From positions 62,001-126,000 of the forward strand of contig OY978099.1 in NCBI GenBank assembly GCA_963854735.1: a stretch of DNA of 64,000 nt. Reading direction: 5' to 3'. The notes beneath the pieces are model-generated. The model saw only the letters and a list, made by a program, of their open reading frames with translations. It did not search any database and had not been told where the DNA came from. The position numbers and the translations under genes are program-made. Origin of the DNA: Marvania coccoides. Taxonomy: Eukaryota > Chlorophyta > Trebouxiophyceae > Chlorellales > Chlorellaceae. Positions 1 to 64,000 of this stretch are shown in pieces. The first letter of the stretch is position 1, and each line of letters begins with the position of its first letter.

Positions 1-1
1 G

Positions 2-142
2 CCACGGCAGGCTGACTGCATTGCCACCAGCACCGTAAAGTGTTTGGCCATGCCCCGAGACGCATTTGAGCGCGTCATGGGCCCAGTAGAGCAGACCCTG
101 GCGAAACAAATTGAAGCCTACTTGGGAATGAACAAAGAATGA
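2..142 (+). CDS. C-terminal end of a cyclic-nucleotide-binding protein (PKA regulatory-subunit-like), partial
   Basis: The window opens inside a reading frame (frame 2) that runs 46 codons to a TGA at 140-142. The peptide contains TVKCLAMPRDAFERVMGP, which matches the end of the second cNMP-binding domain of cAMP-dependent kinase regulatory subunits and cGMP-dependent kinases (family form roughly VKCLxxDRxAFxRLLGP). The preceding P-R-Q-A fits the end of the phosphate-binding cassette. Because the protein stops soon after this domain, a regulatory subunit, or a kinase with the cNMP domain last, fits better than a classical PKG with a C-terminal kinase. The start and upstream exons lie outside the window, so the full domain order is unknown. 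The family call is fairly secure; the exact protein is inference. Confidence 0.6.
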   Translation, partial: PRQADCIATSTVKCLAMPRDAFERVMGPVEQTLAKQIEAYLGMNKE

Positions 143-317
143 GAGAGAAAATACAAACAAGCGAGCGAGTGAAGTGATGAAATAATTGCTACGATTCTAC
201 CTGTAGACTTTTGTTCCCCAAACATCTGTTTTGTTGTTTCGCAGTATTATTTTGCATAGTTGCATTTCTAGCGTAGCATTATTTCATTTGAATTGTTTTT
301 TAAGAGCAGTGAATTCA

Positions 318-1262
318 TCAGACGACCATGCCTACTGGCGGCGGCAGCTCGTCCCAGAATGTGGGGTGGTTGTCCGGCGTGATCCATCGCCGCCTGGCCC
401 CGTCTTTGTCCACCGTCACCAGCCTAATCACTCCCCCTGACGACCCGTCCCTCGACATTGCCAACGCCAGCGCAGACGCCACCAGGTCCTCGGCCTCCTG
501 CTGCGACATGCCCTCCCGGAACTCGCTCTCCAGGTACCCCCACAGGAAGGTGGACCCCGACCCGTCTGTGGTCCACTGCTCCCTGCTGATTGTGCCGCCG
601 ATGGGGCACCCAAACACCTGGCCGCCCTCTCCAGCGTCCCACCCAGCCACCACCATAGCGCCCACGAGGTTCTTGTTCTGGTAGTTCATCTATTGTGAGA
701 AATTGCAGGGGAATGTTGAGGGCGAGGGTGAGGCTTGGCTTTGAATAAATGGTGTTTAAAAGAAAAAAGGATGGGACGGCAGGGAAAAAAAAAATCAAAT
801 TTGGGTGATTTTCTCACCGTTTTCACGAGGTTGGCCACTGTTCGCACGTCTGGGCGCCGCTGCAGCTGCATCTCGTGCTGCTCAGTGAAGTAGCGGACTG
901 CAGGGCGAAAGGAAAACGCACAGAGTTAAGTGATCAAGTTTCTGTCTTTGATCAAACACTAAACGTGCATTATTGCTGGAGTCGAACACCCCCGCCGCAT
1001 CGTTACTGAAATAAACGGCGAGTGTGCGCTTCTCACCGTAATCTGAGACAGCCTGCGTGTCTGCTGCGGATCCTGATCGCAGCAAGTAGACGAAATCGGA
1101 CAAATTTGTTATTTTGTCGGAGGCTCGGTTAGACACGTAGGTCCCGGTGCTCACGCGCGAGTCTGCACCAAGCACCACGCCTCCATCATACTGCACAGCG
1201 ACGATCGTGGTTCCGGTGTGAGGTGCTGGGCCATTTCCAACCTGAGGAACGCGGACATCCAT
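318..1262 (-). CDS. PBA1: 20S proteasome subunit beta type-1 (caspase-like active site)
   Basis: This is the catalytic beta1 subunit of the 20S core particle, which cleaves after acidic residues. The model has three exons: complement(1037..1262), (818..897) and (318..689), 225 residues, with GT-AG introns and matching phases. The start at 1262 gives a 17-residue propeptide ending in H-T-G, so the catalytic threonine is Thr18 (TTIVAV). The mature chain keeps GADSR and SDKIT (the active-site lysine), the join VSDYVRYF across intron 1, and the GGSGS-like turn [11 protein letters not shown]. Plant homologues also begin Met-Asp with a similarly short propeptide, which favours this start over an in-frame upstream one at 1304. 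The three exons fit the plant family along their whole length. Confidence is high. Confidence 0.93.
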
Positions 1263-1821
1263 CTCTCTGTCGTTGGCGCAAATAAGAATGAATAATGAAG
1301 CCAAAAAACCCAGTGCCTGGGTTTATTTTTATAAAAAAAGAAAGAAATTGTCATGAACGAAACTTGCTATAGCCACTGAGTTGCTTGGGCAAGCGCCAAA
1401 AAGGCTCAAACGCTCCCATTTTTGCTGGTACCTCTCCTCCGAGCGTTTTTTCCTTTTCATGCACGCCAGATATCATTTTTGGCGCCACCCGCGGTCTGCC
1501 TGGGCCTCTCTGCGACCTTGTCTTTTATTACTATCCTCGGGGGTGCAAAAGGGCATGTGAATTCTACTATTTACTAGACGCCCCGAAGAAGACCAGAAGC
1601 AGAGTCAGTGCAACATGCAATATGATTGAATGAAATTCCCATTGTGTACAGCAACATGAAAAAATGCTGTCAAAAAACAAAGAAACAAAAGGGAAAGACT
1701 GGTGGTTAAGAGAGATTCTCAGTACCATGTGTATATCGTCGTTTCAACTCAAATGTACAAGTAATGTAGTCGCGTGCGCTGCCATGTGCTGCATGGAAAC
1801 TATTCCCCGCTCTACTCGCCT
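1263..1821. other. Intergenic: upstream of the proteasome gene and downstream of the lipase gene
   Basis: About 560 bases with no supported gene. It holds the 5' flank of the beta1 gene and the 3' flank of the lipase gene (both on the minus strand). I see no RNA gene or repeat in it. Confidence 0.4.
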
Positions 1822-4558
1822 TTATGGAGCTGCTGCAGTCCCAATGCTGCTGCTGCTGCTGCCGCTACCCCACCCCAGCGACAGCGCGCTTCTCTCAGCC
1901 CAGCTCCGTTGCCTGTCGGCCCCCTCAGCGACCCCTCCCCTCACCTCCAGCGCAATGGACTGGTCGGCAAAGTCGCTCTGGAGGTGTACCATCAGCCGCG
2001 GTGCATCCCCCACCGCAGCCATCAGCGGGTCGATGGAGGCCAGCTGCGCCTGCCGCAGCGCTGCAGCCGGCATGCGCACCTTGGCCACCAAGAAGTCAGA
2101 GCGGCCAGCGGGCTGCAGCTGCCGCAGCAGCCCCACCCACCCCACAGCCTGCGCCACCCAGCTCACCATCGCAGAGAAAGCGCTCAGCACGGGGGAGATT
2201 GTGGGGCGGGCGGCCACCTCGTTGGGGGTGGGGGTGCGCGGCCTGCTGAGGATTTCAGCCTGCACCGGGGTGTCACGCCCTGCGCTGTTCACGCTGGCGC
2301 CACTGACCCACGCTGCCGTGACATTGCATAGTCCCAGTCCCTCCACCTTGACCAAAACATCAACGCTACCAGAGAGAGGGGGGCCAGGGCGGCGCAGCAG
2401 GCGGCGCAACCGCCACATGCCTCGACGCTTCACCGCAGTTGCCGGCGTTAACGCCGTCTCCTCTTCCTCTTCCTCTTCCTCGCCCGCTACAGGCAGCACC
2501 CCCCCACCCGCAATCGAGCCCCCTTGCTGCGCCATCAGCGTAGCTTCAGCGCGCAGGGGGAACATGCCTGGCGCCAGCAGCTCCGATGTCGTCACATCCA
2601 GGGGGTGGGGCAAGGGAGGCAGGTGGGGCAGAGGGGGGAGATATATGCGCCACCACCTCCCGCCCACCGCCGCCCTGCAGATGGCCAGCAGTCTGCAGCG
2701 GTGGGTGAGCATGCGGTGTGCTGGGAACAGGGTGCGGGCAGGGAGGCGCTCGGGGATGCTGCTGCCAGCTGCTGCCGCCGCTGCCGCAACGTCGATGTTG
2801 TCGTCGTCGCCCTCCTCGATGGAAGCAGCAGCTGCAGGCCGCGAGAATAGGGGAAATCTTTGAGAAGACGCTGAACCGGACCCAAAAGATTTGCTCCACC
2901 ACGACAGCGGCAACGCCTCTGCTGCTGTGGCTGCTGGCGAGGAGGCAGCCAAGCAGGGATCGCTGGCGCTGGTGCTCAGCAGGGAAATCTTGCGAGGTGC
3001 AGCGCCGTCGGCCAGCTTTTTGGTGGCGACCCTGTCTGGATAGATGAACAGCTGCTGCCCAATGGGCTGGTAGCGCGGCCTTCGGATTTTGAGCGTGCGC
3101 CCAACCACGCCAGCAGCTGTGCTTCCCGCAAAAACTGCGGGGCTGCTGACCACTCGAAACGTCTTTCGCGCGCGGTGCAGTAGCCCCCGCCGCTCAGCGC
3201 TGCTGGTGCTGTTGCTACTGCCACCGCTGCGTCCCGCAACCGCAGCAGGAGAGACATCCAGCGCCGCTTCTGCATCGTTCACTTGCATTGCGTCCTGTTT
3301 GAGGTCTCCGCCGCTGCTACTCCTGCTTGACGCTTCTTGTGCCCTGCGTCCCTCAGCCAGCCAGTGCGGGATGGGGTCCTCCGGCACCATGTAGTTGCGG
3401 ATGCGGGCGTCCCACCCGTTTTCTTTGACCAGCGCAGCCAGGGCGTGGTTGCCCAGCGCTGGAGTGGCAAATCCAAAGCATGCGACGCAGCCATGGTGGG
3501 AAGGCGGCAGGCGCTGCAATAGACTAATAGTGCACAGGACGGCTACCGCGCCGCCCAAAGAGTGCCTGCAAATTCCGAAGATTCCGAATGAGATGGCTGA
3601 AATGAGGTATTACTTATTTAAAAAAAAAAAAAAAAAAAAACTCTCTCACCCGCACAGCACCAGCCGTTTGCCCTTTTGCCTCGCCTGCTTGAATAGCGCG
3701 TCAATGGGGATGCCCCTGGAACGGTCCAGGAACCCGCGGTGGGCAGCTGGCTTGGCCTCCCCCACAATCGACTCTGCAGCACCCTCGGCAACGCCTGGCG
3801 ATGGCGGTGCCGGGGTTGGCCCCACCCCCTGAGCATCATCCCTGTTCAAGAATGAGAGGTCCAGCTGCACCTCCTCCTGCCACATCATGGCATTTGCCAG
3901 CATGTCCCTGACAGAAAACACGTTGAAAAATAAAAATGTGCATTAAGGCAAACCCTTCGTATTACAGTACACTGGACGTGATTCGCCAACCCCGTGCCCC
4001 TGGTTCGTACTCCCGCACTCACCTCGGCCGCTTGGTGCCTATGAACGAGACGTACACCGCGTCTGCGCTCTCGGCAACAGTGAAGCGGTGACGCACGTGG
4101 GGCCGCGCAAACTGGGCAGCAGTGAGGGTCACGACGCCTGGTGGAAATGCCTCTTTGAGACCGCTCATGAAACGTGTGACGTCGCCCTCCTGCCACCCAA
4201 CCACCTTGTAGGTTGCTTCGGAAAGAACCAAACTGTTGGCAAGGTCATGCAGCGAGGCAAGGTCGTCGACGCGCAGCGCAGCGCACGCAGCACGCACAGA
4301 ATCGGAGGCAGCGGCGCGCTGCTCCAGGCGGGCGAAGACTGGCTGCAGGGGGGCTGCGATGGCACGAACGGCCACGTCAGCAGCGTGCAGGGCCATGGCC
4401 TGCAGCAGAAAAATCCAGCTGCGGGGCTGGAGTTGGTAGTCGGCCGCAGGGGTCGGCTGTGTGGCGGTTACAGTGTCTGAGGTGCTGGGAGGAGCTCCAC
4501 CGCCACTACCGGCAGCAGGAGTGAGACTGTCGTCTGGGTGGTCTTGGCTGGAGGACAT
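1822..4558 (-). CDS. Class 3 (fungal-type) lipase, plant family
   Basis: A predicted triacylglycerol or galactolipid acyl-hydrolase of the Lipase_3 family. Three exons are proposed: complement(4023..4558), (3650..3907) and (1822..3565), 845 residues, with GT-AG introns in matching phases. The nucleophile elbow G-H-S-L-G-G is split by intron 2, with Ser267 as nucleophile. It is followed by CFGFATPALGN and by NYMVPEDPIPHW, which carries the catalytic Asp region. Just before it come DAVYVSFIGTKRPR and a helix DMLANAMMW. The C-terminal half has low-complexity Ala and Ser stretches, an AHRMLTHRCRL motif likely to hold the last catalytic His, and no clear further domain. The start is uncertain: the frame stays open to 4696, but the ATG at 4558 begins a Ser/Thr/Pro-rich leader. 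It is divergent from the next gene. Confidence 0.82.
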
Positions 4559-5141
4559 GGCAGGCGAGGCTGCACCTGCGCATCGCCATGTATGAATGTC
4601 GATGCCGCGCTTGGAGAGCCCGCGGCGAGCCGCTCTGGGAGCGCACCATGTGGGAACTCCTCTACATGGGGGATTCAGAGTCCACGTCCCCACCATCTAT
4701 CAACGTGACGTGTTCATACCGCAGCTAGAGTTTAGAGGCCGAACGTATGCAGGTACAGCAATGGAATGCGCAGCATTAAAGCATTATGAAGAGACGACGA
4801 TTTTGACTTTGAATGAGAAAAATGAAGCTACGGGCATTGCTGTATGGGAAGCAGCGGAGTCCAAATAAATATCCACAGACCCAGAAATCGAATTAACGTC
4901 TAAAATAATAAAAGGAGGCTCGAGGCTCTCTAGTTGACACAACCATCGTCAGCAAGAATTTCGAATTCAAGGCTCACTCACACTGGCAATGTGCAATAGT
5001 TTAATCACTGTTCAGCCCAACTCAACCTAGATCATACATATCGTGCCGAGATGAAAGCATTTTTAATCAAAGATGGCGTTTTCGTCTCTTGAAATGAAGG
5101 TCTCTTGAAAAATCAAGTAGTTGAAAAATACTGTTTGAGGA
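4559..5141. other. Divergent promoter region between the lipase and ABHD18-like genes
   Basis: 583 bases between two genes transcribed away from each other. A short plus-strand frame (4596-4868) has no recognisable similarity and is probably chance. No RNA gene was found; a tRNA T-arm-like stretch near 4955-4970 failed on stem pairing. Confidence 0.4.
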
Positions 5142-6845
5142 ATGGGCCCCTACTCGTCCCTAGAGAAGCACATTATCCATCGACTGGCGGAGAGCACTGG
5201 GCGCGCCGTCGATCTGGCCTACGCCTCTGTGGTGAGATTCGCTTTCCGCCGCTCCGCTTTTTCAGTTGTACTTTTTTCATATGCCCAGTGTACGCCGAGG
5301 ATAATCAAGCTCTGTACTTAAATATTTCTCCCCCTCCTGCCCTTCATTCTCAAGCTTTCTATTTCAAATCGTCTTTAAATACTATTCAACCTTTTCAACG
5401 CCATACACAGGTGCACCAGCTGGGGCTGACCTCCCGTTTCTTCGCTGACGGCGGTTTTGGCGACCTCCGCGTCGTTGACTTCCACCGTGACGTCGAGACC
5501 TTCAACCATTGGCCGCCGCCGCAGTTTGAGCACCTCAAGATCGATTGGCGGCGTGTCAGGGAAGGAAAGCACGCCGGCGCCAGCTACTCTGTGTTCCGAG
5601 GCTCATTCCCAACCCCCGTATCTGCTCGAGCCTACGACGCCCTCCCCCCGGAGAGCCGCACCGCGCACGCCCTGTGGATCGCCCCCCACACCTCCGCCCC
5701 GGGCTCCCCAGTGGTGGTGCACCTGGCAGCCACCGGCGACCACGGGTTTGCCAGGAGGGAGCACCTCGCCATCCCGCTGGTGGCCCAGGGGGTGGGCAGC
5801 ATCGCGCTGGAGAGCCCTTTTTACGGCGTGCGCAAGCCCCCTGAGCAGCACGGCGCCAAGCTGCGCCGCGTGAGCGACTTGTTGCTGCTGGGCCGGGCCA
5901 CCATTGAGGAGTCGCTGTTCCTGCTCAATTGGCTGTCGGGGAGGGGCCACGCGCGGCTGGGGGTGGCGGGGCTGTCCATGGGGGGCGTGCACGCCGCCAT
6001 GGTCGCCGCCCTGTACCCAGATCCGGTAGCGTTGACCCCGCTGCTGGCGCCGCGCTCCGCCGCCGCCTCCTACTGCAAGGGGGCGTTGTTTCATGCGACG
6101 GCGTGGGACAGGCTGCTGCGGGACACGCGCGGGAGGGAGGCGGAGATTGTGGCGGCGGTGGAAGCGGCAGCCACGGCGACCGAGAGAATGGCTGCTGCAA
6201 GAGTGAAGAAGGAGGCGCTGGAAGCCGCAAAGAAGCTGCATGTAGCGTACAATGATGGCGCAGCGAGTGCTGGCGCAGGTGAAGGACAGCACGTTGATTC
6301 TTTTGCCGCTTCATCTTGTTCTGAACTTGCGCCAGAGGCAGAAGCGGTGGCAGCACCAGTGCAGAGCGGAAAGGAGGAGAAAAAAGAGGAGCAGGCGCAG
6401 CAGGGCCAGTGGATGGCCTCCACTCGGTGGGTCTCAGAGTGGAGCTCGTCGCTGAGCAACCAGCTGGGCAAAGTGCGGCGGCTGCAGGCAGACAAGGGCA
6501 GGAGCGCGGAGCAGTCGCACGCGGCCGCGGTTGCCCTGTTGGAGGTTGTGCTGGAGACCTTCACCGATGCGACACGGTTCCCTGTGCCCCGTCGCCCTGA
6601 TGCTGCAGTGCTGGTGGCTGCCACTGAGGACGCCTACGTCAGCGGAGAGAGCGTGGTAAGAAGAAGAAATTTTCTCCCTACTTCACTTGGTTATGCTCAT
6701 TTTCTTTTCAACTCCGCAGATTGAGATGCACCGCCACCTGCCTGGGTCTGAGATTCGATGGGTGCCGGGAGGCCATGTCAGCTCATTCCTGCTGCACCAA
6801 CCCACGTTCAGACGGGCCATCATAGACTCCATCGACAGGCTTTAA
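5142..6845 (+). CDS. ABHD18: ABHD18-like alpha/beta hydrolase (DUF2048 family)
   Basis: Three exons, 5142..5231, 5411..6655 and 6720..6845, give 486 residues with all introns GT-AG and in phase 0. The protein follows the ABHD18/DUF2048 pattern. It has HLAATGDHGFARR (family HLAGTGDH..RRR), then LESPFYGVRKP, then a nucleophile elbow G-L-S-M-G-G near residue 216. The last exon gives SEIRWVPGGHVSSFLL, which carries the catalytic His. Between elbow and end lies a charged, Ala-rich insert of roughly 130 residues (encoded about 6140-6500), longer and more alga-like than in animal homologues. The substrate is unknown from sequence; family members are poorly characterised and some are linked to mitochondria or lipid metabolism. 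The start was chosen because exon 1 is a clean 30-codon leader ending at a GTGAG donor. Confidence 0.85.
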
Positions 6846-6971
6846 ACTGAAATTTCTATTTCTATATCAAAACAGAATTAACAAAATGCCTTGCAATTTT
6901 CTGGTTCTCCTTGTGCGCTGCTCTCTTCTTCATAATTTACAATTTTCACCCCAATTTCTTTCTGAAAATCT

Positions 6972-9023
6972 TCAACCAGCACCATCTCCTTCACTCCTGG
7001 CGTAATGAAATTCAGCCACCAGCACGTCAGAGATGGCGCACGTAGTGAACTCAACGCTGCGCGTCCACTCAGTGCTGCCCACCTGCAGTGTGGTCTCCAG
7101 GTGCACACACCCAGTGGCGCACCGCTTGTCCACTGCGTCATCCACGATGTTGAGCACTGTGTCTAGCTGCAGGTACTGCAGCGACGCTTCCGCCTTCCCC
7201 AGCACCTGCACAACGTGGGAGTCCACCACGCTGGCAGCAGGAATTAGCTCAGCCTCGCGGCGCACAGCAGCAGGAGCAGACCCCAGGGGACCCAGATGCA
7301 GCACCTACATGTTGGGTTATAGATACACCGCGAATTAGAAGAAATGAATAACACGTTCATTCTACTTTTAAGACGAAGAAAAACGTACTTGCACCCCTGG
7401 CAGCATCTTTGCGGCGTGCCTCAGCCCCCACCTCGCCAGCTTCGAGTCTTCCCTGTACCGCATGTCCTGGTGCTCAGGCAGCTGCGTGAAAGCTGCGCCA
7501 GCGAGGCTAGGCATTGGGCGGTCGGGCTTTGCCTTGGCCACCTCCCCGGCCATCGACCCCAGCTCCAGTTCCGTCAGGTGCTGCAGCGAGGCCACGTCCT
7601 GGTCGTCTGTGACGCACCAAAATTCCACCTTCAGGCTGCGCAGCGAGGCAATGGACGACAACGAGGAAAGGTCTTGCGGGTGGGGCAGCCACCCACCATC
7701 CTCGCCGGTCTCGTGCTCCGGCATCGCCACAGCCAACGAGCGCAGCGACGTGAGGTGCGTCAGCGATGCGAACGACTCCAGCCGCACCATCTCGTTCAGG
7801 ACCAGACTGGTGAGGGAGGGCAGCTGCAGGCAGGCCGCGTCCAGGGGCAGGTACTGTCGCGAAGAAAATGGGCGCCCGATGTGCAGCTCCCGCAGCGCGG
7901 GCATCGTCGCCGGGCCCAGCTGCGGCGCCAGCCCTTGAGCAAAGCTCCGCACCACCTCCGCCTCCCCAGTCTCGCAAATCTTGATCCGCAGACGCAGCGC
8001 GCGCATCTTCGCCACGTTTACGTGTGTACAGCCCAGCGCGTGCGGCGCGTGCGGGCACCACGTGGCCGTGCCTCGCGCAGCGTTGGCAGGCAGCAGGCCG
8101 TCCACCTCCCACCCCCCCACGTCGATCTCTCGGTAAATGTGGGACCAAGTACTGCGCTTGGACAGAAAATGGACCAGCTGGTCGGCTGTGGCGCTGAACA
8201 AGTCTTTGAAGTCTGCAGACTGCAATGACGCAAACAAGGCGCGCAGGGACCTGCCGCTGAGGGGGTTGTACAGGGCGATCACCAGGCGCAGCTGTCGCTT
8301 TGAAAGAGGCGGCAGAGCCGCATCATAGGGCGTGGGTTGTTGCTGCTGGGGTGGCTGCCACGGTGTCAGCGGCGTCTCTTGGTGGTGTTGGCTATGTTCT
8401 TGTTGCTCCGCATTCCCATGAAGGATGTCGTCCATGACTCGAGTCATCTCTTCGTGGGTCGATGTTTGCGCCAGTCTGTCCATGTTGTTGGTCACCAGCG
8501 ACACAAATCTGCCCAGCGCTGCCTTCACCATAGGGTTCACTTCTGCATAGCCGTTGGGATCAGCCATGCCGAGAGCTGCACCCAGCAGAGAGTGCACCTC
8601 TTGGACGCGGGCAAGTTGGTAGGGCTGCGGCGATGCTTGTTTCCTGGGGTCATGCGGCAGCTCAAACGACGGGTTGGTCTCTTCCCAGTTGCTTTCGGCC
8701 AGAGCTGCCTCCACGTCCACGCCCTTGGCAGCCCACACCACAGCTTCCAGGCCGGACCAGTGCGCGAGTCCAGGGGGCACAGCGCAGGTTTCATCGTCGA
8801 AAGGAACAACCAGCGTCTTCCATAGCGATCGCACAGCTCCGCACAGCGTCTTGCAGCTGAGGGCCAGGTGTCTTCGGTCCTGGGGGTCCACCAACGCCTC
8901 GACTATTTTGAACAGCGCCACGCCAGGGAGCTCGACAATATTCGTCACTGCAGGCTGAAGAATTGAATCTTCAATTTTGAAAGGTTGCTGTTGAAGCGAT
9001 TCGGGGGCCGCACCCTCGCCCAT
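6972..9023 (-). CDS. F-box-like / leucine-rich-repeat protein
   Basis: Two exons, complement(7389..9023) and (6972..7304), give 655 residues. The intron begins GTACGT and ends ATGTAG, phase 0. Near the N-terminus ELPGVALFKIVEALVDP followed by RRHLALSCKTL reads as an F-box-like motif. The second half contains LRR-like units such as LPSLTSLVLNEMVRL, LTHLTSLRSLAV and LQHLTELELG. Exon 2 continues the chain (MLPGVQ then VLHLGPLG) and ends without a known domain. Such proteins are usually substrate receptors of SCF ubiquitin ligases, but target and partner cannot be inferred. A similar architecture on the plus strand at 39640-41014 suggests a local family. If exon 2 is not used, the frame ends nine codons after the donor, which I consider less likely. 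Confidence 0.68.
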
Positions 9024-9192
9024 GCTGACAATCAATGACAGCTTTGCTCTATAAATTAACAATAAGAAATGCGCCTGCCGCTTTACAAAAAAAAAAAAAG
9101 GTCTGCCATGCTTTGCCATTTCTACGCTTGCCTTTACATGAGTTTTTTGTACATCATGCAGGGGCAGGGGCTCGCGTGCCCCCCGCTTAGAC

Positions 9193-12100
9193 TCATTCTC
9201 TGACCTGGCCTGCGCTCCCCTTGCCCTTGCTCCTCGCCTTCTCCGCCTTGTCCGCCCTCTCCTTCCTCTCCCTCTCCCGCCTCTCCTTCTCCTCCTTTTC
9301 CTGCGCCCAGTTGGGTGCCACCATGTGGTCGTACCTGTAGTCGTAAAACAGCTCCTCCCCTGGGGCAATGTCCCTGTTGGCTAGGATGGCCACCCGGTGG
9401 TCGCCGTCGACCATCACGATCTCGGCGCGGCAGTTGGCGGAGGTCGCGTGGTTGGCAAACCGCAGCTTGTTCCCCTTTTTTCGCGCGTCGATCACCCACT
9501 GGGAGTTGAGGTTGAACAGGTAGGAGTTGTCGTCGCGGTCGTACACCTTGCCACGACGGTCAGCCTCAGTGTGGTCAACCAGCTCGCCGCAGTACTCACC
9601 CAGGTAGTCTTCTTTGATGGCGCCCGGGTGCAGGAACGCGCCCCACCCCTGCACCCCCGACCTGGCCATGATGATGCGGCGCTTTTGGCGCGCACGCACG
9701 CGAAAGTTGCTGCAGCACCCGACCTCGGGGAGGCGATCGCCGCCGTACAGGGTGGGCACGCACATCTGCACATTGTAAAACACACAGATCAATGGGAAAG
9801 TGGTTGAGACGCTGAGAAATGGAGAATATGTACAAAAAGCAAAGCTGCAAAAATAGCAACAGCTACTTGCATTGCACAGGTCTGGGTCGCACTCCCTGCC
9901 TGCCCCCATGCACGGACACGACCTGGAAAAGCAGCGCCTGCCCAGGGCGTGTCCATACTTGCACGAGCACCCCAAGAATCTGTTGCCGCAGGTCGCAGGG
10001 TCGCACGCACAAAACTTCTCGCAGAAATTGATGTCGCCGTGGCAGGAGCACGCGGTGGTGCAGGGCCCAGCGCAGTCGCAGGGCGAGTACTGGGGCCACA
10101 GCTCGTCCGCCTCTCGCCTCTTGTGGCGCAGGTGAGTGACGGCTGGCGGCGCTGCCTTGCGGGCCCCGCCCTTGCGCCGCCGCCGCTGCGGCGCGGCCGG
10201 TCCCTCCTCGCCCTCTTCCGCGTCTGCCTCATCCACCAGGAGCTCCGTCACCACTGGCATGCTCTCCATGCGGCAGTACACCTGGGCGCACGTCTTGCTG
10301 CCCACCAGCTCTGCGATCCTGCACGGCCGCTGCCCCCACATCGCCACGCCGTTGCGCAGCATCTCGTCCTCCCACTCCCCCCACCCCGCTGCTGCCCCGC
10401 CGTCACCAGCGATGTTGGATCGGGGCCTGCGACTGTTGCTGGACGGCGCAGTCTCAGGGGCTGAGGCGACAGCACTGACCCCTGAGGGGCGGCGGTGCAT
10501 GGGCGCCGAAAGCGAGGCCGCCAGCTGGGCAGCCGCATTTGCAGCGCCGCCAAGCCTTCTGGCAGCAACTTCAGGAACCGCAGGAGCTCTGCTGCCGGGC
10601 TGCCGCCCTATCGCTGTCCCTCCCACTGCCGCAGAGGCCGCGGCGGAAGGGAGGATGTCGTCAAACGCAGGGTGGCGCTCGGGGAGGGGCGGCGGCTTCT
10701 CCGGCGGTGAATTCACTTCGCCGCAGTCAGCGCTGGCGGCCTCTGCCTGGCCTCCTCCAACCACCGCAGACTCGCCCATGCCTCCCCCCGTCATCGAGCT
10801 CGCTGCCCCGCCCTCCTGCAGGTCCACCGTAGCTGCCACCACAGAGATGCTGCCGACCTGCTCCTCAGCAGGGCAGCGCCCTATGGCCTCAGTGCTCAGC
10901 CAGTCAGCCTCGCCGCTGGCCAGCATGTACCGCCGGGTGAGACGGTAGCAGGAGGCCCCGCAAGGGTGGTATGCGTAGGCGTTGGCTCGCGACGGACCAG
11001 CCGACCTTCTGCGCTGGGCCGCCCCCCCGCTGACCTGCGCTGCACCGTCCCCTGCGTCGGAAATGGGGCCGCGGCGGGGGGTCGGGTGACCGCCCTTGTG
11101 TGTGCGACACCCAAAAGTGCGGCACATGCGGCAAAAGGCCGCGTGGAAGTCAGACTGCAGCGCCTCAAAACTGCACAAGAGAGAGATTAGAAACTCAAAC
11201 AAAAATATCCGAAACATCGCTCTGTGCCATATTGAAGTGTAACCAACCTGTCTTTCTTCCTCTCCCAGAGCGGCGCTGCTGCCCCCTGCGCTGCCGCCGC
11301 GGCCGCCTCCTCCAGCTGGGCTATTCGCTGGGCCACAGCCTCGACAGCAATCTCCAGGTACTCAGCCAGCTCCTTGATGACGTGTTCGCTGCTCCCAACC
11401 TCTTTCACCACCGCTGCTATGGTTGCGTTGGTGACGTCGCGCTCCGAGCCATACATAGCCAGGGCCTCTCTCTGTGGAAGCAATGCAATTGAGATCAGCG
11501 ACAATGACATCGTCAATTACGCATTTTTCTTTCTTTCCTTCTTTCTTAAGATTGTGGCCACTCACCCTGTCATGATCCACCACTGCTGGCTCCTCATCTT
11601 CGTCACTGGCTGGAACCGTCTCCCCAGTCACAACGTCGGTGTAAAACATGCGCTGTCCCACGTCCAAAGCAACCTGGAATGCGTAAATAAACATTTGGGA
11701 AATTGAGAGAGGAGTCCGTGAATACAGATATGGCCTTCAAGGCACGGGCTTCCATTTTTAAGCGATTTCTATGCCAACCACCGACCTGGTTGCTCCTCAG
11801 GTTGAGCCACGACTTATAGGGAGGCACCGGCTGGCGCAGGGGCAGGACCCAAGTTGCCAGAACCACCGTCTTCCAGTTGTGCGTCTGCTTCACTCCGTGC
11901 TCTGAGAGAGTCACACGCGTGGGAGGGATGGGGCGCGGCTGCTGCCGCTGATGCTGCTCCTCGATGCCCACCTCCGCCTCCCTCCCTGGCCATCGTGTGC
12001 AGCCCGGAAACGCCACGTTGGGCACCGGCAGGGACGGCCAGGCCTGCAGGGCGGCAGCGTCAGCGGCACGCAGAGCCGACAGCCCAGCACGCAGCGTGGC

Positions 12101-12331
12101 GAACGCGGACGCGGCGCGTTGGGGTCTCTGCCGCTCGTGTGCCTCCTCCACCGTTTTTGCTGCCTTTTGGATTCTGCCTGCGAGGTTGGACGGCAGAAGA
12201 GCGTCGCGGTGATGGGCTCCTGGGTTGACAGATGGAGGGTGGCCGTCTCGCGCATCCATCGTGAATTGGCCATTGTCAGGGGCGTTGGCCAGCCCCGCGG
12301 GAGCCTCTCCCCCCAGACAGCTTTGCTGCAT
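9193..12331 (-). CDS. E(z): Enhancer of zeste-type histone H3K27 methyltransferase (PRC2 catalytic subunit)
   Basis: Five exons are proposed: complement(11786..12331), (11566..11673), (11248..11471), (9871..11170) and (9193..9765), 916 residues with consistent phases. A SANT-like domain lies near residues 550-605 (WGEWEDEML to CAQVYCRM). A Cys-rich CXC domain near 646-726 has YSPCDCAGPC, ACSCHGDINFCEKFCAC and CSCKYGHALGRRC. A SET domain follows, with GVQGWGAFL, DYLGEYCGELV, FANHATSANC and ELFYDYRYD. The order SANT-CXC-SET is diagnostic for E(z), which trimethylates H3K27 in Polycomb Repressive Complex 2 and silences genes, and transposons in some algae. The last intron (9766..9870) appears to start with GC rather than GT, and it is 105 bases with no stop in frame. 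A Lys/Glu/Arg-rich tail follows the SET domain. Exons 1-3 are less conserved and rest on splice signals. Confidence 0.88.
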
Positions 12332-13072
12332 ACAATCTCGAACTGAATTAAACTTGTTTCATAATTTTACCGCAGATCGCGAGCCGCAGCACATGCGACG
12401 TTAAATTATGCGAATTAAATATTTATTACACGCAGAGAGAGAGGCCAGCTCAATTTTTAGGACCAATGCGACCAAATAAATTTTTGAAATCAGTGCAGCT
12501 GCAATTCCCCAGCCAGGGAAGGGAGTGGGCAGGGTAAATCGTTCTTAGCGGTGGCAGACGAGAGAGGAGGGGAGAATTCCGGTTGTGCGGTGCAGTGCGC
12601 ATGCTCTGGTGGAGACAAATCCCTGCTTTGAAGGTTTTGGCCTTCGGAACGCCTGTTTCCGAAGAAATGATTCCTTATGGGAATGCAACAAGTTCCAAAG
12701 AGACGCCACAAAGAAAAAACTTCGGGAAAAACTTCCATAAGAGGTGGGCCCGATTGCAAAGAAACCCTGTGCTGAAACTTTGACTGGGCTGCTGGGCAAG
12801 CCCTTTCGAACCACCCATGTCGCTTTGTGTGTCTGGGATTTCTAGCCGTAATCAGTGAACGGAGTGATGGATTAAAACAAAAAAACTGTATGCATGCAAG
12901 CAAAGAAGAGTAATTTGGGGTCTAGAGCAATACACTTGAACACTGGCTTGTCGAAAAGAAAATTGTGGAGCGCAGGGCGCATCAAGATCTGACGCACAGC
13001 AACGAGAACGACTATAAGAGAAATTAAATTACGTGATAGAACTGGTCACAGTCACTGCCATTTGTCGCCGCA
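12332..13072. other. Intergenic, no supported gene
   Basis: 741 bases between the 5' end of the E(z) gene and the 3' end of the coiled-coil gene, both on the minus strand. Overlapping frames of 60-140 codons occur on both strands at 12490-12900, but none has a recognisable domain or supported splicing. Confidence 0.35.
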
Positions 13073-14429
13073 TCACAGCGACGGCCTGATTGAGGACGAA
13101 GAGGCACCGCTGTTGCGCCCCCTGCCGCCGACAGCCCTCACCGCCCGCAACGCCTCCTTGGCCTTCCTTGCGTGCTCTCTGTGGGCTTCCAGCGCCACTG
13201 TGAGTTCTTGCAGGTGCGCATGCAGCTCCTGTCCCTGCGACTTTGCGTCGGCATCACGGTTCTCAACTAGGCTGCGAAGGGCGGCAGCCTCGCGCTGCAG
13301 CCGGCCCATCTCGCCCTCCATCTCCAGCCACACCTGGACCTGCTCCGTCTCCACCGCGATGGCTCCGCGCTCCTGCAAGAAGCGCTCAACCAGCTGGCGA
13401 GGGGGGGGCGGTAGCTCAGGGGTGCCGCCCCCGATGGAGGCGCTTCCAGGAGAGGGACCACGCATGGGGGTGGTGGATCTCATGGGTGCGGGGCTAGTGA
13501 CCGCGCTGCTGGCCCTGCCTGCGCGGATTTTAGGTGAGCCGGGGGTGGTGGACTGGGCCTGCATGCGTTTGGCCTCCTCCAGCTGTTTAATCTTGCGCTG
13601 CAGCTCCACCTCCAGGATTGCCACGCTCTGCTCGGCCGTCTCTTTCTCAAAGACAGCCTCGCGCAGCTCCGCGGCGAGCGCCTCGCACTCGCGGCGCAGG
13701 GCGGCAGCACGACGCACAAACACGACAGCAGCAATGGAGGCCACCGCCAGGGCGGCTCCCAGGCCTGCTGGCAGCATGATTTGGGTGTCGGAGAGAGAGA
13801 ACTGGGCGGCCGCGGGGGCGATGAGGTCAAGGGCAGTTGTGGCGGTCGGCTCTGCAGCAGAAGGTGCCTGGCACTGGGCCACGGGGGTCTCCTGCTGCTC
13901 GACAGCGGCAGCAGCCTGTTTGGCGGCCGCCTTCCGGGTGGCACCCAGCTCCCGCACGGCCCTGGCGCCCGCACGCTCCATGGCACCGAGCTCGTTGTCT
14001 GCGCGGCTAAGTCTTGCAGAGAGGGCAACAGTGGCGTCCTGAAGCTCGGAACGCGCGCGCATGCAAGTTTCCAGCTCGGGTAAGGAAACAGAAACTTCAA
14101 TCGGGGCCTGCAAAGCCAGTTTCAGGGTGTCAGTTGCACCAGACATCCGGCATTCGGAACGGTTGGCTACGCACCTGCACCAATGGAGCCTCTTCGCGGG
14201 ATCCAGAGCCCATGAATATGCTAGCTATCATAATGAGCACCACGACAGCCGCCGGCGCAATCAGGCCGGCATGTTTGGCGACAGTTTGGGCGGAAAAAGT
14301 CTGTTGGCTGTGAGCACGAAACGCGGGCGACGCTTTCAGCTTGGCCAGCTCTTCCTTGGTGGTCTCGTCGCGTCTACGAGCGTACTCGTGCCGCGTGAGC
14401 GGCCGCCCAGCCCTAAATTCGGAGGGCAT
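13073..14429 (-). CDS. Two-helix membrane protein with long coiled coil, function unknown
   Basis: Proposed as two exons, complement(14175..14429) and (13073..14107), 429 residues, with a 67-base GTGCGT...TTGCAG intron in phase 0. Exon 1 carries one hydrophobic helix (LIAPAAVVVLIMIASIFMG). Exon 2 carries a second (GLGAALAVASIAAVVFV) followed by heptad-rich stretches with many Ala, Glu, Gln and Arg. A Ser/Pro/Arg-rich linker (GSPKIRAGRASSAVTSP region) separates two coiled-coil blocks. I do not recognise the family. The alternative is two overlapping genes: the first frame runs to a stop at 14130 and the second could start at ATG 14146. I prefer splicing because the splice sites fit exactly and overlapping same-strand nuclear genes are rare. 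Confidence 0.6.
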
Positions 14430-14786
14430 CAAAAATTCCCGGAAGCGCGAAAAAGAGTTGCAAACAGCAAGTGGGCAGCTTCGTGATGTACGAGTCGATA
14501 TGCAAGGGCATTGATGTCTTTTAAATGATTAAAACGAGCCTGGAAACGGGGAAACAGACGCAATCATCTCAAATTTACACATTTTCCAGATTTCTATAGA
14601 CTAAACGAACCGAAAAATAGAAAAAAATATCCAGAAAAAAAGTGATTCTTGAAGCGTTGAGCGTCGCAAAAATTATTGTAAATTTTCAAACAGAAAAGGG
14701 CTGGCGATGCGCGTGCAACAAGCGGCGCCTCATTTTTCAGTTCGATTAAATTGATCATTTTCACTTCCTAGAGATAGATTGGAGCC
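14430..14786. other. Divergent promoter region
   Basis: 357 AT-rich bases between the coiled-coil gene (minus strand) and the SPF45 gene (plus strand). No gene or RNA was seen. Confidence 0.4.
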
Positions 14787-16113
14787 ATGTTTGGGCTTTA
14801 CGGCGACCTGCCGCAGGCCAAAGATGAGACCGAAAAGAAGGACGAGGTGGGCGCCCCCGGCAAGTGGTCTGGGTCCTCCCTTGTGCCGCCGGCCAAGCGG
14901 GCAGGCGGTGCAGTCATGCCGCCGCCAGCGGTGCTGCGCAATGCCAGTGGGCGCGGCCGAGGTGATGCCGCTGCTAATGTTGCGGCTGGTTCTGCCAGCG
15001 GTGGGCGAGGCAGGGGGCGCGGTACAGCTGTCTCTGCTTCTGTGGCTGCGGAGCACAACAAGCCATCCGGTGTTTTGCCCACCGCCGCCTTTTCCGGGTT
15101 TGGCGACGGCATCCGCGACGAGTACGACCCCGCCCTCCCCAATGACTACGACGAAATCCGCCGCCGGCGCGAGCAGCAGCGGCTTGACGCTGAAGCTGAG
15201 TCTGAGCGGCAGGAGCGGCTGCGAGAGGTCAGGGAGCTGGAGGAGCTGGAGCGACGACGCGAGGATGAGGTGGAGAGGGAACAGGAAGCAGCAGCAGCTG
15301 TTGGTAGCGGCGGTGGTGTGTCCGCTCCTCACTTGGCGGACAATGAGGAGCGGAGGGTGATGCTGGGGCTCAGCGGCGATGAAGCGTTCCTGAGACGGGC
15401 TGTGCTCTCTTCCTCGAGGAGCACCGAGGCAGTGGAGCCCCTACAGCCACCTGCTTCTTCTGGGGGCGGCGTGAAGGGGATGACGCTGGCGCAGCGCATG
15501 CTGGAGAAAATGGGGTGGAAGGAAGGGGAGGGGCTGGGGAAGACGAAACAGGGGATGGCAGCGCCACTGGCGGTGCAGAAAACCGATGCCCGCAGCGGCA
15601 GAGTTGGTGGGTTTAAACCTGTATATTATTTATTTTTTCCAGGGAGCTCAATCACTGCTATCATTTCATCACACCTCTCTGTGTGCAGTGTCACTGGAGC
15701 CCATCATCACGGCGCCAGCACCAGCGCCCCCTTGCTCTTCTCTTCCGTCCTTTCCTCCCATTTCTGACACTGACGCTGGCCCCCCCTCCCGCGTCATCGT
15801 GCTGCGCAACATCGTCCCCCCAGGCGGCGTGGACGACTCCCTGGACGAAGAGGTGGGCAACGAGTGCAGCAGGCATGGCGAGGTGACGGACGTTGCAATA
15901 TTTGAGGTGACGGCAGCAAGGCAGCAAGGCATCCCGGATGAGGAGGCGGTGAGGGTGTACGTGCAGTTTACGGAGCAGGGGGCCGCTGCCGCCGCGCTGA
16001 TGGCTCTGCACGGTCGGTTCTTTGGCGGGCGAACCGTGCGCGCGAGGTACTTTGACGAGGCGAGGTTTGAGGCGGGGGACCTGGCGCCGCGGTACGAAGA
16101 GCTCCGCAGCTAG
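14787..16113 (+). CDS. RBM17: Splicing factor SPF45 (RBM17 / DRT111 family)
   Basis: Two exons, 14787..15606 and 15689..16113, encode 414 residues; the intron splits a valine codon in phase 1. The protein starts MFGLYGDLPQAK, as is typical of SPF45 orthologues. It then has an Arg/Glu-rich stretch containing YDEIRRRREQQR. A G-patch follows near 231-275 (MTLAQRMLEKMGWKEGEGLG), then a C-terminal U2AF-homology motif near 308-410. That domain has VIVLRNIV and the R-Y-F signature (VRARYFDEARF) used to bind ULM peptides of SF1, U2AF and SF3B1. SPF45 acts in 3' splice-site choice and alternative splicing in the nucleus, and in plants also in DNA-damage and hormone responses. Length and order match the family. 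Confidence 0.93.
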
Positions 16114-16433
16114 CTTGTCAATATTTATTTGTTATTATTATTTTCAAGTTGGTTGTAGAGAAAAGACTGCTATAGCTGTGGAGACGGAGCGGACTGGTAT
16201 ATGGAGGGCCAGAGAAGAAGATATTCGGGCTGTCTCAGTAGTTCAGAAATAGGCATGAAAGCTGGCGACAGGACATGAGGAGCGTGCTATCAGATTTGGC
16301 AGTGTGGGGACGCGCTGAACGTCTTCTTTTGCAGCTTACTATTATACGCCTCTTGTCAAACACGCAATTTCGCGCACAAACGCGGACCTACATTTTTTTT
16401 TAATTTTTAAAATCTTAAATCTTCCTCCTTAAA
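16114..16433. other. Intergenic, no feature seen
   Basis: 320 bases between two plus-strand genes. The second half, with a run of T near 16391-16398, is the likely promoter of the TPR gene. Confidence 0.35.
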
Positions 16434-17327
16434 ATGCGGACTTTGAGGCTTTGCAGCCCGGTTACGGCCTTAAACCATCACATACATCACCCACTCCGCA
16501 TACCTGACGCGGCAGCACCAGCACCAGCATTCCATCGCCGAACTGAGCAGCAGCGGTGCCAGACGGCAGTGCGCCCCGCTGCTGGCAAGTCGCCGCAGTA
16601 CGCCGAGTGGTCCCAGTCCATCCCCACGCCCTCTTCGTCCGCCCCAGTAACTCCAGACCCCAGACTGACCACCCTCGCAATGACTGCGTTCATGTTTCTA
16701 GAGGGCGCAGCCCTGATAGGAGCGGTGGTGGGGGGCGCGCTGGCACGCAAGCGCCGCAAGCAGCTGGAAGAGACCAACCTCAAGCTTCGGCTGATCAACT
16801 CCGAGCTGCGGCGGCGGCAGGCAGTGGATGAGCGCGAGAGTGACTACCGCACTGCGTTGGAAAAGTCACTGGAGGCGCCCAGCGCAGCGCACCCCACAGA
16901 AACGTACGGCAACCTTAAGATGAGCCTGGCGAAGGCGCGGCAGAGCGTGGAGGCGGCTATCAAAGGGGCGAAAGAGCAGCTGCGAGAACCGAGCGGCAGC
17001 AGCAGTGGCGCTGTGGCCGTGATGCCGATGCTCGATGAGGCGCTCCGGACTTCGCGAGACATCAAGGATCCTCGTGCGGAGCGGGCGGTGATGCGGCTGC
17101 GTGCGCGTGCTTTGCGTGCTGCGGGTGATTTGCACGGCTCGCTGGATGCACTGCGCCAGGTGATGGAGCTGTCTGCGGTTGTGGGGGAGGCAGGCGACAA
17201 CGATGCAGACACTCTGGGCGAGATGGGCGACGTGTTTGCTGAGATGGGCGATTACGACGCTGCTGGGAAATGCTACGACCGCTGCATTGCCGCTATCACG
17301 ATGTCATCGACAGCTGATGAGCAATGA
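16434..17327 (+). CDS. TPR protein with one membrane helix, probably plastid-targeted (FLU-like class)
   Basis: A single exon of 297 residues. The N-terminus is rich in Arg, His, Ser and Ala with few acids, like a plastid transit peptide. It is followed by a helix (AMTAFMFLEGAALIGAVVGG) and a basic coiled coil (ARKRRKQLEETNLKLRLIN, then SELRRRQ). Toward the C-terminus are TPR-like units: RAERAVMRLRARALRAAGDLHGSLDAL and MGDVFAEMGDYDAAGKCYDRCI. This order (transit peptide, membrane helix, coiled coil, TPR) resembles plastid TPR proteins such as FLU/FLP, negative regulators of chlorophyll synthesis, but I cannot show that it is the orthologue. It is convergent with the SRPRB gene. The topology is fairly clear; the function is inference. 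Confidence 0.55.
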   Translation: MRTLRLCSPVTALNHHIHHPLRIPDAAAPAPAFHRRTEQQRCQTAVRPAAGKSPQYAEWSQSIPTPSSSAPVTPDPRLTTLAMTAFMFLEGAALIGAVVGGALARKRRKQLEETNLKLRLINSELRRRQAVDERESDYRTALEKSLEAPSAAHPTETYGNLKMSLAKARQSVEAAIKGAKEQLREPSGSSSGAVAVMPMLDEALRTSRDIKDPRAERAVMRLRARALRAAGDLHGSLDALRQVMELSAVVGEAGDNDADTLGEMGDVFAEMGDYDAAGKCYDRCIAAITMSSTADEQ

Positions 17328-17542
17328 ATGCATTTGGATTTAAAGTATAAATGAAAGGAAATAACTGGTCTGCATAAATTTTATTCGATGGCTGGACTTT
17401 TTTTTTTTACAAATCGTTAAAATATGATGAAAGATAGAAATATTTGCACCCCAGAGCTGAACTAAACCGTTAAAAGAAGGAATACTCACGAAGAATTTTC
17501 TCCAAAATTGAATGTTTTTCCTTTTGTTCAAAAATAAAATTG

Positions 17543-18589
17543 TTACTCTGGGATGCACCGCCGCATGAATGCCTCCACCCCTGCCGCCCCGCCCGCGTCC
17601 AGTGCAGACACGGCCACGCAGCTCACCGCAGGGCCCTTGCCCACCAAGGCCAGCGCCTCAAAGCTGAACGCTTCCCCAGGGGCGCTCCCCAGGGCTGCTG
17701 CGCGCGCTGCGCTGCCGTCTCCACCCAGCGCGCCCCTGGTGCTGCGCATGGCGTCGATCTCCTTCTCCAGGCGCTTGCGGATAAAATCCACGGTGTGCGC
17801 CTTTGGCCCAGCGTCCGCTTTGTTGCACGCCAGCAGCACCGGCAGGCGGCGGCCGCCCACCACAGGGTGTGTCAACACGTCGTACAGCTGCCTGTGTTTT
17901 TTTTTGAACTAGGGGGGATTAGAGAGGGGAAAGCGGTGCATTTAGCTGAATTGTTTACATGAAACCGTGTTTACAACCAAGGCTCCCCTACTCACTCTGC
18001 TGCCTCTGCCTTCTTGGGCAGAAAGTCCACCGAGTCAACGACAAAAACGATGCCCCGGGCGGAGGTGGCAAAGGTGTCAAACACGCTTCGCAGGCGGGGG
18101 TGACCCGGAATGTCCACCACGTGAATGGGGCGGGCAGAGGGATGCTGCAGGAAAAGAAAAAAACGGGAGGAGGAGGGCGGTGTAAAAAATAAAATGGTCT
18201 GTAGCTGAAAAATAGCGGAGCGCTATACCCAAAATCCTCGAGCGTACTTTGTCTGACTTTGGCCTGATGTCCGCTTCGTTGGGCTGCATTGAGGCCACGG
18301 TGCCGTTGCGCACAGAGCCATCGCGGAGCTGCAGGAACAGCGTCGTCTTGCCGACGTCGCAGGGGCCCACGATCAGCACCGCTGCGCCGCGGGAACCGGA
18401 AGAGAAGGCGCGCTTCCAGGCTGTGGGAGAGAAAGGCAAGAAAGGGGTCAAAGAGAGGCCTCTTGCGGAAGTGATCGCAGCAGCAGCGATAGATCAAGCA
18501 GGCTCACCGATGAAGAGAATGGCAACGGCAAGCCCAAGAATGAAAAACATGGCCGCGGGGCTTTGCAATACTTGCGTCACGGTCCCCAT
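17543..18589 (-). CDS. SRPRB: Signal recognition particle receptor subunit beta
   Basis: Four exons, complement(18508..18589), (18248..18420), (17996..18144) and (17543..17891), give 250 residues with GT-AG introns and matching phases. An N-terminal membrane anchor (AAMFFILGLAVAILFI) is followed by a small GTPase domain. The P-loop is G-P-C-D-V-G-K-T-T at 46-54. The switch region gives HVVDIPGHPRL (family D-x-P-G-H), followed by IVFVVDSVDF. The N-K-x-D box is LLACNKADA. SR-beta is an ER-membrane Arf-like GTPase that anchors SR-alpha and couples arrival of ribosome-nascent chains to the translocon. The C-terminal part contains a Gly/Ala-rich insert before VSALDAGG. Every family hallmark is visible. 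Confidence 0.93.
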
Positions 18590-19315
18590 TTTTTTAATTT
18601 ATTCTGATGATTTAAATGATTAATATTAGGCCGATATCGCGCTTTTCTCGTGTCCTCGTTGTCGAAAACAGTCAGTAGATCATTAATAAAACACCAATAA
18701 TAGGCGCCGGGAGCCCAGTTATATTTCAATATTACTGCGCCTCAACTGCCTCGAGCTCGAGCTCACAATTAAAAATCCTACTTGAAACCCAACTATAACT
18801 TTGTAAATTAATTTAATGCTTACGCACAAACGTCTAGATTAGCTCATCGTAGGCTTGAAATTCCACACGCTTGTGAAATTTCCATAGATCCTCGGTAGCT
18901 TCAATTGTTGTCATTTTTTGGGTTTGTTGGCCACGGCACGCCTCGCATCTCTCTTGTACAAGTCATATAGAATATACATATGCTCAGAACCGACGCCATG
19001 CCGCCAGAGATTGAGAGAGGACTGTCGGTTGCCCCGAGAGAGCTCGCAAGCCTGATGGACAGCGGTGAGCGCACTTTGGGGGTCATGTTTACCTTTGATA
19101 CTCAATCGAGAGCCATCAAAATTGCCTCACAGCGCCTGGAGGCTCCAAGCCCCGGGTGGTTGTTGAGACATTCGTAGTGGCTCGCCTCAAAACCTTTCAA
19201 ATTGCGTGTTTGCTTGAAATTGGTCATCCCAAGCGCATAATTAATGGTATTCAACATGGAAATCCCGCCTTTGCGGCGGGATTTGTTTGTTGTTCGCACT
19301 TTGTGTGACTGAGCG
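18590..19315. other. Intergenic, with unresolved minus-strand frames
   Basis: About 726 bases upstream of the SRPRB gene and of the small ORF before the kinase. Two short minus-strand frames (18911-19105 and 19102-19356) read like protein in places (YILYDLYKRDARRAVANKP) but share no frame, and I found no convincing splice between them. A perfect hairpin is listed separately. Confidence 0.35.
19260..19284. repeat. Perfect 10-bp inverted repeat (hairpin)
   Basis: The arm AAATCCCGCC at 19260-19269 is followed by a five-base loop and its exact reverse complement GGCGGGATTT at 19275-19284. In RNA it would form a stable stem-loop with a T-rich run after it on the plus strand. Its role is unknown. 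Confidence 0.7.
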
Positions 19316-19516
19316 ATGTCAGCATCTGTGCAGGGTTTGCGTGCTCCACAGACCACCCCGCCTGGGCGACGACGTCGCCCTTCTTTGCTACTGCTGCTGG
19401 CGGTGGTAAGTTCCGGCTATTTCAATAAACACGCGTACTGTAATTTTTTTTCTCAGGAGGGCGGGGCGCTCTTGCTTTCTGCCTTTTTGCTGCTGATGCT
19501 TAATGTATTGGAGTAA
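19316..19516 (+). CDS. Small spliced ORF (49 residues) with a hydrophobic hairpin, overlapping the kinase start
   Basis: Two exons are possible, 19316..19405 and 19457..19516, joined by an excellent intron (GTAAGT donor, TTTTTTTTCTCAG acceptor) in phase 0. The product starts MSASVQGLRAP, has an Arg cluster (GRRRRP), then two hydrophobic runs (SLLLLLAV and ALLLSAFLLLMLNVL), and ends at TAA. The last base of TAA is the A of the kinase ATG (TAATG), so this could be a small membrane protein, an upstream ORF on the kinase mRNA, or a 5' exon pair. Against it, exon 1 is similar to the first bases of the kinase frame, which implies a local duplication. I do not recognise a family. Confidence 0.35.
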   Translation: MSASVQGLRAPQTTPPGRRRRPSLLLLLAVVSSGYFNKHAYCNFFSQEGGALLLSAFLLLMLNVLE

Positions 19517-21336
19517 TGGCAACAATCTGTGCAGGTTGCTCCGCAGACCATCCTGCCTGGGTGACGGCGTCGCCCTTTGAAGCTGCTGCCACAGGCCCTC
19601 ACCATGCGCCGGAGCAGGAGCAGCCTCAACCCCAACAACACAACCACCCCCGCCCGCGCGAGCTGCAACAAACACGACAGCCCCCGCTGCTGGGCCGCCC
19701 ACGAGCGTCTTCTTTCACCCAGCAACACAACGTCCCCGCCACTGTGCGTCGCAAGATATTTTCTGGTGAGACCAGTGGGGCGGCTTTTGTGGTTGTGCCG
19801 CCTGCTGACTCCCTGCCGCGCATCTCCACAAACGCGTCAAGCGCGCGCTCCTCGGCCTGCAGCGGCACACTGCGACTGGACGTTACTGGTTTTTCCAGTC
19901 TCACCATCGCTGGCAGTGAAATCGCCGGTGGCGCTGAGGAAATCGAGCCCACCACAGCCACGGCACCACCACCCGCAACAGCCCCTGCGCCGCCCCCTTA
20001 TTCCGACTGGCGCTCTGCCTACCGCATCCCGCTGTTTGCCGCCGACGGCAAGCTGATGGGATACCGCCAAAACAGCTGCGTGCTGGCCAAGCAGGCGCAG
20101 GCGTCGCAAGAGGCCGTGGTGGACACCGCAGCAGACGCGCTGTCCTCCCCCTCACCCCCCGACTCCCCCTACGGCTTTGACAGGGGCAACAGCAGCCCCC
20201 ACGCCGAAGATTTTGCCGCCGCCGCTGCCAGCCCCACAGCAGGGTTCCCCGACGCCGACAGCCGCGTGCCTGGGTATCTGCTAGGCCCCATCATCGGGCG
20301 CGGCGGTTTTTGCTGCGTGCACAAGGGTCTCCACATCCCCACGTCGCTGCCCGTCGCCATCAAGGTGATTGACAAGCAGCGGGTGCGGGACCCCAAAGAC
20401 AGGGACCGGGTGGACCGAGAGATGAGAGTCATGCGGCAGCTGGCGGGGCACGTGGGCATCGTGCAGCTGCTGGAGTGCGCCGAGACCCCCCGCCACCTGT
20501 ACATCATCATGGAGCACTGCGCAGGGGGGTCGCTGCTGGACTACGTCCGCGACCGGCGGAAGCTGCCGGAATCAGAGGCGGCGCCGCTGTTCCGGCAGCT
20601 CATCGCGGCATTGCAGCACTGCCACCGCCGCGGCATCGTGCACCGCGATGTCAAGCTGGAGAACGTGCTGCTGGACGGGCGAGGGGGGGTGCGCCTCATC
20701 GACTTTGGGCTGTGCGGCTACTACCTGCCCCACAAAACGCTACGGTGCCACTGCGGGTCGCCATCGTACGCGGCGCCCGAGATCGTGGCGCGCAGAGACT
20801 ACCTGGCCCCTCCCGTCGACGTGTGGAGCGCCGGCGTTGTGCTGTTTGCGATGCTGGCAGGCTACCTGCCCTTCCACGCCAAGGACAAGAAGGCGCTGTC
20901 CGCCAAGATTGCAGAGGGCACGTGGCGGCCCCCCGCGTGGTTTTCCTTGCCCGCCACCGACCTGCTGGGCCGCATGCTGTCGCTGGACCCCCAGCAGCGC
21001 ACAACGCTGGAGGAGGTGGGGCGCCACCCATGGCTGCAAAAAGCAGAGGCAGAGGGAGGGGCGACGAGGAGCCCGAAGACATGCGGCGCGGAGCCCGACA
21101 TGGTGCTGGTACTGGCAGCGGCGAGCGCGAACGCGAGCGGCGGCGGCGAGGCAGACGTGGAGGGCCTGCTGCGCGCGCTGCGGCTCAGGGAGTGCAACGC
21201 CCGCACAGCTGGGTACCACCTGCTGTGCGGGGCCAGGCAGGCTAGTCGACGGGTGGCAAGCAGCAGCGGCAACAGCGGCTCGACGGACGGTGGCGGCAGC
21301 AGCGGCGGCAGCAGCACCGTCGTTGTATTTGATTGA
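19516..21336 (+). CDS. CAMK/SNF1-type serine/threonine protein kinase
   Basis: One uninterrupted frame of 606 residues. A disordered, Pro/Ala/Ser-rich N-terminus of about 250 residues precedes a complete kinase domain near 254-510. Its features are the Gly loop IGRGGFCCV, the VAIKVIDKQ lysine, HRDVKLEN near 376-383, DFG at 396-398 (LIDFGLCG), GSPSYAAPEI, DVWSAGVVLFAMLAGYLPF and a final HPWLQK. The sequence is of CAMK-like (AMPK/SNF1-related) type, and the L-C-G after DFG is usual for that group. The 95-residue tail has no clear UBA or KA1 domain and ends in Gly/Ser repeats. The substrate is unknown. The start is uncertain because the ATG at 19516 lies at the edge of a duplicated segment, but the domain itself is intact and probably active. 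Confidence 0.87.
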   Translation: MATICAGCSADHPAWVTASPFEAAATGPHHAPEQEQPQPQQHNHPRPRELQQTRQPPLLGRPRASSFTQQHNVPATVRRKIFSGETSGAAFVVVPPADSLPRISTNASSARSSACSGTLRLDVTGFSSLTIAGSEIAGGAEEIEPTTATAPPPATAPAPPPYSDWRSAYRIPLFAADGKLMGYRQNSCVLAKQAQASQEAVVDTAADALSSPSPPDSPYGFDRGNSSPHAEDFAAAAASPTAGFPDADSRVPGYLLGPIIGRGGFCCVHKGLHIPTSLPVAIKVIDKQRVRDPKDRDRVDREMRVMRQLAGHVGIVQLLECAETPRHLYIIMEHCAGGSLLDYVRDRRKLPESEAAPLFRQLIAALQHCHRRGIVHRDVKLENVLLDGRGGVRLIDFGLCGYYLPHKTLRCHCGSPSYAAPEIVARRDYLAPPVDVWSAGVVLFAMLAGYLPFHAKDKKALSAKIAEGTWRPPAWFSLPATDLLGRMLSLDPQQRTTLEEVGRHPWLQKAEAEGGATRSPKTCGAEPDMVLVLAAASANASGGGEADVEGLLRALRLRECNARTAGYHLLCGARQASRRVASSSGNSGSTDGGGSSGGSSTVVVFD

Positions 21337-22498
21337 CGGTGCTTTATTCATCTGTTTGTTTATTTATTTATTTTCACTGTTTCTTCTAGTGTACACTAGT
21401 AAATTCCCAGACCCATTCCGCTGCCTCCCAAGGGCAGATCGAATACCAGTTTCTGGTCGGCGTTTAGAACTTGCTGAGTTAAGGGTATTATATTCGGGTG
21501 AGGGTGACTAACTAACCGATATCCTTTTCAATTAGAATATTAGTGGTCCGGAGTTGAACTAATTCTAAACAAATATTCAATATTTAAACGAAGTTTGTTA
21601 GGGGTAGCGCAGGAGTGAACACGTGATAAAGCGGCAGAGCGGAAAGACTGGCTGCTCATGTAACTCAGATGGTAGAGCGGCAGACCAGAAAATATGCCAC
21701 TTGTTTCTCATTGAATTGTAGGTAAGCTTTACGGTATCCAGAGTTCCACTTGAGCGCACCCCAGCGCGATTTCTCACTGGATATGCTGTCAATGGGGCCA
21801 TGCAACCTTTGCTGACCGCGACTTCTCTTGACATCGTTGAACAACGATTGCACGAAGGATTGGCGAGCACCATGAAAGGCGGTGAAACTTTGGACGTGAA
21901 AAACAAATTTCGGCATTTAATTAAATCAAATTTGTTTGCCTGAGAATCCGGAGATTGGTGCTGGAATTTTTGAAACTAGCTTGCGATGAATGAAGTTTTG
22001 ATTTAATTAAACATAAGGGTTTCGTATGCATGCGGCGGCCAGGTTGCTGGAAACTACTGGTTCTGTTTCAATGCTGGTAGAGAGAGAGAAAAGATGCAGT
22101 CTTTGCTGTAAAAATACTTTTTCAAGGTTGGTTTTTTCACTTCGGCAAAAAAAAGGGTGGGGCAGCACACCCCATGCACACTTCCATGGTGGTGTAAGTC
22201 GCGTATTTGAGGCGAGCAACGTGCTTTTAAAAGAGCAGCGCGCCCTCCAGTGCTGCTCAAAAGGGAAATTTAAGGAAGATAATATCTCAAAATGTCGGCC
22301 GACCCCCCCATGGCACCGATATGTGCGGTTTTTCGCCTTCTCCACGCCGTTCTAGGGTTAAATTGAACAGTTCCAGGGATTGGCGGGGCCCCAAAACAGG
22401 TAGCCAGTTTGAGGTCAAGATGTCATGTGGATCATGTTTTTTGTGTTGTCAAAAGGTGGTCTTGGTGTGCAAAGTTGTAAACAGTTGCAAAATAAAGC
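21337..22498. other. Gene-poor intergenic DNA
   Basis: About 1.16 kb with no supported protein gene. It contains the 5S-like repeat listed separately. A D-arm-like string at about 21655-21680 was tested as a tRNA and rejected. A frame pair at 22007-22355 on both strands has no recognisable content. Confidence 0.35.
21425..21515 (+). repeat. Dispersed repeat, copy A (5S rRNA-like)
   Basis: This stretch matches the reverse complement of 39138-39233 at roughly 80% by eye, from the shared CTCCCAAGGGCAGATCG to TTCGGGTGAGGGTGACT. It has local resemblance to 5S rRNA: ATCGAATACCAG against the 5S ATCATACCAG region, TAGAACTTGCTGAGTTAAG against the CAGAACTCCG.AGTTAAG box, and GGGTGACT near the C box. 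The outer 5S stem is not present, so this is not a functional 5S gene. A 5S-derived SINE or pseudogene is possible. Confidence 0.45.
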
Positions 22499-22508
22499 AA
22501 AAATGCAA

Positions 22509-22635
22509 TAGGAAGCGAATATGATATCCACTACATCAAGGAGGCTTAATACAATGACGTATGCTTGTGAACCCGGTAGATACCCAAATCTACTTGCTTC
22601 ACCTCCTATGGGATTTGAACCCATGACCTTTCGCT
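22509..22635 (-). tRNA. Circularly permuted tRNA-Arg (anticodon CCU)
   Basis: The tRNA halves are in reversed order on the minus strand. The 3' half (nt 38-73) is complement(22600..22635) and the 5' half (nt 1-37) is complement(22509..22545), with a 54-base spacer between. Joined at 37/38 they give these elements. Acceptor stem: GCCTCCT with AGGAGGT, seven pairs including G1-U72, discriminator G, no encoded CCA. D arm: U8, A14, G15, G18G19 and three stem pairs. Anticodon stem: TTCGC with GCGAA, five of five pairs. Loop: TTCCTAA, with U33, anticodon CCU and A37. Variable loop: AGGTC. T arm: ATGGG-TTCAAAT-CCCAT, five of five pairs. C48 can pair with G15. A TTTTT Pol III terminator sits six bases beyond nt 37 (22499-22503). 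The flank before nt 38 contains TAGGA, complementary to the anticodon-loop TCCTA, as expected at a tRNA splice site. Permuted tRNAs are known from red algae and prasinophyte green algae. Confidence 0.9.
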
Positions 22636-22665
22636 GAGTCCTAATAAAATTCATGGCCCGACAGA

Positions 22666-24300
22666 TCAAAACACTCTGCTTATGTGCGTCGGCGCCACCA
22701 TGTATGCCCCATGCAGAACTTTCCTTCCAAGAATCTTCTTGTCTGTGAGCATTGCTTCGTTCCCCTCCACCCGGGCCACCTGTTCCTCCACGATGAGCCC
22801 CCAGTAAGCACCACCGGGCAGCAGCATGCGCGCCTGCCCCTGGCGGCCAGCAGCGTAGTTGCTGGCACAGTCCACCAGCGTTGCCCAAAGCAGCTCTGCG
22901 GCCACATCGTCCAGCGGGCCGCCCGCGATGATGGCGTGGTCCAGCCGCGTTTTTTCGTCGTTGCGGCGCCCGGGATGGCTGCCCACCTTGCTCAGAGGGC
23001 GGTGCCACGTCACAAACGCAACATTTTTTCCTCCTCGGTGATGGCCATGCCCTGGAGGTGCGCTGCCGCCTCGTAAATGTCCTCCACGAAGGACCGCGCG
23101 CCCGCGCCGATGTTGCCGCTATCGCCAGCGCCTCGAGCGTCTCCGCGGTCTCAACCACGCTGCGCACCGCCGGCTTGGTCCTCTGCTGCTCTAGGATGGC
23201 AGCCAGGGAGACCTCAATGCGCTCCAGGGGGGCTTGATACACGCGCACCACGGTTGAGGGGTGCGGGGAACAGCAGACTCGGGCCGAGCGCGAAGGCAGC
23301 GCTGCTGCTGCCGCCACGAGGCGCTCGTCGGAGCCGGGCGGGAACGGGTGGGGCCAGCGGGGGAAGCTCAGAGCTGGCTCCCAGCTGCTCCTTGACGACC
23401 TTGTACTCCTTGCGGAGCGGCTCATCGTTGTGCAGGATGGTTCGGGCGTAGGGCGACAGCGCCACGATGGCCTTCACCTGGTGGCCGTGCGCCGTGGCCA
23501 CCACCTCGAACAGTAGCAGGAGCAGCTGGCAGGCCTCGCCGCGGCAAGCCTAGCCTTTCGAAATAGCAAATGAAAAAGCTGTTGTTGCCCGGGCTGGTGC
23601 CGCTCTTCTGTTGGGCACCAGGGAGGTGGACGTGCGCGCATCTGGGGCGGATTTTTCAGATGCGGTGCTGAATCACCTGCCGCTGCTGCCGATTTTGACG
23701 TGGGGGACCAGCTGGTGAGCTACTTGGCCGCCACCGGCTAAGCATGCCTCGCTGCATCCAACGGCCCGACGATGCGGCGGGGGCAGCAGGCGGTCCTGGG
23801 AGCATTATCGGCGTTCGAGGAGAACTCACGGCGTGCGGTTTGAAAAAAAAAACAGGAAACTCTGCTTGAATTGCTCACATTGTTTTGGCCCGTCCTCCAC
23901 GAGCTCAAACAGCAGAAGCAGCAGGCAGCTGGCCTCCATGGCGGCATGAGATGGTGCGGTGGGAGAGGAGGGGTCTCTCGGGGCCTTGAGGAAGGTGGGG
24001 TCTGGGTCTGGGTCACCCGCCTTCATCCCCTTTTTTTTCATATGCCCGATAAGCACCGAGGATAATTAATTCCCTTCCTTTTGGAGGAAGGGGTCAGGAA
24101 AAGGGCAACGCAGTGGTTGAAAAACGTCCCATCCATTACCAGGACCTCGACGGTCTCGACGGCGGCGGCGGTCTTGGACACCTTGTTCTCGATCACCCCG
24201 CCAGCTTTGCGGTGCCGCGGCCGCTCGTACGGCGTCAGCAGCAACGACGAGCCCCTTCGGGTCCTCGTCAAACGTAGGGAAGTACTCCTTGAGTCTGCAA
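22666..24300 (-). pseudogene. Decayed coding remnants, partly duplicated in tandem
   Basis: Several minus-strand pieces in different frames look like former coding sequence. One at 22666-23013 has LVDCASNYAAGRQGQARMLL and KILGRKVLHGAYMV. Another near 23080-23240 has VYQAPLERIEVSLAAILEQQ and SVVETAETLEALAIA. A third at 23400-23504 has HGHQVKAIVALSPYARTIL. A second set at 23830-24300 repeats part of this: a Leu-rich EASCLLLLLFELVEDG parallels EACQLLLLLFEVVA about 400 bases away. Frames are broken by several shifts and no intact start or stop links them. I do not recognise the protein; a degraded accessory or transposon gene is likely. Boundaries are approximate. Confidence 0.45.
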
Positions 24301-24588
24301 TGGTTCAAAGGATATACGAAGGTATCAAAATAACAACCTTTTTAGTTATTGATGTTTTTATTGAGCCCTCCATGCAGCTCTTTTCCCTGGCCATGTCTTT
24401 CCCTGATAAGCCTAGAATATCTGAGTATGATTTTTGTTTACACATAACGCACTTTAATTGCACCACGCATCCGAAAATCAAAGTTCAAAAGATTATTTAT
24501 TATTAATATAAATAACAACCAAGCGCTCGAAAAGAATACCTTCCTCCCATAATACTAATAATACCAATGCGGAAACCCCTTGTAATGC

Positions 24589-25488
24589 TCAGAATCCCTT
24601 AAACGGCTTCACCCAGTCCCTCTGCAGCGCGTACTCCAGGGCCACAGCAGCAAACCCAAACAGCAGCATGGCCTCCCCCATCTGCGCAGCAGCGGCGCCC
24701 ACAGCCTCGACCTCTGGCGCGCGGCTGAATCCGTCGCTGGCGGTTCCCACCGTCTCCATCGCCTGGCCCAGCCCCCGCACCAGCCCAAACGCCGCCACCA
24801 CGCCGCTCTTGAGCTGCGAGTTGCCAAGGTCCTCTCGGAGAGCGTAACGGTACACAAGGCCGAACAAAAATGCAGAGCCCACGGCGCCACCCAGCGCCAG
24901 CAGCGCGCCAATCGGGGTGGCGGCGGACGCCGCTGCGATGGGGAAGGCTGCCGCTGTGCCGCCGGCCGCCGCTGCAGCGCCCGCCTTTGCTGTCTCGAGG
25001 CGCTCCGCCTCCAGGTCGGCTTGCGCGCCCACCGAGTCGCGCACCGAGTCTGCTGCTTCCGCCTCTAGCTGCGCCGCCTGCAGCAGCAGCTGCGCTGCTT
25101 TTGCCTCTGCCTCTGCCACCATTGTTGCTGCTGAGGCCTGCGCCTGCCGCTCCCTCAGCTCAGCGGTGGCGGCGTCCATGCCCTCCGCGTCAGCCATGGC
25201 CCTCGCCAGCCGCGCCTGCTCCATCTGCAGCTCCGCCACCTTGGTGGCTGCAGCAGTGACGCGGCCGACCTGCTCCACCGCCGCTGGGTCGCTGGCAAGC
25301 AGCTGCTGGATCAACTCCTCGGGCGAGGCGTCCCCACCGCCTGCACTATTTGTATCTGGTGATGAACTGCACACCAGGAGTGGCCTCCTTCTCGCGGACA
25401 GGCTCCTGGTGTGATGCTGCAAGATTGCTGGGAGTGAGAGACACACGGGCTCAAGGCCTCGCGCCCGGCAGTGGGAGAGCGTCAACAT
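24589..25488 (-). CDS. Plastid-type membrane protein with coiled coil, conserved in plants, function unknown
   Basis: A single exon of 299 residues from ATG 25488; a GTG at 25500 extends the frame but is not a likely start. The N-terminus (many Arg, Ser and Leu, few acids, then PLLVCSSS) looks like a plastid transit peptide. Residues of the middle third form an Ala/Glu/Gln-rich coiled coil. Two hydrophobic segments follow (PIGALLALGGAVGSAFLFGLVY and AMLLFGFAAVALEYAL). The stretch REDLGNSQLKSGVVAAFGLVRG resembles a conserved plant and algal protein family of unknown function. The 219-base divergent spacer to ZNG1 may be a shared promoter. Family membership is moderately secure; function is not known. 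Confidence 0.7.
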   Translation of the reverse strand: MLTLSHCRARGLEPVCLSLPAILQHHTRSLSARRRPLLVCSSSPDTNSAGGGDASPEELIQQLLASDPAAVEQVGRVTAAATKVAELQMEQARLARAMADAEGMDAATAELRERQAQASAATMVAEAEAKAAQLLLQAAQLEAEAADSVRDSVGAQADLEAERLETAKAGAAAAAGGTAAAFPIAAASAATPIGALLALGGAVGSAFLFGLVYRYALREDLGNSQLKSGVVAAFGLVRGLGQAMETVGTASDGFSRAPEVEAVGAAAAQMGEAMLLFGFAAVALEYALQRDWVKPFKGF

Positions 25489-25707
25489 CTTTGAATTCAC
25501 AAAATTTTATTTCTGGTGAGAGCTGGGTGGGCGATGAGGCGGCGAACGTTCTTTTTAAATATGGTTCGCTTGTTTTTCGCCGCTCTTTGTGCTCTGCTGC
25601 TTTAATTATTGACCAGTTTTAATTTTCTTAGGAAGAAGACCTTCGCATAATTTTCTCCTGCCTTTGCCATAGACTCTCTGTTCTCCACGAGTTGGCAAGT
25701 TTGAATC

Positions 25708-27605
25708 ATGGCTGAACAGCAGCACTCTGTGCCGGTGTCCATGCTGAGTGGCTTCCTGGGAGCAGGTGCGTATCGAGTTTCAACCTGGTGTGGCCGCTCG
25801 CCGGACCGGCGGGCATCCGCGCTGGCCTCCAAACTGCTGCTTCCACACCTCTCACCCCATCAACCTCTCCAATCTCGCAGGCAAGACCACGCTGCTGCGC
25901 CACATCCTGCAGAACACCGACCTAAAGATCGGGTGCATCGTGAACGACGTCGCCAGCGTGAATATCGACGCCAAACTTATCAGGTAAGGTGCTTGATCTG
26001 TGGGTGGGTGTCAATCCCCAGAAAGTTCTTTTTTCATGGCAGCCCCCCTGTGCCCTCCCTCTCCCCCAGGAACGATAACCGACAGCGTGACCCCAACAAA
26101 CCGGCCTCCACAGCCGATCTGACCGACACCATCGAGCTTGCCAATGGCTGTGCCTGTGAGATCCACCCAAATTTTTCATGCTTGACCCCACCATTTTTTA
26201 ATCTTCACCCCCTTCGATTTGCCTCATTGCACCCATCATTGTCGCAGGCTGCAGCATCGCTGACGAGCTGTTTGAATCGTTTGAGAACCTGCTCAAGGTG
26301 GCCCAGCGCCGCGGCATCACCTACGACCGCATCGTGCTCGAGAACTCGGGGGTGGCAGAGCCCCAGAACATCCGGGACCAGTTCAACGAGGCCATCGCGC
26401 TGAGCCACCCCCTCACCCGTCGCATCCACCTCGACACCTTCATCACTGTCGTGGACTCGGCAACCTTCATCCACGACTACTCCTCAAAAGCCCCACTGGC
26501 GGGACGCCCCGACCTGGGGGAGGGCGGAGGCATGCGCCCCGTGGTGGACCTGCTGGTTGAGCAGGTGGAGTGCGCCGACTTCATCGTGCTGAACAAGATC
26601 GACATGCTGGACACGGCCACGCTGGACTCGCTGGGGGCCATCATGGGGTCGCTCAACCCGCTGGCCAAGGTGGTGCGCTGCCAGGACGGCGCCGTGCCCG
26701 TGGCGGATCTGCTGGGCCCTGAGACGGTGGGCCTGGTGGCCAAACTGAACGTGGAGGGGCAGCACCGAGCGGCGGTGGCGGCGGCACGCAGCCCGGAGGA
26801 AGAAGAAAAGGAGGAGGAGGAGGAGAAAGAGGAGGGGCATGGGCACCATCACCAACACGAACACGCCCATGCCCACAAAGAAGACTGCCAGGCGTGCGTG
26901 ACGGGCGAGGGAGAGCACAAGCATGAGCACAGGCACGGGGAGCAGCACAAGGAAGGAGAGGAGGAGGGCAAGGCGTGCGAGAAGGAGGGTCACGCCCACC
27001 ACCACCACGACCACAAGCACGGCGAGCACCACCACCACCACAGCAAGAAGAAGGCCAAGAAGGAGCGGCAGAGCACCACCGCTGCCGCGCGGTTCGGCAT
27101 CCTCTCCTTCGTCTACACCCGCCGCAGGCCCTTCCACCCCGAGCGCCTCAAGGACCTGGTGCTGCGGTGGATGCCAGTCAGCCATAACCGCACCCTGGGC
27201 CCAGAGGAGGAGGCAGCCCCCGCCGCCACCCCCTCCCCCATCCGCACCGTGCTGCGCTCCAAGGGGTTCACCTGGCTTTCGCACTCCCACACCACCGCGC
27301 TGTACTGGAGCCACGCTGGGCAGCACTTTGAGATCCGCGACGAGGGGGAGTGGTGGACGTCTGTACCTGAGGGGGAGTGGCCGCAGCACCCAGCGCAGCG
27401 TGCCACAGTGCTGGCGGACTTTGACGCAGAGGGCCCCTGGGGCGACCGCCGCCAGGAGATTGTGTTCATTGGGGCTGGGATGGATGAAACGGCCATCAGC
27501 GCGCAGCTGGACGCCGCGCTGCTGACCGACGCTGAGATGGAGGCGTACATGGAGGCGTGGGCGCACCAGCCAGACCCCGAGCACCCCACCACGCAGCAGC
27601 AGTAG
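25708..27605 (+). CDS. ZNG1: Zinc-regulated GTPase metalloprotein activator (COG0523/CobW family)
   Basis: Four exons, 25708..25765, 25881..25983, 26070..26155 and 26248..27605, give 534 residues with consistent phases. The Walker A GFLGAGKTT is at 15-23, split by intron 1. The metal-binding C-x-C-C is C81-A-C83-C84, with intron 3 splitting Cys83. The guanine-specificity box is IVLNKIDML, and [11 protein letters not shown] is the conserved switch. A C-terminal CobW_C domain begins near [22 protein letters not shown]0523 GTPases deliver metals; eukaryotic ZNG1 hands zinc to methionine aminopeptidase. Unusual here is an Asp/Glu- and His-rich insert (about 26800-27060) with many HxH clusters plus Cys, likely a zinc store or sensor. 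The orthologue call is strong; metal specificity is inference. Confidence 0.92.
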
Positions 27606-28019
27606 CTGGGTAAAGAAATGAATTACATGTTAAAAGAATAATATATGATGTTCAGGCCTCCTCTGCCCACCGCTGCTTTTGCTTTGTCGTGATTCTTTCT
27701 AATAGACGGTTTCCCCTGCTTCCCCCTCCCATTGCATTCAATTCCACGTTAAATTTTTTTTGTAGTACTTTAATCTCTCCCCTCAAATGCGTTTGTTTCA
27801 TTTACTTTTTCCCCTTCAAAAGGCAGGCGTAGGTAAATCACAAAGGCAGCCTAGAAAAATAGAAAAGTAGCAAAGAACAACAGGCAAACAAAGAAACTCA
27901 GGAAAGAATGTACGCAAACAGAACGGCTGCTGTCGGCTGGCGACTAATCACAAAAAGCACAACACACTTTCATTCATTACTATGAAACCAAAGCCGCGCT
28001 GCCATTTTTCGTTCACAGC
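27606..28019. other. Convergent 3' intergenic region
   Basis: 414 AT-rich bases between the 3' ends of ZNG1 (plus strand) and ERMP1 (minus strand). No gene or RNA seen. Confidence 0.4.
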
Positions 28020-30913
28020 TTATTTTGTTTCACCACCCCGCCCAAACTCCCAAACAGAGTTCCAGGTGGTCAGCGCGTACGCCGACACAAAGTCAGGGAT
28101 GGCGTCCAGCAGCGCCTGCGTGTCCGAGGTCGCGCCCAAGTGCTTGACAAACAGCTCAATGCGCAGCGGCACCCCAGCCGGCAAGTCCACCCAAAACCGC
28201 CACCGCGGGGACTCTCCGTACCCCGAGGCATAGCGCACCATGTGGCTGGCGCCTTCGCTGGCGACAGTGGGTCCCAGCGACCACGCGTTCACAGGGCCAG
28301 ACACATTCAACACTGCCCAGCACGGCTGCACAGTGTCCAGCTCAAGGTGCCACCGCGTGTGCCCCTCAGCCGGCCTGCTCGCGCCCTTATTTGCAGCCGC
28401 AGAAGAACCCCACAGCGAGCGCAGCGCCTCCACCCCTGCCCACGTCTGTCGCAGCGTCGGCGTTCGCACGCCCCGCGCCGGCCCTGGCGCCGCCCTGGAG
28501 ATGCCAGTGACCAGCTTGTCCATGGGAAAGAAGCCCTCCCAATCGGAGGAGCTCCACGCCTTGTGCGTGAGGTTCAGGATGGACTGCGGGAGCACGTTGC
28601 CCACAGGGATGGCATCCAGAGAGCTGAAGGTGAAGAAAGATTCAAAAACGGCGCCCTGGGGGGTATGGCGGTGCACGTGCTGCAGCAGCACGCGCTTGGG
28701 GTGGTCGTACGAGTACGGGTGCTGCAATGGAGCAGACCCCGGGGTCCTAAAATCTGCCCAAGAGGTGGCCAGCACCGGCAGCAGCATGTTGACCACCAGG
28801 AAACGAACTCGAGACTCCCCCAGACCGGTGGCCAGGTAGGGCAGGGCGGCGCCCAGCAGCAGCACCGCGCCCACCCCCCACAGCCCTCCCACCACCGCGT
28901 CGGGAATGGCGGCAGCTGCCCCTGCGCCTACCCCGCCCGTCATTCCCATCTTCTCCATGATGTGGGGCACGATGCTGACGGGGGTGGGCAGGCACACCAG
29001 CACGGGCACCGCGAAACAGGTGCACAGAGTGCCCACCGCCCGCAGCGAGTAGGCGCCCTGGTCTTTGTTTCGCCGCCACTCGCGATCCTCAGGCAGCAGC
29101 AGCGCCGCGGCCAGCGCGCCGCACGCCCAGGCCACAAAAAGGAAGCCGCTGTGCATGCCGATGGCCGTCAGCGCGCTGGCAATGAGCGACGCCAGCAGCG
29201 CAAAGCCGAGGGACAGGGTGCGGGCGTGCTCAGGCGTGGTGGAGGATGGCACTATGAGCCCGGTGAAGGGGGCCAGCACGCCCACCGTGGCCCCCGGGAG
29301 AAAGAAGTACGCCCCCTTGAGGCCGTCTCCGTACCACCTCAGCGGAATGGACCCGTGCATCAGCGCAACACGGAGGCCCGCCAGCAGCGCCGGCACCAGG
29401 ATGGCCACCGCCACCACTTTGGCGGCGGTGAACAGCGCCGACAGCAGCGCGGCGGGAGGGGGCACCGTGCAGGCCCACTCGCTGCCGGACGCGGCCGCCT
29501 GCAGCGACAGAACGAGCAGAGCCGCCAGCGGGAAGTGGTGCAGAATGGCCGCAGTCTTGTGGTTGTAAACCACCATGAATCTGGAAAGAACGTCAAAGAA
29601 CACGTCGCCCTGGTCGTCAGAGCCGTCTTCCAGGGGCGGTGCGGTGGTCATCCCTTGGGCCTGCTGCGCCAGCACCCTCGCAAACTCCAGCGCGGCCGCC
29701 AACATGTTGTCGCCCATGCCCTGCAGCGTGCCCGCCCGGATGCGGGAGGTCTCGTCGCGCGCAGTGTGGTAGGCCGTGCCGTCAAACAGAAACGCGACAT
29801 CGATGCCGGGTAGGCTGCCGTAGTGCGCGTGGCTGAACATCCTGAAGTCGGTGTCGGCGGGGATCAGCCCAGCGTCAAAAAAATCTTGGCCCACAGTGGT
29901 GCCGCGGGGGCGGGGGGCCACGCGGGCGTAGGCGCGCAGGGGCCAGTCTCCCGAGTGCTGAAACAGAACGTCTGGGCCCCAAGGCCCCGTGGACTCGAGG
30001 TTGATGAAGGCGCCCAGCTGCGCAGCAAAGCGGGAGGACGCCATGAAACCGTGGCTGGCCTGCATCAGCGTCTCTTCGCCCCCATTGAACAGGAACACAA
30101 TAGGCGCAGCCAGTCCCAGGGTGCTGTTGGCCACAATCGTGCGCGCAATCTCCAGTGCCACGCCCACACAGGAGGCAGCGTCAGATGCCCCAGGAGACCC
30201 CATAGTGGAGTCGTAGTGCGCATTAATGAGCAGGGACCGGGGCGCACCGGCCCTTCTGCCATTTCCCTTGGGCGCGACGCGCAGCACAACGTTTGTCAGG
30301 CCGTTGTACGCATTCGCAATTTCCACCCCAAACGCCATCTGCTTTCCCAGCGCCCCCGTGACCTTCTCGCTGGCCACAGTCACCTCCAGGTCGAGGCGAC
30401 CGCGTGCAGCGTCGGCTGCGATGCGGTGCGCCTCGCTGAGCAGGTATTTGGCTGCGGCTGCCTCCCCAGGGGTGCTGACCTGGCGGTGGCCAATGCCATC
30501 GGCCAAGTAGGAGGTGGTGGCCATGGCACGGCCCTCGGCAAACACCCCCAAGGGCGCATCTGCAGGGAGGGGCACGGGGGTGGCGGTGCCGGTCATCCGC
30601 GTCACAGCGTACTGGAAAAAAATGGCGTTTGGGTGTGTGTGGAGTCATCCAGTGGTTGGGCGGGTTGAGAACTGTGAATAGATGAGTCGCATGTTCTCCC
30701 CAAAATAAAGAATATACTTACGATGACAGCATACAGCAGGGTGAACCCTAGCAGCAGCTTCCCTGAGCCTCGAGGGGCGGGGACGGTGCCATTGGTGTTG
30801 GGCGGGGGCGGGGTTGGCGGGGCTTTGACCTCCAGAGGCTTCAATTTCATCTGTAAATCGGAAAGGTCGCCATGGACCCCATTCGATGGCCCGGCTGCCC
30901 TGCCTTTCACCAT
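28020..30913 (-). CDS. ERMP1: ER metallopeptidase 1-like M28 peptidase, multi-pass membrane
   Basis: Two exons, complement(30722..30913) and (28020..30611), 927 residues, phase-0 GT-AG intron. A Pro-rich cytosolic leader and one signal-anchor helix (LLLGFTLLYAVI) precede a luminal M28 zinc peptidase domain. Zinc-ligand motifs are visible: NAHYDS near residue 193, GASDAASC, FNGGEE, and a final His in GTAYHTARDE. The C-terminal half holds a series of hydrophobic helices and a luminal tail, as in ERMP1 (Felix-ina). ERMP1 is an ER-resident peptidase implicated in protein quality control and stress response; the natural substrates are unclear. Catalytic ligands look intact, so activity is likely. 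It is divergent from the methyltransferase gene with a 265-base spacer. Confidence 0.9.
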
Positions 30914-31178
30914 CTTGTATCCTTGGCTATTGATCAGTTGTTCATATTTAATTTTGCAAACAGGAGACGGGGAAGGCCAGGCTTCCGATTGGCGGCAATG
31001 GAAGCAGTTTTACGCTGTTCAAATATTTTGATCCGTCACAAAAATTGGACTTCAGGCCTCAGCAGAGGCTTCATCAACTTTTTAATGGGACTCCGGGAGC
31101 TTTGCTTGGCTTCCATTCGTCTCCTTGATTTTCGCCCCCACCCGCAGTGCTTGCATTGTTTAAATATTCTAAAAATTA

Positions 31179-33159
31179 ATGAGAGCTGTTTCAAGAATGA
31201 TGATGAGCTCCGGGGGTGCGTTTCGCTTCGATTTCCGAGATTCAATGCTCAACTTTTCCAGCCCTCAGCTCTGTTCTCACGCATTTCCCCCACCTCCAGG
31301 TCTCCTACAGCGCCGCATGGTGACTGTGACCGCCGCCGAGCAGCAGCAGCGATCTCGCCCAGGCGGCGGCTTTAGAGGCGACAGCCGCGGGGGGCGAGGC
31401 GGCGGGGGCAGGGGAGGCGGGGGCAGGGGAGGCGGCAGCGGTGGGGGTGCGTACGGCGAGAAGCGCTGGGGCGAGAACAAAGGCGACGGCCGGCGAAACT
31501 GGGGCGAGAATAAGGGGGGCGGGAGAAGGTGGAGCGATGACCGGCGTGAAGCCAAGGACGCCGCTTCCTCAGCCAGCCGCGTGTTCTTCGACTCGCCCCG
31601 CCCAGACAAGGAGGAGCCCCGCGTCAGCAACGATTTCTTCAGCGGCGATGAGGACTGGGACACTCCTTCTTTCGCTGAAAAGAGCAGCGGCGGCGGCGGC
31701 TCCTACAAAAAGGACGACGGCGGCTACAAAAAGGATGACGGCGGCTACAAGGGCTCGTCTGAGAAGAACTACGACAGGAGGGGGGGCGACGGGTGGGTGG
31801 ATCGACGTGGCGGCAGCAGGGGTGGCGGTAGAGGCGGCGGCAGGGGTGGCTTTGAGCGCAGAGCCCCTCGAGAAGGCGGCAGCAACTACCGCAACAACAA
31901 CATCAACAGCAGGGATGACTACAGCAACACCAGCAGCGGCAGCGAGTACCGCCAGCCCCGCAGCTTTAACAACAGCGGGAGTTCCTACGAGCGCAGGGCT
32001 CCTCGCGAGGGCACCTACCGCCGTGGCAGCAGCAGCAGCAACAACAGCAGCAGCAATAGCAGCAGCTCATACCGCCGCAACGATGATTTCAACGCAGAGC
32101 GCGAAGACGGCGATGACAATGACAGCAGCGATAACAGGCAGCCGTCTCGGTACTCGGGAAACAGCGGCAGTGGTAGCGGCCTTCCTACATTGAGGGATTC
32201 GTGGATCGGCGACGTTGTGTACGGCGTGGCCCCTGTGTTGGCGGCGCTGGAGGCAGGCCGCCGCACCGTGCACACGCTCTACATCCACGAGGGCGCAGAC
32301 TCGTCCAAGCGCAAGGACAAGTCCGCTTTGGCGGCCGCCACCGCGCGCGCCAAGGAGCTGGGCGCTGCCGTCGTGTCTGCGCCCAAGCACGACCTCAACA
32401 TGGTTTCAGACAACCGCCCCCACCAGGGCTTGGTGTTGGACGCGTCTGAGCTGGACTTTGAGACCATGGACGCCATGCCTGCTGCCTCGAGCGTGTGGGA
32501 TGCCGATGCCAGGGCGGAGGGCGTGCCCCCTCCGGTGTGGTTGTGCCTGGACGAGGTGGTGGACCCGGTAAGAATATCTGGCTGGAAATAAATAATTAAT
32601 CAATGGTGTAACTAATGAGCATCGTCCAATTTTCTCACCTACTCCTTCCTTTATTTTCGTACTATTGCAGCAAAACTTCGGCGCCGCGCTCCGCTCTGCC
32701 TTCTTTCTGGGCGCCGCCGGGGTGCTCACCTGCCGCCGCAACTCCGCCCCTCTCAGTGCCGTGGTGTCCAAGGCCAGCGCTGGGGCCATGGAGCTGGTCC
32801 CCGTGCACTCCTGCCGCAGCCTGCCTTCGTTTCTGGCCGACGCCAAGCAGCGGGGGTGGACTGTGGTGGGGGCAGCGGCGCAGGCGGACGCGGTGCCCGC
32901 CTCGCGCTACACCCCGCAAACTCCCACCATTTTGGTGATGGGCAACGAGGGGTACGGGGTGCGGACGACTGTGCGGCAGCAGTGCGATGCGATGCTGAGG
33001 ATTGATGGAGGGGGGAGAGGGATGGGGGCCACGGGGCTGGGGATTGGGAAGGAGGCAGTGCAGAGCATGGTGGACAGCCTGAATGTGAGCGTGGCCACCG
33101 GGATTCTGCTGCATCAGCTGCTGGCGCCGCGGGGAGGAGCGGAAGCAGCAGACAAGTGA
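31179..33159 (+). CDS. MRM1: SpoU/TrmH-family rRNA 2'-O-methyltransferase (MRM1-like)
   Basis: Two exons, 31179..32567 and 32671..33159, 625 residues, phase 0. The first 330 residues are low complexity: RGG-rich, then Lys/Asp/Gly repeats (YKKDDGG twice), then Asn/Ser runs, all probably disordered RNA-binding sequence. A SpoU substrate-binding domain begins near VVYGVAPVLAALEAGRR. The knotted SPOUT catalytic domain follows, with motif 1 DPQNFGAALRSAFFLGA (split by the intron), motif 2 ILVMGNEGYGV and motif 3 LNVSVATGILLHQL. Yeast Mrm1 methylates a guanosine in the mitochondrial large-subunit rRNA; here a mitochondrial or plastid location is likely, since the leader is basic and hydrophobic. 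Organelle and target site are not shown by the sequence. Confidence 0.88.
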
Positions 33160-33421
33160 ATTCGAAGTTAATTCTTATGCCTGCTGCGTTACCGTCCTGG
33201 TTAATCGTGCGCGAATAGTTGTACGTATTTTATTATAATATAGAATTGTTTTCAACAGAAAATCCAGCAAAGAGCACCCAGGGTAAAAAGAAATGTAGTG
33301 GTGAAGAAGCGAATAATGCCAAGAACGACGTGTCATAAGATGCAGCTGCTGGTTATTTCATCGAATTTGCATTTGTTTGGGTTGTTTTTATTTTTGTGTT
33401 TCCAGGTGTGTGCAGTGAACA

Positions 33422-34121
33422 ATGGCTGGATCTGGATCCAGAAGGGCCATTCTTGGCTTAATTATTGCCATCAGCATTTCAGCAGCTTGCGCCCGGCAAC
33501 AGAAAACGATTTCTGTGTGCAAGTCGGGACAAAGCGGAAAGTGCCTTGCCCCGCAAGACAACGCAGCATTTGAAAAGTACATGAAAAAATATAACTCTGC
33601 CAATGGAACTGTCGCCAGCTTTTTGTACTCTAATGACAAGGCAAGGGAGGTGGCCTTGTCTGAGGCTGACAAGGCAAGGGAGGCGGCCTTGTCTGAGGCC
33701 AAGAATAGCACCGTCATTCAGCGTGGACTCTTTGATTGCTTATATGGTCTGGCTTTGTATGGGGGCGCCGTATGCATGTACGATTCCACCGCCAGAGTGA
33801 GTGAAGGTGGTACAGCATTGCCCATTGCATTCTTTGCACAAAATTTACATCTTTATACCTTAATAATTTACGTAGCTATCTGCCATTGGGTACGCATTTT
33901 ACAGGGACTACGCTGGCAAGACTATTCTTGACGATATCTATTTTTATCCCCTTTGGTCGCAGGTGAGAACAGCCAACTGTGGATGGAAGTGTGAAACCGC
34001 TGTGAAAAGGGGAGCCAGTGGTTTGGCTCTCTTTTTTAAATTTGTAGCCTTGTCTGCCAAAAAAAATAACAGAAAAAAATTTGAAAAAATTATAAGGCGC
34101 TCAGCTCCTATACTCGCCTGA
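33422..34121 (+). CDS. Secreted or ER-entering protein of unknown function
   Basis: Two exons, 33422..33796 and 33876..34121, 206 residues, phase 0; the donor is GTGAGT and the acceptor TACGTAG. The N-terminus is a good signal peptide (RRAILGLIIAISISAACA). The mature part has scattered Cys residues and an internal tandem repeat of 11 residues (DKAREVALSEA then DKAREAALSEA) encoded by a 33-base DNA repeat near 33636-33702. Exon 2 adds GYAFYRDYAGKTILDDIYFY and a Lys-rich end. I do not recognise the family. The stop at 34121 is only 44 bases before the UBLCP1 start, so the two may share a transcript. The exon 2 model rests on frame and splice signals; an extra intron after PLWSQ is possible. Confidence 0.5.
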
Positions 34122-34165
34122 TTATTGAATTGATAATAAAAACAACTGGATAAAAAAATCAAAGG

Positions 34166-35405
34166 ATGGCTCAAGAGGAAGCCGCGGTCCCACCGGGCGA
34201 CATCGTAACTTTGAAAATCAGATGGAGCGGAAAAGATGTGGAGGTTGCGGTGGAGGCCACGGAAACCGTCATGGGACTTAAGCGTGTGCTTGAGCTCGAA
34301 ACAAACGTGTCATCCAAGCGCCTCAAGCTGCTGGGCCTCAAGACGTTGGAGGGCAAAGCGGCGACTGATGACAGCTCCGTGTCCGAGCTCAAGCTGGGCG
34401 GCAAAATCATGATGATGGGCACCGTGGAGTCCAAACTGGAGCAGCTGGCAGCGGCAGAGACGGTAGAGCCCCACGTGCAGGTTCACAACGACTTTGGCGA
34501 GGAGTCTGAGGACACTGCACCGCTGCACCTGGCAGCGCGCCCAGAGGTGCAGGAGAAGCTGGCGCGCCGCGTCAAGCAGGCGCTCATCAAGCAGATCAAC
34601 CCGCCGCGCCCTGGCAAGAAGTGCTGCGTCTTTGACATTGACTACACGGTGCGTTCAGTTGCCAACTTAATTTTTAATTTTTAGCAGGTGCTGTGGTGAT
34701 GGTGTTTTATTTATTAAATTTGTCTTTGTTTTTTTTTCAGATCTTTGCGCTGGACAGCAAGTCTGAGAACCCGCTGGACCTGGGCCGGCCTTTCCTCCAC
34801 GAGTTCTTCACCGCCATCTACCCCCACTACGACCTCGTGTGCTGGAGCGCCACCAGCATCAAGTGGATCGAAATGAAGCTCAAGGAGCTGGGCGTGACCA
34901 GCCACCCAGACTACAAAATCGCGCTGTGCATGGTCAGTTTTTTAAATGTGATTTCTCTCTTTCAATAGAAAGACGCTATTGAAATCACCCACCCACCCAC
35001 CCACCCCTTTTTTCTTTCCTCAAGGATTACACCGCCATGCTGACGGTGGCCACGCCCGGCCACAGCCGCCCCGTGTTTGACTGCAAGCCCCTCCCAGTGC
35101 TGTGGCAGCGCTACCCAGAAGTCTACAACCCCGCCAACACCATCATGCTGGACGACCTCAGGCGCAACTACGTGCTGAACCACGCCAACGGGCTGGTGAT
35201 CCGCCCCTTCAAGCGGGCAATGACCTCTGGCAGGGCAGACCGCGAGCTGCTGCGGCTGCGGCCCTACTTCCTGAAGATTGCGCAGCTGGAGAGCTTTGAG
35301 GGGCTGCGGCACTCGCAGTGGGAGCGGTACGCCGGGCGAGAAATTGCGGAGGTGGAGGCGGAGGAGGCGGCAAAGGGGGCTGCAGAAGGCGCAGGACGAG
35401 AGTAG
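34166..35405 (+). CDS. UBLCP1: Ubiquitin-like domain-containing CTD phosphatase 1
   Basis: Three exons, 34166..34648, 34741..34932 and 35025..35405, 351 residues, all phase 0. A ubiquitin-like domain occupies roughly 14-85 (VTLKIRWSGKDVEVAV to LGGKIMMMGT). The HAD-type phosphatase follows, with the catalytic DxDxT as D157-I-D159-Y-T161, exactly at the end of exon 1. Downstream motifs are YDLVCWSATSIKWIEMKL and NTIMLDDLRRNYVLNH (the DD acid pair). UBLCP1 binds the 26S proteasome 19S particle through its Ubl domain and dephosphorylates it in the nucleus, lowering activity. Length and motif order match animal and plant orthologues. It follows the secreted-protein gene after only 44 bases. Confidence 0.94.
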
Positions 35406-35656
35406 AAATTGCGCAATAAAAGATTAAGACAAAAAGGAAATTGGCAAAATGAACAAATGAATGAAAACGTACAAAAAACAAAATGCAACAGAGGATGATC
35501 CTACAGAACAAAATATAGAACAAAAACTACAAAGCGGCCGCAGCTTCTCAGGGGGTTTGGAGATCCAATTTGAGCCATTCCATGTGCGACGGCTTCGTTG
35601 CCACGACGAAAGCTTGCCTCTCTACTGCACGGCATTTGTTGTTGTATCGTTCGCCA

Positions 35657-36813
35657 TCACCACGTCACCGCTGCTTTCCTGGGCAGCACTGCCGCCCTCT
35701 TTCCGCCACCCCCCGCGTCTTTCGTCCTCCGTTTCACCAGCACAACCTCATCAAACACCTCCCCGCTGAAACTGTCCACCGCTTGGTGCGCCATGTGGGT
35801 GACGTTGGCCTCCACCCTGATGTACCCATGGATCAGCTCCACGCGCTTGAAGATGCGGGGGCGGAAGAGGTGAACGTTGGGGGAAATTCCAGCGCCAGCG
35901 TGGCCTATCACTAGGTGCACAGGCGCTGAGGGAGTGCCCGCCGAATCGCTACCTTTGCCTGCCGCCTCAACGCAGCGCCCCCCGGCCACCGCGCAGGTGC
36001 GTTGGTAGCTGTGGTGGTGGCCGTGCCAGGTGACATCCACGCCGTGCTGCAGGAGGAGGGGCTCCAGGGAGGCACGCAGCTGGGCAGCCACGATCTGGTC
36101 GCTGCAGGGAGTAGGCCAATGAAGAAATTGAGGAAGGGGTTGAAGAGAGCAAAGGGAACGAAAACTTCTCCCATTTTCTCGACATCAATCATTCAAAACG
36201 ACGGCAATGCTATTAAAACTCCAGTACGCCCAATTTATTTTATCTCGACACTCACCCGTCATTCACGAGGGGCGACCACGCCACAGAGTCCAGGTAAATG
36301 GGGCGGTGGCCGCCCACAACCACCCAGGGGGTCACGCCACGGTCAACAGCGCCCAGGTCGGCCGCAATGAAGGCGTGCTGGGGGCTGCCCGGGTAAAAAT
36401 CGTGCTCGGTGGAGTACTGCAAAAAGTGCACCGGCCCAAAATCGAAAGAGTACCATGGGCTGTCGCCAGGGGAGCGGCTGTTCTTGGGGGTGGGCTGTGC
36501 TGCGGTGCAGCACCCACTGGCATTCGTGGCAGGAACGTTGCCCGCGGTCTTAGGGTTCCCTCGCGGCATGCGTGTTCTCGCTTCGTACGCCACCCCGCAC
36601 TCCCCTCCCGAGTCGTACGACCAACCGAATCTATCGCCAGAGCCGGGCCAGTCGCGCTCGTGGTTGCCTGGGGCGGTGGCGTACGGCATTGAACGCACGA
36701 CGGGCGCCAGCTGGTCCCAGTAGACGTCCCACTGGGAGCTGAAGCCGCGGGCGTAGGACACGTCGCCGTTGTGCACCTAAATAATAACAACAGTTGAAGA
36801 ATAATGGTCGCTC

Positions 36814-36844
<31 letters not shown>

Positions 36845-37931
36845 GAAAAGCAGGCCAAAAACAACAAAACTTGTGAATGCTGACTGTTAAAAAAATATGG
36901 CGTGTGGCTCACCAGCAGCTGCGGGCCCCACGCCTCCACCTCCCTCTGCAGCGCCCTCGTCGTTGCCAGCGAGGCACTCATCTCAGACGTCTCCAGCGAC
37001 CCATCCACCTCAGCCTGGCCGAGATCCGCCATGGCCAAGATGCGCACGGTCTGGTCCGCCCCAGGCAGCGGCGGTCCCACAAACGAGGCCTCCTCGCTCC
37101 ACTCCCCCCGCTGCCCATCGCCATAGCGGTACCAGTACCGCTGCCCAGGCTGCAGCCCCGGCAACATCACATAATGGAACCACCCTGGGTCCATCCACCC
37201 TACCCCATTGGCAGGCGCGCCGCACATCTGGCTGCGCTGGTAGGTCATAGAAGGCTCGGCAGCGGTGGTAGTGGCAGTGAGCGCGCCTGGCGCTGTGCCC
37301 CACTGCACCGTGGGGTTGACGTCGCGGTCGCGGGTGGTCCACTGCACCGCCACCTGTCCTGGGGCTGCGGTGACGGTGAGGTGGCCTTGGGAGGGTTCAT
37401 TGGGGGTGAGGAGCGTGAGCGGCTCAGACCAGGCTGCCACGCGCGGACGCTCCAGGCCGCCGCTGAGCAGCGCAAAGCGCACATCCTGGCGCATGTTGAG
37501 CAACCTGAAGCTGCAAACACATAAAAGAGAGAAAAAAATGCGTAGTAATAAGTATTTGTTTCCGCAAGAAAATGAAAAAAAAATCAAACCCGTCGTGCTT
37601 GCCTGGTGGCGCCAGAGCCGAGGCGGAGGTGGGAGCGCGCAGCGGTCGCTGCCAGCTTGAACTTGATGGGTGCGACGGAGTTTACATCGCCAGCGGCAGG
37701 GTACAGCGCGATGTAGTCGTCATAGGTGGGAAATTTTACGCCCGCCCATGACACGCTGACCCACTGCCCAGAGCGCTCCAGCACGGTGGCGTTGACCGTA
37801 ATCACGACGCTGGACTGCAAGATCTCGGAGGCGTGGTGGGTTTGGAACGGCTCAAGCGCATTGTGGAAGCTGGAAGACAGGAGCAGAGATGTCAACAGAC
37901 TTTGGGCAGCGACTAAAATGTTTGAGAGCAT
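35657..37931 (-). CDS. Purple acid phosphatase (plant high-molecular-weight type)
   Basis: Four exons, complement(37603..37931), (36913..37510), (36256..36776) and (35657..36101), 630 residues with matching phases. An N-terminal signal-like helix leads a secreted protein with an Ig-like region. A fibronectin-type domain follows (GQVAVQWTTRDRDVNPTVQW), then the metallophosphatase. Metal-ligand motifs are MADLG near 268, N-G-D-V-S-Y near 312, GNHER near 345, VVGGHRP near 462 and GHHHSYQR near 510. This is the set for a dinuclear Fe/Zn or Fe/Mn centre. Plant homologues release phosphate outside the cell or in the vacuole. The first intron begins with GC (AG|GCAAGC), the only donor that keeps frame; the join GSGATSFRLLNMRQDVRFALFSGG-like region fits the family well. 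Metals and substrate are not shown. Confidence 0.9.
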
Positions 37932-39639
37932 GCTGGGAGGCCCTTGAAAGCACCCGGAAGGGCCTCAAAAATTTCATGTGGTATTAAAAATTGATTCCGA
38001 AAGCGTGGTGGGACTGGCATCAGAAGAAAAAATAAATGTATATTTTAATAAATGTATATTTTTTTTTCCAGAAAAATCGGGGGGCCTAAAAAATGGCGTC
38101 ATTATTTATATCCACGTCGAAATATTAAGACGCCGTGCTTCCCTGCACACATGGTGTCGTTGGAATGCGGAACAATTTCCACATTTTATTTTTGAAACTG
38201 GTTTGATTTTGGTGCACGAAGTATCACTCTTTATTCTGAGTGCACAAAAGGAGTAGAGTCCTGGCCGATCGGCCAGCGCCGGGTTTTTTAATTTCGAATA
38301 CTCAGTCTTTCAAAAATCCGTCTTACAGATCTGAAGATGATACAAATATACACTGATTTCATGCACAAGCTAGAGGAATAGTCGAGCTCAGCGAACTGTA
38401 TTTTGGCTTTTAGATGCAATTCGGCTAGGTAGGGCCTGAATCCATTTGTATCAAGGTTTCAATGCATCGAAACTCATTTGGGGCGGTTTTTGGACAAAAA
38501 CAAAGACGCCTGAATATTTTTGAATTTTATGATGATTGTTCATTTTTCGTCCAATTGTGACGCTGGAAAAATTCAAACGCGGCTTACATAATTAGAAATG
38601 CGCCCAAAAAATTCCTCATAAGGCCCTGGCAGCCAAGGCAGAAAAGGCTAGAAAGGGTTTTCATTGGAAGAGAATTGTGCTTTTTTGCTTTCCTACTCCC
38701 CTCAAATAAATTGTATAAATAACGTAGTCTCTATATAACACTCAAATTGATAAAATAGAGGACGCTTTGGCCCCGTTTCATGTTGGTCGGGGGGGGGGGG
38801 CGTCAATGGTTTGACTGGGGATTGCATTGTGCGCACTCAGATTTTTGAGTAAAGGGCGATTTACGCACATTTGCTGCCATACCAACGTTTCCCTATATTT
38901 TTCGAGATACCCAGCCATCGTTTTCCTGCACTCTTGCACTTTTCCTGCACCAATGCGGCAGTATACTTACGTAAGCTCCTGGCTTTATTGTTAGGACCAA
39001 GCTTGCCCCTCTGCTGTGTGGCCTTTGTTGCCGTCTCTGTGCTGAGGATAAACACTCAAATTTGTATTTTGTATTTGCATTGCTCCTATGGTATGGGGTT
39101 GATCATTCCGGACATATATTCAAAATAAAAAGGTTAGTAGTTAGTCAGTCACCCTCACCCGAATACACTACCCTAACTCAGTAAGTTCCAACGCCTGGCC
39201 AGACACTCTGACGTACGATCTGCCCTTGGGAGAGTGCCCTTGGGAGATTGCAAAGGCGGCGGGATGGCCCTGGGAATTTACAAATGCTCCAAGAGCGCTG
39301 GTGATCCCTTTAATAAAAGGCAAGCATTCCCACCCACGCTGGATGGGTGCAGAAACAAGTCAACTCAACCCCGGCGGCGCCTTCTCCTCCCCGTCGTCTG
39401 TCCAAAAGCAATCCAAGCATTTTTTTCTCGAATCATTTCAGCAACGGAACTAATTTATTTTTATTATGGATATCCTCGGAGAATCACGCTAGAGGCTGGA
39501 TTCGTGTTCACACGATAACTTTTTGATTAATTAAATCCATTAAAATATATATATGGTTCACGTGCTCTCACAAAACGCCGTAACCTAGTACCAAGTACCT
39601 GCCACCCACTTTTGTACATTTCTTGATACCTGCTGCGCA
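37932..39639. other. Gene-poor AT-rich region
   Basis: About 1.7 kb without a supported gene. Holds repeat copy B (39138-39233), a run of ten G near 38790-38800 and a short tandem of CCCTTGGGAG around 39224-39247. No tRNA or other RNA gene passed inspection. Confidence 0.35.
39138..39233 (-). repeat. Dispersed repeat, copy B (5S rRNA-like)
   Basis: Inverted relative to copy A at 21425-21515. Shared blocks read on the minus strand include CTCCCAAGGGCAGATCG, GAACTTACTGAGTTA and ATTCGGGTGAGGGTGACT, with small insertions such as an extra GACT in this copy. The pair shows the element is mobile or was duplicated. Confidence 0.5.
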
Positions 39640-41014
39640 ATGGAGGAGGAGCCCACATTAGCTGCAGAGGCCCTCCCTCTTGACGTCCTCGAGCCTGTGG
39701 CACTGCTGCTCAGGAACATGGACAGGTAAGCTGCGTATGTGCTGTATTTCTACTGTTTCACTGCTGTGCAAGCTAATTTACGGCTGCCTGTCCTGCAGAA
39801 TTTCAATGGCCTCTGTCTGCCAAGCCTGGCGCCAGAAGCTCAACCTGTCAAAGGTGGTCTGGGTGGACGTGACCATCGAGGTGCGCGATGATCCCACAAC
39901 GTGGGCCTCGCTGAGTCGGTGGCTGAAACAGCGGCCCTTTGCGCAGGCCCGGCGTATATTTGTCGGCAAACCCACGGCCCCTCCTCCTCCGACGCCCAAC
40001 CCTCCTACCCCGTACCCTCCCACCAACACCCTCCTCAGCGTGATACGCGCCGCAAAGGGCCACTGCAATGAGCTGGAAACCCTGGTCATGAGCGAATACA
40101 GCGGCGGCGTCTCTGACAATTTGCACGCTGTTGCGCCCAAAATTGAGATGCTGGTGGTCGAGGAGGGGGACGTCACCTTCAACCGCAACTTTGCTACCAA
40201 CTCCCGTCTAGAGGACCTGATTCTCAATTTCGGCAGCGTGCAGATGGACGCCGCCTGCCTGCCGCTGTCCATGCGGCGGATGCTGCTGACGGGGGTGTAC
40301 CTGGCAGGCGGACTACCCAGATGCATGTCGCAGCTCACCAGCTTGACGTACCTGGTGCTGGAGGGTGTGCAGACGCGTGAGACTGGGTGGCGCCAGCTTG
40401 ACGTTGTCTTCAACGAGATGCCGTGGCTGAAGCTGCTGGACATTCACTCGCTGCACGCCGAGGGTTGGCCCACCGCCGTGACCAAGCTCACGGCGCTGAC
40501 AGAGCTGGACATCAAGCAAATGAACCTGTGGGACGCCGGAGACGCCAGCATCGCGGCGCTGCAAAACCTGCAGAAGCTGAACCTGCAGCTGTGCCCTCTA
40601 GAGGGGCTGCCGCAGGGCACGCTGCAGCTCCCGAATTTGACATCGCTGCTGGTGGGCAGCAGCCCCGGGCTGCGCTTCCCCGAAGGCCCCATTTCTCAAC
40701 TGCGGGTCCTGGCGATCGATGCCAACGTTCTAGCAGCACACAGCGTGATGGACAACGTGCGAGGGGGTGCTGGGTGTGGGGTGTGGCAAGGTTGCGATCT
40801 GCAGCTGGAGAAGGTGATGCTGGTGGTGGATCCCAGCCTGCCCGGTGCAGCAAACTTTTCGGAGATGTTCACCTTGTTGCGCAGCATGAAGCGCCTACGC
40901 AAGGCCACGGTTTACTTTGATTCGTTGGTGATTGACCCCGAGGTTGCCAGCCAGCTGGTGGCTCTGGCAAGGGGGCGGCCAGAGGTTGAGATCGATTTCA
41001 CGACGCACGTGTGA
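39640..41014 (+). CDS. F-box-like / leucine-rich-repeat protein
   Basis: Two exons, 39640..39725 and 39799..41014, 433 residues; the intron splits an arginine codon. The N-terminal ALPLDVLEPVALLLRNMDR followed by ISMASVCQAWR is a good F-box. LRR-like units follow: LTSLTYLVLEGVQ, MPWLKLLDIHSLH, LTALTELDIKQMN, LQNLQKLNLQLCPLEGLP and LPNLTSLLVGSSP. A Pro-rich insert (PPPPTPNPPTPYPPT) interrupts the first third. Likely a substrate receptor of an SCF E3 ligase; target unknown. Architecture parallels the gene at 6972-9023. Confidence 0.78.
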
Positions 41015-41195
41015 GCGCCTCCTGCATCGTGAGCAGCAGAAGCTGTGGTGAATGGGGTGCGTTGAATATGTATTAATTAACGAACGAGGGAGGTAACGGC
41101 TGGCTATGTGCGACAGAGATCTAATAGTTTCCTGCCCATGTATAGCGGGGCTGCTGTGACGAGGCATTTGCATGCTCGGGGCCGGTAGGACAAGT

Positions 41196-41490
41196 CATCT
41201 TCGTCTTCTTCTTCTTCTTCTTCTTCTTCTTCTTCTTCTTCTTCTTCTTCTTCTTCTTCTTCTTCTTCTTCTTCTGCTCCTCCTTCGAATCTTTTCGAGT
41301 TTTTACAGCAAGCCCGAAGCATGTTGCTTCTTTCATTGAGGCCAGCCAAGACGCTGGAGGTTACGAAACGCCCCGTGGCTGGCCAAAATACGTTTAATCT
41401 CCCATATTCTCTTTGCTTTTCTTTTCTTAATATTCGTTGTTTCTTTTGGCGGTTGGATTTTCTTGTTTTATTACCATTTCAACCTTATTT
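41196..41490 (+). mobile_element. 5'-truncated LINE copy (3' end only)
   Basis: The sequence matches the last codons and 3' untranslated region of the full LINE at 44600-49627. Shared marks are a Ser-coding TTC run, then a frame equivalent to NLFEFLQQA (LINE: NLFQFLQQAPKQ), then a T-rich trailer containing GCGGTTGG. The TTC repeat has expanded to about 25 units at 41203-41276. The copy starts inside ORF2, which is typical of incomplete target-primed reverse transcription. Confidence 0.75.
41203..41276 (+). repeat. (TTC)n microsatellite
   Basis: About 74 bases of nearly pure CTT/TTC repeats, continuous with a shorter TCTTCTTC run in the parent LINE. Confidence 0.9.
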
Positions 41491-42243
41491 TTCATTTCTA
41501 TAGGCATCCTCCCCCTGGGGTCTCGTAAATCGTATTTTTGTTGAGAAATAATACGAGCTTAATTGTCTTGATTATTTTGTTTTATTTATTTCTTTGGTTG
41601 CACCTGCTTGCCTTGGTACATGCTCTCAACCACGACTCTGGATGCATCACCTCCCCGGGTATTCGTAGTCTCTATCAGACGGTTTGCAGGGTGGCACATT
41701 TGAAGTGACCATACCGGGTAGTACATCACAAACCCTATATGCCAGGGGTTGGGTGACCAATGTGGACGAGAGGGGGCTGGGGCGTCTCAGCTTGCCCGAG
41801 CTGTACCTTGACCGGACGGTTCGCGTGTCTCGCCGTCCGGAGCGTCTTGCATGATTTGCATTTCTGCATGCACCTGTTTTTATGTCGGTCGCGCCGTCGG
41901 GGACTCGGGGGCAGGGGCCAGAGCCTATTAACTGGGATTGATCCGACGGAGGAGGGGGGGGCTCTGCCTCACTGTGGCGGGGTGTGTGGCACGTCGATTT
42001 GCGGATCTCTAAAGGAGCAACCTTGGTAGTAGACGTTACACCCATATTAAGAAAAGCGACAGAATGCCAGATTTTGAAAAATTATCAGCATGATGATGAT
42101 TGAGAAAGTGCCAAGCCCGAGGAGTGGGCATAAAAAAATATTTCACCTATAGCCAGCGCAACTTGCATACAGGGGTACCGCTGGGGAGAAGAGGCAAGAG
42201 GCAGCGAGAGCATTCGTTGCCATTTATTTTTCCTGGCAAGGAT
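41491..42243. other. Intergenic; one short repeat shared with 56.2 kb
   Basis: About 750 bases before the RPC11 gene. Bases 41500-41562 resemble 56219-56288 (shared TCCTCCCCCTGG and TTTTTGTTGA). A 132-codon minus-strand frame at 41647-42045 has no recognisable domain. Confidence 0.35.
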
Positions 42244-42775
42244 ATGATAGCATTCTGCCCAACGTGCGCAAACCTTCTTCAGAGTGAGTGGCTTGTTTTA
42301 TCATTTTCTGCGCAGCAGTCCCCCAGTGCCCTCATATTTTCGTTTTCCCTCGTTTTCCCTCGTTTTCCCTCGTCACAGTTGAAAAGAGGGACAACGCGCA
42401 CTACTTTGTGTGCCAGACGTGCCCCTACATCTATAGGATCAACCGACGGGTGAGTAGCTCGTCAAATTGGCGGACCGCACGCTCTCGGCGGCCCCCTTCA
42501 TGTTCATCTTTGCCCAGCATCTTTGTCTCACTAGAGTGCCCTGATGCTGCGCTCCTCTGCAGCTCGCCAAGGAGGCCGTCCTCAAAAAGAAGCAGGTCGA
42601 CGACGTCCTGGGCGGCGAAGAGGCGTGGAAGAACGTCCAAAAGAGTCAGGTGCCGTGCCCCGACTGCGCCAACGACGAGGCCTACTTCAGGGAGATCCAG
42701 ACGCGGTCGGCAGACGAACCCGCCACCATCTTTTACCGCTGCACCAAGTGCGCAAAGACCTGGAAGGAGGGCTAG
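42244..42775 (+). CDS. RPC11: RNA polymerase III subunit RPC11 (TFIIS-like; POLR3K)
   Basis: Three exons, 42244..42283, 42379..42449 and 42563..42775, 107 residues, close to the 108 of animal orthologues. The N-terminal zinc ribbon has FCPTCANLL and, after intron 1, FVCQTCPYIYRI. The C-terminal TFIIS-type ribbon has VPCPDCANDEAYF, the catalytic-hairpin motif QTRSADEP and YRCTKCAKTW. VDDVLGGEEAWKNV in the linker is diagnostic. RPC11 gives Pol III its RNA-cleavage activity and is needed for termination and reinitiation on tRNA genes. Intron 1 ends in a short tandem repeat (TTTTCCCTCG units near 42343-42373). Its stop is 45 bases from the next start on the same strand. Confidence 0.95.
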
Positions 42776-42820
42776 AGAGTCTCTTTTCTGCATTCGTTCG
42801 GGAGATACATATAAAATACG

Positions 42821-43960
42821 ATGCAGCAGAGCACAGGAACCGCAACGGGCAACAGAGCGCTGCCATGGCGGCTGACACGTGTGCCAGTGCGTGCCGCTGC
42901 TCGCCGTCCCGCTGCCTCCCCCTCGGTGGCAGCGGCGTCTTCCAAAGCACAACAGCAGCCGACCGCAGCCGCTCTCAAAAAGACCGCTGCTCCCAAGACC
43001 ATCGACATGGATGCTCTGCGCGCCGAAATTGACGCCCGGGCCGCAGCAATGGCCAACCTTGAGGCGCAGCTGACGCAGGTGGAGGCGCTGCGCAAGGAGG
43101 AGCTGAAAAACGCGCTGGGTCGGTTTGAGGAGCTGGAAGGCGCGCTGGCGCTGGCGGAGGAGAGTCTGGACGGCGAGGCGCAGCGCGTGGAGGGCCTGGA
43201 GTCGACGGTGACCGCTCTGGAGCGCGACCTGGAGGCGGCGGCGCAGACGGCAGAGGCCCTGCGTGAGCAGCTGCAGATGGCGCAGCGTGGGCAGCGCGAG
43301 GCCCAAGACGCCGCGCACAGGGCGGAGCAAGACGCACACGCAGCGCGGTCTGCAGCTGCCGCTGAGGCTGCGGCGTGCGCGGAGCTGGTGCGCAAGGCTG
43401 AGGCCCTGGCCGCTGCCGTGGCTGACCGCATTTCGTCAAATCAGGCGCGAGCGCCCTCTGGGGCCGGTCTCTCCGAGGCTGACGCAGAGGCGCTGCTGGA
43501 CGAGCTGGACCTGCTGCGTGGGGAGCTGGAGGCGGAGCTGTTGGCCTCTGAGGAGGAGGCCGCTCGCGCCGACGCTGCGGAAGCCGAGGCGGCGGCGCTG
43601 CGGCAGCAGCTGGCGGCGCTGGCCAGCGTGGGCGACGACGGTGCGACCACCATGGGCGGGTTCAACAAGGCCGTCAGCCAAGAGCTCACGGCAGCGCGCG
43701 CTGCGGCCGCTGCAGCGTCGGCGGAAACCGAGGCGTTGAAGGCCACCGTGGCCACGCTGGAGGAGCAGCTGACCACTGCGCAGGCCACCACCATGACGGA
43801 CGCGCCTGAGGCGCTGGCCGCTGCTCTTGAGCGCGTGGCTGCTCTGGAAGAAGAAGCTGCCCTGCATGAGGCGGCGCTCGCGGAGGGACGGGCTTTCCTC
43901 AACGCGGTGCTGCAGCAGCAGCGGGGGCGGGAGCGGGAGGAAAAGAAGGTGCCTGCATGA
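42821..43960 (+). CDS. Long coiled-coil protein, probably organelle-targeted
   Basis: One exon, 379 residues. The first 55 residues are rich in Arg, Ala, Ser, Pro and Gln with no acids, like a plastid or mitochondrial transit peptide. From IDMDALRAEIDARAAAMANL to near the end the protein is almost continuous heptad-repeat coiled coil, dominated by Ala, Glu, Leu, Gln and Arg, with a short Gly-rich break (VGDDGATTMGGF). There is no enzyme motif and I do not recognise a family; structural or tethering roles would be guesses. The start lies 45 bases after the RPC11 stop, closer than a normal promoter would allow, so co-transcription is plausible. Confidence 0.6.
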   Translation: MQQSTGTATGNRALPWRLTRVPVRAAARRPAASPSVAAASSKAQQQPTAAALKKTAAPKTIDMDALRAEIDARAAAMANLEAQLTQVEALRKEELKNALGRFEELEGALALAEESLDGEAQRVEGLESTVTALERDLEAAAQTAEALREQLQMAQRGQREAQDAAHRAEQDAHAARSAAAAEAAACAELVRKAEALAAAVADRISSNQARAPSGAGLSEADAEALLDELDLLRGELEAELLASEEEAARADAAEAEAAALRQQLAALASVGDDGATTMGGFNKAVSQELTAARAAAAAASAETEALKATVATLEEQLTTAQATTMTDAPEALAAALERVAALEEEAALHEAALAEGRAFLNAVLQQQRGREREEKKVPA

Positions 43961-44599
43961 TGGCGGCAGCCCTGCCTAATTAACCGCATTTTTTTGTGAT
44001 TTGCCTTTGTTTGATTAGCACCGGTGGTTGATGAATGTGGCATTATTCACAGTTCATCTTTTATGAACAGTGCTTTTTTTTTGACTCGGTTAAGTTTCGT
44101 CGTTTAATCGGAGAATGAATACATCTTTTTTCCTTTGTTCCTTCGTTCATTTTCCACCATGCATTTGTTAATGTCAAATGTGCAGGCGGCGCTGTGGTAG
44201 TATTGTTGCCTGATGGCATGTAATTAATTTCGGTTAATTTTAAGCATCTCCTACAACAAGCATATTTGCATATAAACGATCAGATACAACAAGCATTTAA
44301 GCAGAAACAAAATTATAAAAATATTTCATCTAATCAACCCGGACGAAACCAAATTTTAACGCACCCCAAGCATATATATCTAACCATAACATTTCCCCCT
44401 TCATTTGCATCCCATAACCAACCTATTCCCCAACCTTTTTCGCCAGTCTTACATTAGATCTTAGAAACTCCAACCGCTAATCTTCTTAAATCTCGTCCAA
44501 TTTTATTTTATCTCCCATCAGTAATTCAACCTACTTTGTGTTTTTCCTCCTTTCCTCCTACCTTTCGATTGTATTGTTTGATTTCCGTCACCTAGAAGA
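43961..44599. other. AT-rich region, possible LINE 5' UTR
   Basis: About 640 bases before LINE ORF1. An imperfect inverted repeat (CACAGTTCAT...ATGAACAGTG) lies at 44049-44073; similar GTTCATT motifs recur beyond the 3' end of the LINE at 49655-49735. The LINE 5' boundary is somewhere in here but no clear target-site duplication was found. Confidence 0.35.
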
Positions 44600-45931
44600 A
44601 TGTTTTCGATTAGCAGTACTCTCATCTCATCTTCCCGTACCGTCATCAACACCTTGGGCAACAATAAGAAACATACTGATGCGCACAGCAAACTCCGTCG
44701 TGAACACTCTCTTAGTATCCCTACTTTGCCCCAGCTTCCATTTGGGAAGCAGAAATGCATTTACAATCGCGCAACTTTTGATGCAGCAGCGCTCGTGGCT
44801 CATTACTACGAGTCTGGCTGTGAGGCAGCAGGTGTCCCCACCAAAATCACCGGCCGCATCCGAACCACGGCCTGCGGCAAGCATCTTCTTGGTGTTGCCT
44901 TCCCCATCCCACGCTCTGAGTGGGACGGGACGGCCAATGCGCTTCCCCCCGGACCGCCGGTGATTGGTGTAGCTGTCAAACAACGCATGTACAAGTCACA
45001 GCCCGCTCTGGATGTCCTAGTGCCCCGCGAATTCAATGATAGGACTGTTTTCAAGTGGACAGTCTCTCGGATTGCGGATTTCCGGGCGCAACCTTCCCCA
45101 ACGCCGCTGCCGGCCACCCCAGCCGGCCCCACACCGGTCCCACAGCCTGAGCATCCGCGTCAACTCTCTCCCTTAGTCACTATCCCCCCGGAGCTGCCCG
45201 CTCCCGCCGCCAACGCCACCAACGCTGCCACGGCATCGCCATCATTGCGGATGGGAAAAATTGTCGTATATGGGCTGGACCATAGAATCAACGACAGCCT
45301 CCACACCGCTTTGGGGAAGTTTAAGGAGTTCTCTCGCAACTGTTTAAATATCGAATCCCTTGATGGCGTGTGTGCTCTGGAAACCCTTGTCTCTCACGAC
45401 TTTTTTGGCCGCCCCCGCTCAGTTATCGTCCTCGACGTCCCCCACGCAACCCGAAAAGCGATCTGGTGCGCGAAATCCCGGCTCTCAAGCTACGTCCAGG
45501 TGTCCATCGACTATCACGTCGACCACCTGGCCCACCGCGCCCGCATCGCTCAACGCAGACGCCCCGCTGTGCTACACCGCTCAGACCGCGACTGCTGGAG
45601 GCGCCCTCACCCGGCGCCCACCCCCGATTTTAACCCGCCGTGTATCATCATCCCTATGGCGTGCCCCACCCCCCAGCAGCATGTCTGCTTTCCCCCGAGG
45701 GCACCCAGACGGCACGGTCAGCTTCCCCGCTCCCGCCCCCAATGCCGCCCCCACACGCGTCCTACTCGTGCTGGGCAAGCGGCTGTCCCACCACGCCAGC
45801 CTGTCCCCTCCACCGCGGTGCGCGCCGTCCCACAGCACCACCCGCGGCGGGGAAATGACAACCAGGCCGGCCCAAATCGCGCGGCCCCAGACCGCACGCC
45901 GGGTGTCACCACACCCGTAAACTCTCAATAG
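44600..45931 (+). CDS. LINE ORF1 protein (nucleic-acid-binding type)
   Basis: A 443-residue frame starting MFSISSTLISSSRTV and ending at TAG 45929-45931. The middle contains a folded-looking segment (KIVVYGLDHRIND through VIVLDVPHATRKAIW) of about 100 residues. That segment is followed by a Pro/Arg/His-rich, strongly basic C-terminus suited to RNA binding. No CCHC knuckle is visible. ORF1 proteins coat LINE RNA and act as chaperones. The frame continues, in the same phase, directly into ORF2 after the single stop codon. Confidence 0.7.
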   Translation: MFSISSTLISSSRTVINTLGNNKKHTDAHSKLRREHSLSIPTLPQLPFGKQKCIYNRATFDAAALVAHYYESGCEAAGVPTKITGRIRTTACGKHLLGVAFPIPRSEWDGTANALPPGPPVIGVAVKQRMYKSQPALDVLVPREFNDRTVFKWTVSRIADFRAQPSPTPLPATPAGPTPVPQPEHPRQLSPLVTIPPELPAPAANATNAATASPSLRMGKIVVYGLDHRINDSLHTALGKFKEFSRNCLNIESLDGVCALETLVSHDFFGRPRSVIVLDVPHATRKAIWCAKSRLSSYVQVSIDYHVDHLAHRARIAQRRRPAVLHRSDRDCWRRPHPAPTPDFNPPCIIIPMACPTPQQHVCFPPRAPRRHGQLPRSRPQCRPHTRPTRAGQAAVPPRQPVPSTAVRAVPQHHPRRGNDNQAGPNRAAPDRTPGVTTPVNSQ

Positions 45932-48900
45932 GGGGGCGGGAGTCAAGGGGAAACGGCCACCGTGGTCCGCCGCAGCCCCTGGCTTCTCCTGCTCAACGTA
46001 AAAGGCCTCCTCCAAAGCGAGCCGTCCGCTGTTTTCTCACTTTTTCGAGGGGAGCGCCTTGTCATCCTTACAGAAACATGGCTGAGCGACGAAGACACTC
46101 CCCCAACGGTGCCAAACTACCGCGCCTACAATTTCCCACGCCCAACCGCGTCAACAACGGCGGCGGGAGGCGCCCGCGGGGGAGTGGCGGTCTACGTTTC
46201 TCTGGACCTGGAATCATTTGCCACCCCTTGGCCAGAGGAACACTACCACGGTGGCCAATTTTCTTGGCTCCGATTTGATAAAGAGGCCGGACTGCCCCAG
46301 GATTTGTTTATTGCCGCCTGCTATTTTAAACCAAATGACCCTGACATGACTGACGCATGCTTTTGCTTGGAACAACAGGTTGCCCAAGCGAGTGGAATGG
46401 GCAACGTAATCGTCGCTGGTGACTTTAACGCGCACACCGGAGCGTCGGCGCAGCGGCGGAATGAAGATGTTGCGCGGCCGCTAAACGAGATGGGGAAATG
46501 GATTTTAGGCATGGAGGAGGCCATTGCCGAAATCTTCATCGCCAACGGTAGAGTCGCCGGCGACACCTCTGGTAACTTTACTTTCTGGAATTCACGTAAC
46601 CAAAAATCTACCACGGACTATATTTTACTTGACCAAGACCTCCTTTCCAAGGCTAGCATCGAGATAGAGGGACCCCCACCGCACGAGAGGCTGGACCACT
46701 GCCCCCTCAGGCTCAGCCTCCATGATTTCTATCAGGTACGACCTACTCACACAACCGCCCCTACTAACTCAATTCCCTTGCTCCCTCCAAGCAATACATT
46801 TTTGCTCACGAGTGGCCAAGTCAACGACTACGTCACATTTTTTCAAGAACGTCCCCAGCTACTTCTGGCCGCGGCGGCAGCGGCGGATGCAGCGACGGAC
46901 GGTATAGGCGTGGAGGCAGCCCTGGCAGCGATAACAGGAGTCATCGAGGAGGGCCTTGCCGCCGCTGGGGCCACAAAAGTGGTCATTGGAAGGCACCAGC
47001 GCATGGATACGCGCGAAGCGGCTCGGCGGCGTATTGGCAGGGACCCGCAGCTGAAAACTTTGGTGCAGCGGCGGCGGCAAGCTAGGCGGCAGGGGAACGG
47101 AGCCTTGGTGCGAGCTCTGGACCGCCAAATTACCAGCCTTAAACGCGCGCTGGAGAAGAAGGATAAAGCCGTGACACAGCAAGAGGTGCTGGCGGACTGG
47201 CGCAGCAACCCCCGGGCCGTGTGGAAGAAATATAAGAGCGGCGACGCGGCGCCGGCGCAACATTCGGCGGTGGAGCTAACCGAATACTGCGAGCAGCTGC
47301 ACGGCGGAGACCACCACGTGGGCGATGGTGAGGGGGCGATCCCCATCCCCACGCTGCTGGCGGCATTGTGCGGCGACGGCGAAGTCTTGAACCAGGAATT
47401 CACGGAGGAAGAGGTCCATGCAGGCATCATGCGGCTGAAGAATAACAAGGCGGTGGCGGGCAGTTTGGACCTGCCGCATCTCAAGGTGGCTGCAGCTGAG
47501 CTGGCTCCCACGCTGGCTGCGCTGTTTAACGCGGTGGTGCGAACCAAAACCATGCCTTTTGACATGGCGCTGGGTGTGATTACCATGGTTCCCAAGCCGC
47601 GGGCGGGCACCACTATGCTCAACGACCACCGTAGCATCACCGTTTGTAGCATTTTAGATAAACTTTACATGACTTGTTTGACAAGGCGCCTCGGCGCTTG
47701 GGGAGAGGACAATAATTTGCGCACTGACACTCAAACTGGATTTCGGCGTGACCATAGGACTGAGGATAGCATTTTTACCCTGCGTGCATTGATTGAACGC
47801 CACCAGGCTGATGATTCACCACTTTACGTTGCTTTCGTAGATTTCAAAAAGGCATATGATACCGTGCCGCGCGATAAACTCTGGGCTAAACTACAGGCTA
47901 GGGGCGTCACTGGATTCATGCTTGATGCTCTAAAAACCCAATACGCTAACGTCCCTATTTCGGTTAAAACTTTGGAGGGTCTTTCAGCCCCATTCCTGTC
48001 CACTTTGGGGCTGAAGCAGGGAGACCCTGCCAGCTGTGACCTGTTTGGTTTCTACATTGATGATCTGCCCTATGCCATTTTACGCCAAGGAGACTCTGCA
48101 AATCTGCCAACTTTAAGCAACACCACCGTCCCCCCTCTCCTCCATGCAGATGATCTGGCGCTGGTGGCCAAGAGCATCGAGGGGCTACAAGTGCAGCTGG
48201 CGGCACTTTCGGAATACGCAGCGGAGTGGGACCTCACCCTGAGCCTGGCAAAGACAAAGGTGATGTCGCTGGGGGGTGGCAGCGGGCCAAGCAGCGTTCG
48301 GGTCACCTACAGGGGGGTGCAGCTGGAGGAGGTGGCAGAGTTCAAATATTTAGGCGTGATATTTACGACTGGAAGGGATTTTGGTGCTGTGGCAGCGGCG
48401 GCACGGCTGAAAACAGCGAGGGGGGCGCTGGCAGTGATGTGGCGGCGGTGCGCACAGCTGGGGATCACATCGGCACGACTTCTTGGCGAATTCTTTAATG
48501 CGGTGGTGATCCCAACATTGGGATACGGAGTAGAGACCTGGGGGCCAGCCCAGGTGGCAGCTGCGGTGGGCGGTGACGGCAACGACAAGTGCGAGATATT
48601 CTACCGAGCCTTCTTGCGGCGTGTGTTGGGAGTACGCAAAGGCACGGCCAACGTGGTCACACTGGGGGAATTTGGTCGCTTCCCCTTGGCGTGCGCTTGG
48701 GCGAAACGTATCTATAGGTACTGGGAGCGACTCCACACCTTGCCTGACACCAGGGTGACGCTCAAGGCAGCATTTCGGGACAACCTTGCGCTGGCGCTGC
48801 AAAACTCATCTTCGCAGCGCTGTTGGGCGGCGCAAGTGCTGTGCCTGATCGACGCTTTAGGTCTGGAAAGCGGTGTGGCGGAAAGCGGCGTGGTGCCCGC

Positions 48901-49429
48901 GGGGAGCGACGACCTGGACGACCCCAGGATGGCAGAGGCGGCCATGCGCCAACGCTACATGGATTTTTACCGTCAACAATCGGGGACGAAAACTGACTTT
49001 TACAAGGCAACAATACGAGGCGGTGATACCACAATGAGTTCTTATATTTTGCAGCCGTACCTTTCTTCTGTCCTTTCGGTTCCGCGGCGGGTCTCTTTGG
49101 CAAGATTCCGCTGCAGCTCTCATCATCTTGGGGTGGAGACGGGGCGCTACATTGGGCGGCCGCATTCGCATCGGACATGCCGCTTGTGTGCTTCTGGTTC
49201 TTGCGAGGACGAAGAGCACATGGTTTTTCATTGCACATGCCCTTCGTTGGTAGCAATGCGGGCATCCTACCCATCTTTATTCCCTGACGCGCCATCTTCT
49301 TCTTCGTCTTCCCCTTTTTCTCCTTTGAATCTTTTTCAGTTTCTGCAGCAAGCTCCGAAGCAGGTTGCTTCTTTCATTAAAGCCAGCCATGACGCTGGCG
49401 AGTACGAGAAGCTGCGTGGTTGGATATAA
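45932..49429 (+). CDS. LINE ORF2: endonuclease-reverse transcriptase
   Basis: Open from the codon after the ORF1 stop to TAA 49427-49429 (1165 codons). The first in-frame ATG comes only about 140 codons in, inside the endonuclease domain. Endonuclease motifs are ILTETWLSD, VIVAGDFNAHTG and LDHCPLRLS. Reverse transcriptase motifs are FVDFKKAYDTVPRDKLW, LKQGDPASCDLFGFYIDDL, LLHADDLALVAKS (the H-A-D-D box) and LAKTKVMSLG. A C-x2-C...H-x4-C knuckle (CRLCASG to HMVFHC) lies near the end, then a Ser-rich stretch. The enzyme nicks target DNA and primes reverse transcription there. Because no usable ATG exists at the start, translation must involve UAG readthrough, reinitiation at a non-AUG codon, or a mutated fused ORF. 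Confidence 0.9.
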   Translation, partial: GGGSQGETATVVRRSPWLLLLNVKGLLQSEPSAVFSLFRGERLVILTETWLSDEDTPPTVPNYRAYNFPRPTASTTAAGGARGGVAVYVSLDLESFATPWPEEHYHGGQFSWLRFDKEAGLPQDLFIAACYFKPNDPDMTDACFCLEQQVAQASGMGNVIVAGDFNAHTGASAQRRNEDVARPLNEMGKWILGMEEAIAEIFIANGRVAGDTSGNFTFWNSRNQKSTTDYILLDQDLLSKASIEIEGPPPHERLDHCPLRLSLHDFYQVRPTHTTAPTNSIPLLPPSNTFLLTSGQVNDYVTFFQERPQLLLAAAAAADAATDGIGVEAALAAITGVIEEGLAAAGATKVVIGRHQRMDTREAARRRIGRDPQLKTLVQRRRQARRQGNGALVRALDRQITSLKRALEKKDKAVTQQEVLADWRSNPRAVWKKYKSGDAAPAQHSAVELTEYCEQLHGGDHHVGDGEGAIPIPTLLAALCGDGEVLNQEFTEEEVHAGIMRLKNNKAVAGSLDLPHLKVAAAELAPTLAALFNAVVRTKTMPFDMALGVITMVPKPRAGTTMLNDHRSITVCSILDKLYMTCLTRRLGAWGEDNNLRTDTQTGFRRDHRTEDSIFTLRALIERHQADDSPLYVAFVDFKKAYDTVPRDKLWAKLQARGVTGFMLDALKTQYANVPISVKTLEGLSAPFLSTLGLKQGDPASCDLFGFYIDDLPYAILRQGDSANLPTLSNTTVPPLLHADDLALVAKSIEGLQVQLAALSEYAAEWDLTLSLAKTKVMSLGGGSGPSSVRVTYRGVQLEEVAEFKYLGVIFTTGRDFGAVAAAARLKTARGALAVMWRRCAQLGITSARLLGEFFNAVVIPTLGYGVETWGPAQVAAAVGGDGNDKCEIFYRAFLRRVLGVRKGTANVVTLGEFGRFPLACAWAKRIYRYWERLHTLPDTRVTLKAAFRDNLALALQNSSSQRCWAAQVLCLIDALGLESGVAESGVVPAGSDDLDDPRMAEAAMRQRYMDFYRQQSGTKTDFYKATIRGGDTTMSSYILQPYLSSVLSVPRRVSLARFRCSSHHLGVETGRYIGRPHSHRTCRLCASGSCEDEEHMVFHCTCPSLVAMRASYPSLFPDAPSSSSSSPFSPLNLFQFLQQAPKQVASFIKASHDAGEYEKLRGWI

Positions 49430-49627
49430 GCTTTTCTTTTCTTTTCCTTTGTTATTCTTTTCTCTTTTTCTTTTAGCGGTTGGTTTTTCTTTGGTCTTTC
49501 TTTATTCTCATTTTCATTCATCAATTTATTATTATTATTTCTGCTTGCACTTCGGTGCCAGTCTGCTATGTTGCCTTAGCTGCTTCTTTGTGCGGACTTT
49601 AAACCTGTAATGTATGTATGTATGTAT

Positions 49628-50192
49628 CTGGTTCATAATGAAAATGAATGAACACAGTTCATTCGTTCATTGTTCATCCGTTTCTTCACTGAGCGAACGA
49701 CCCAACAAAACTCTGTTCATTGTTCATTTCTTTTAATTCGCACAAAGATTGATGGAAAGCTTCAAACGCTGGAAATCTGTCTCACTGATGGACAAGCCAT
49801 AAAGAGTTTGGCTGGGAGATGAGGTTGCCTGGGGCCAGCAGCATATGCCAGTGTTTTTGCACAGGCTGTCAGCCCCAGACTGATTATTCCCTCCTGCCCC
49901 ATCATTTTAGGCGTTGGTGTTTGTTCTCAAGCCTCTTTGATAGAGCAGGTGAGAATATGGGGTGGGGTGGGTGGGCAGCCTTTTTTGAGGCCACCGCTAC
50001 TTGTCCTCAGTGATTTTTCTTTTATTTCGAAGTGCTGTTCAAGGCCATCCCAGGCCTTTTCTCCGACGCTGCACTTCTGGTCTTTCCAACCAGGGAGTAC
50101 TTTGTCGGTTTACTTTTTGCCCTATAATTACCTATGACTCTTTTTAGAACTGTAACAACGTCAAACACTATTTCGCTTGATCAAATTTCGCG
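49628..50192. other. Intergenic after the LINE
   Basis: About 565 bases with GTTCATT-rich sequence close to the LINE end and no gene or RNA recognised. Confidence 0.35.
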
Positions 50193-51132
50193 ATGGCATC
50201 CGAATGCAATTTGTTGGCTCTCGGCGCGCTGAGCCAGCTCGGCATTTCAATCGAAGAGATCTTTGCGCTCTCGTCGGCACTTGAGCGCGTGCCGCTCGAC
50301 ATCCCCACCTCCGAAGCCCTCTCTATTGTCATCCGCTTCTCCAACGAAGATCGGGAAAGCCGTTTGTCCAACGCTCTGCCCGAGGCAACCCGGAGGCATT
50401 GTTTTGAACGAGTCTCTGCCGTCTGGCACACGCTGCGGCGCTGTAGCAGCGCAAGCTGCACTCCTTTGTTTCTCCTTACTTTATTCCCATCAAATAGTCA
50501 CCTCTCTACGCATTCCAAATATGCCTCTACCTCTCTTTGATTCCTATTGCATGGCTATTTATGCCACTTCCCTTTCAGACACAAGCCCACGCATGCATTC
50601 TCCCTTTCTTTGCACACGTCTCGCACACGCCTCCCTTTTATAAGACTGCGCCTCCCCATTCTCGGGGCATTAGTTATTATTCCCATAATTAGTCCTGTAA
50701 ATACTCATACCAATAGAGCTAGTCCATCTATTACAGGCGCCCATCTAGCCCTGCTGGCCATCTGGGCAGTCGCCTTCGACAGCCTCGCTCTGCTGTTGCT
50801 GCAGGACCTGTCATTCAGCTGTGCCCGCGAGATGGCTGTGGCAAGAGGCTGACATCTGTGCTTCTCAAGGACGGCGCTTGGTTTTACAGCGACGATGGCG
50901 TGACTTGCGGGCGGCTCTACAAGAAGGTGTGCGACTGCAGCTGTTTGCTTTCTCAACGGGTACGAGATTGACGCGGGCAGAGAGAAAGCTCGTGAGCGGC
51001 CGCATCGTATTGCTTACGGTTTTATTGGGGTGGAGCACCCTGACTGGGAGGCTTCCACCACCGACACCGTCATCAGTAACCGTGTCCTTCGGCGTCACCG
51101 CGGGGAGCTGCTGTATGCCTGCGGAGCGGCTT
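50193..51132 (+). pseudogene. Fragments of unrecognised coding sequence, frameshifted
   Basis: A frame at 50193-50540 begins MASECNLLALGALSQLG and looks protein-like up to HCFERVSAVWHTLRR. A second block at about 50820-51132 has LCPRDGCGKRLTSVLLKDG and GAWFYSDDGVTCGRLYKKVC. After a one-base shift near 50940-50955 it continues as FLNGYEIDAGREKARERP and RIAYGFIGVEHPDWEAST, ending at TAG 51130-51132. Cys pairs suggest a small metal-binding unit. I do not recognise the family and cannot connect the blocks by good splice sites. A decayed accessory gene is the likeliest reading. Confidence 0.35.
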
Positions 51133-51168
51133 AGGGTGGAGGTGGGTGGGGTGGGGGGTTAGGGGTTC

Positions 51169-51358
51169 GTTAGGGTGGGTGGGGTGGGGGCAGGGGATAT
51201 AGTTTAGGGTTTAGGACGGACTTAGTGATGATTACTTTAGCGGTTTTATTAGGGTGGGCCCGCGGGGCGGGCTTTAGGGGTTAGTTTAGGGTTAGTTAGG
51301 GTGGGTGGGGTGGGGGCAGGGGATATAGTTTAGGGTTTAGGACGGACTTAGTGATGAT
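51169..51358 (+). repeat. Telomere-like G-rich DNA with a 64-bp duplication
   Basis: A 64-base unit starting GTTAGGGTGGGTGGGG and ending TTAGTGATGAT occurs at 51169-51232 and again at 51295-51358, 126 bases apart. The units and the spacer are rich in TTTAGGG and TTAGGG motifs, including GTTTAGGGTTTAGG, the plant-type telomere repeat and its variants. The minus-strand form CCCTAAAACCCTAAA follows at 51359-51373. Confidence 0.75.
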
Positions 51359-51369
51359 CCCTAAAACCC

Positions 51370-51371
<2 letters not shown>

Positions 51372-51448
<77 letters not shown>
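51372..51448 (+). repeat. (CT)n microsatellite
   Basis: About 75 bases of uninterrupted TC dinucleotides directly after the telomere-like block. Confidence 0.95.
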
Positions 51449-51451
<3 letters not shown>

Positions 51452-51476
51452 CCCGTGCGCCAGTCTTGTACGCCTC

Positions 51477-53190
51477 CTACACGTCCTCCAGGATTGCCCG
51501 CACCAGGGCCGCCACCTGGGTGAGTTCTGCCTCCTCCAGCTCCAGCAGGCTTCTCGTCGTTGGTGATGCAGCCAGCGCTGCAGTCGCCGGAGCGCGCGCT
51601 TGGAGGAGGGCGGGGCAGGTACGCAGGATGTGCGCGTCATGGTGCTGGCCCTGCTCCGCGCAGAGCGGGCACTGAGCTGGTGGGTGCCAAACTCCGCTCT
51701 CCCCCGCTCGTGGGACACGAATCCACCGCACCCCAAGCCGAAAGCGCGACAGCGCTGCTCTGTCCGCTCGCTGCAGCAAGCTGAGGTGGCGGTGCTGCTC
51801 GTACGCCTCGACGGTGAGCGGCATTTGGTACCAGGTGTCGAGGTAGTGGCGCATCTGCTGGCTGGGCGACGTCGTCAGTGCTGCCAGCCACTTCTCCTCG
51901 GCGTTGGTGTGCAGCAGCTCGGAGGCGTCGTCCTTGAGAGCCCCGGAAGTGCAGCATAGCGCGCGCCTCCGCTGCCCAGCACGGTGGTGCCGCCGCCCTC
52001 GGCGCCGCCGCTTGCAGCCCAACCGCCGCCGCCGCCGCCGCCGTCACCTCCGCTGCTGCTCGCATCGCCTCATCTCCCTCCGCCATCTCCACGCTGGCCA
52101 GGAACGCCTGGCGGGCGAGGTGGTCCTCTGGGAGCTCGTGCAGCCGAGTCCAAAAGCGCAGCACCGCTGTAGCGAAACGGATTTCCACCGGCCACATCGC
52201 TGCCTCCACCAGCAGCGCCGCCGTATTGATCCCAATCGTTGGAACCCCCAGCAGCGGGCGCAGAAAACACATGAGCAGGCGGTGGCTGCCTATATGGCTG
52301 CTGCTCGGCGGGGGGCGTGGAGGAGTGGAACGTGAGGCGCAGCGCATCATGGTCCGACAATGCTCTGGATACTGGCACCACCTCCAGTGATTTGACCAGG
52401 CGCCCCATGTCGGTCGGCACCATCACCAGGTCCACCACCGCTGTCCCCTCGCCGCTCACGCCAAAGCTGGTCGCTGCGCCGTGCAAGTCTCCCATGGTAC
52501 AGCCGTTCTTGATCACCATGTCATGCGCGGTTGCCATTTGCACGACGTCCTTCCCTCGCGGGTCAGGGGCAGCGGGGTCGGCACTTGTGCGCTGCGGCGC
52601 CGGGCATGGGTGGGTGTTGTGGAGGTGGTTGAGGGCCTCAGAGTCCACGGAGCCGTCGTACGCTGTCGAGGGGTCCTCCCTGTCCTGCCCGCCGGCCTGG
52701 AGCTGGCCAATGCGGGCATTGAGGTCGCCCACCAGCACTGCCCAGCCCCGCGCCTGCGCTTCCGGTAAGGCGTCCTCCAGCTCAGCCAGCCCAGCGTCTC
52801 CAAGCCATCTCTGGTGGCAAGTACACGTTGCCGATCATCAGGGGGCGGTCCAGCCATGGTGGGTCACTGATTTCCACCCAGAGCGATGTGCAAGACGCCC
52901 TCCAGACGCGCGCCTGGCCCAGCTTGGTGGCCACGTACACCAGGAGCCCTCCACCTGCCCCTGTGGGCGCGTTGGACTCGCTGGGGACGGAGAAGTGTTG
53001 GTAGCCTTCCAGCGTCGGCGGGACATCGCCAGGGGGCAGGCCCGTCTCCTGAAAACAGAGGATGGTGGCATCCAGTCTGATTCGGTCCCACAAGGACCGC
53101 ACGCGACGGTGGCGGATGTTTGCGTGAACGTTCAAGGAGAGAACGCTAAAGCCTGGCCCCTGGCCGCGCCCTCAGGCGCCCGCCGTTGAA
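51477..53190 (-). mobile_element. Decayed LINE lacking its reverse transcriptase
   Basis: Read on the minus strand. Near 53135-52782 there is an endonuclease start (LDATILCFQETGLPPGD, LMIGNVYLPP). After a frame change, 52738-52330 continues with MLVGDLNARIGQ, GTAVVDLVMV and LSDHDALRLTF, completing the endonuclease. The sequence then jumps to a region normally near the ORF2 C-terminus (ATAVLRFWTRLHELPEDH). It ends at 51477-52022 with a zinc knuckle (CPLCAEQGQHHDAHILRTC). The reverse transcriptase motifs are missing, so about 1.5 kb or more has been deleted. The family differs from the intact LINE. Extra Gln/Gly-rich frame at 53172-53414 may be the end of its ORF1. Confidence 0.75.
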
Positions 53191-53386
53191 GGCGGTCTCG
53201 GTGGCAGGCCGCTGGGCCCCGGCTCGCTCGACCCCGGCCCGCGGGACCCCTGCTGACCAACCGTAGCCTGCTGTGCCTGCTGTCCGCCCGTGGGATGCTG
53301 CGCTTGCGCCTGCTGCCCCCCGCTGGTCTGCTGCGCCCGCACCAACGGCCCGCCCGTGGTCAGCCGCACATGCCGGCCCCCAGCCG

Positions 53387-54218
53387 CTGGAGCACCTCCC
53401 CTACCTCTCCCCACTCGACATCTGCGTCCTCCCCTTCTACCACATGATGTACTACGGCCTAGTAAAGGATTTCATGAAGCTGGCGATGGGAGACACCGAC
53501 GCCCCGGAAGAGGACACGATTTCCACCGCAGCGAAGAGGGCAATGTCGGCAGCGTCAAAGCGCATTGTGCAGCACGGCGACTTCGGCCGCCCAGTCAAGG
53601 ACCCTGCCAAGTACATGACATGGGTCATGGAGAACTACGTGGCCTTCGTGGGGTGCTTCTGCAATGCGCTGTTCAATCCCGAGGTGTTGGGCGTGGAAGG
53701 TGCGGTGCTGTCGCCTGTGATGCAAGAGGGATGGGGCTTGATGCGGCGTTTCGTGCTGCATTTCACGCGGCCGCAGCAGATGGGAGATGAAGTGACGGAG
53801 GGCAGAAAGTACGGCGCTTGGGCTGAGGAACACGGTCTCGGCAGGTAATTGATTAATTAGTTACACTTTTGTACTTTTATACAGTGCCTATACGGCTCAA
53901 GTAATGGGATATAATTGAAGTATGTTTCATACCGCCAACTGCCTTGCGCAGGTGGCTGTGCAAGCTCAACCTCCACCAGGCTGTGTGCCGCCTCTGAGAT
54001 GTGGGTGGAGGCGGCCATGCAGCCGGGGAAGAGCATGTCGCGCGGGCTCACCACCTCCGAGCACCCTGAGGTGACCATCGCCCGGGGGGGGGGGGGGGGG
54101 GCAGTTGAAGAAGGAGCGCAATAAGAACGTGGATGTGGGCGCCGACCAGGAGTTGGAGGCCATGCTGGGCAGCGGGCGGCCCATTACAGAGGAGGAGGGG
54201 GTGGGCAGTGGGTTTTAG
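53387..54218 (+). pseudogene. Fragment of an unrecognised gene, broken
   Basis: A frame ending at 53848 contains a protein-like stretch LSPLDICVLPFYHMMYYGLV, KDFMKLAMGDTDAPEEDTIS and YMTWVMENYVAFVGCFCNAL. A GTAATT donor at about 53847 and a TTGCGCAG acceptor at 53952 would join it to RWLCKLNLHQAVCRL. That meets a stop at once; the other frame continues as EMWVEAAMQPGKSMSRGL and EHPEVTIA, then a run of 18 or so G (54085-54102) breaks it. A last piece, VDVGADQELEAMLGSGRP, ends at TAG 54216-54218. Possibly part of a transposon-encoded protein; I cannot name it. Confidence 0.4.
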
Positions 54219-54825
54219 GGTTTGAAGATGAACTATGATAGGATGAATTAACCTTCCGTCTTGATTAGACGTGTTTGCAACCATGGTTGAATACAAAGAC
54301 GGGGGGAGAAAAAAAAATGAAATGAAAAGCTTTTAGCATGGCCAAACCGAGGTTTCAAGGTTTACAAATGGCTGTCAAGGGCCTTTGACAACTTAAATAA
54401 AAAAACAAAACAAAAAAAGGGCGCCAAACGGATTGTGTTGACAAATCATGCTGACTTCATGATTAGCGGATTTTCGTTTCCCCTTTGGTCAGCCCCATTG
54501 GTCGTTGGGTTCTTTTAGACGAGTGTATCTCTCTCTCTCTCTCAAAAACATGTTTTTACCCTACCGCCTTCACTTCCAGATCAAAGTAATAACTGTGCAA
54601 ATCGAATATTCGTCGTGGGACACGTCCTCGGTCACCTCGCGGTAGGCTACCATTGGTCTCAGCCAACCGATATAAGCTCACCAACTGCTTTTAACTGCCG
54701 TCCTGGGAATTCCATCCTGTTTTGCCAACCCCACTACGTCTAGGGACCAGGGATCGCAAGTTTCTTCAACTCATCCCTACGAAGCTCGGGTGCCAATGCG
54801 ACCATATATAACTTTAATTTTTTGA
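54219..54825. other. AT-rich intergenic DNA
   Basis: About 600 bases with a short CT run (54530-54542) and no supported gene or RNA. A D-arm-like string near 54640-54670 on the minus strand was checked and does not fold as a tRNA. Confidence 0.3.
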
Positions 54826-55235
54826 CAAGACATCATCATCTCAAACATCTGCTGCCCGAAAATGGCAAAATCGGTGTACGCCGTCGCTGCCAGACCTGCT
54901 TTTTATGCTGGAAACGGATGAACTGGCGTCGGAATGCCGGATAAGGGGAGAATACAAATTTTATATTTTCGACGGCATCATCAAACATCTGCTGCCCAAA
55001 AATGGCGAAATCGGTGTACGCCGTCGCTGCCAGACCTGCTTTTTATGCTGGAAACGGATGAACTGGCGTCGGAATGCCGGAAAAGGGGAGAATAAATATT
55101 TTATATTTTCGACAAGACAACATCATCAAACATCTGCTGCCCGGAAATGGCAAAATCGGTGTACGCCGTCGCTGCCAGACCTGCTTTTTATGCTGGAAAC
55201 GGATGAAATGGCGTCGGAATGCCGGAATGCGCTTG
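54826..55235 (+). repeat. Three tandem copies of a ~140-145 bp unit
   Basis: Units start at about 54843, 54983 and 55128 with AAACATCTGCTGCCC, and each continues with ATCGGTGTACGCCGTCGC, CAGACCTGCTTTTTATGC and GGCGTCGGAATGCCGG. Copies differ by a few substitutions and by a small insertion in the third. Frames cross the copies but change phase between them, so a coding role is doubtful. Confidence 0.85.
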
Positions 55236-55507
55236 AAAACCGCGAGATTGCGACGGTCATCCGAAAAAAGAAAGTAGGGTGGATTTTATTTCATGCTTTT
55301 GGGGGCGAATACGGGGCCAAACCGAGTCAAATTTTCACCAGGAAGTGCGCTTTGGCGAGATCTATGCCCACAGGGTGCCAGGCGGTGGCAGCGACGGTCA
55401 AAACCCTTTGAAATTGGCAAAAAACGCGAAATTTGTTTTTTCGAGCTGAGACGCCGCCAATCGCTTGGAAATGGTGTGGAAATGTGTGTGGGGGAGCAAA
55501 AAGCTAC

Positions 55508-55659
55508 TTCTAATCATTCCCCTTAACCGCTCGGGCAAGGCAACCGGTTAAATTATAATCGTAATGGGAACCAACGGCAAGATGTGCCTCTCGGCACGTT
55601 TCTGACGTTAATTCACGTTGCCTGCAGGATTCGAACTTGCGCGGGTCTCCCCAAATGAT
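55508..55659 (-). tRNA. Circularly permuted tRNA-Ser (anticodon AGA)
   Basis: On the minus strand the 3' half (nt 38-73) is complement(55616..55659) and the 5' half (nt 1-37) is complement(55508..55544); a 71-base spacer separates them. Joined at 37/38 they give these elements. Acceptor stem: GTTGCCT with AGGCAAC, seven of seven Watson-Crick pairs, discriminator G, no CCA. D arm: TG then CCCGAGCGGTTAAGGG, class II type, with three pairs, A14 and G18G19. Anticodon stem: AATGA with TCATT, five of five pairs. Loop: TTAGAAA, with U33, anticodon AGA and A37. Long variable arm: TGGGGAGACCCGC, with a GGG/CCC stem as in tRNA-Ser. T arm: GCAAG-TTCGAAT-CCTGC, with one A-C mismatch. A TTTTT run lies six bases past nt 37 (55498-55502). 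The long arm and anticodon agree on serine independently. Confidence 0.9.
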
Positions 55660-56444
55660 ATCAAGGCGTACCGAAGCTGTGCCACGGATCTTCATGGCCT
55701 GGGGAATTATACAACAAAACAGTATCGTCTGCAAGCCCGCTTCCTGCCCCAAATCCAGCTCTCCTTCCAGGCTTCCCCACCCCCTTGACATTCTCCACGC
55801 CAAGCGCTACCCCTTACATCTGTTAGAAAATTCTTCCATGCAGCGCGCTGACGAGTCGCGACGGCGGTCGGGGGAACCCTTAAACGGCCGAATTGCACTC
55901 TCCAGCAATTCGCTCGCTGCATGCACGCGCTTGCTCAGCTGCGAAAAATTAGTATATATTATGTCTTATGGCCGAAAAAGCTTGCTGTGCAACCCCCATT
56001 TTAATGGCAGCCTCCATGCAGTTGGAGTCCAAAATAAGTCCAAGAATTGTAAAATATTTGGACGAGGGAAACCTTTGAGTAGGAACTGAGCACCTACTAT
56101 AGGCGTCCTTATATAGGCTAAGCCACAATCTACAGGAGAAGTGGAATCGGTCTCAGATTGTGGTACACTCATCAAGTGACTGGACGATGGGAAACCTTTG
56201 AGTAGAAACGTGCAACTACCATAGGGCGTCCTCCCCCTGGTGTCTCTTTAATTTTTATTTTTGTTGAAAAATACGATTGAGACTTAATATCCTCGGTGCT
56301 TGGTGGGCATATGAAAAAAGAATTGGCAGCTTTTTTGGACAAGCTGCTGGCTCATGCACAATTGGGGCGCGTGATTCATTTATTTTGTATGTGTGAGCTG
56401 CCAACTTTTTAAATATACCTCTCTGCATGGACCATTATTTTTAG
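55660..56444. other. Intergenic; contains repeat shared with 41.5 kb
   Basis: No supported gene. Bases 56219-56288 resemble 41500-41562. Confidence 0.35.
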
Positions 56445-56861
56445 ATGTTACCTTACACAAATATGAATTACACAAAAAAGAAAAAAAGAAAATTGTCGCT
56501 GAAAGCCAAACTCTTTTTATATAAAACAATGCTAGTTGTGACATGCACTTCTGTCGCTTTAATTTTTTTAAATAAACTATCAGCTCAGGTGGCGGGGAAG
56601 GATCCCACCTTTTTGCTTTTGCAACTCAAGGAAGGTGGCCAACATCGTGTTGACGTCCATTGTGAAGCCCTCCGGCGTCGCCACCGAACGGCGTACCTGG
56701 CGGCCACTAAGTATGAGCCTCCGATCGCCAAAGCGACGAAGCAGAATGCCACTACGCGGGAGAAGGATGCGTTGAGGGCGCTGGCTGACGCTTGTGAAGA
56801 CAAGGTGTCAATCATGCGGGGTATGAAAGATGTCATCAATTTTATCGGGAAGGTTTTATAG
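56445..56861 (+). pseudogene. Short frame with protein-like segment, unrecognised
   Basis: A 138-codon frame. The first 47 residues are AT-rich and lysine-rich and may not be real coding sequence. After that, VAGKDPTFLLLQLKEGGQHR to KDVINFIGKVL has normal codon composition and looks like a fragment of a larger protein. No domain is recognised. It ends at TAG 56859-56861. Confidence 0.3.
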
Positions 56862-57906
56862 GGAAGCTGGTGGCCGCGCCTGGAGGGCGGTTTTCAGACG
56901 TCGGCGACAGCATTTGCAAATCACCGCCCGCGCAGCGTGCTGGGACTACCAGACCGCAGGTGCGTGCACATGCTGTACAACGCTGAATACTTTTCAAGGG
57001 TTGTGAATGCAACAAATAACGACTCCCCAACTGCCAAATCATGTAGAGCATGGAAGAAAGCTCGGCTCATCCCATAATTTCATATGGAGTTGACTTTGGC
57101 GTTGACTTTGGCGTTGACTATTGCCGCTCGCGGCGATTTTTTCGTTTCAAATATTTTCCAACAAGTGTATGCTCAGTAGTTCGCACCGAGGCTGCAGAGG
57201 AAACTCATCCATTTCTATTCTTTCAGAAATTTAGCTCTGCACAATTTCCAGAGGCTGCCCCCCGCGTCAAGGTTGGTTGGTCGTCCTTGGAATATACCAG
57301 GTGGGTCATGACGATGTTGTTGAAGCACGCTCCGCCGCTAAAACCAGATCATAGGGCCTCAATGCTGATGCCATTTTATCGGATTTGCAGACTCGATCAC
57401 GGCCATCAGACGCGTTTTACCTAGTCCCCTGTGTCTCATTTGGGTGCAACCTACCAAGTTAGGCGTGCTGAAACGTGTTCGCTAGCTCCCCGGCCACCCT
57501 CAGCTCATCGCCTGCTTTTTTTCACCGTCCATGTAATATTATCTATTTAGAGTGACCAGTTAGTTATTTAAGTTACAAGATGGGATTGTCAAAATAATAA
57601 TTAATAAATAATGTCTCAGGGGATGGAAGCTGAGTTTTAAGGGCAAGGGGAAAGGCGGGAAGCAAAGTGGAAAGGAAGAACACTTTGACTTTGACCAAAG
57701 GGGAGGGGGGGGATGGCATAACTAGCACTGCACTAGGAATCAGGGAAAGAGAAGAGTGTATTTGAAATCCTTAGAGGAAAACACATTTAATGAAATCCAT
57801 AGTAAGGGAAGAAACGGGGAGGTGCAGCTTGTGCTGTTACAGTCCAAGTGTTTCTAATTTCGATTCCCCTTCTTCCCTCCCCTCCAAGCTTGCAGGTGAT
57901 ATAAAA

Positions 57907-58506
57907 ATGGCCGAGAAAGGAGGGTGGGCGGTAGAAGCCGCCTACGCCAAGGGGCTGTGCGAGGGGCTGACCGAGCTCACGCCAGCGCTCTTCTCCGAGT
58001 GGGCCACCGCTCGACAACGCAGTGCCCCAAGCACGCCCTGCCAGTCAATCAAACTGTTTTTTTACCTGGGCTGCGTGGTGGTGCGCGCGTCCATCGCGTC
58101 ATCCTACACCTACGACACCCTGGGCCACGCCGCGGACGTCCTCTGCGCCATCCACGCGTACGTGGCACCGCTCCTGGCGCTGGACGACCGGGTGCAGGTG
58201 CTGGGCCGCGTGGACGGGCGGCCCAAGGCTGCCAAGGAGGTGGAAATGGAGCTCCGCCACCCCGAGAAGGCAGCCAGGCGCCGATGGTTTATGCAGTACG
58301 GCTGGCAGCCGTACTGCGCCATGGTGGCGGCGCTCAGCCGCAGGGTGGGTGCAACCCTGCCGGCGGGAGACCCCCTGCGCGAGCGTTTCAAGGTCCTGGC
58401 CGCCTTTTTCGAGGCAGACGAGGCCACGGACGGCGACGCTGAAGAAGCAATGGCGAATGCCGCCACGCTCGTGGTTCTTGTCTTTCACGACAGGGACCAG
58501 TGCTGA
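57907..58506 (+). CDS. Unknown protein, left copy in the palindrome
   Basis: A frame of 199 residues from ATG 57907 (MAEKGGWAVEAAYAKGLCEG) to TGA 58504-58506. It contains a Leu/Phe-rich hydrophobic part (IKLFFYLGCVVVRASIASSY), helical segments and an acidic end (FFEADEATDGDAEEAMAN). Codon use is GC-rich like real genes here and both copies keep the frame, which argues for function or very recent duplication. I do not recognise a family. The last residue or two differ between copies because the arm ends inside the gene, so one or both copies are probably truncated at the C-terminus. Confidence 0.5.
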   Translation: MAEKGGWAVEAAYAKGLCEGLTELTPALFSEWATARQRSAPSTPCQSIKLFFYLGCVVVRASIASSYTYDTLGHAADVLCAIHAYVAPLLALDDRVQVLGRVDGRPKAAKEVEMELRHPEKAARRRWFMQYGWQPYCAMVAALSRRVGATLPAGDPLRERFKVLAAFFEADEATDGDAEEAMANAATLVVLVFHDRDQC

Positions 58507-59117
58507 GTCACCCAGCTGCACAAGTGGTCCCTGTCGTGAAAGACAAGAACCACGAGCGTGGCGGCATTCGCCATTGCTTCTTCAGCGTCGCCGTCCGTGG
58601 CCTCGTCTGCCTCGAAAAAGGCGGCCAGGACCTTGAAACGCTCGCGCAGGGGGTCTCCCGCCGGCAGGGTTGCACCCACCCTGCGGCTGAGCGCCGCCAC
58701 CATGGCGCAGTACGGCTGCCAGCCGTACTGCATAAACCATCGGCGCCTGGCTGCCTTCTCGGGGTGGCGGAGCTCCATTTCCACCTCCTTGGCAGCCTTG
58801 GGCCGCCCGTCCACGCGGCCCAGCACCTGCACCCGGTCGTCCAGCGCCAGGAGCGGTGCCACGTACGCGTGGATGGCGCAGAGGACGTCCGCGGCGTGGC
58901 CCAGGGTGTCGTAGGTGTAGGATGACGCGATGGACGCGCGCACCACCACGCAGCCCAGGTAAAAAAACAGTTTAATTGACTGGCAGGGCGTGCGTGGGGC
59001 ACTGCGTTGCCGAGCAGTGGCCCACTCGGAGAAGAGCGCTGGCGTGAGCTCGGTCAGCCCCTCGCACAGCCCCTTGGCGTAGGCGGCTTCCACCGCCCAC
59101 CCTCCTTTCTCGGCCAT
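58485..59117 (-). CDS. Unknown protein, right copy in the palindrome
   Basis: The mirror copy, 210 residues from ATG at 59117, nearly identical to the left copy (for example SAPRTPCQS instead of SAPSTPCQS). It runs through the palindrome centre into the other arm, which gives it a different tail (HDRDHLCSWVTQHWSLS). The two genes are therefore tail to tail and overlap slightly. No family is recognised. Confidence 0.5.
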   Translation of the reverse strand: MAEKGGWAVEAAYAKGLCEGLTELTPALFSEWATARQRSAPRTPCQSIKLFFYLGCVVVRASIASSYTYDTLGHAADVLCAIHAYVAPLLALDDRVQVLGRVDGRPKAAKEVEMELRHPEKAARRRWFMQYGWQPYCAMVAALSRRVGATLPAGDPLRERFKVLAAFFEADEATDGDAEEAMANAATLVVLVFHDRDHLCSWVTQHWSLS

Positions 59118-59845
59118 TTTTCATCACCTGCAAGCGTGGCGGGGAGGGAAGAAGGGGAAACGAAATTAGAAACACTTGGACGGTGGAAAAAAAGCAGGCG
59201 GTGAGCTGGCAAGGGGGGCCGAGGAGCTGGCGAACACGTTTCACCACGCCTACCTTGGTAGGTTGCACCCAAATCAGACACAGGGGACTAGGTAAAACGC
59301 GTCTGATGGCCGTGATCGAGTCTGCAAATCCGATAAAATGGCATCAGCATTGAGGCCCTATGATCTGGTTTTAGCGGCGGAGCGTGCTTCAACAACATCG
59401 TCATGACCCACCTGGTATATTCCAAGGACGACCAACCAACCTTGACGCGGGGGGCAGCCTCTGGAAATTGTGCAGAGCTAAATTTCTGAAAGAATAGAAA
59501 TGGATGAGTTTCCTCTGCAGCCTCGGTGCGAACTACTGAGCATACACTTGTTGGAAAATATTTGAAACGAAAAAATCGCCGCGAGCGGCGAATCAACGCC
59601 ATTTGAAATTGGGCATGCATGAGATTCTTCTATTGCTTACACTCACCTCCTGTTGTGCATGCTTTTAATTTTTTGCGCCCGAATTTTCGCAAATATAGAT
59701 GAAAGGCGGCGAGAAATTGTTGTCCGGAAACCCCCGTTTCTTGGACGCTTTTCTCACCCTTCTTTCCCTGCAACTTTGCAGGTGAGATCCATTCACTTTT
59801 TACCTTTTCTCTTTAAACACACGGGGGTGTGAAATTTCTGGACCA

Positions 59846-60072
59846 TGTATATATACATACTTCGATCCACGCGTACGTGGCACCGCTCCTGGCGCAGAGG
59901 ACGTCCGCGGCGTGCTCCAGGGTGCCGTAGCTGTATGACGACGCGATCGACGCGTGCACCACCACGCAACCCAGGTCAAAAAACAGTTTGATTGACTGGC
60001 AGGGCGTCATTGAAGCACTGCGCTGTCGAGTGGTTGCCCACTGGGAGAAGAGCGCTGGTGTGAGCTCGTGTA
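59846..60072 (-). repeat. Third, truncated and rearranged copy of the palindrome gene
   Basis: Bases from about 59895 to 60065 match the minus-strand gene copy (58875-59055) with several differences. The adjoining 28 or so bases (59866-59893) are in the opposite orientation relative to that copy, so the fragment contains a small inversion next to GGCGC. The reading frame is not kept. Confidence 0.7.
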
Positions 60073-60334
60073 TTCGATTTCTTTAATACTAAAAACGCAA
60101 AATGTAAAGAAATTTAAACCCGTAAGCGCAGCAGAACACACGCTTGCCAAAATAAATATGAAGAAAAACAGCACGGCAACAACCTCACGACGTGGGAACA
60201 GTAAGTACTGGTGAAGATACATTCACACACACCACATTACGGAGTCCTTTTACCGTCGTCCTGTCTCACACACTCTACGGAATGAATTAAATGTACTGCT
60301 ACTCCCTCTGATTTATTGACTTTCCCATTTCTTT

Positions 60335-62060
60335 TCACTTTTCCGCCCCCGCATCTGGGGGCGCCGTTTTCTCCTCGTCCTTCTTCACCTGGCGCCCCAG
60401 CTCCGTCTCCAGCTCGGAAAGCGCGGCCACCACCTCGTGGTCAGACGGCAGCCCCAGCTTGCGCGCGGTGGCGACCCCCTCAGCGGCTGCATCTGCTGCC
60501 GCCTCCAGCTCTCCTTCTCTTCGGTAGGCCACCGCCAGCAGCAGCCATACGTCGGGCACGGTGTCGTTCTCCTCGAGCAGCCCCTCCAGCACCGCCGCAG
60601 CCGTCTCCATGCTGTCCTCCAGCTCAATCAGCAGCTTGGCGCACTCGAATCGAAACTCGTAGCTGGGGAGGCCGCCGTCCTCCTCCTCCTCCTCCTCCTC
60701 TTCCATGTCCACCTGATCCCCTTCTTTCTTTCCCTCCCCTTCTTCTTCCTCCTCCTCTGGCGGTGCCCTGTACCATATCGCCAAAGATTGACGGAGAAGG
60801 CCAAGGGCGTCGTCGTCGCGGCCCTGCAGGTGGCGCAGGCTGCTGAAGGCCTGCAGCGGCTCGGGGCTGCGCGGCCACAGCTGCCGTGCCTCCCCCAGCA
60901 GGCCCTCACACTCGGACAAAGCGGGGGAGGCAGCAAGCGCAGCGGCAGCGTCGCCCTCGCCGTCCGCCTCGTCGGCTGCGTCTGCGGCTGCGCCCATGAG
61001 CAGCTCTGCCAGCGAGCACAGCGCGGAGCTGAGTGCCTCCCGCAGGTGCTCTCTGCAGTCGGCAATCTCCTCTGCCGCCTCGTCTCCAGCGCTCCCAGCC
61101 AGCTCAGGGTGGTCTTCCTGCAGCACAGGCATACAAAATGGAACGGTATTATCAACGTTTTATGGAACAGCAACAATAAATTAAATCGTCAACTTGCCGT
61201 TTCGGTGAGCTCTGCACGCAAAATTTCAATGCCGCGGCGCATGCTGGTCTCCGCCTCCTTGGTCTGGTCTAGAGAATCCAGCACCTGGCCCAGGTACCTG
61301 CGAGAATATATATGGGGGAAGGTTAGAGGAAACCATGAAACCCTCGCATTGTCTCAGCTGTCCCGCCAACACAAGTACGCTGTCAAAAACATGACCGACA
61401 CAGGGTGGCAAAGCAGCAATCTGACACGTCTCTAACTAACTACACCATGCATCGTTCTACCAAGTGCACCACTCTCTATTAATTGGAGTAGTAAACCGTT
61501 TAGGGAATTGTATGTGACTCACATAAATTTTTCGTAGCCGTGGTTGGGTGCCAGCTCGCAGGCACGGCGCAGCACCGCCAGCGCCTCATCCCGAGGCCCA
61601 TTCTCGGCCAGGAAGGTCCCGTAGCCATCCAGAAACTCGATGTTCTGTTCAGGAGGGAGAGAGAAAAAAGTATGGAAGAAGAACTCAATTGTTTTCTGAA
61701 AAAAGACGGAAAACCCCAGGTGTGCATCAATGAAGCAGGGCTGTAGCTCACGTCGGGCTCCAGGTCCAAAGCACGCGTATATGCGGCCCGAGCGCCCTCC
61801 AAATCGTCACTGACATACGCCATTTCGGCCTCAACAAAGTAGTCCTCGGCAGACAGCTGCGAACGGCAAGAGCCGCGTGTTTAGTTGCATCAAAACATGA
61901 TAACAATCTCTTTGAATATGAAAAATGTGAAGATTCAAGCATTCGTATCACTGAATGGCATGCAGGTGTCACTTTTTTTCTCCCTCAAAGTGATTCCCAC
62001 CTGCCGTGGCTGTTGTGACGATGACTTTTTCTTGCTGGACTTCTTCACAGGGACCCCCAT
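60335..62060 (-). CDS. ACL4: TPR ribosome-assembly chaperone (ACL4-like, dedicated to Rpl4)
   Basis: Five exons, complement(62001..62060), (61752..61856), (61523..61644), (61198..61297) and (60335..61117), 389 residues with consistent phases. The start MGVPVKKSSKKKSSSQQ is basic. TPR units follow: SAEDYFVEAEMAYVSDD, ARAAYTRALDLEPDN, AENGPRDEALAVLRRACEL and YLGQVLDSLDQTKEAE. The C-terminal domain has YEFRFECAKLLIELEDSMET, AAAVLEGLLEENDTVPDVW and LLLAVAYRREGEL. An acidic run of about 30 residues lies near 246-275. Yeast Acl4 binds nascent ribosomal protein Rpl4 and escorts it to the pre-60S particle in the nucleus. Intron 4 starts with GC (ACG|GCAAGT), the only donor that keeps frame. The orthologue call rests on order and the C-terminal motif. 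Confidence 0.82.
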
Positions 62061-62488
62061 GCTGAGCGATCAATGTCGTGGTGCGCCGGAAAAAATGGCC
62101 AAAGGCAAATATAAACCTGACGCTGTAACCCTTTGGTTTCCGAGTGCGGCCCTCTGAACGCAATGTTCCGAGCATCAATTGAAGGAATACAAATTGAAAT
62201 GGGTCTCGAAGGGAGCAGGGGGAGAGAATGAGAAACGCCAGCCTGGATGGCAAAAAAGTGGCGCGATATGTTTCCCACCACCACCACCGCTGCCCATTAA
62301 AAATAAAATAAAACACGCAATTGGCTGAAAGCGGATTTGACCCGAGGAAGCGCTCCGCGCAGCAAAACAACATTTCAAAAGAAGATTTAATTAATCCCTT
62401 CCTCTTGACTTACTTTGTCACCATACATTTCCAATTTCTCCTCCAAATTTAAGATCTGCTGTTTTTTTCAGCCATACAGCCGCCGAGC
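62061..62488. other. Divergent promoter region between the ACL4 and ABC1K genes
   Basis: 428 bases between two genes transcribed apart. A tRNA T-arm-like string near 62330-62350 (minus strand) was tested in normal and permuted order and rejected. Confidence 0.4.
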
Positions 62489-64000
62489 ATGGAGCAGTTC
62501 AGCGCTGCAGCTCGGCAGAGACACTGCAGCACCTCCGGTCGCTTCAACATGGGCGCCACCCCCACGCTCCTCCGCTGCTCCCCCAAGTCCAGGGGCCGCT
62601 TGAGGCGTGAGTTCACTGCCGTGAGAGCCGCCGCAGGCACTGGCACGATCACCAGGTTAGCCAGCCCCTCTTTTTTCCCTTCTCATTCACATCCTCCACA
62701 TATTTTAGTTTTTCCACCGCTGCTCACCACTTGGGCGTCGCAATTGCAGGAGCTCATGGAGCTTGCTCCCCTTTTTCAACGGCCGGGAGGCGTACGAGCA
62801 GCTGCAGATGGAGATGGGGTTCTGCCGCATCAACCAGCCCTACTCCCCCGAGCTCGTCCGCCAGGAGGCCCTGGGCTCGCTGCCCGCCGCGCTGGCCCTC
62901 CTTGCGCGTGGCACCAGCATGACATGGCAGCTGGCGGTGTTCTTCGCTGGGCTGTGGAGCGACCAGCTGGGCGGCAAGGAAGTTCCCGCCACCCAGGTCA
63001 AGCTGCGCGCCACCCAGCTCAGGGACATGCTCAGCCGGCTGGGCCCCACCTTCATCAAAGCGGGTCAGGTGTTGGCCAACCGCCCCGACATCGTGCGCGA
63101 GGACTATATGAACGAGCTTTGCGTGCTGCAGGACGACGTCCCCTCGTTCTCAGACGCCGAAGCCTTTGCCATCATCGAGGCGCAGCTGGGGCGGCCCATC
63201 GGGGAGGTTTTCTCCTCCATTTCCGACAGCCCGGTGGCCGCCGCGTCCCTGGGGCAGGTCTACAAGGCGGTACTGCGCGAAACCGGCGAGGCGGTGGCCA
63301 TCAAAGTGCAACGCCCTGGGGTCGAGCCTGTCATCTTCCGCGACCTCTTCATCTTCCGCGCGCTGGCGGGGCTGCTCAATCCCTGGTCGCTGCAGCGCCT
63401 GGGGTGCAACGCCGAGCTGATAGTTGATGAGTTTGGGGAGAAGCTGCTGGAGGAGCTGGACTACGTGCAGGAGGCGCGCAACATCGAAGACTTTGGCGCA
63501 AACTTCAAGAACGACGCCTTCGTGAAGATCCCCTGGGTCCGCCCCGACCTGAGCGGCCCCAAGGTGCTGATCATGGAGTGGATTGACGGGGTGAGGTGCA
63601 CCGATGTGGAGGCACTCAAGACCTCTGGCATCGACCTGGGGGCGTTTATCCGCACGGGGGTGGTGTCGGGGCTACGCCAGCTGCTGGAGTTTGGCCTCTT
63701 CCATGGCGACCCCCACCCTGGCAACATTTTTGCGCTGCGCGACGGCCGCATTGCCTACGTCGACTTTGGCAACGTGGCGGAGCTCAGCCAGCGCAACAAA
63801 GAGGTGCTCATCGACGCGGTGGTGCATGCGGTCAACAAGGACTACCAGGGCATGGCGCAGGACTTCATCAAGCTTGGGTTTTTGGCGCCGGGCACAGACG
63901 TCGCCCCCATCGTGCCTGCGCTGGAGAACATCTGGGCGGACTCCTTGGGGCGGTCGCTTTCCGACTTTAACTTCCGCACCGTGACCTCCAAGTTCAACGA
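62489..64000 (+). CDS. ABC1/ADCK/UbiB-family atypical kinase, probably plastid, 3' end cut by the window
   Basis: Two exons are seen, 62489..62655 and 62750..64000 (open at the edge), about 472 residues. The leader is rich in Arg, Ser, Ala and Thr without acids, as in plastid ABC1K proteins. Hallmarks of the family follow: K-x-G-Q as FIKAGQVLANRPD, the Ala-rich loop VAAASLGQVYKA, VAIKVQRPGV, the Q-E loop region LDYVQEARNI, MEWIDGVRC, FHGDPHPGNIF and YVDFGN. ABC1K proteins act in plastoglobules and thylakoids on prenylquinone and tocopherol metabolism and the light-stress response. The conserved KxGQ and Ala-rich loop imply ATPase-like rather than normal kinase activity. The end of the protein lies beyond 64000. 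Confidence 0.93.

Follow-up and report, generated by a model that had tools for sequence, protein, structure and literature searches.

The minus strand of the 64-kb stretch of DNA analyzed here (the window, C3:62001-126000) carries what we predict, with a probability of about 0.9, to be a functional, circularly permuted nuclear tRNA-Ser(AGA) gene of type II, with its junction at 37/38. Read directly from the sequence in the minus-strand direction, the locus consists of the tRNA 3′ half (55659-55616, position 38 to discriminator 73), a 71-nt spacer running from the acceptor 3′ strand to the acceptor 5′ strand (55615-55545) and the 5′ half (55544-55508, positions 1-37). This half order, the shared strand and the 71-nt spacer are those that define a type II permuted gene; in the known permuted tRNA genes, spacers of 1-74 bp separate the 3′ half from the 5′ half, according to the review PMC3978253.

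Structure and detection of the tRNA-Ser(AGA) gene

The 3′ half supplies the 3′ strand of the anticodon stem, a 13-nt variable arm, the T arm and the 3′ strand of the acceptor stem, and the 5′ half supplies the 5′ strand of the acceptor stem, the D arm, the 5′ strand of the anticodon stem and TTAGAA. Both halves were delimited from the sequence, by ARAGORN on the joined halves and by the covariance model R2 described below, which returned 55659-55508, so that the original prediction was exact to the base in its coordinates, half order and 71-base spacer. Within the spacer lies a hairpin, GTGCC-GAGA-GGCAC. When joined, the halves form a cloverleaf, called as tRNA-Ser(aga) by ARAGORN, in agreement with the serine identity and AGA anticodon proposed for it, and both the sequence and the ARAGORN fold contain the predicted seven-pair acceptor stem, anticodon loop TTAGAAA and GGG/CCC variable arm. 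Direct reading shows the eukaryotic consensus bases U8, R15, G18G19, U33 and TTC. The T stem has the single A-C mismatch already pointed out, A52-C62, which also changes the first base of the B box. The CCA end is not encoded, as TGA comes after G73, which is the eukaryotic pattern.

Conventional searches returned nothing for this locus. Ordinary ARAGORN on the whole window gave 0 tRNA genes, Rfam at the gathering threshold gave 0 tRNA matches in the window, and cmscan of each Ser(AGA) half separately gave 0 matches at E up to 1. We therefore used covariance models for permuted tRNAs, trained on the genome's own tRNAs after artificial permutation. The model R1 (36 rows, Ser(AGA) and Ser(GCT) among them in shortened form) misaligned the gene to a wrong 3′ half at 11.5 bits (E 0.31) despite the shortened copy in its training; the length of the variable arm and spacer is the presumed cause. 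For this reason a second model, R2, was built with Ser(AGA) left out; its 22 rows provide space for a long variable arm and a spacer, and include Ser(GCT) and Ser(CGA) but not Ser(AGA) or Arg(CCT). Trained on these relatives but without Ser(AGA) itself, R2 matched exactly 55659-55508 at 51.8 bits (E 2.7e-15), a strong score in the covariance scoring that the original prediction had proposed as a check. R1 also matched head-to-tail pairs of ordinary organelle tRNAs at up to 37.3 bits, and next to a contiguous nuclear tRNA gene it reached up to 28.9 bits, so R1 scores below about 40 bits were not taken as evidence. R2 gave 7-22 bits on contiguous genes, and such scores were not counted.

The gene was also recovered by running ARAGORN on circularized 260-nt segments of the window. 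Only two wrap-around genes were found, Ser(AGA) and Arg(cct). Both recurred in three overlapping segments, with the break called at 38; the Ser(AGA) junction is thus placed at 37/38 by this break and by the R2 alignment, which ends at 37 and 38. Among 600 dinucleotide-shuffled windows, 75 yielded a wrap-around match of any kind and 8 a match with a 37/38 junction, and none (0/600) had a wrap-around gene with this junction repeated in at least two overlapping segments. An earlier run of shuffles had given a wrap-around match of any kind in 19/200 windows. These shuffles and the R2 score mark the gene as more than a chance structure. Elsewhere, wrap-around calls of Glu (L064), Ala (L066), Ile (L031) and Gly (L034) were seen once or with other breaks and were set aside as misreadings, and those of ordinary Val, Gln, Glu, Lys and Asp genes were dropped, as the segments had been cut near these genes.

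When the joined sequence was used as a query against the whole genome (E up to 10), there were four matches, namely the two halves themselves, Ser(CGA) (75% identity over 74 of 81 nt) and the 3′ half of a permuted Ser(GCT) gene (92% identity over 39 nt to the Ser(AGA) 3′ half). No contiguous tRNA-Ser(AGA) gene was found in this search, and one as close as Ser(CGA) should have shown up, because the 75%-identical Ser(CGA) was detected. The question raised beforehand, whether the genome has another, normal tRNA-Ser(AGA) gene, is answered in the negative at that sensitivity. In three ORFs of the window, UCU makes up 19/1875 and UCC 29/1875 codons (together 48/1875). A34 of the Ser(AGA) tRNA would be converted to inosine, so that it would read UCU, UCC and UCA.

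Sister genes, other tRNA genes and a shared downstream flank

At least four further tRNA genes in the genome are apparently permuted: Arg(CCT), Ser(GCT), Leu(TAA) and Val(CAC). The tRNA-Arg(CCT) gene lies on the minus strand of the same window, with its 3′ half at 22600-22635 (R1, circular ARAGORN and R2), a 54-nt spacer at 22546-22599 (R1 and sequence) and its 5′ half (1-37) at 22509-22545 (R1, circular ARAGORN and sequence), followed at +6 by TTTTT (22503-22499). Absent from both trainings, it scored 52.3 bits (E 1.7e-15) with R1 and 45.1 bits (E 4.6e-13) with R2. The permuted Ser(GCT) gene, identified by ARAGORN on the joined halves, has a 6-nt spacer and lies on C3 near 1990473-1990559. 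Leu(TAA), with a 16-nt spacer, is found on the minus strand at C10:941003-941099 by circular ARAGORN, reading and R2; it was in neither training and, with filters off, scored 39.9 bits (E 2.2e-12) with R2 and 30.5 bits with R1. ARAGORN called its break one base later, at 39, so its junction is 37/38 or 38/39. A 106-nt Val(gac) call by ARAGORN at the same locus (L066) was over-long and was taken as spurious. The apparent permuted Val(CAC) gene, recognized by reading on the minus strand of C3 near 336155-336329, has a 13-nt spacer and an 89-nt insert in the D arm, and forms a complete cloverleaf once the insert is removed; the ends of the insert are ambiguous because CAGTG is repeated at both. 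With filters off it scored 16.9 bits with R2 and 24.1 bits with R1, with the acceptor and T arms aligned but not the interrupted D arm, and circular ARAGORN called Glu(ctc) once at this place. With default filters R2 reported neither Leu(TAA) nor Val(CAC) at their loci.

These genes were found in a genome of 22.46 Mb and 15 contigs, of which contigs 1-13 were taken as nuclear. From the look of ORFs in the stretches sampled, contig 14 (49 kb) was counted as mitochondrial and contig 15 (100 kb) as plastid. One protein of contig 15 is the photosystem II protein CP47; its best solved relatives are 9hd7 and 8bd3, the second of these a Chlorella photosystem, and on this ground the alga is probably a trebouxiophyte. 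Across the whole genome, the Rfam tRNA model gave 61 matches at E 0.001, 9 of them nuclear: Val(TAC), Gln(CTG), Met(CAT), Gly(TCC), Glu(TTC) and Asp(GTC) without an intron, and Cys(GCA), Lys(CTT) and Thr(AGT) with one. Two more contiguous, intron-containing genes, Ser(CGA) and Pro(TGG), were missed by the Rfam model, and its list is therefore not exhaustive. The Ser(CGA) anticodon is a reading by eye, and intron-allowing ARAGORN gave this gene another name. Altogether, 16 nuclear tRNA genes were seen and 5 of them read as permuted, a sample that is incomplete and unevenly drawn, so that 5/16 is no estimate of the genome-wide permuted share. Plant-like tRNA-Ile and tRNA-Leu probes had no match, which by itself is uninformative. 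A Lys(CTT) probe revealed no permuted Lys gene; its matches were the intron-containing gene and a truncated copy (C8:773607-773642 and upstream), which holds the intron and the 3′ half and has lost most of the 5′ half. This copy is inverted and is accompanied by 893 nt of the Lys(CTT) downstream flank at 99.9% identity.

Several tRNA genes share a downstream flank of about 360 nt, which behind Ser(AGA) occupies window positions 55120-55480, about 30 to 390 nt past the end of the transcription unit. It is common, in whole or in part, to seven tRNA genes, the permuted Ser(AGA), Leu(TAA) and Val(CAC) and the contiguous Lys(CTT), Pro(TGG), Asp(GTC) and Glu(TTC), as well as to the truncated Lys copy. 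Pairwise, stretches of the copies are 66-90% identical, in the same orientation and at a distance from the gene end that is equal within about 30 nt; the Leu(TAA) flank is without some 120 nt in the middle. Behind the permuted genes the flank comes after the 5′ half, that is, after the transcript end. Genome searches with three flank copies retrieved these eight loci and, next to Ser(AGA), tandem copies, but no other sequence; the counts are lower bounds. Upstream flanks (for six genes, about 530-630 nt) matched one another at varying distances only, at E 1e-5. The shared flank may be either a relic of an element that inserts behind tRNA genes or a conserved gene part. In the event that most of the tRNA genes so far unseen prove to be permuted or disrupted by ectopic introns, it would represent an unrecognized tRNA-gene-targeted or tRNA-gene-associated element. 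A tandem array (window 54819-55227, period 140, 2.8 copies) overlaps the shared flank of Ser(AGA). Some 6 kb from the tRNA gene, on the plus strand, the window also has an ORF of 1165 aa (45932-49429), probably a LINE-like retroelement, in which an endonuclease/exonuclease/phosphatase domain is combined with a reverse transcriptase domain.

Predicted expression and processing, and alternative explanations

A TTTTT run resembling an RNA polymerase III terminator (55502-55498, minus strand) starts at +6 after position 37, and in the five permuted genes the run of at least four T starts at +6, +6, +6, +9 and +7, against a probability of 0.044 that a window position picked at random has TTTT within 12 nt. 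By sequence reading, no run of four T occurs in the spacer of Ser(AGA) or in those of its four sister genes. This arrangement fits one polymerase III transcript reaching from leader to trailer. Upstream, a sequence scan found the TATA-like TATAATTC (55704-55711, minus strand), which starts 52 nt upstream of position 38; the same scan found a TATA-like sequence within 120 nt of 4/5 permuted vs 4/11 contiguous genes.

In the bulge-helix-bulge (BHB) register of tRNA introns, position 32 pairs with −3, 33 with −4, and so on. The Ser(AGA) leader and loop pair at 32, 34 and 35, three of the four first register positions, and again at +1 and +2. Among the sister genes, Arg and Leu have five consecutive pairs, and Ser(GCT) and Val have 1/4. 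Pooled over the five genes, 11/20 and 16/30 positions pair vs means of 7.9 and 11.25 under the null (p 0.10 and 0.05). Two of the five genes thus show clear BHB pairing, Ser(AGA) shows partial pairing, and in the other two the pairing is weak. Freely folded, the Ser(AGA) pre-tRNA gave no cloverleaf with a 15-, 25- or 35-nt leader. With a 15-nt leader, Arg(CCT) formed the permuted cloverleaf with a leader-loop helix and Ser(GCT) formed most arms, in neither case at 25 or 35 nt. The original prediction had pointed to BHB-like folding around the cut sites as a check; the register pairing speaks for such folding in part, but the free folding does not. Short repeats of the 5′ halves in the leaders (TGCTA in Ser(GCT), TGAT in Ser(AGA) and CACTTAA in Leu(TAA), whose leader repeats this part of its own 5′ half) were considered as remnants of a duplicated 5′ half and set aside, being short and not seen in Arg and Val.

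Two genes with a tRNA intron endonuclease domain are present in the genome, one with Sen2 (E 1.3e-18) and the other with Sen34 (E 1.1e-13) as its best solved relative. By extension of the pathway of Cyanidioschyzon merolae and prasinophytes, RNA polymerase III would produce a transcript of leader, 3′ half, spacer, 5′ half and trailer. Folding of its halves would bring leader and trailer together at the anticodon loop; a cut at 37/38 by the tRNA-splicing endonuclease and closure of the circle by a ligase would follow, after which RNase P and tRNase Z would remove the spacer at the acceptor stem and CCA would be added. Cutting and circle closure, spacer removal by RNase P and tRNase Z, and CCA addition are described in work reviewed in PMC3978253.

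Could the locus instead be the decayed remains of a permuted or duplicated tRNA-Ser gene, now without function, with another gene supplying the tRNA? The A52-C62 mismatch in the T stem is compatible with decay, and the truncated Lys gene at C8:773607 shows that broken tRNA copies exist in this genome. However, the whole-genome search found no intact Ser(AGA) gene that could supply the tRNA, the remainder of the cloverleaf is intact and the T-run at +6 has been retained, so we regard a relic as unlikely. We consider it less likely still that the halves are a split tRNA, made from two transcription units with their own promoters and joined in trans. Such an arrangement might draw on the length of the spacer and on the AT-rich stretch ATTATAATTTAA directly before the 5′ half, but the spacer has no run of four T, the halves lie on one strand only 71 nt apart, and the 6-, 13- and 16-nt spacers of sister genes leave scant room for a second promoter.

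An assembly error or a chance resemblance is very improbable. The analysis is based on one assembly, yet five apparent genes of the same design occur in distinct places with a T-run after each, and neither the E value obtained from R2 in the absence of Ser(AGA) from its training nor the outcome of the 600 shuffles is expected of a chance match. A functional permuted gene transcribed as one unit therefore remains our preferred reading of the locus.

Two permuted genes and no contiguous tRNA gene lie within the one 64-kb window. It is conceivable, though we would not put it at even odds, that permutation and other disruption are the usual form of nuclear tRNA genes in this alga. Since the tRNA finders used here miss these genes on ordinary settings, algal genomes of this kind seem short of tRNAs, and this one deserves a full tRNA inventory. 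A permuted set in one chromosome-scale genome, one member of which has an apparent D-arm intron, would allow both the origin of permutation and the tolerance of the splicing endonuclease to be tested in a probable trebouxiophyte.

Comparison with known permuted tRNA genes

Permuted tRNA genes are rare but not new, the present genome being a further one that has them, and Ser(AGA) with a 37/38 junction is already known. A close counterpart tabulated in PMC3978253 is a permuted type II Ser(AGA) gene of Micromonas pusilla (Maruyama et al. 2010), with the same tRNA, the same 37/38 junction, no extra intron and a similarly long spacer (64 bp vs 71 nt here). M. pusilla is a prasinophyte, whereas the present alga is probably a trebouxiophyte, and the likeness is one of table entries. 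The same table lists a permuted type II Ser(AGA) in the nucleomorph of Bigelowiella natans, along with a permuted Ser(CGA); the tRNA and junction are those found here, but the B. natans spacer is 5 bp and the gene resides in a nucleomorph rather than a nucleus. Amorphochlora amoebiformis, too, has a permuted tRNA-Ser(AGA), according to PMC4494063. Permuted Ser(GCT) in M. pusilla and permuted Leu(TAA) in three algae are further table entries (PMC3978253). According to the same source, permutation tends to affect class II tRNAs, which runs counter to the earlier suggestion that permuted tRNAs of this class are noticed less often.

Among the matches listed in literature searches for permuted tRNA genes in trebouxiophytes, only Auxenochlorella appeared. 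Auxenochlorella UTEX 250-A is a trebouxiophyte, as the present alga probably is, and has a comparable genome (about 22 Mb in each haplotype); tRNAscan-SE gave an incomplete set for it, and permuted genes were identified afterwards, as reported in PMC12636532 and PMC12633428. Its telomere repeat is given as TTAGGG in the latter, as against the TTTAGGG repeats at the starts of contigs C1-C3 here (the three starts examined, of 15 contigs), so that the two genomes are not the same.

According to PMC3978253, tRNA genes with atypical introns are almost absent from green algae, and the sole permuted green-algal gene with an intron in its table is Ser(TGA) of O. lucimarinus (27/28). Val(CAC), as read here, would be another, with its intron in the D arm. 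The red alga Cyanidioschyzon merolae (Soma et al. 2007), as portrayed in PMC3978253, differs from the present alga in having junctions at several positions and no Ser among its 11 permuted genes. Nevertheless, it has the same half order, an upstream TATA-like sequence and a downstream T-run, and it combines permutation with ectopic introns, to which Val(CAC) may be compared. If disruption is indeed the usual form of these tRNA genes, and if most isoacceptors so far unseen turn out to be permuted or to contain ectopic introns, this alga would be a green-algal counterpart of Cyanidioschyzon.
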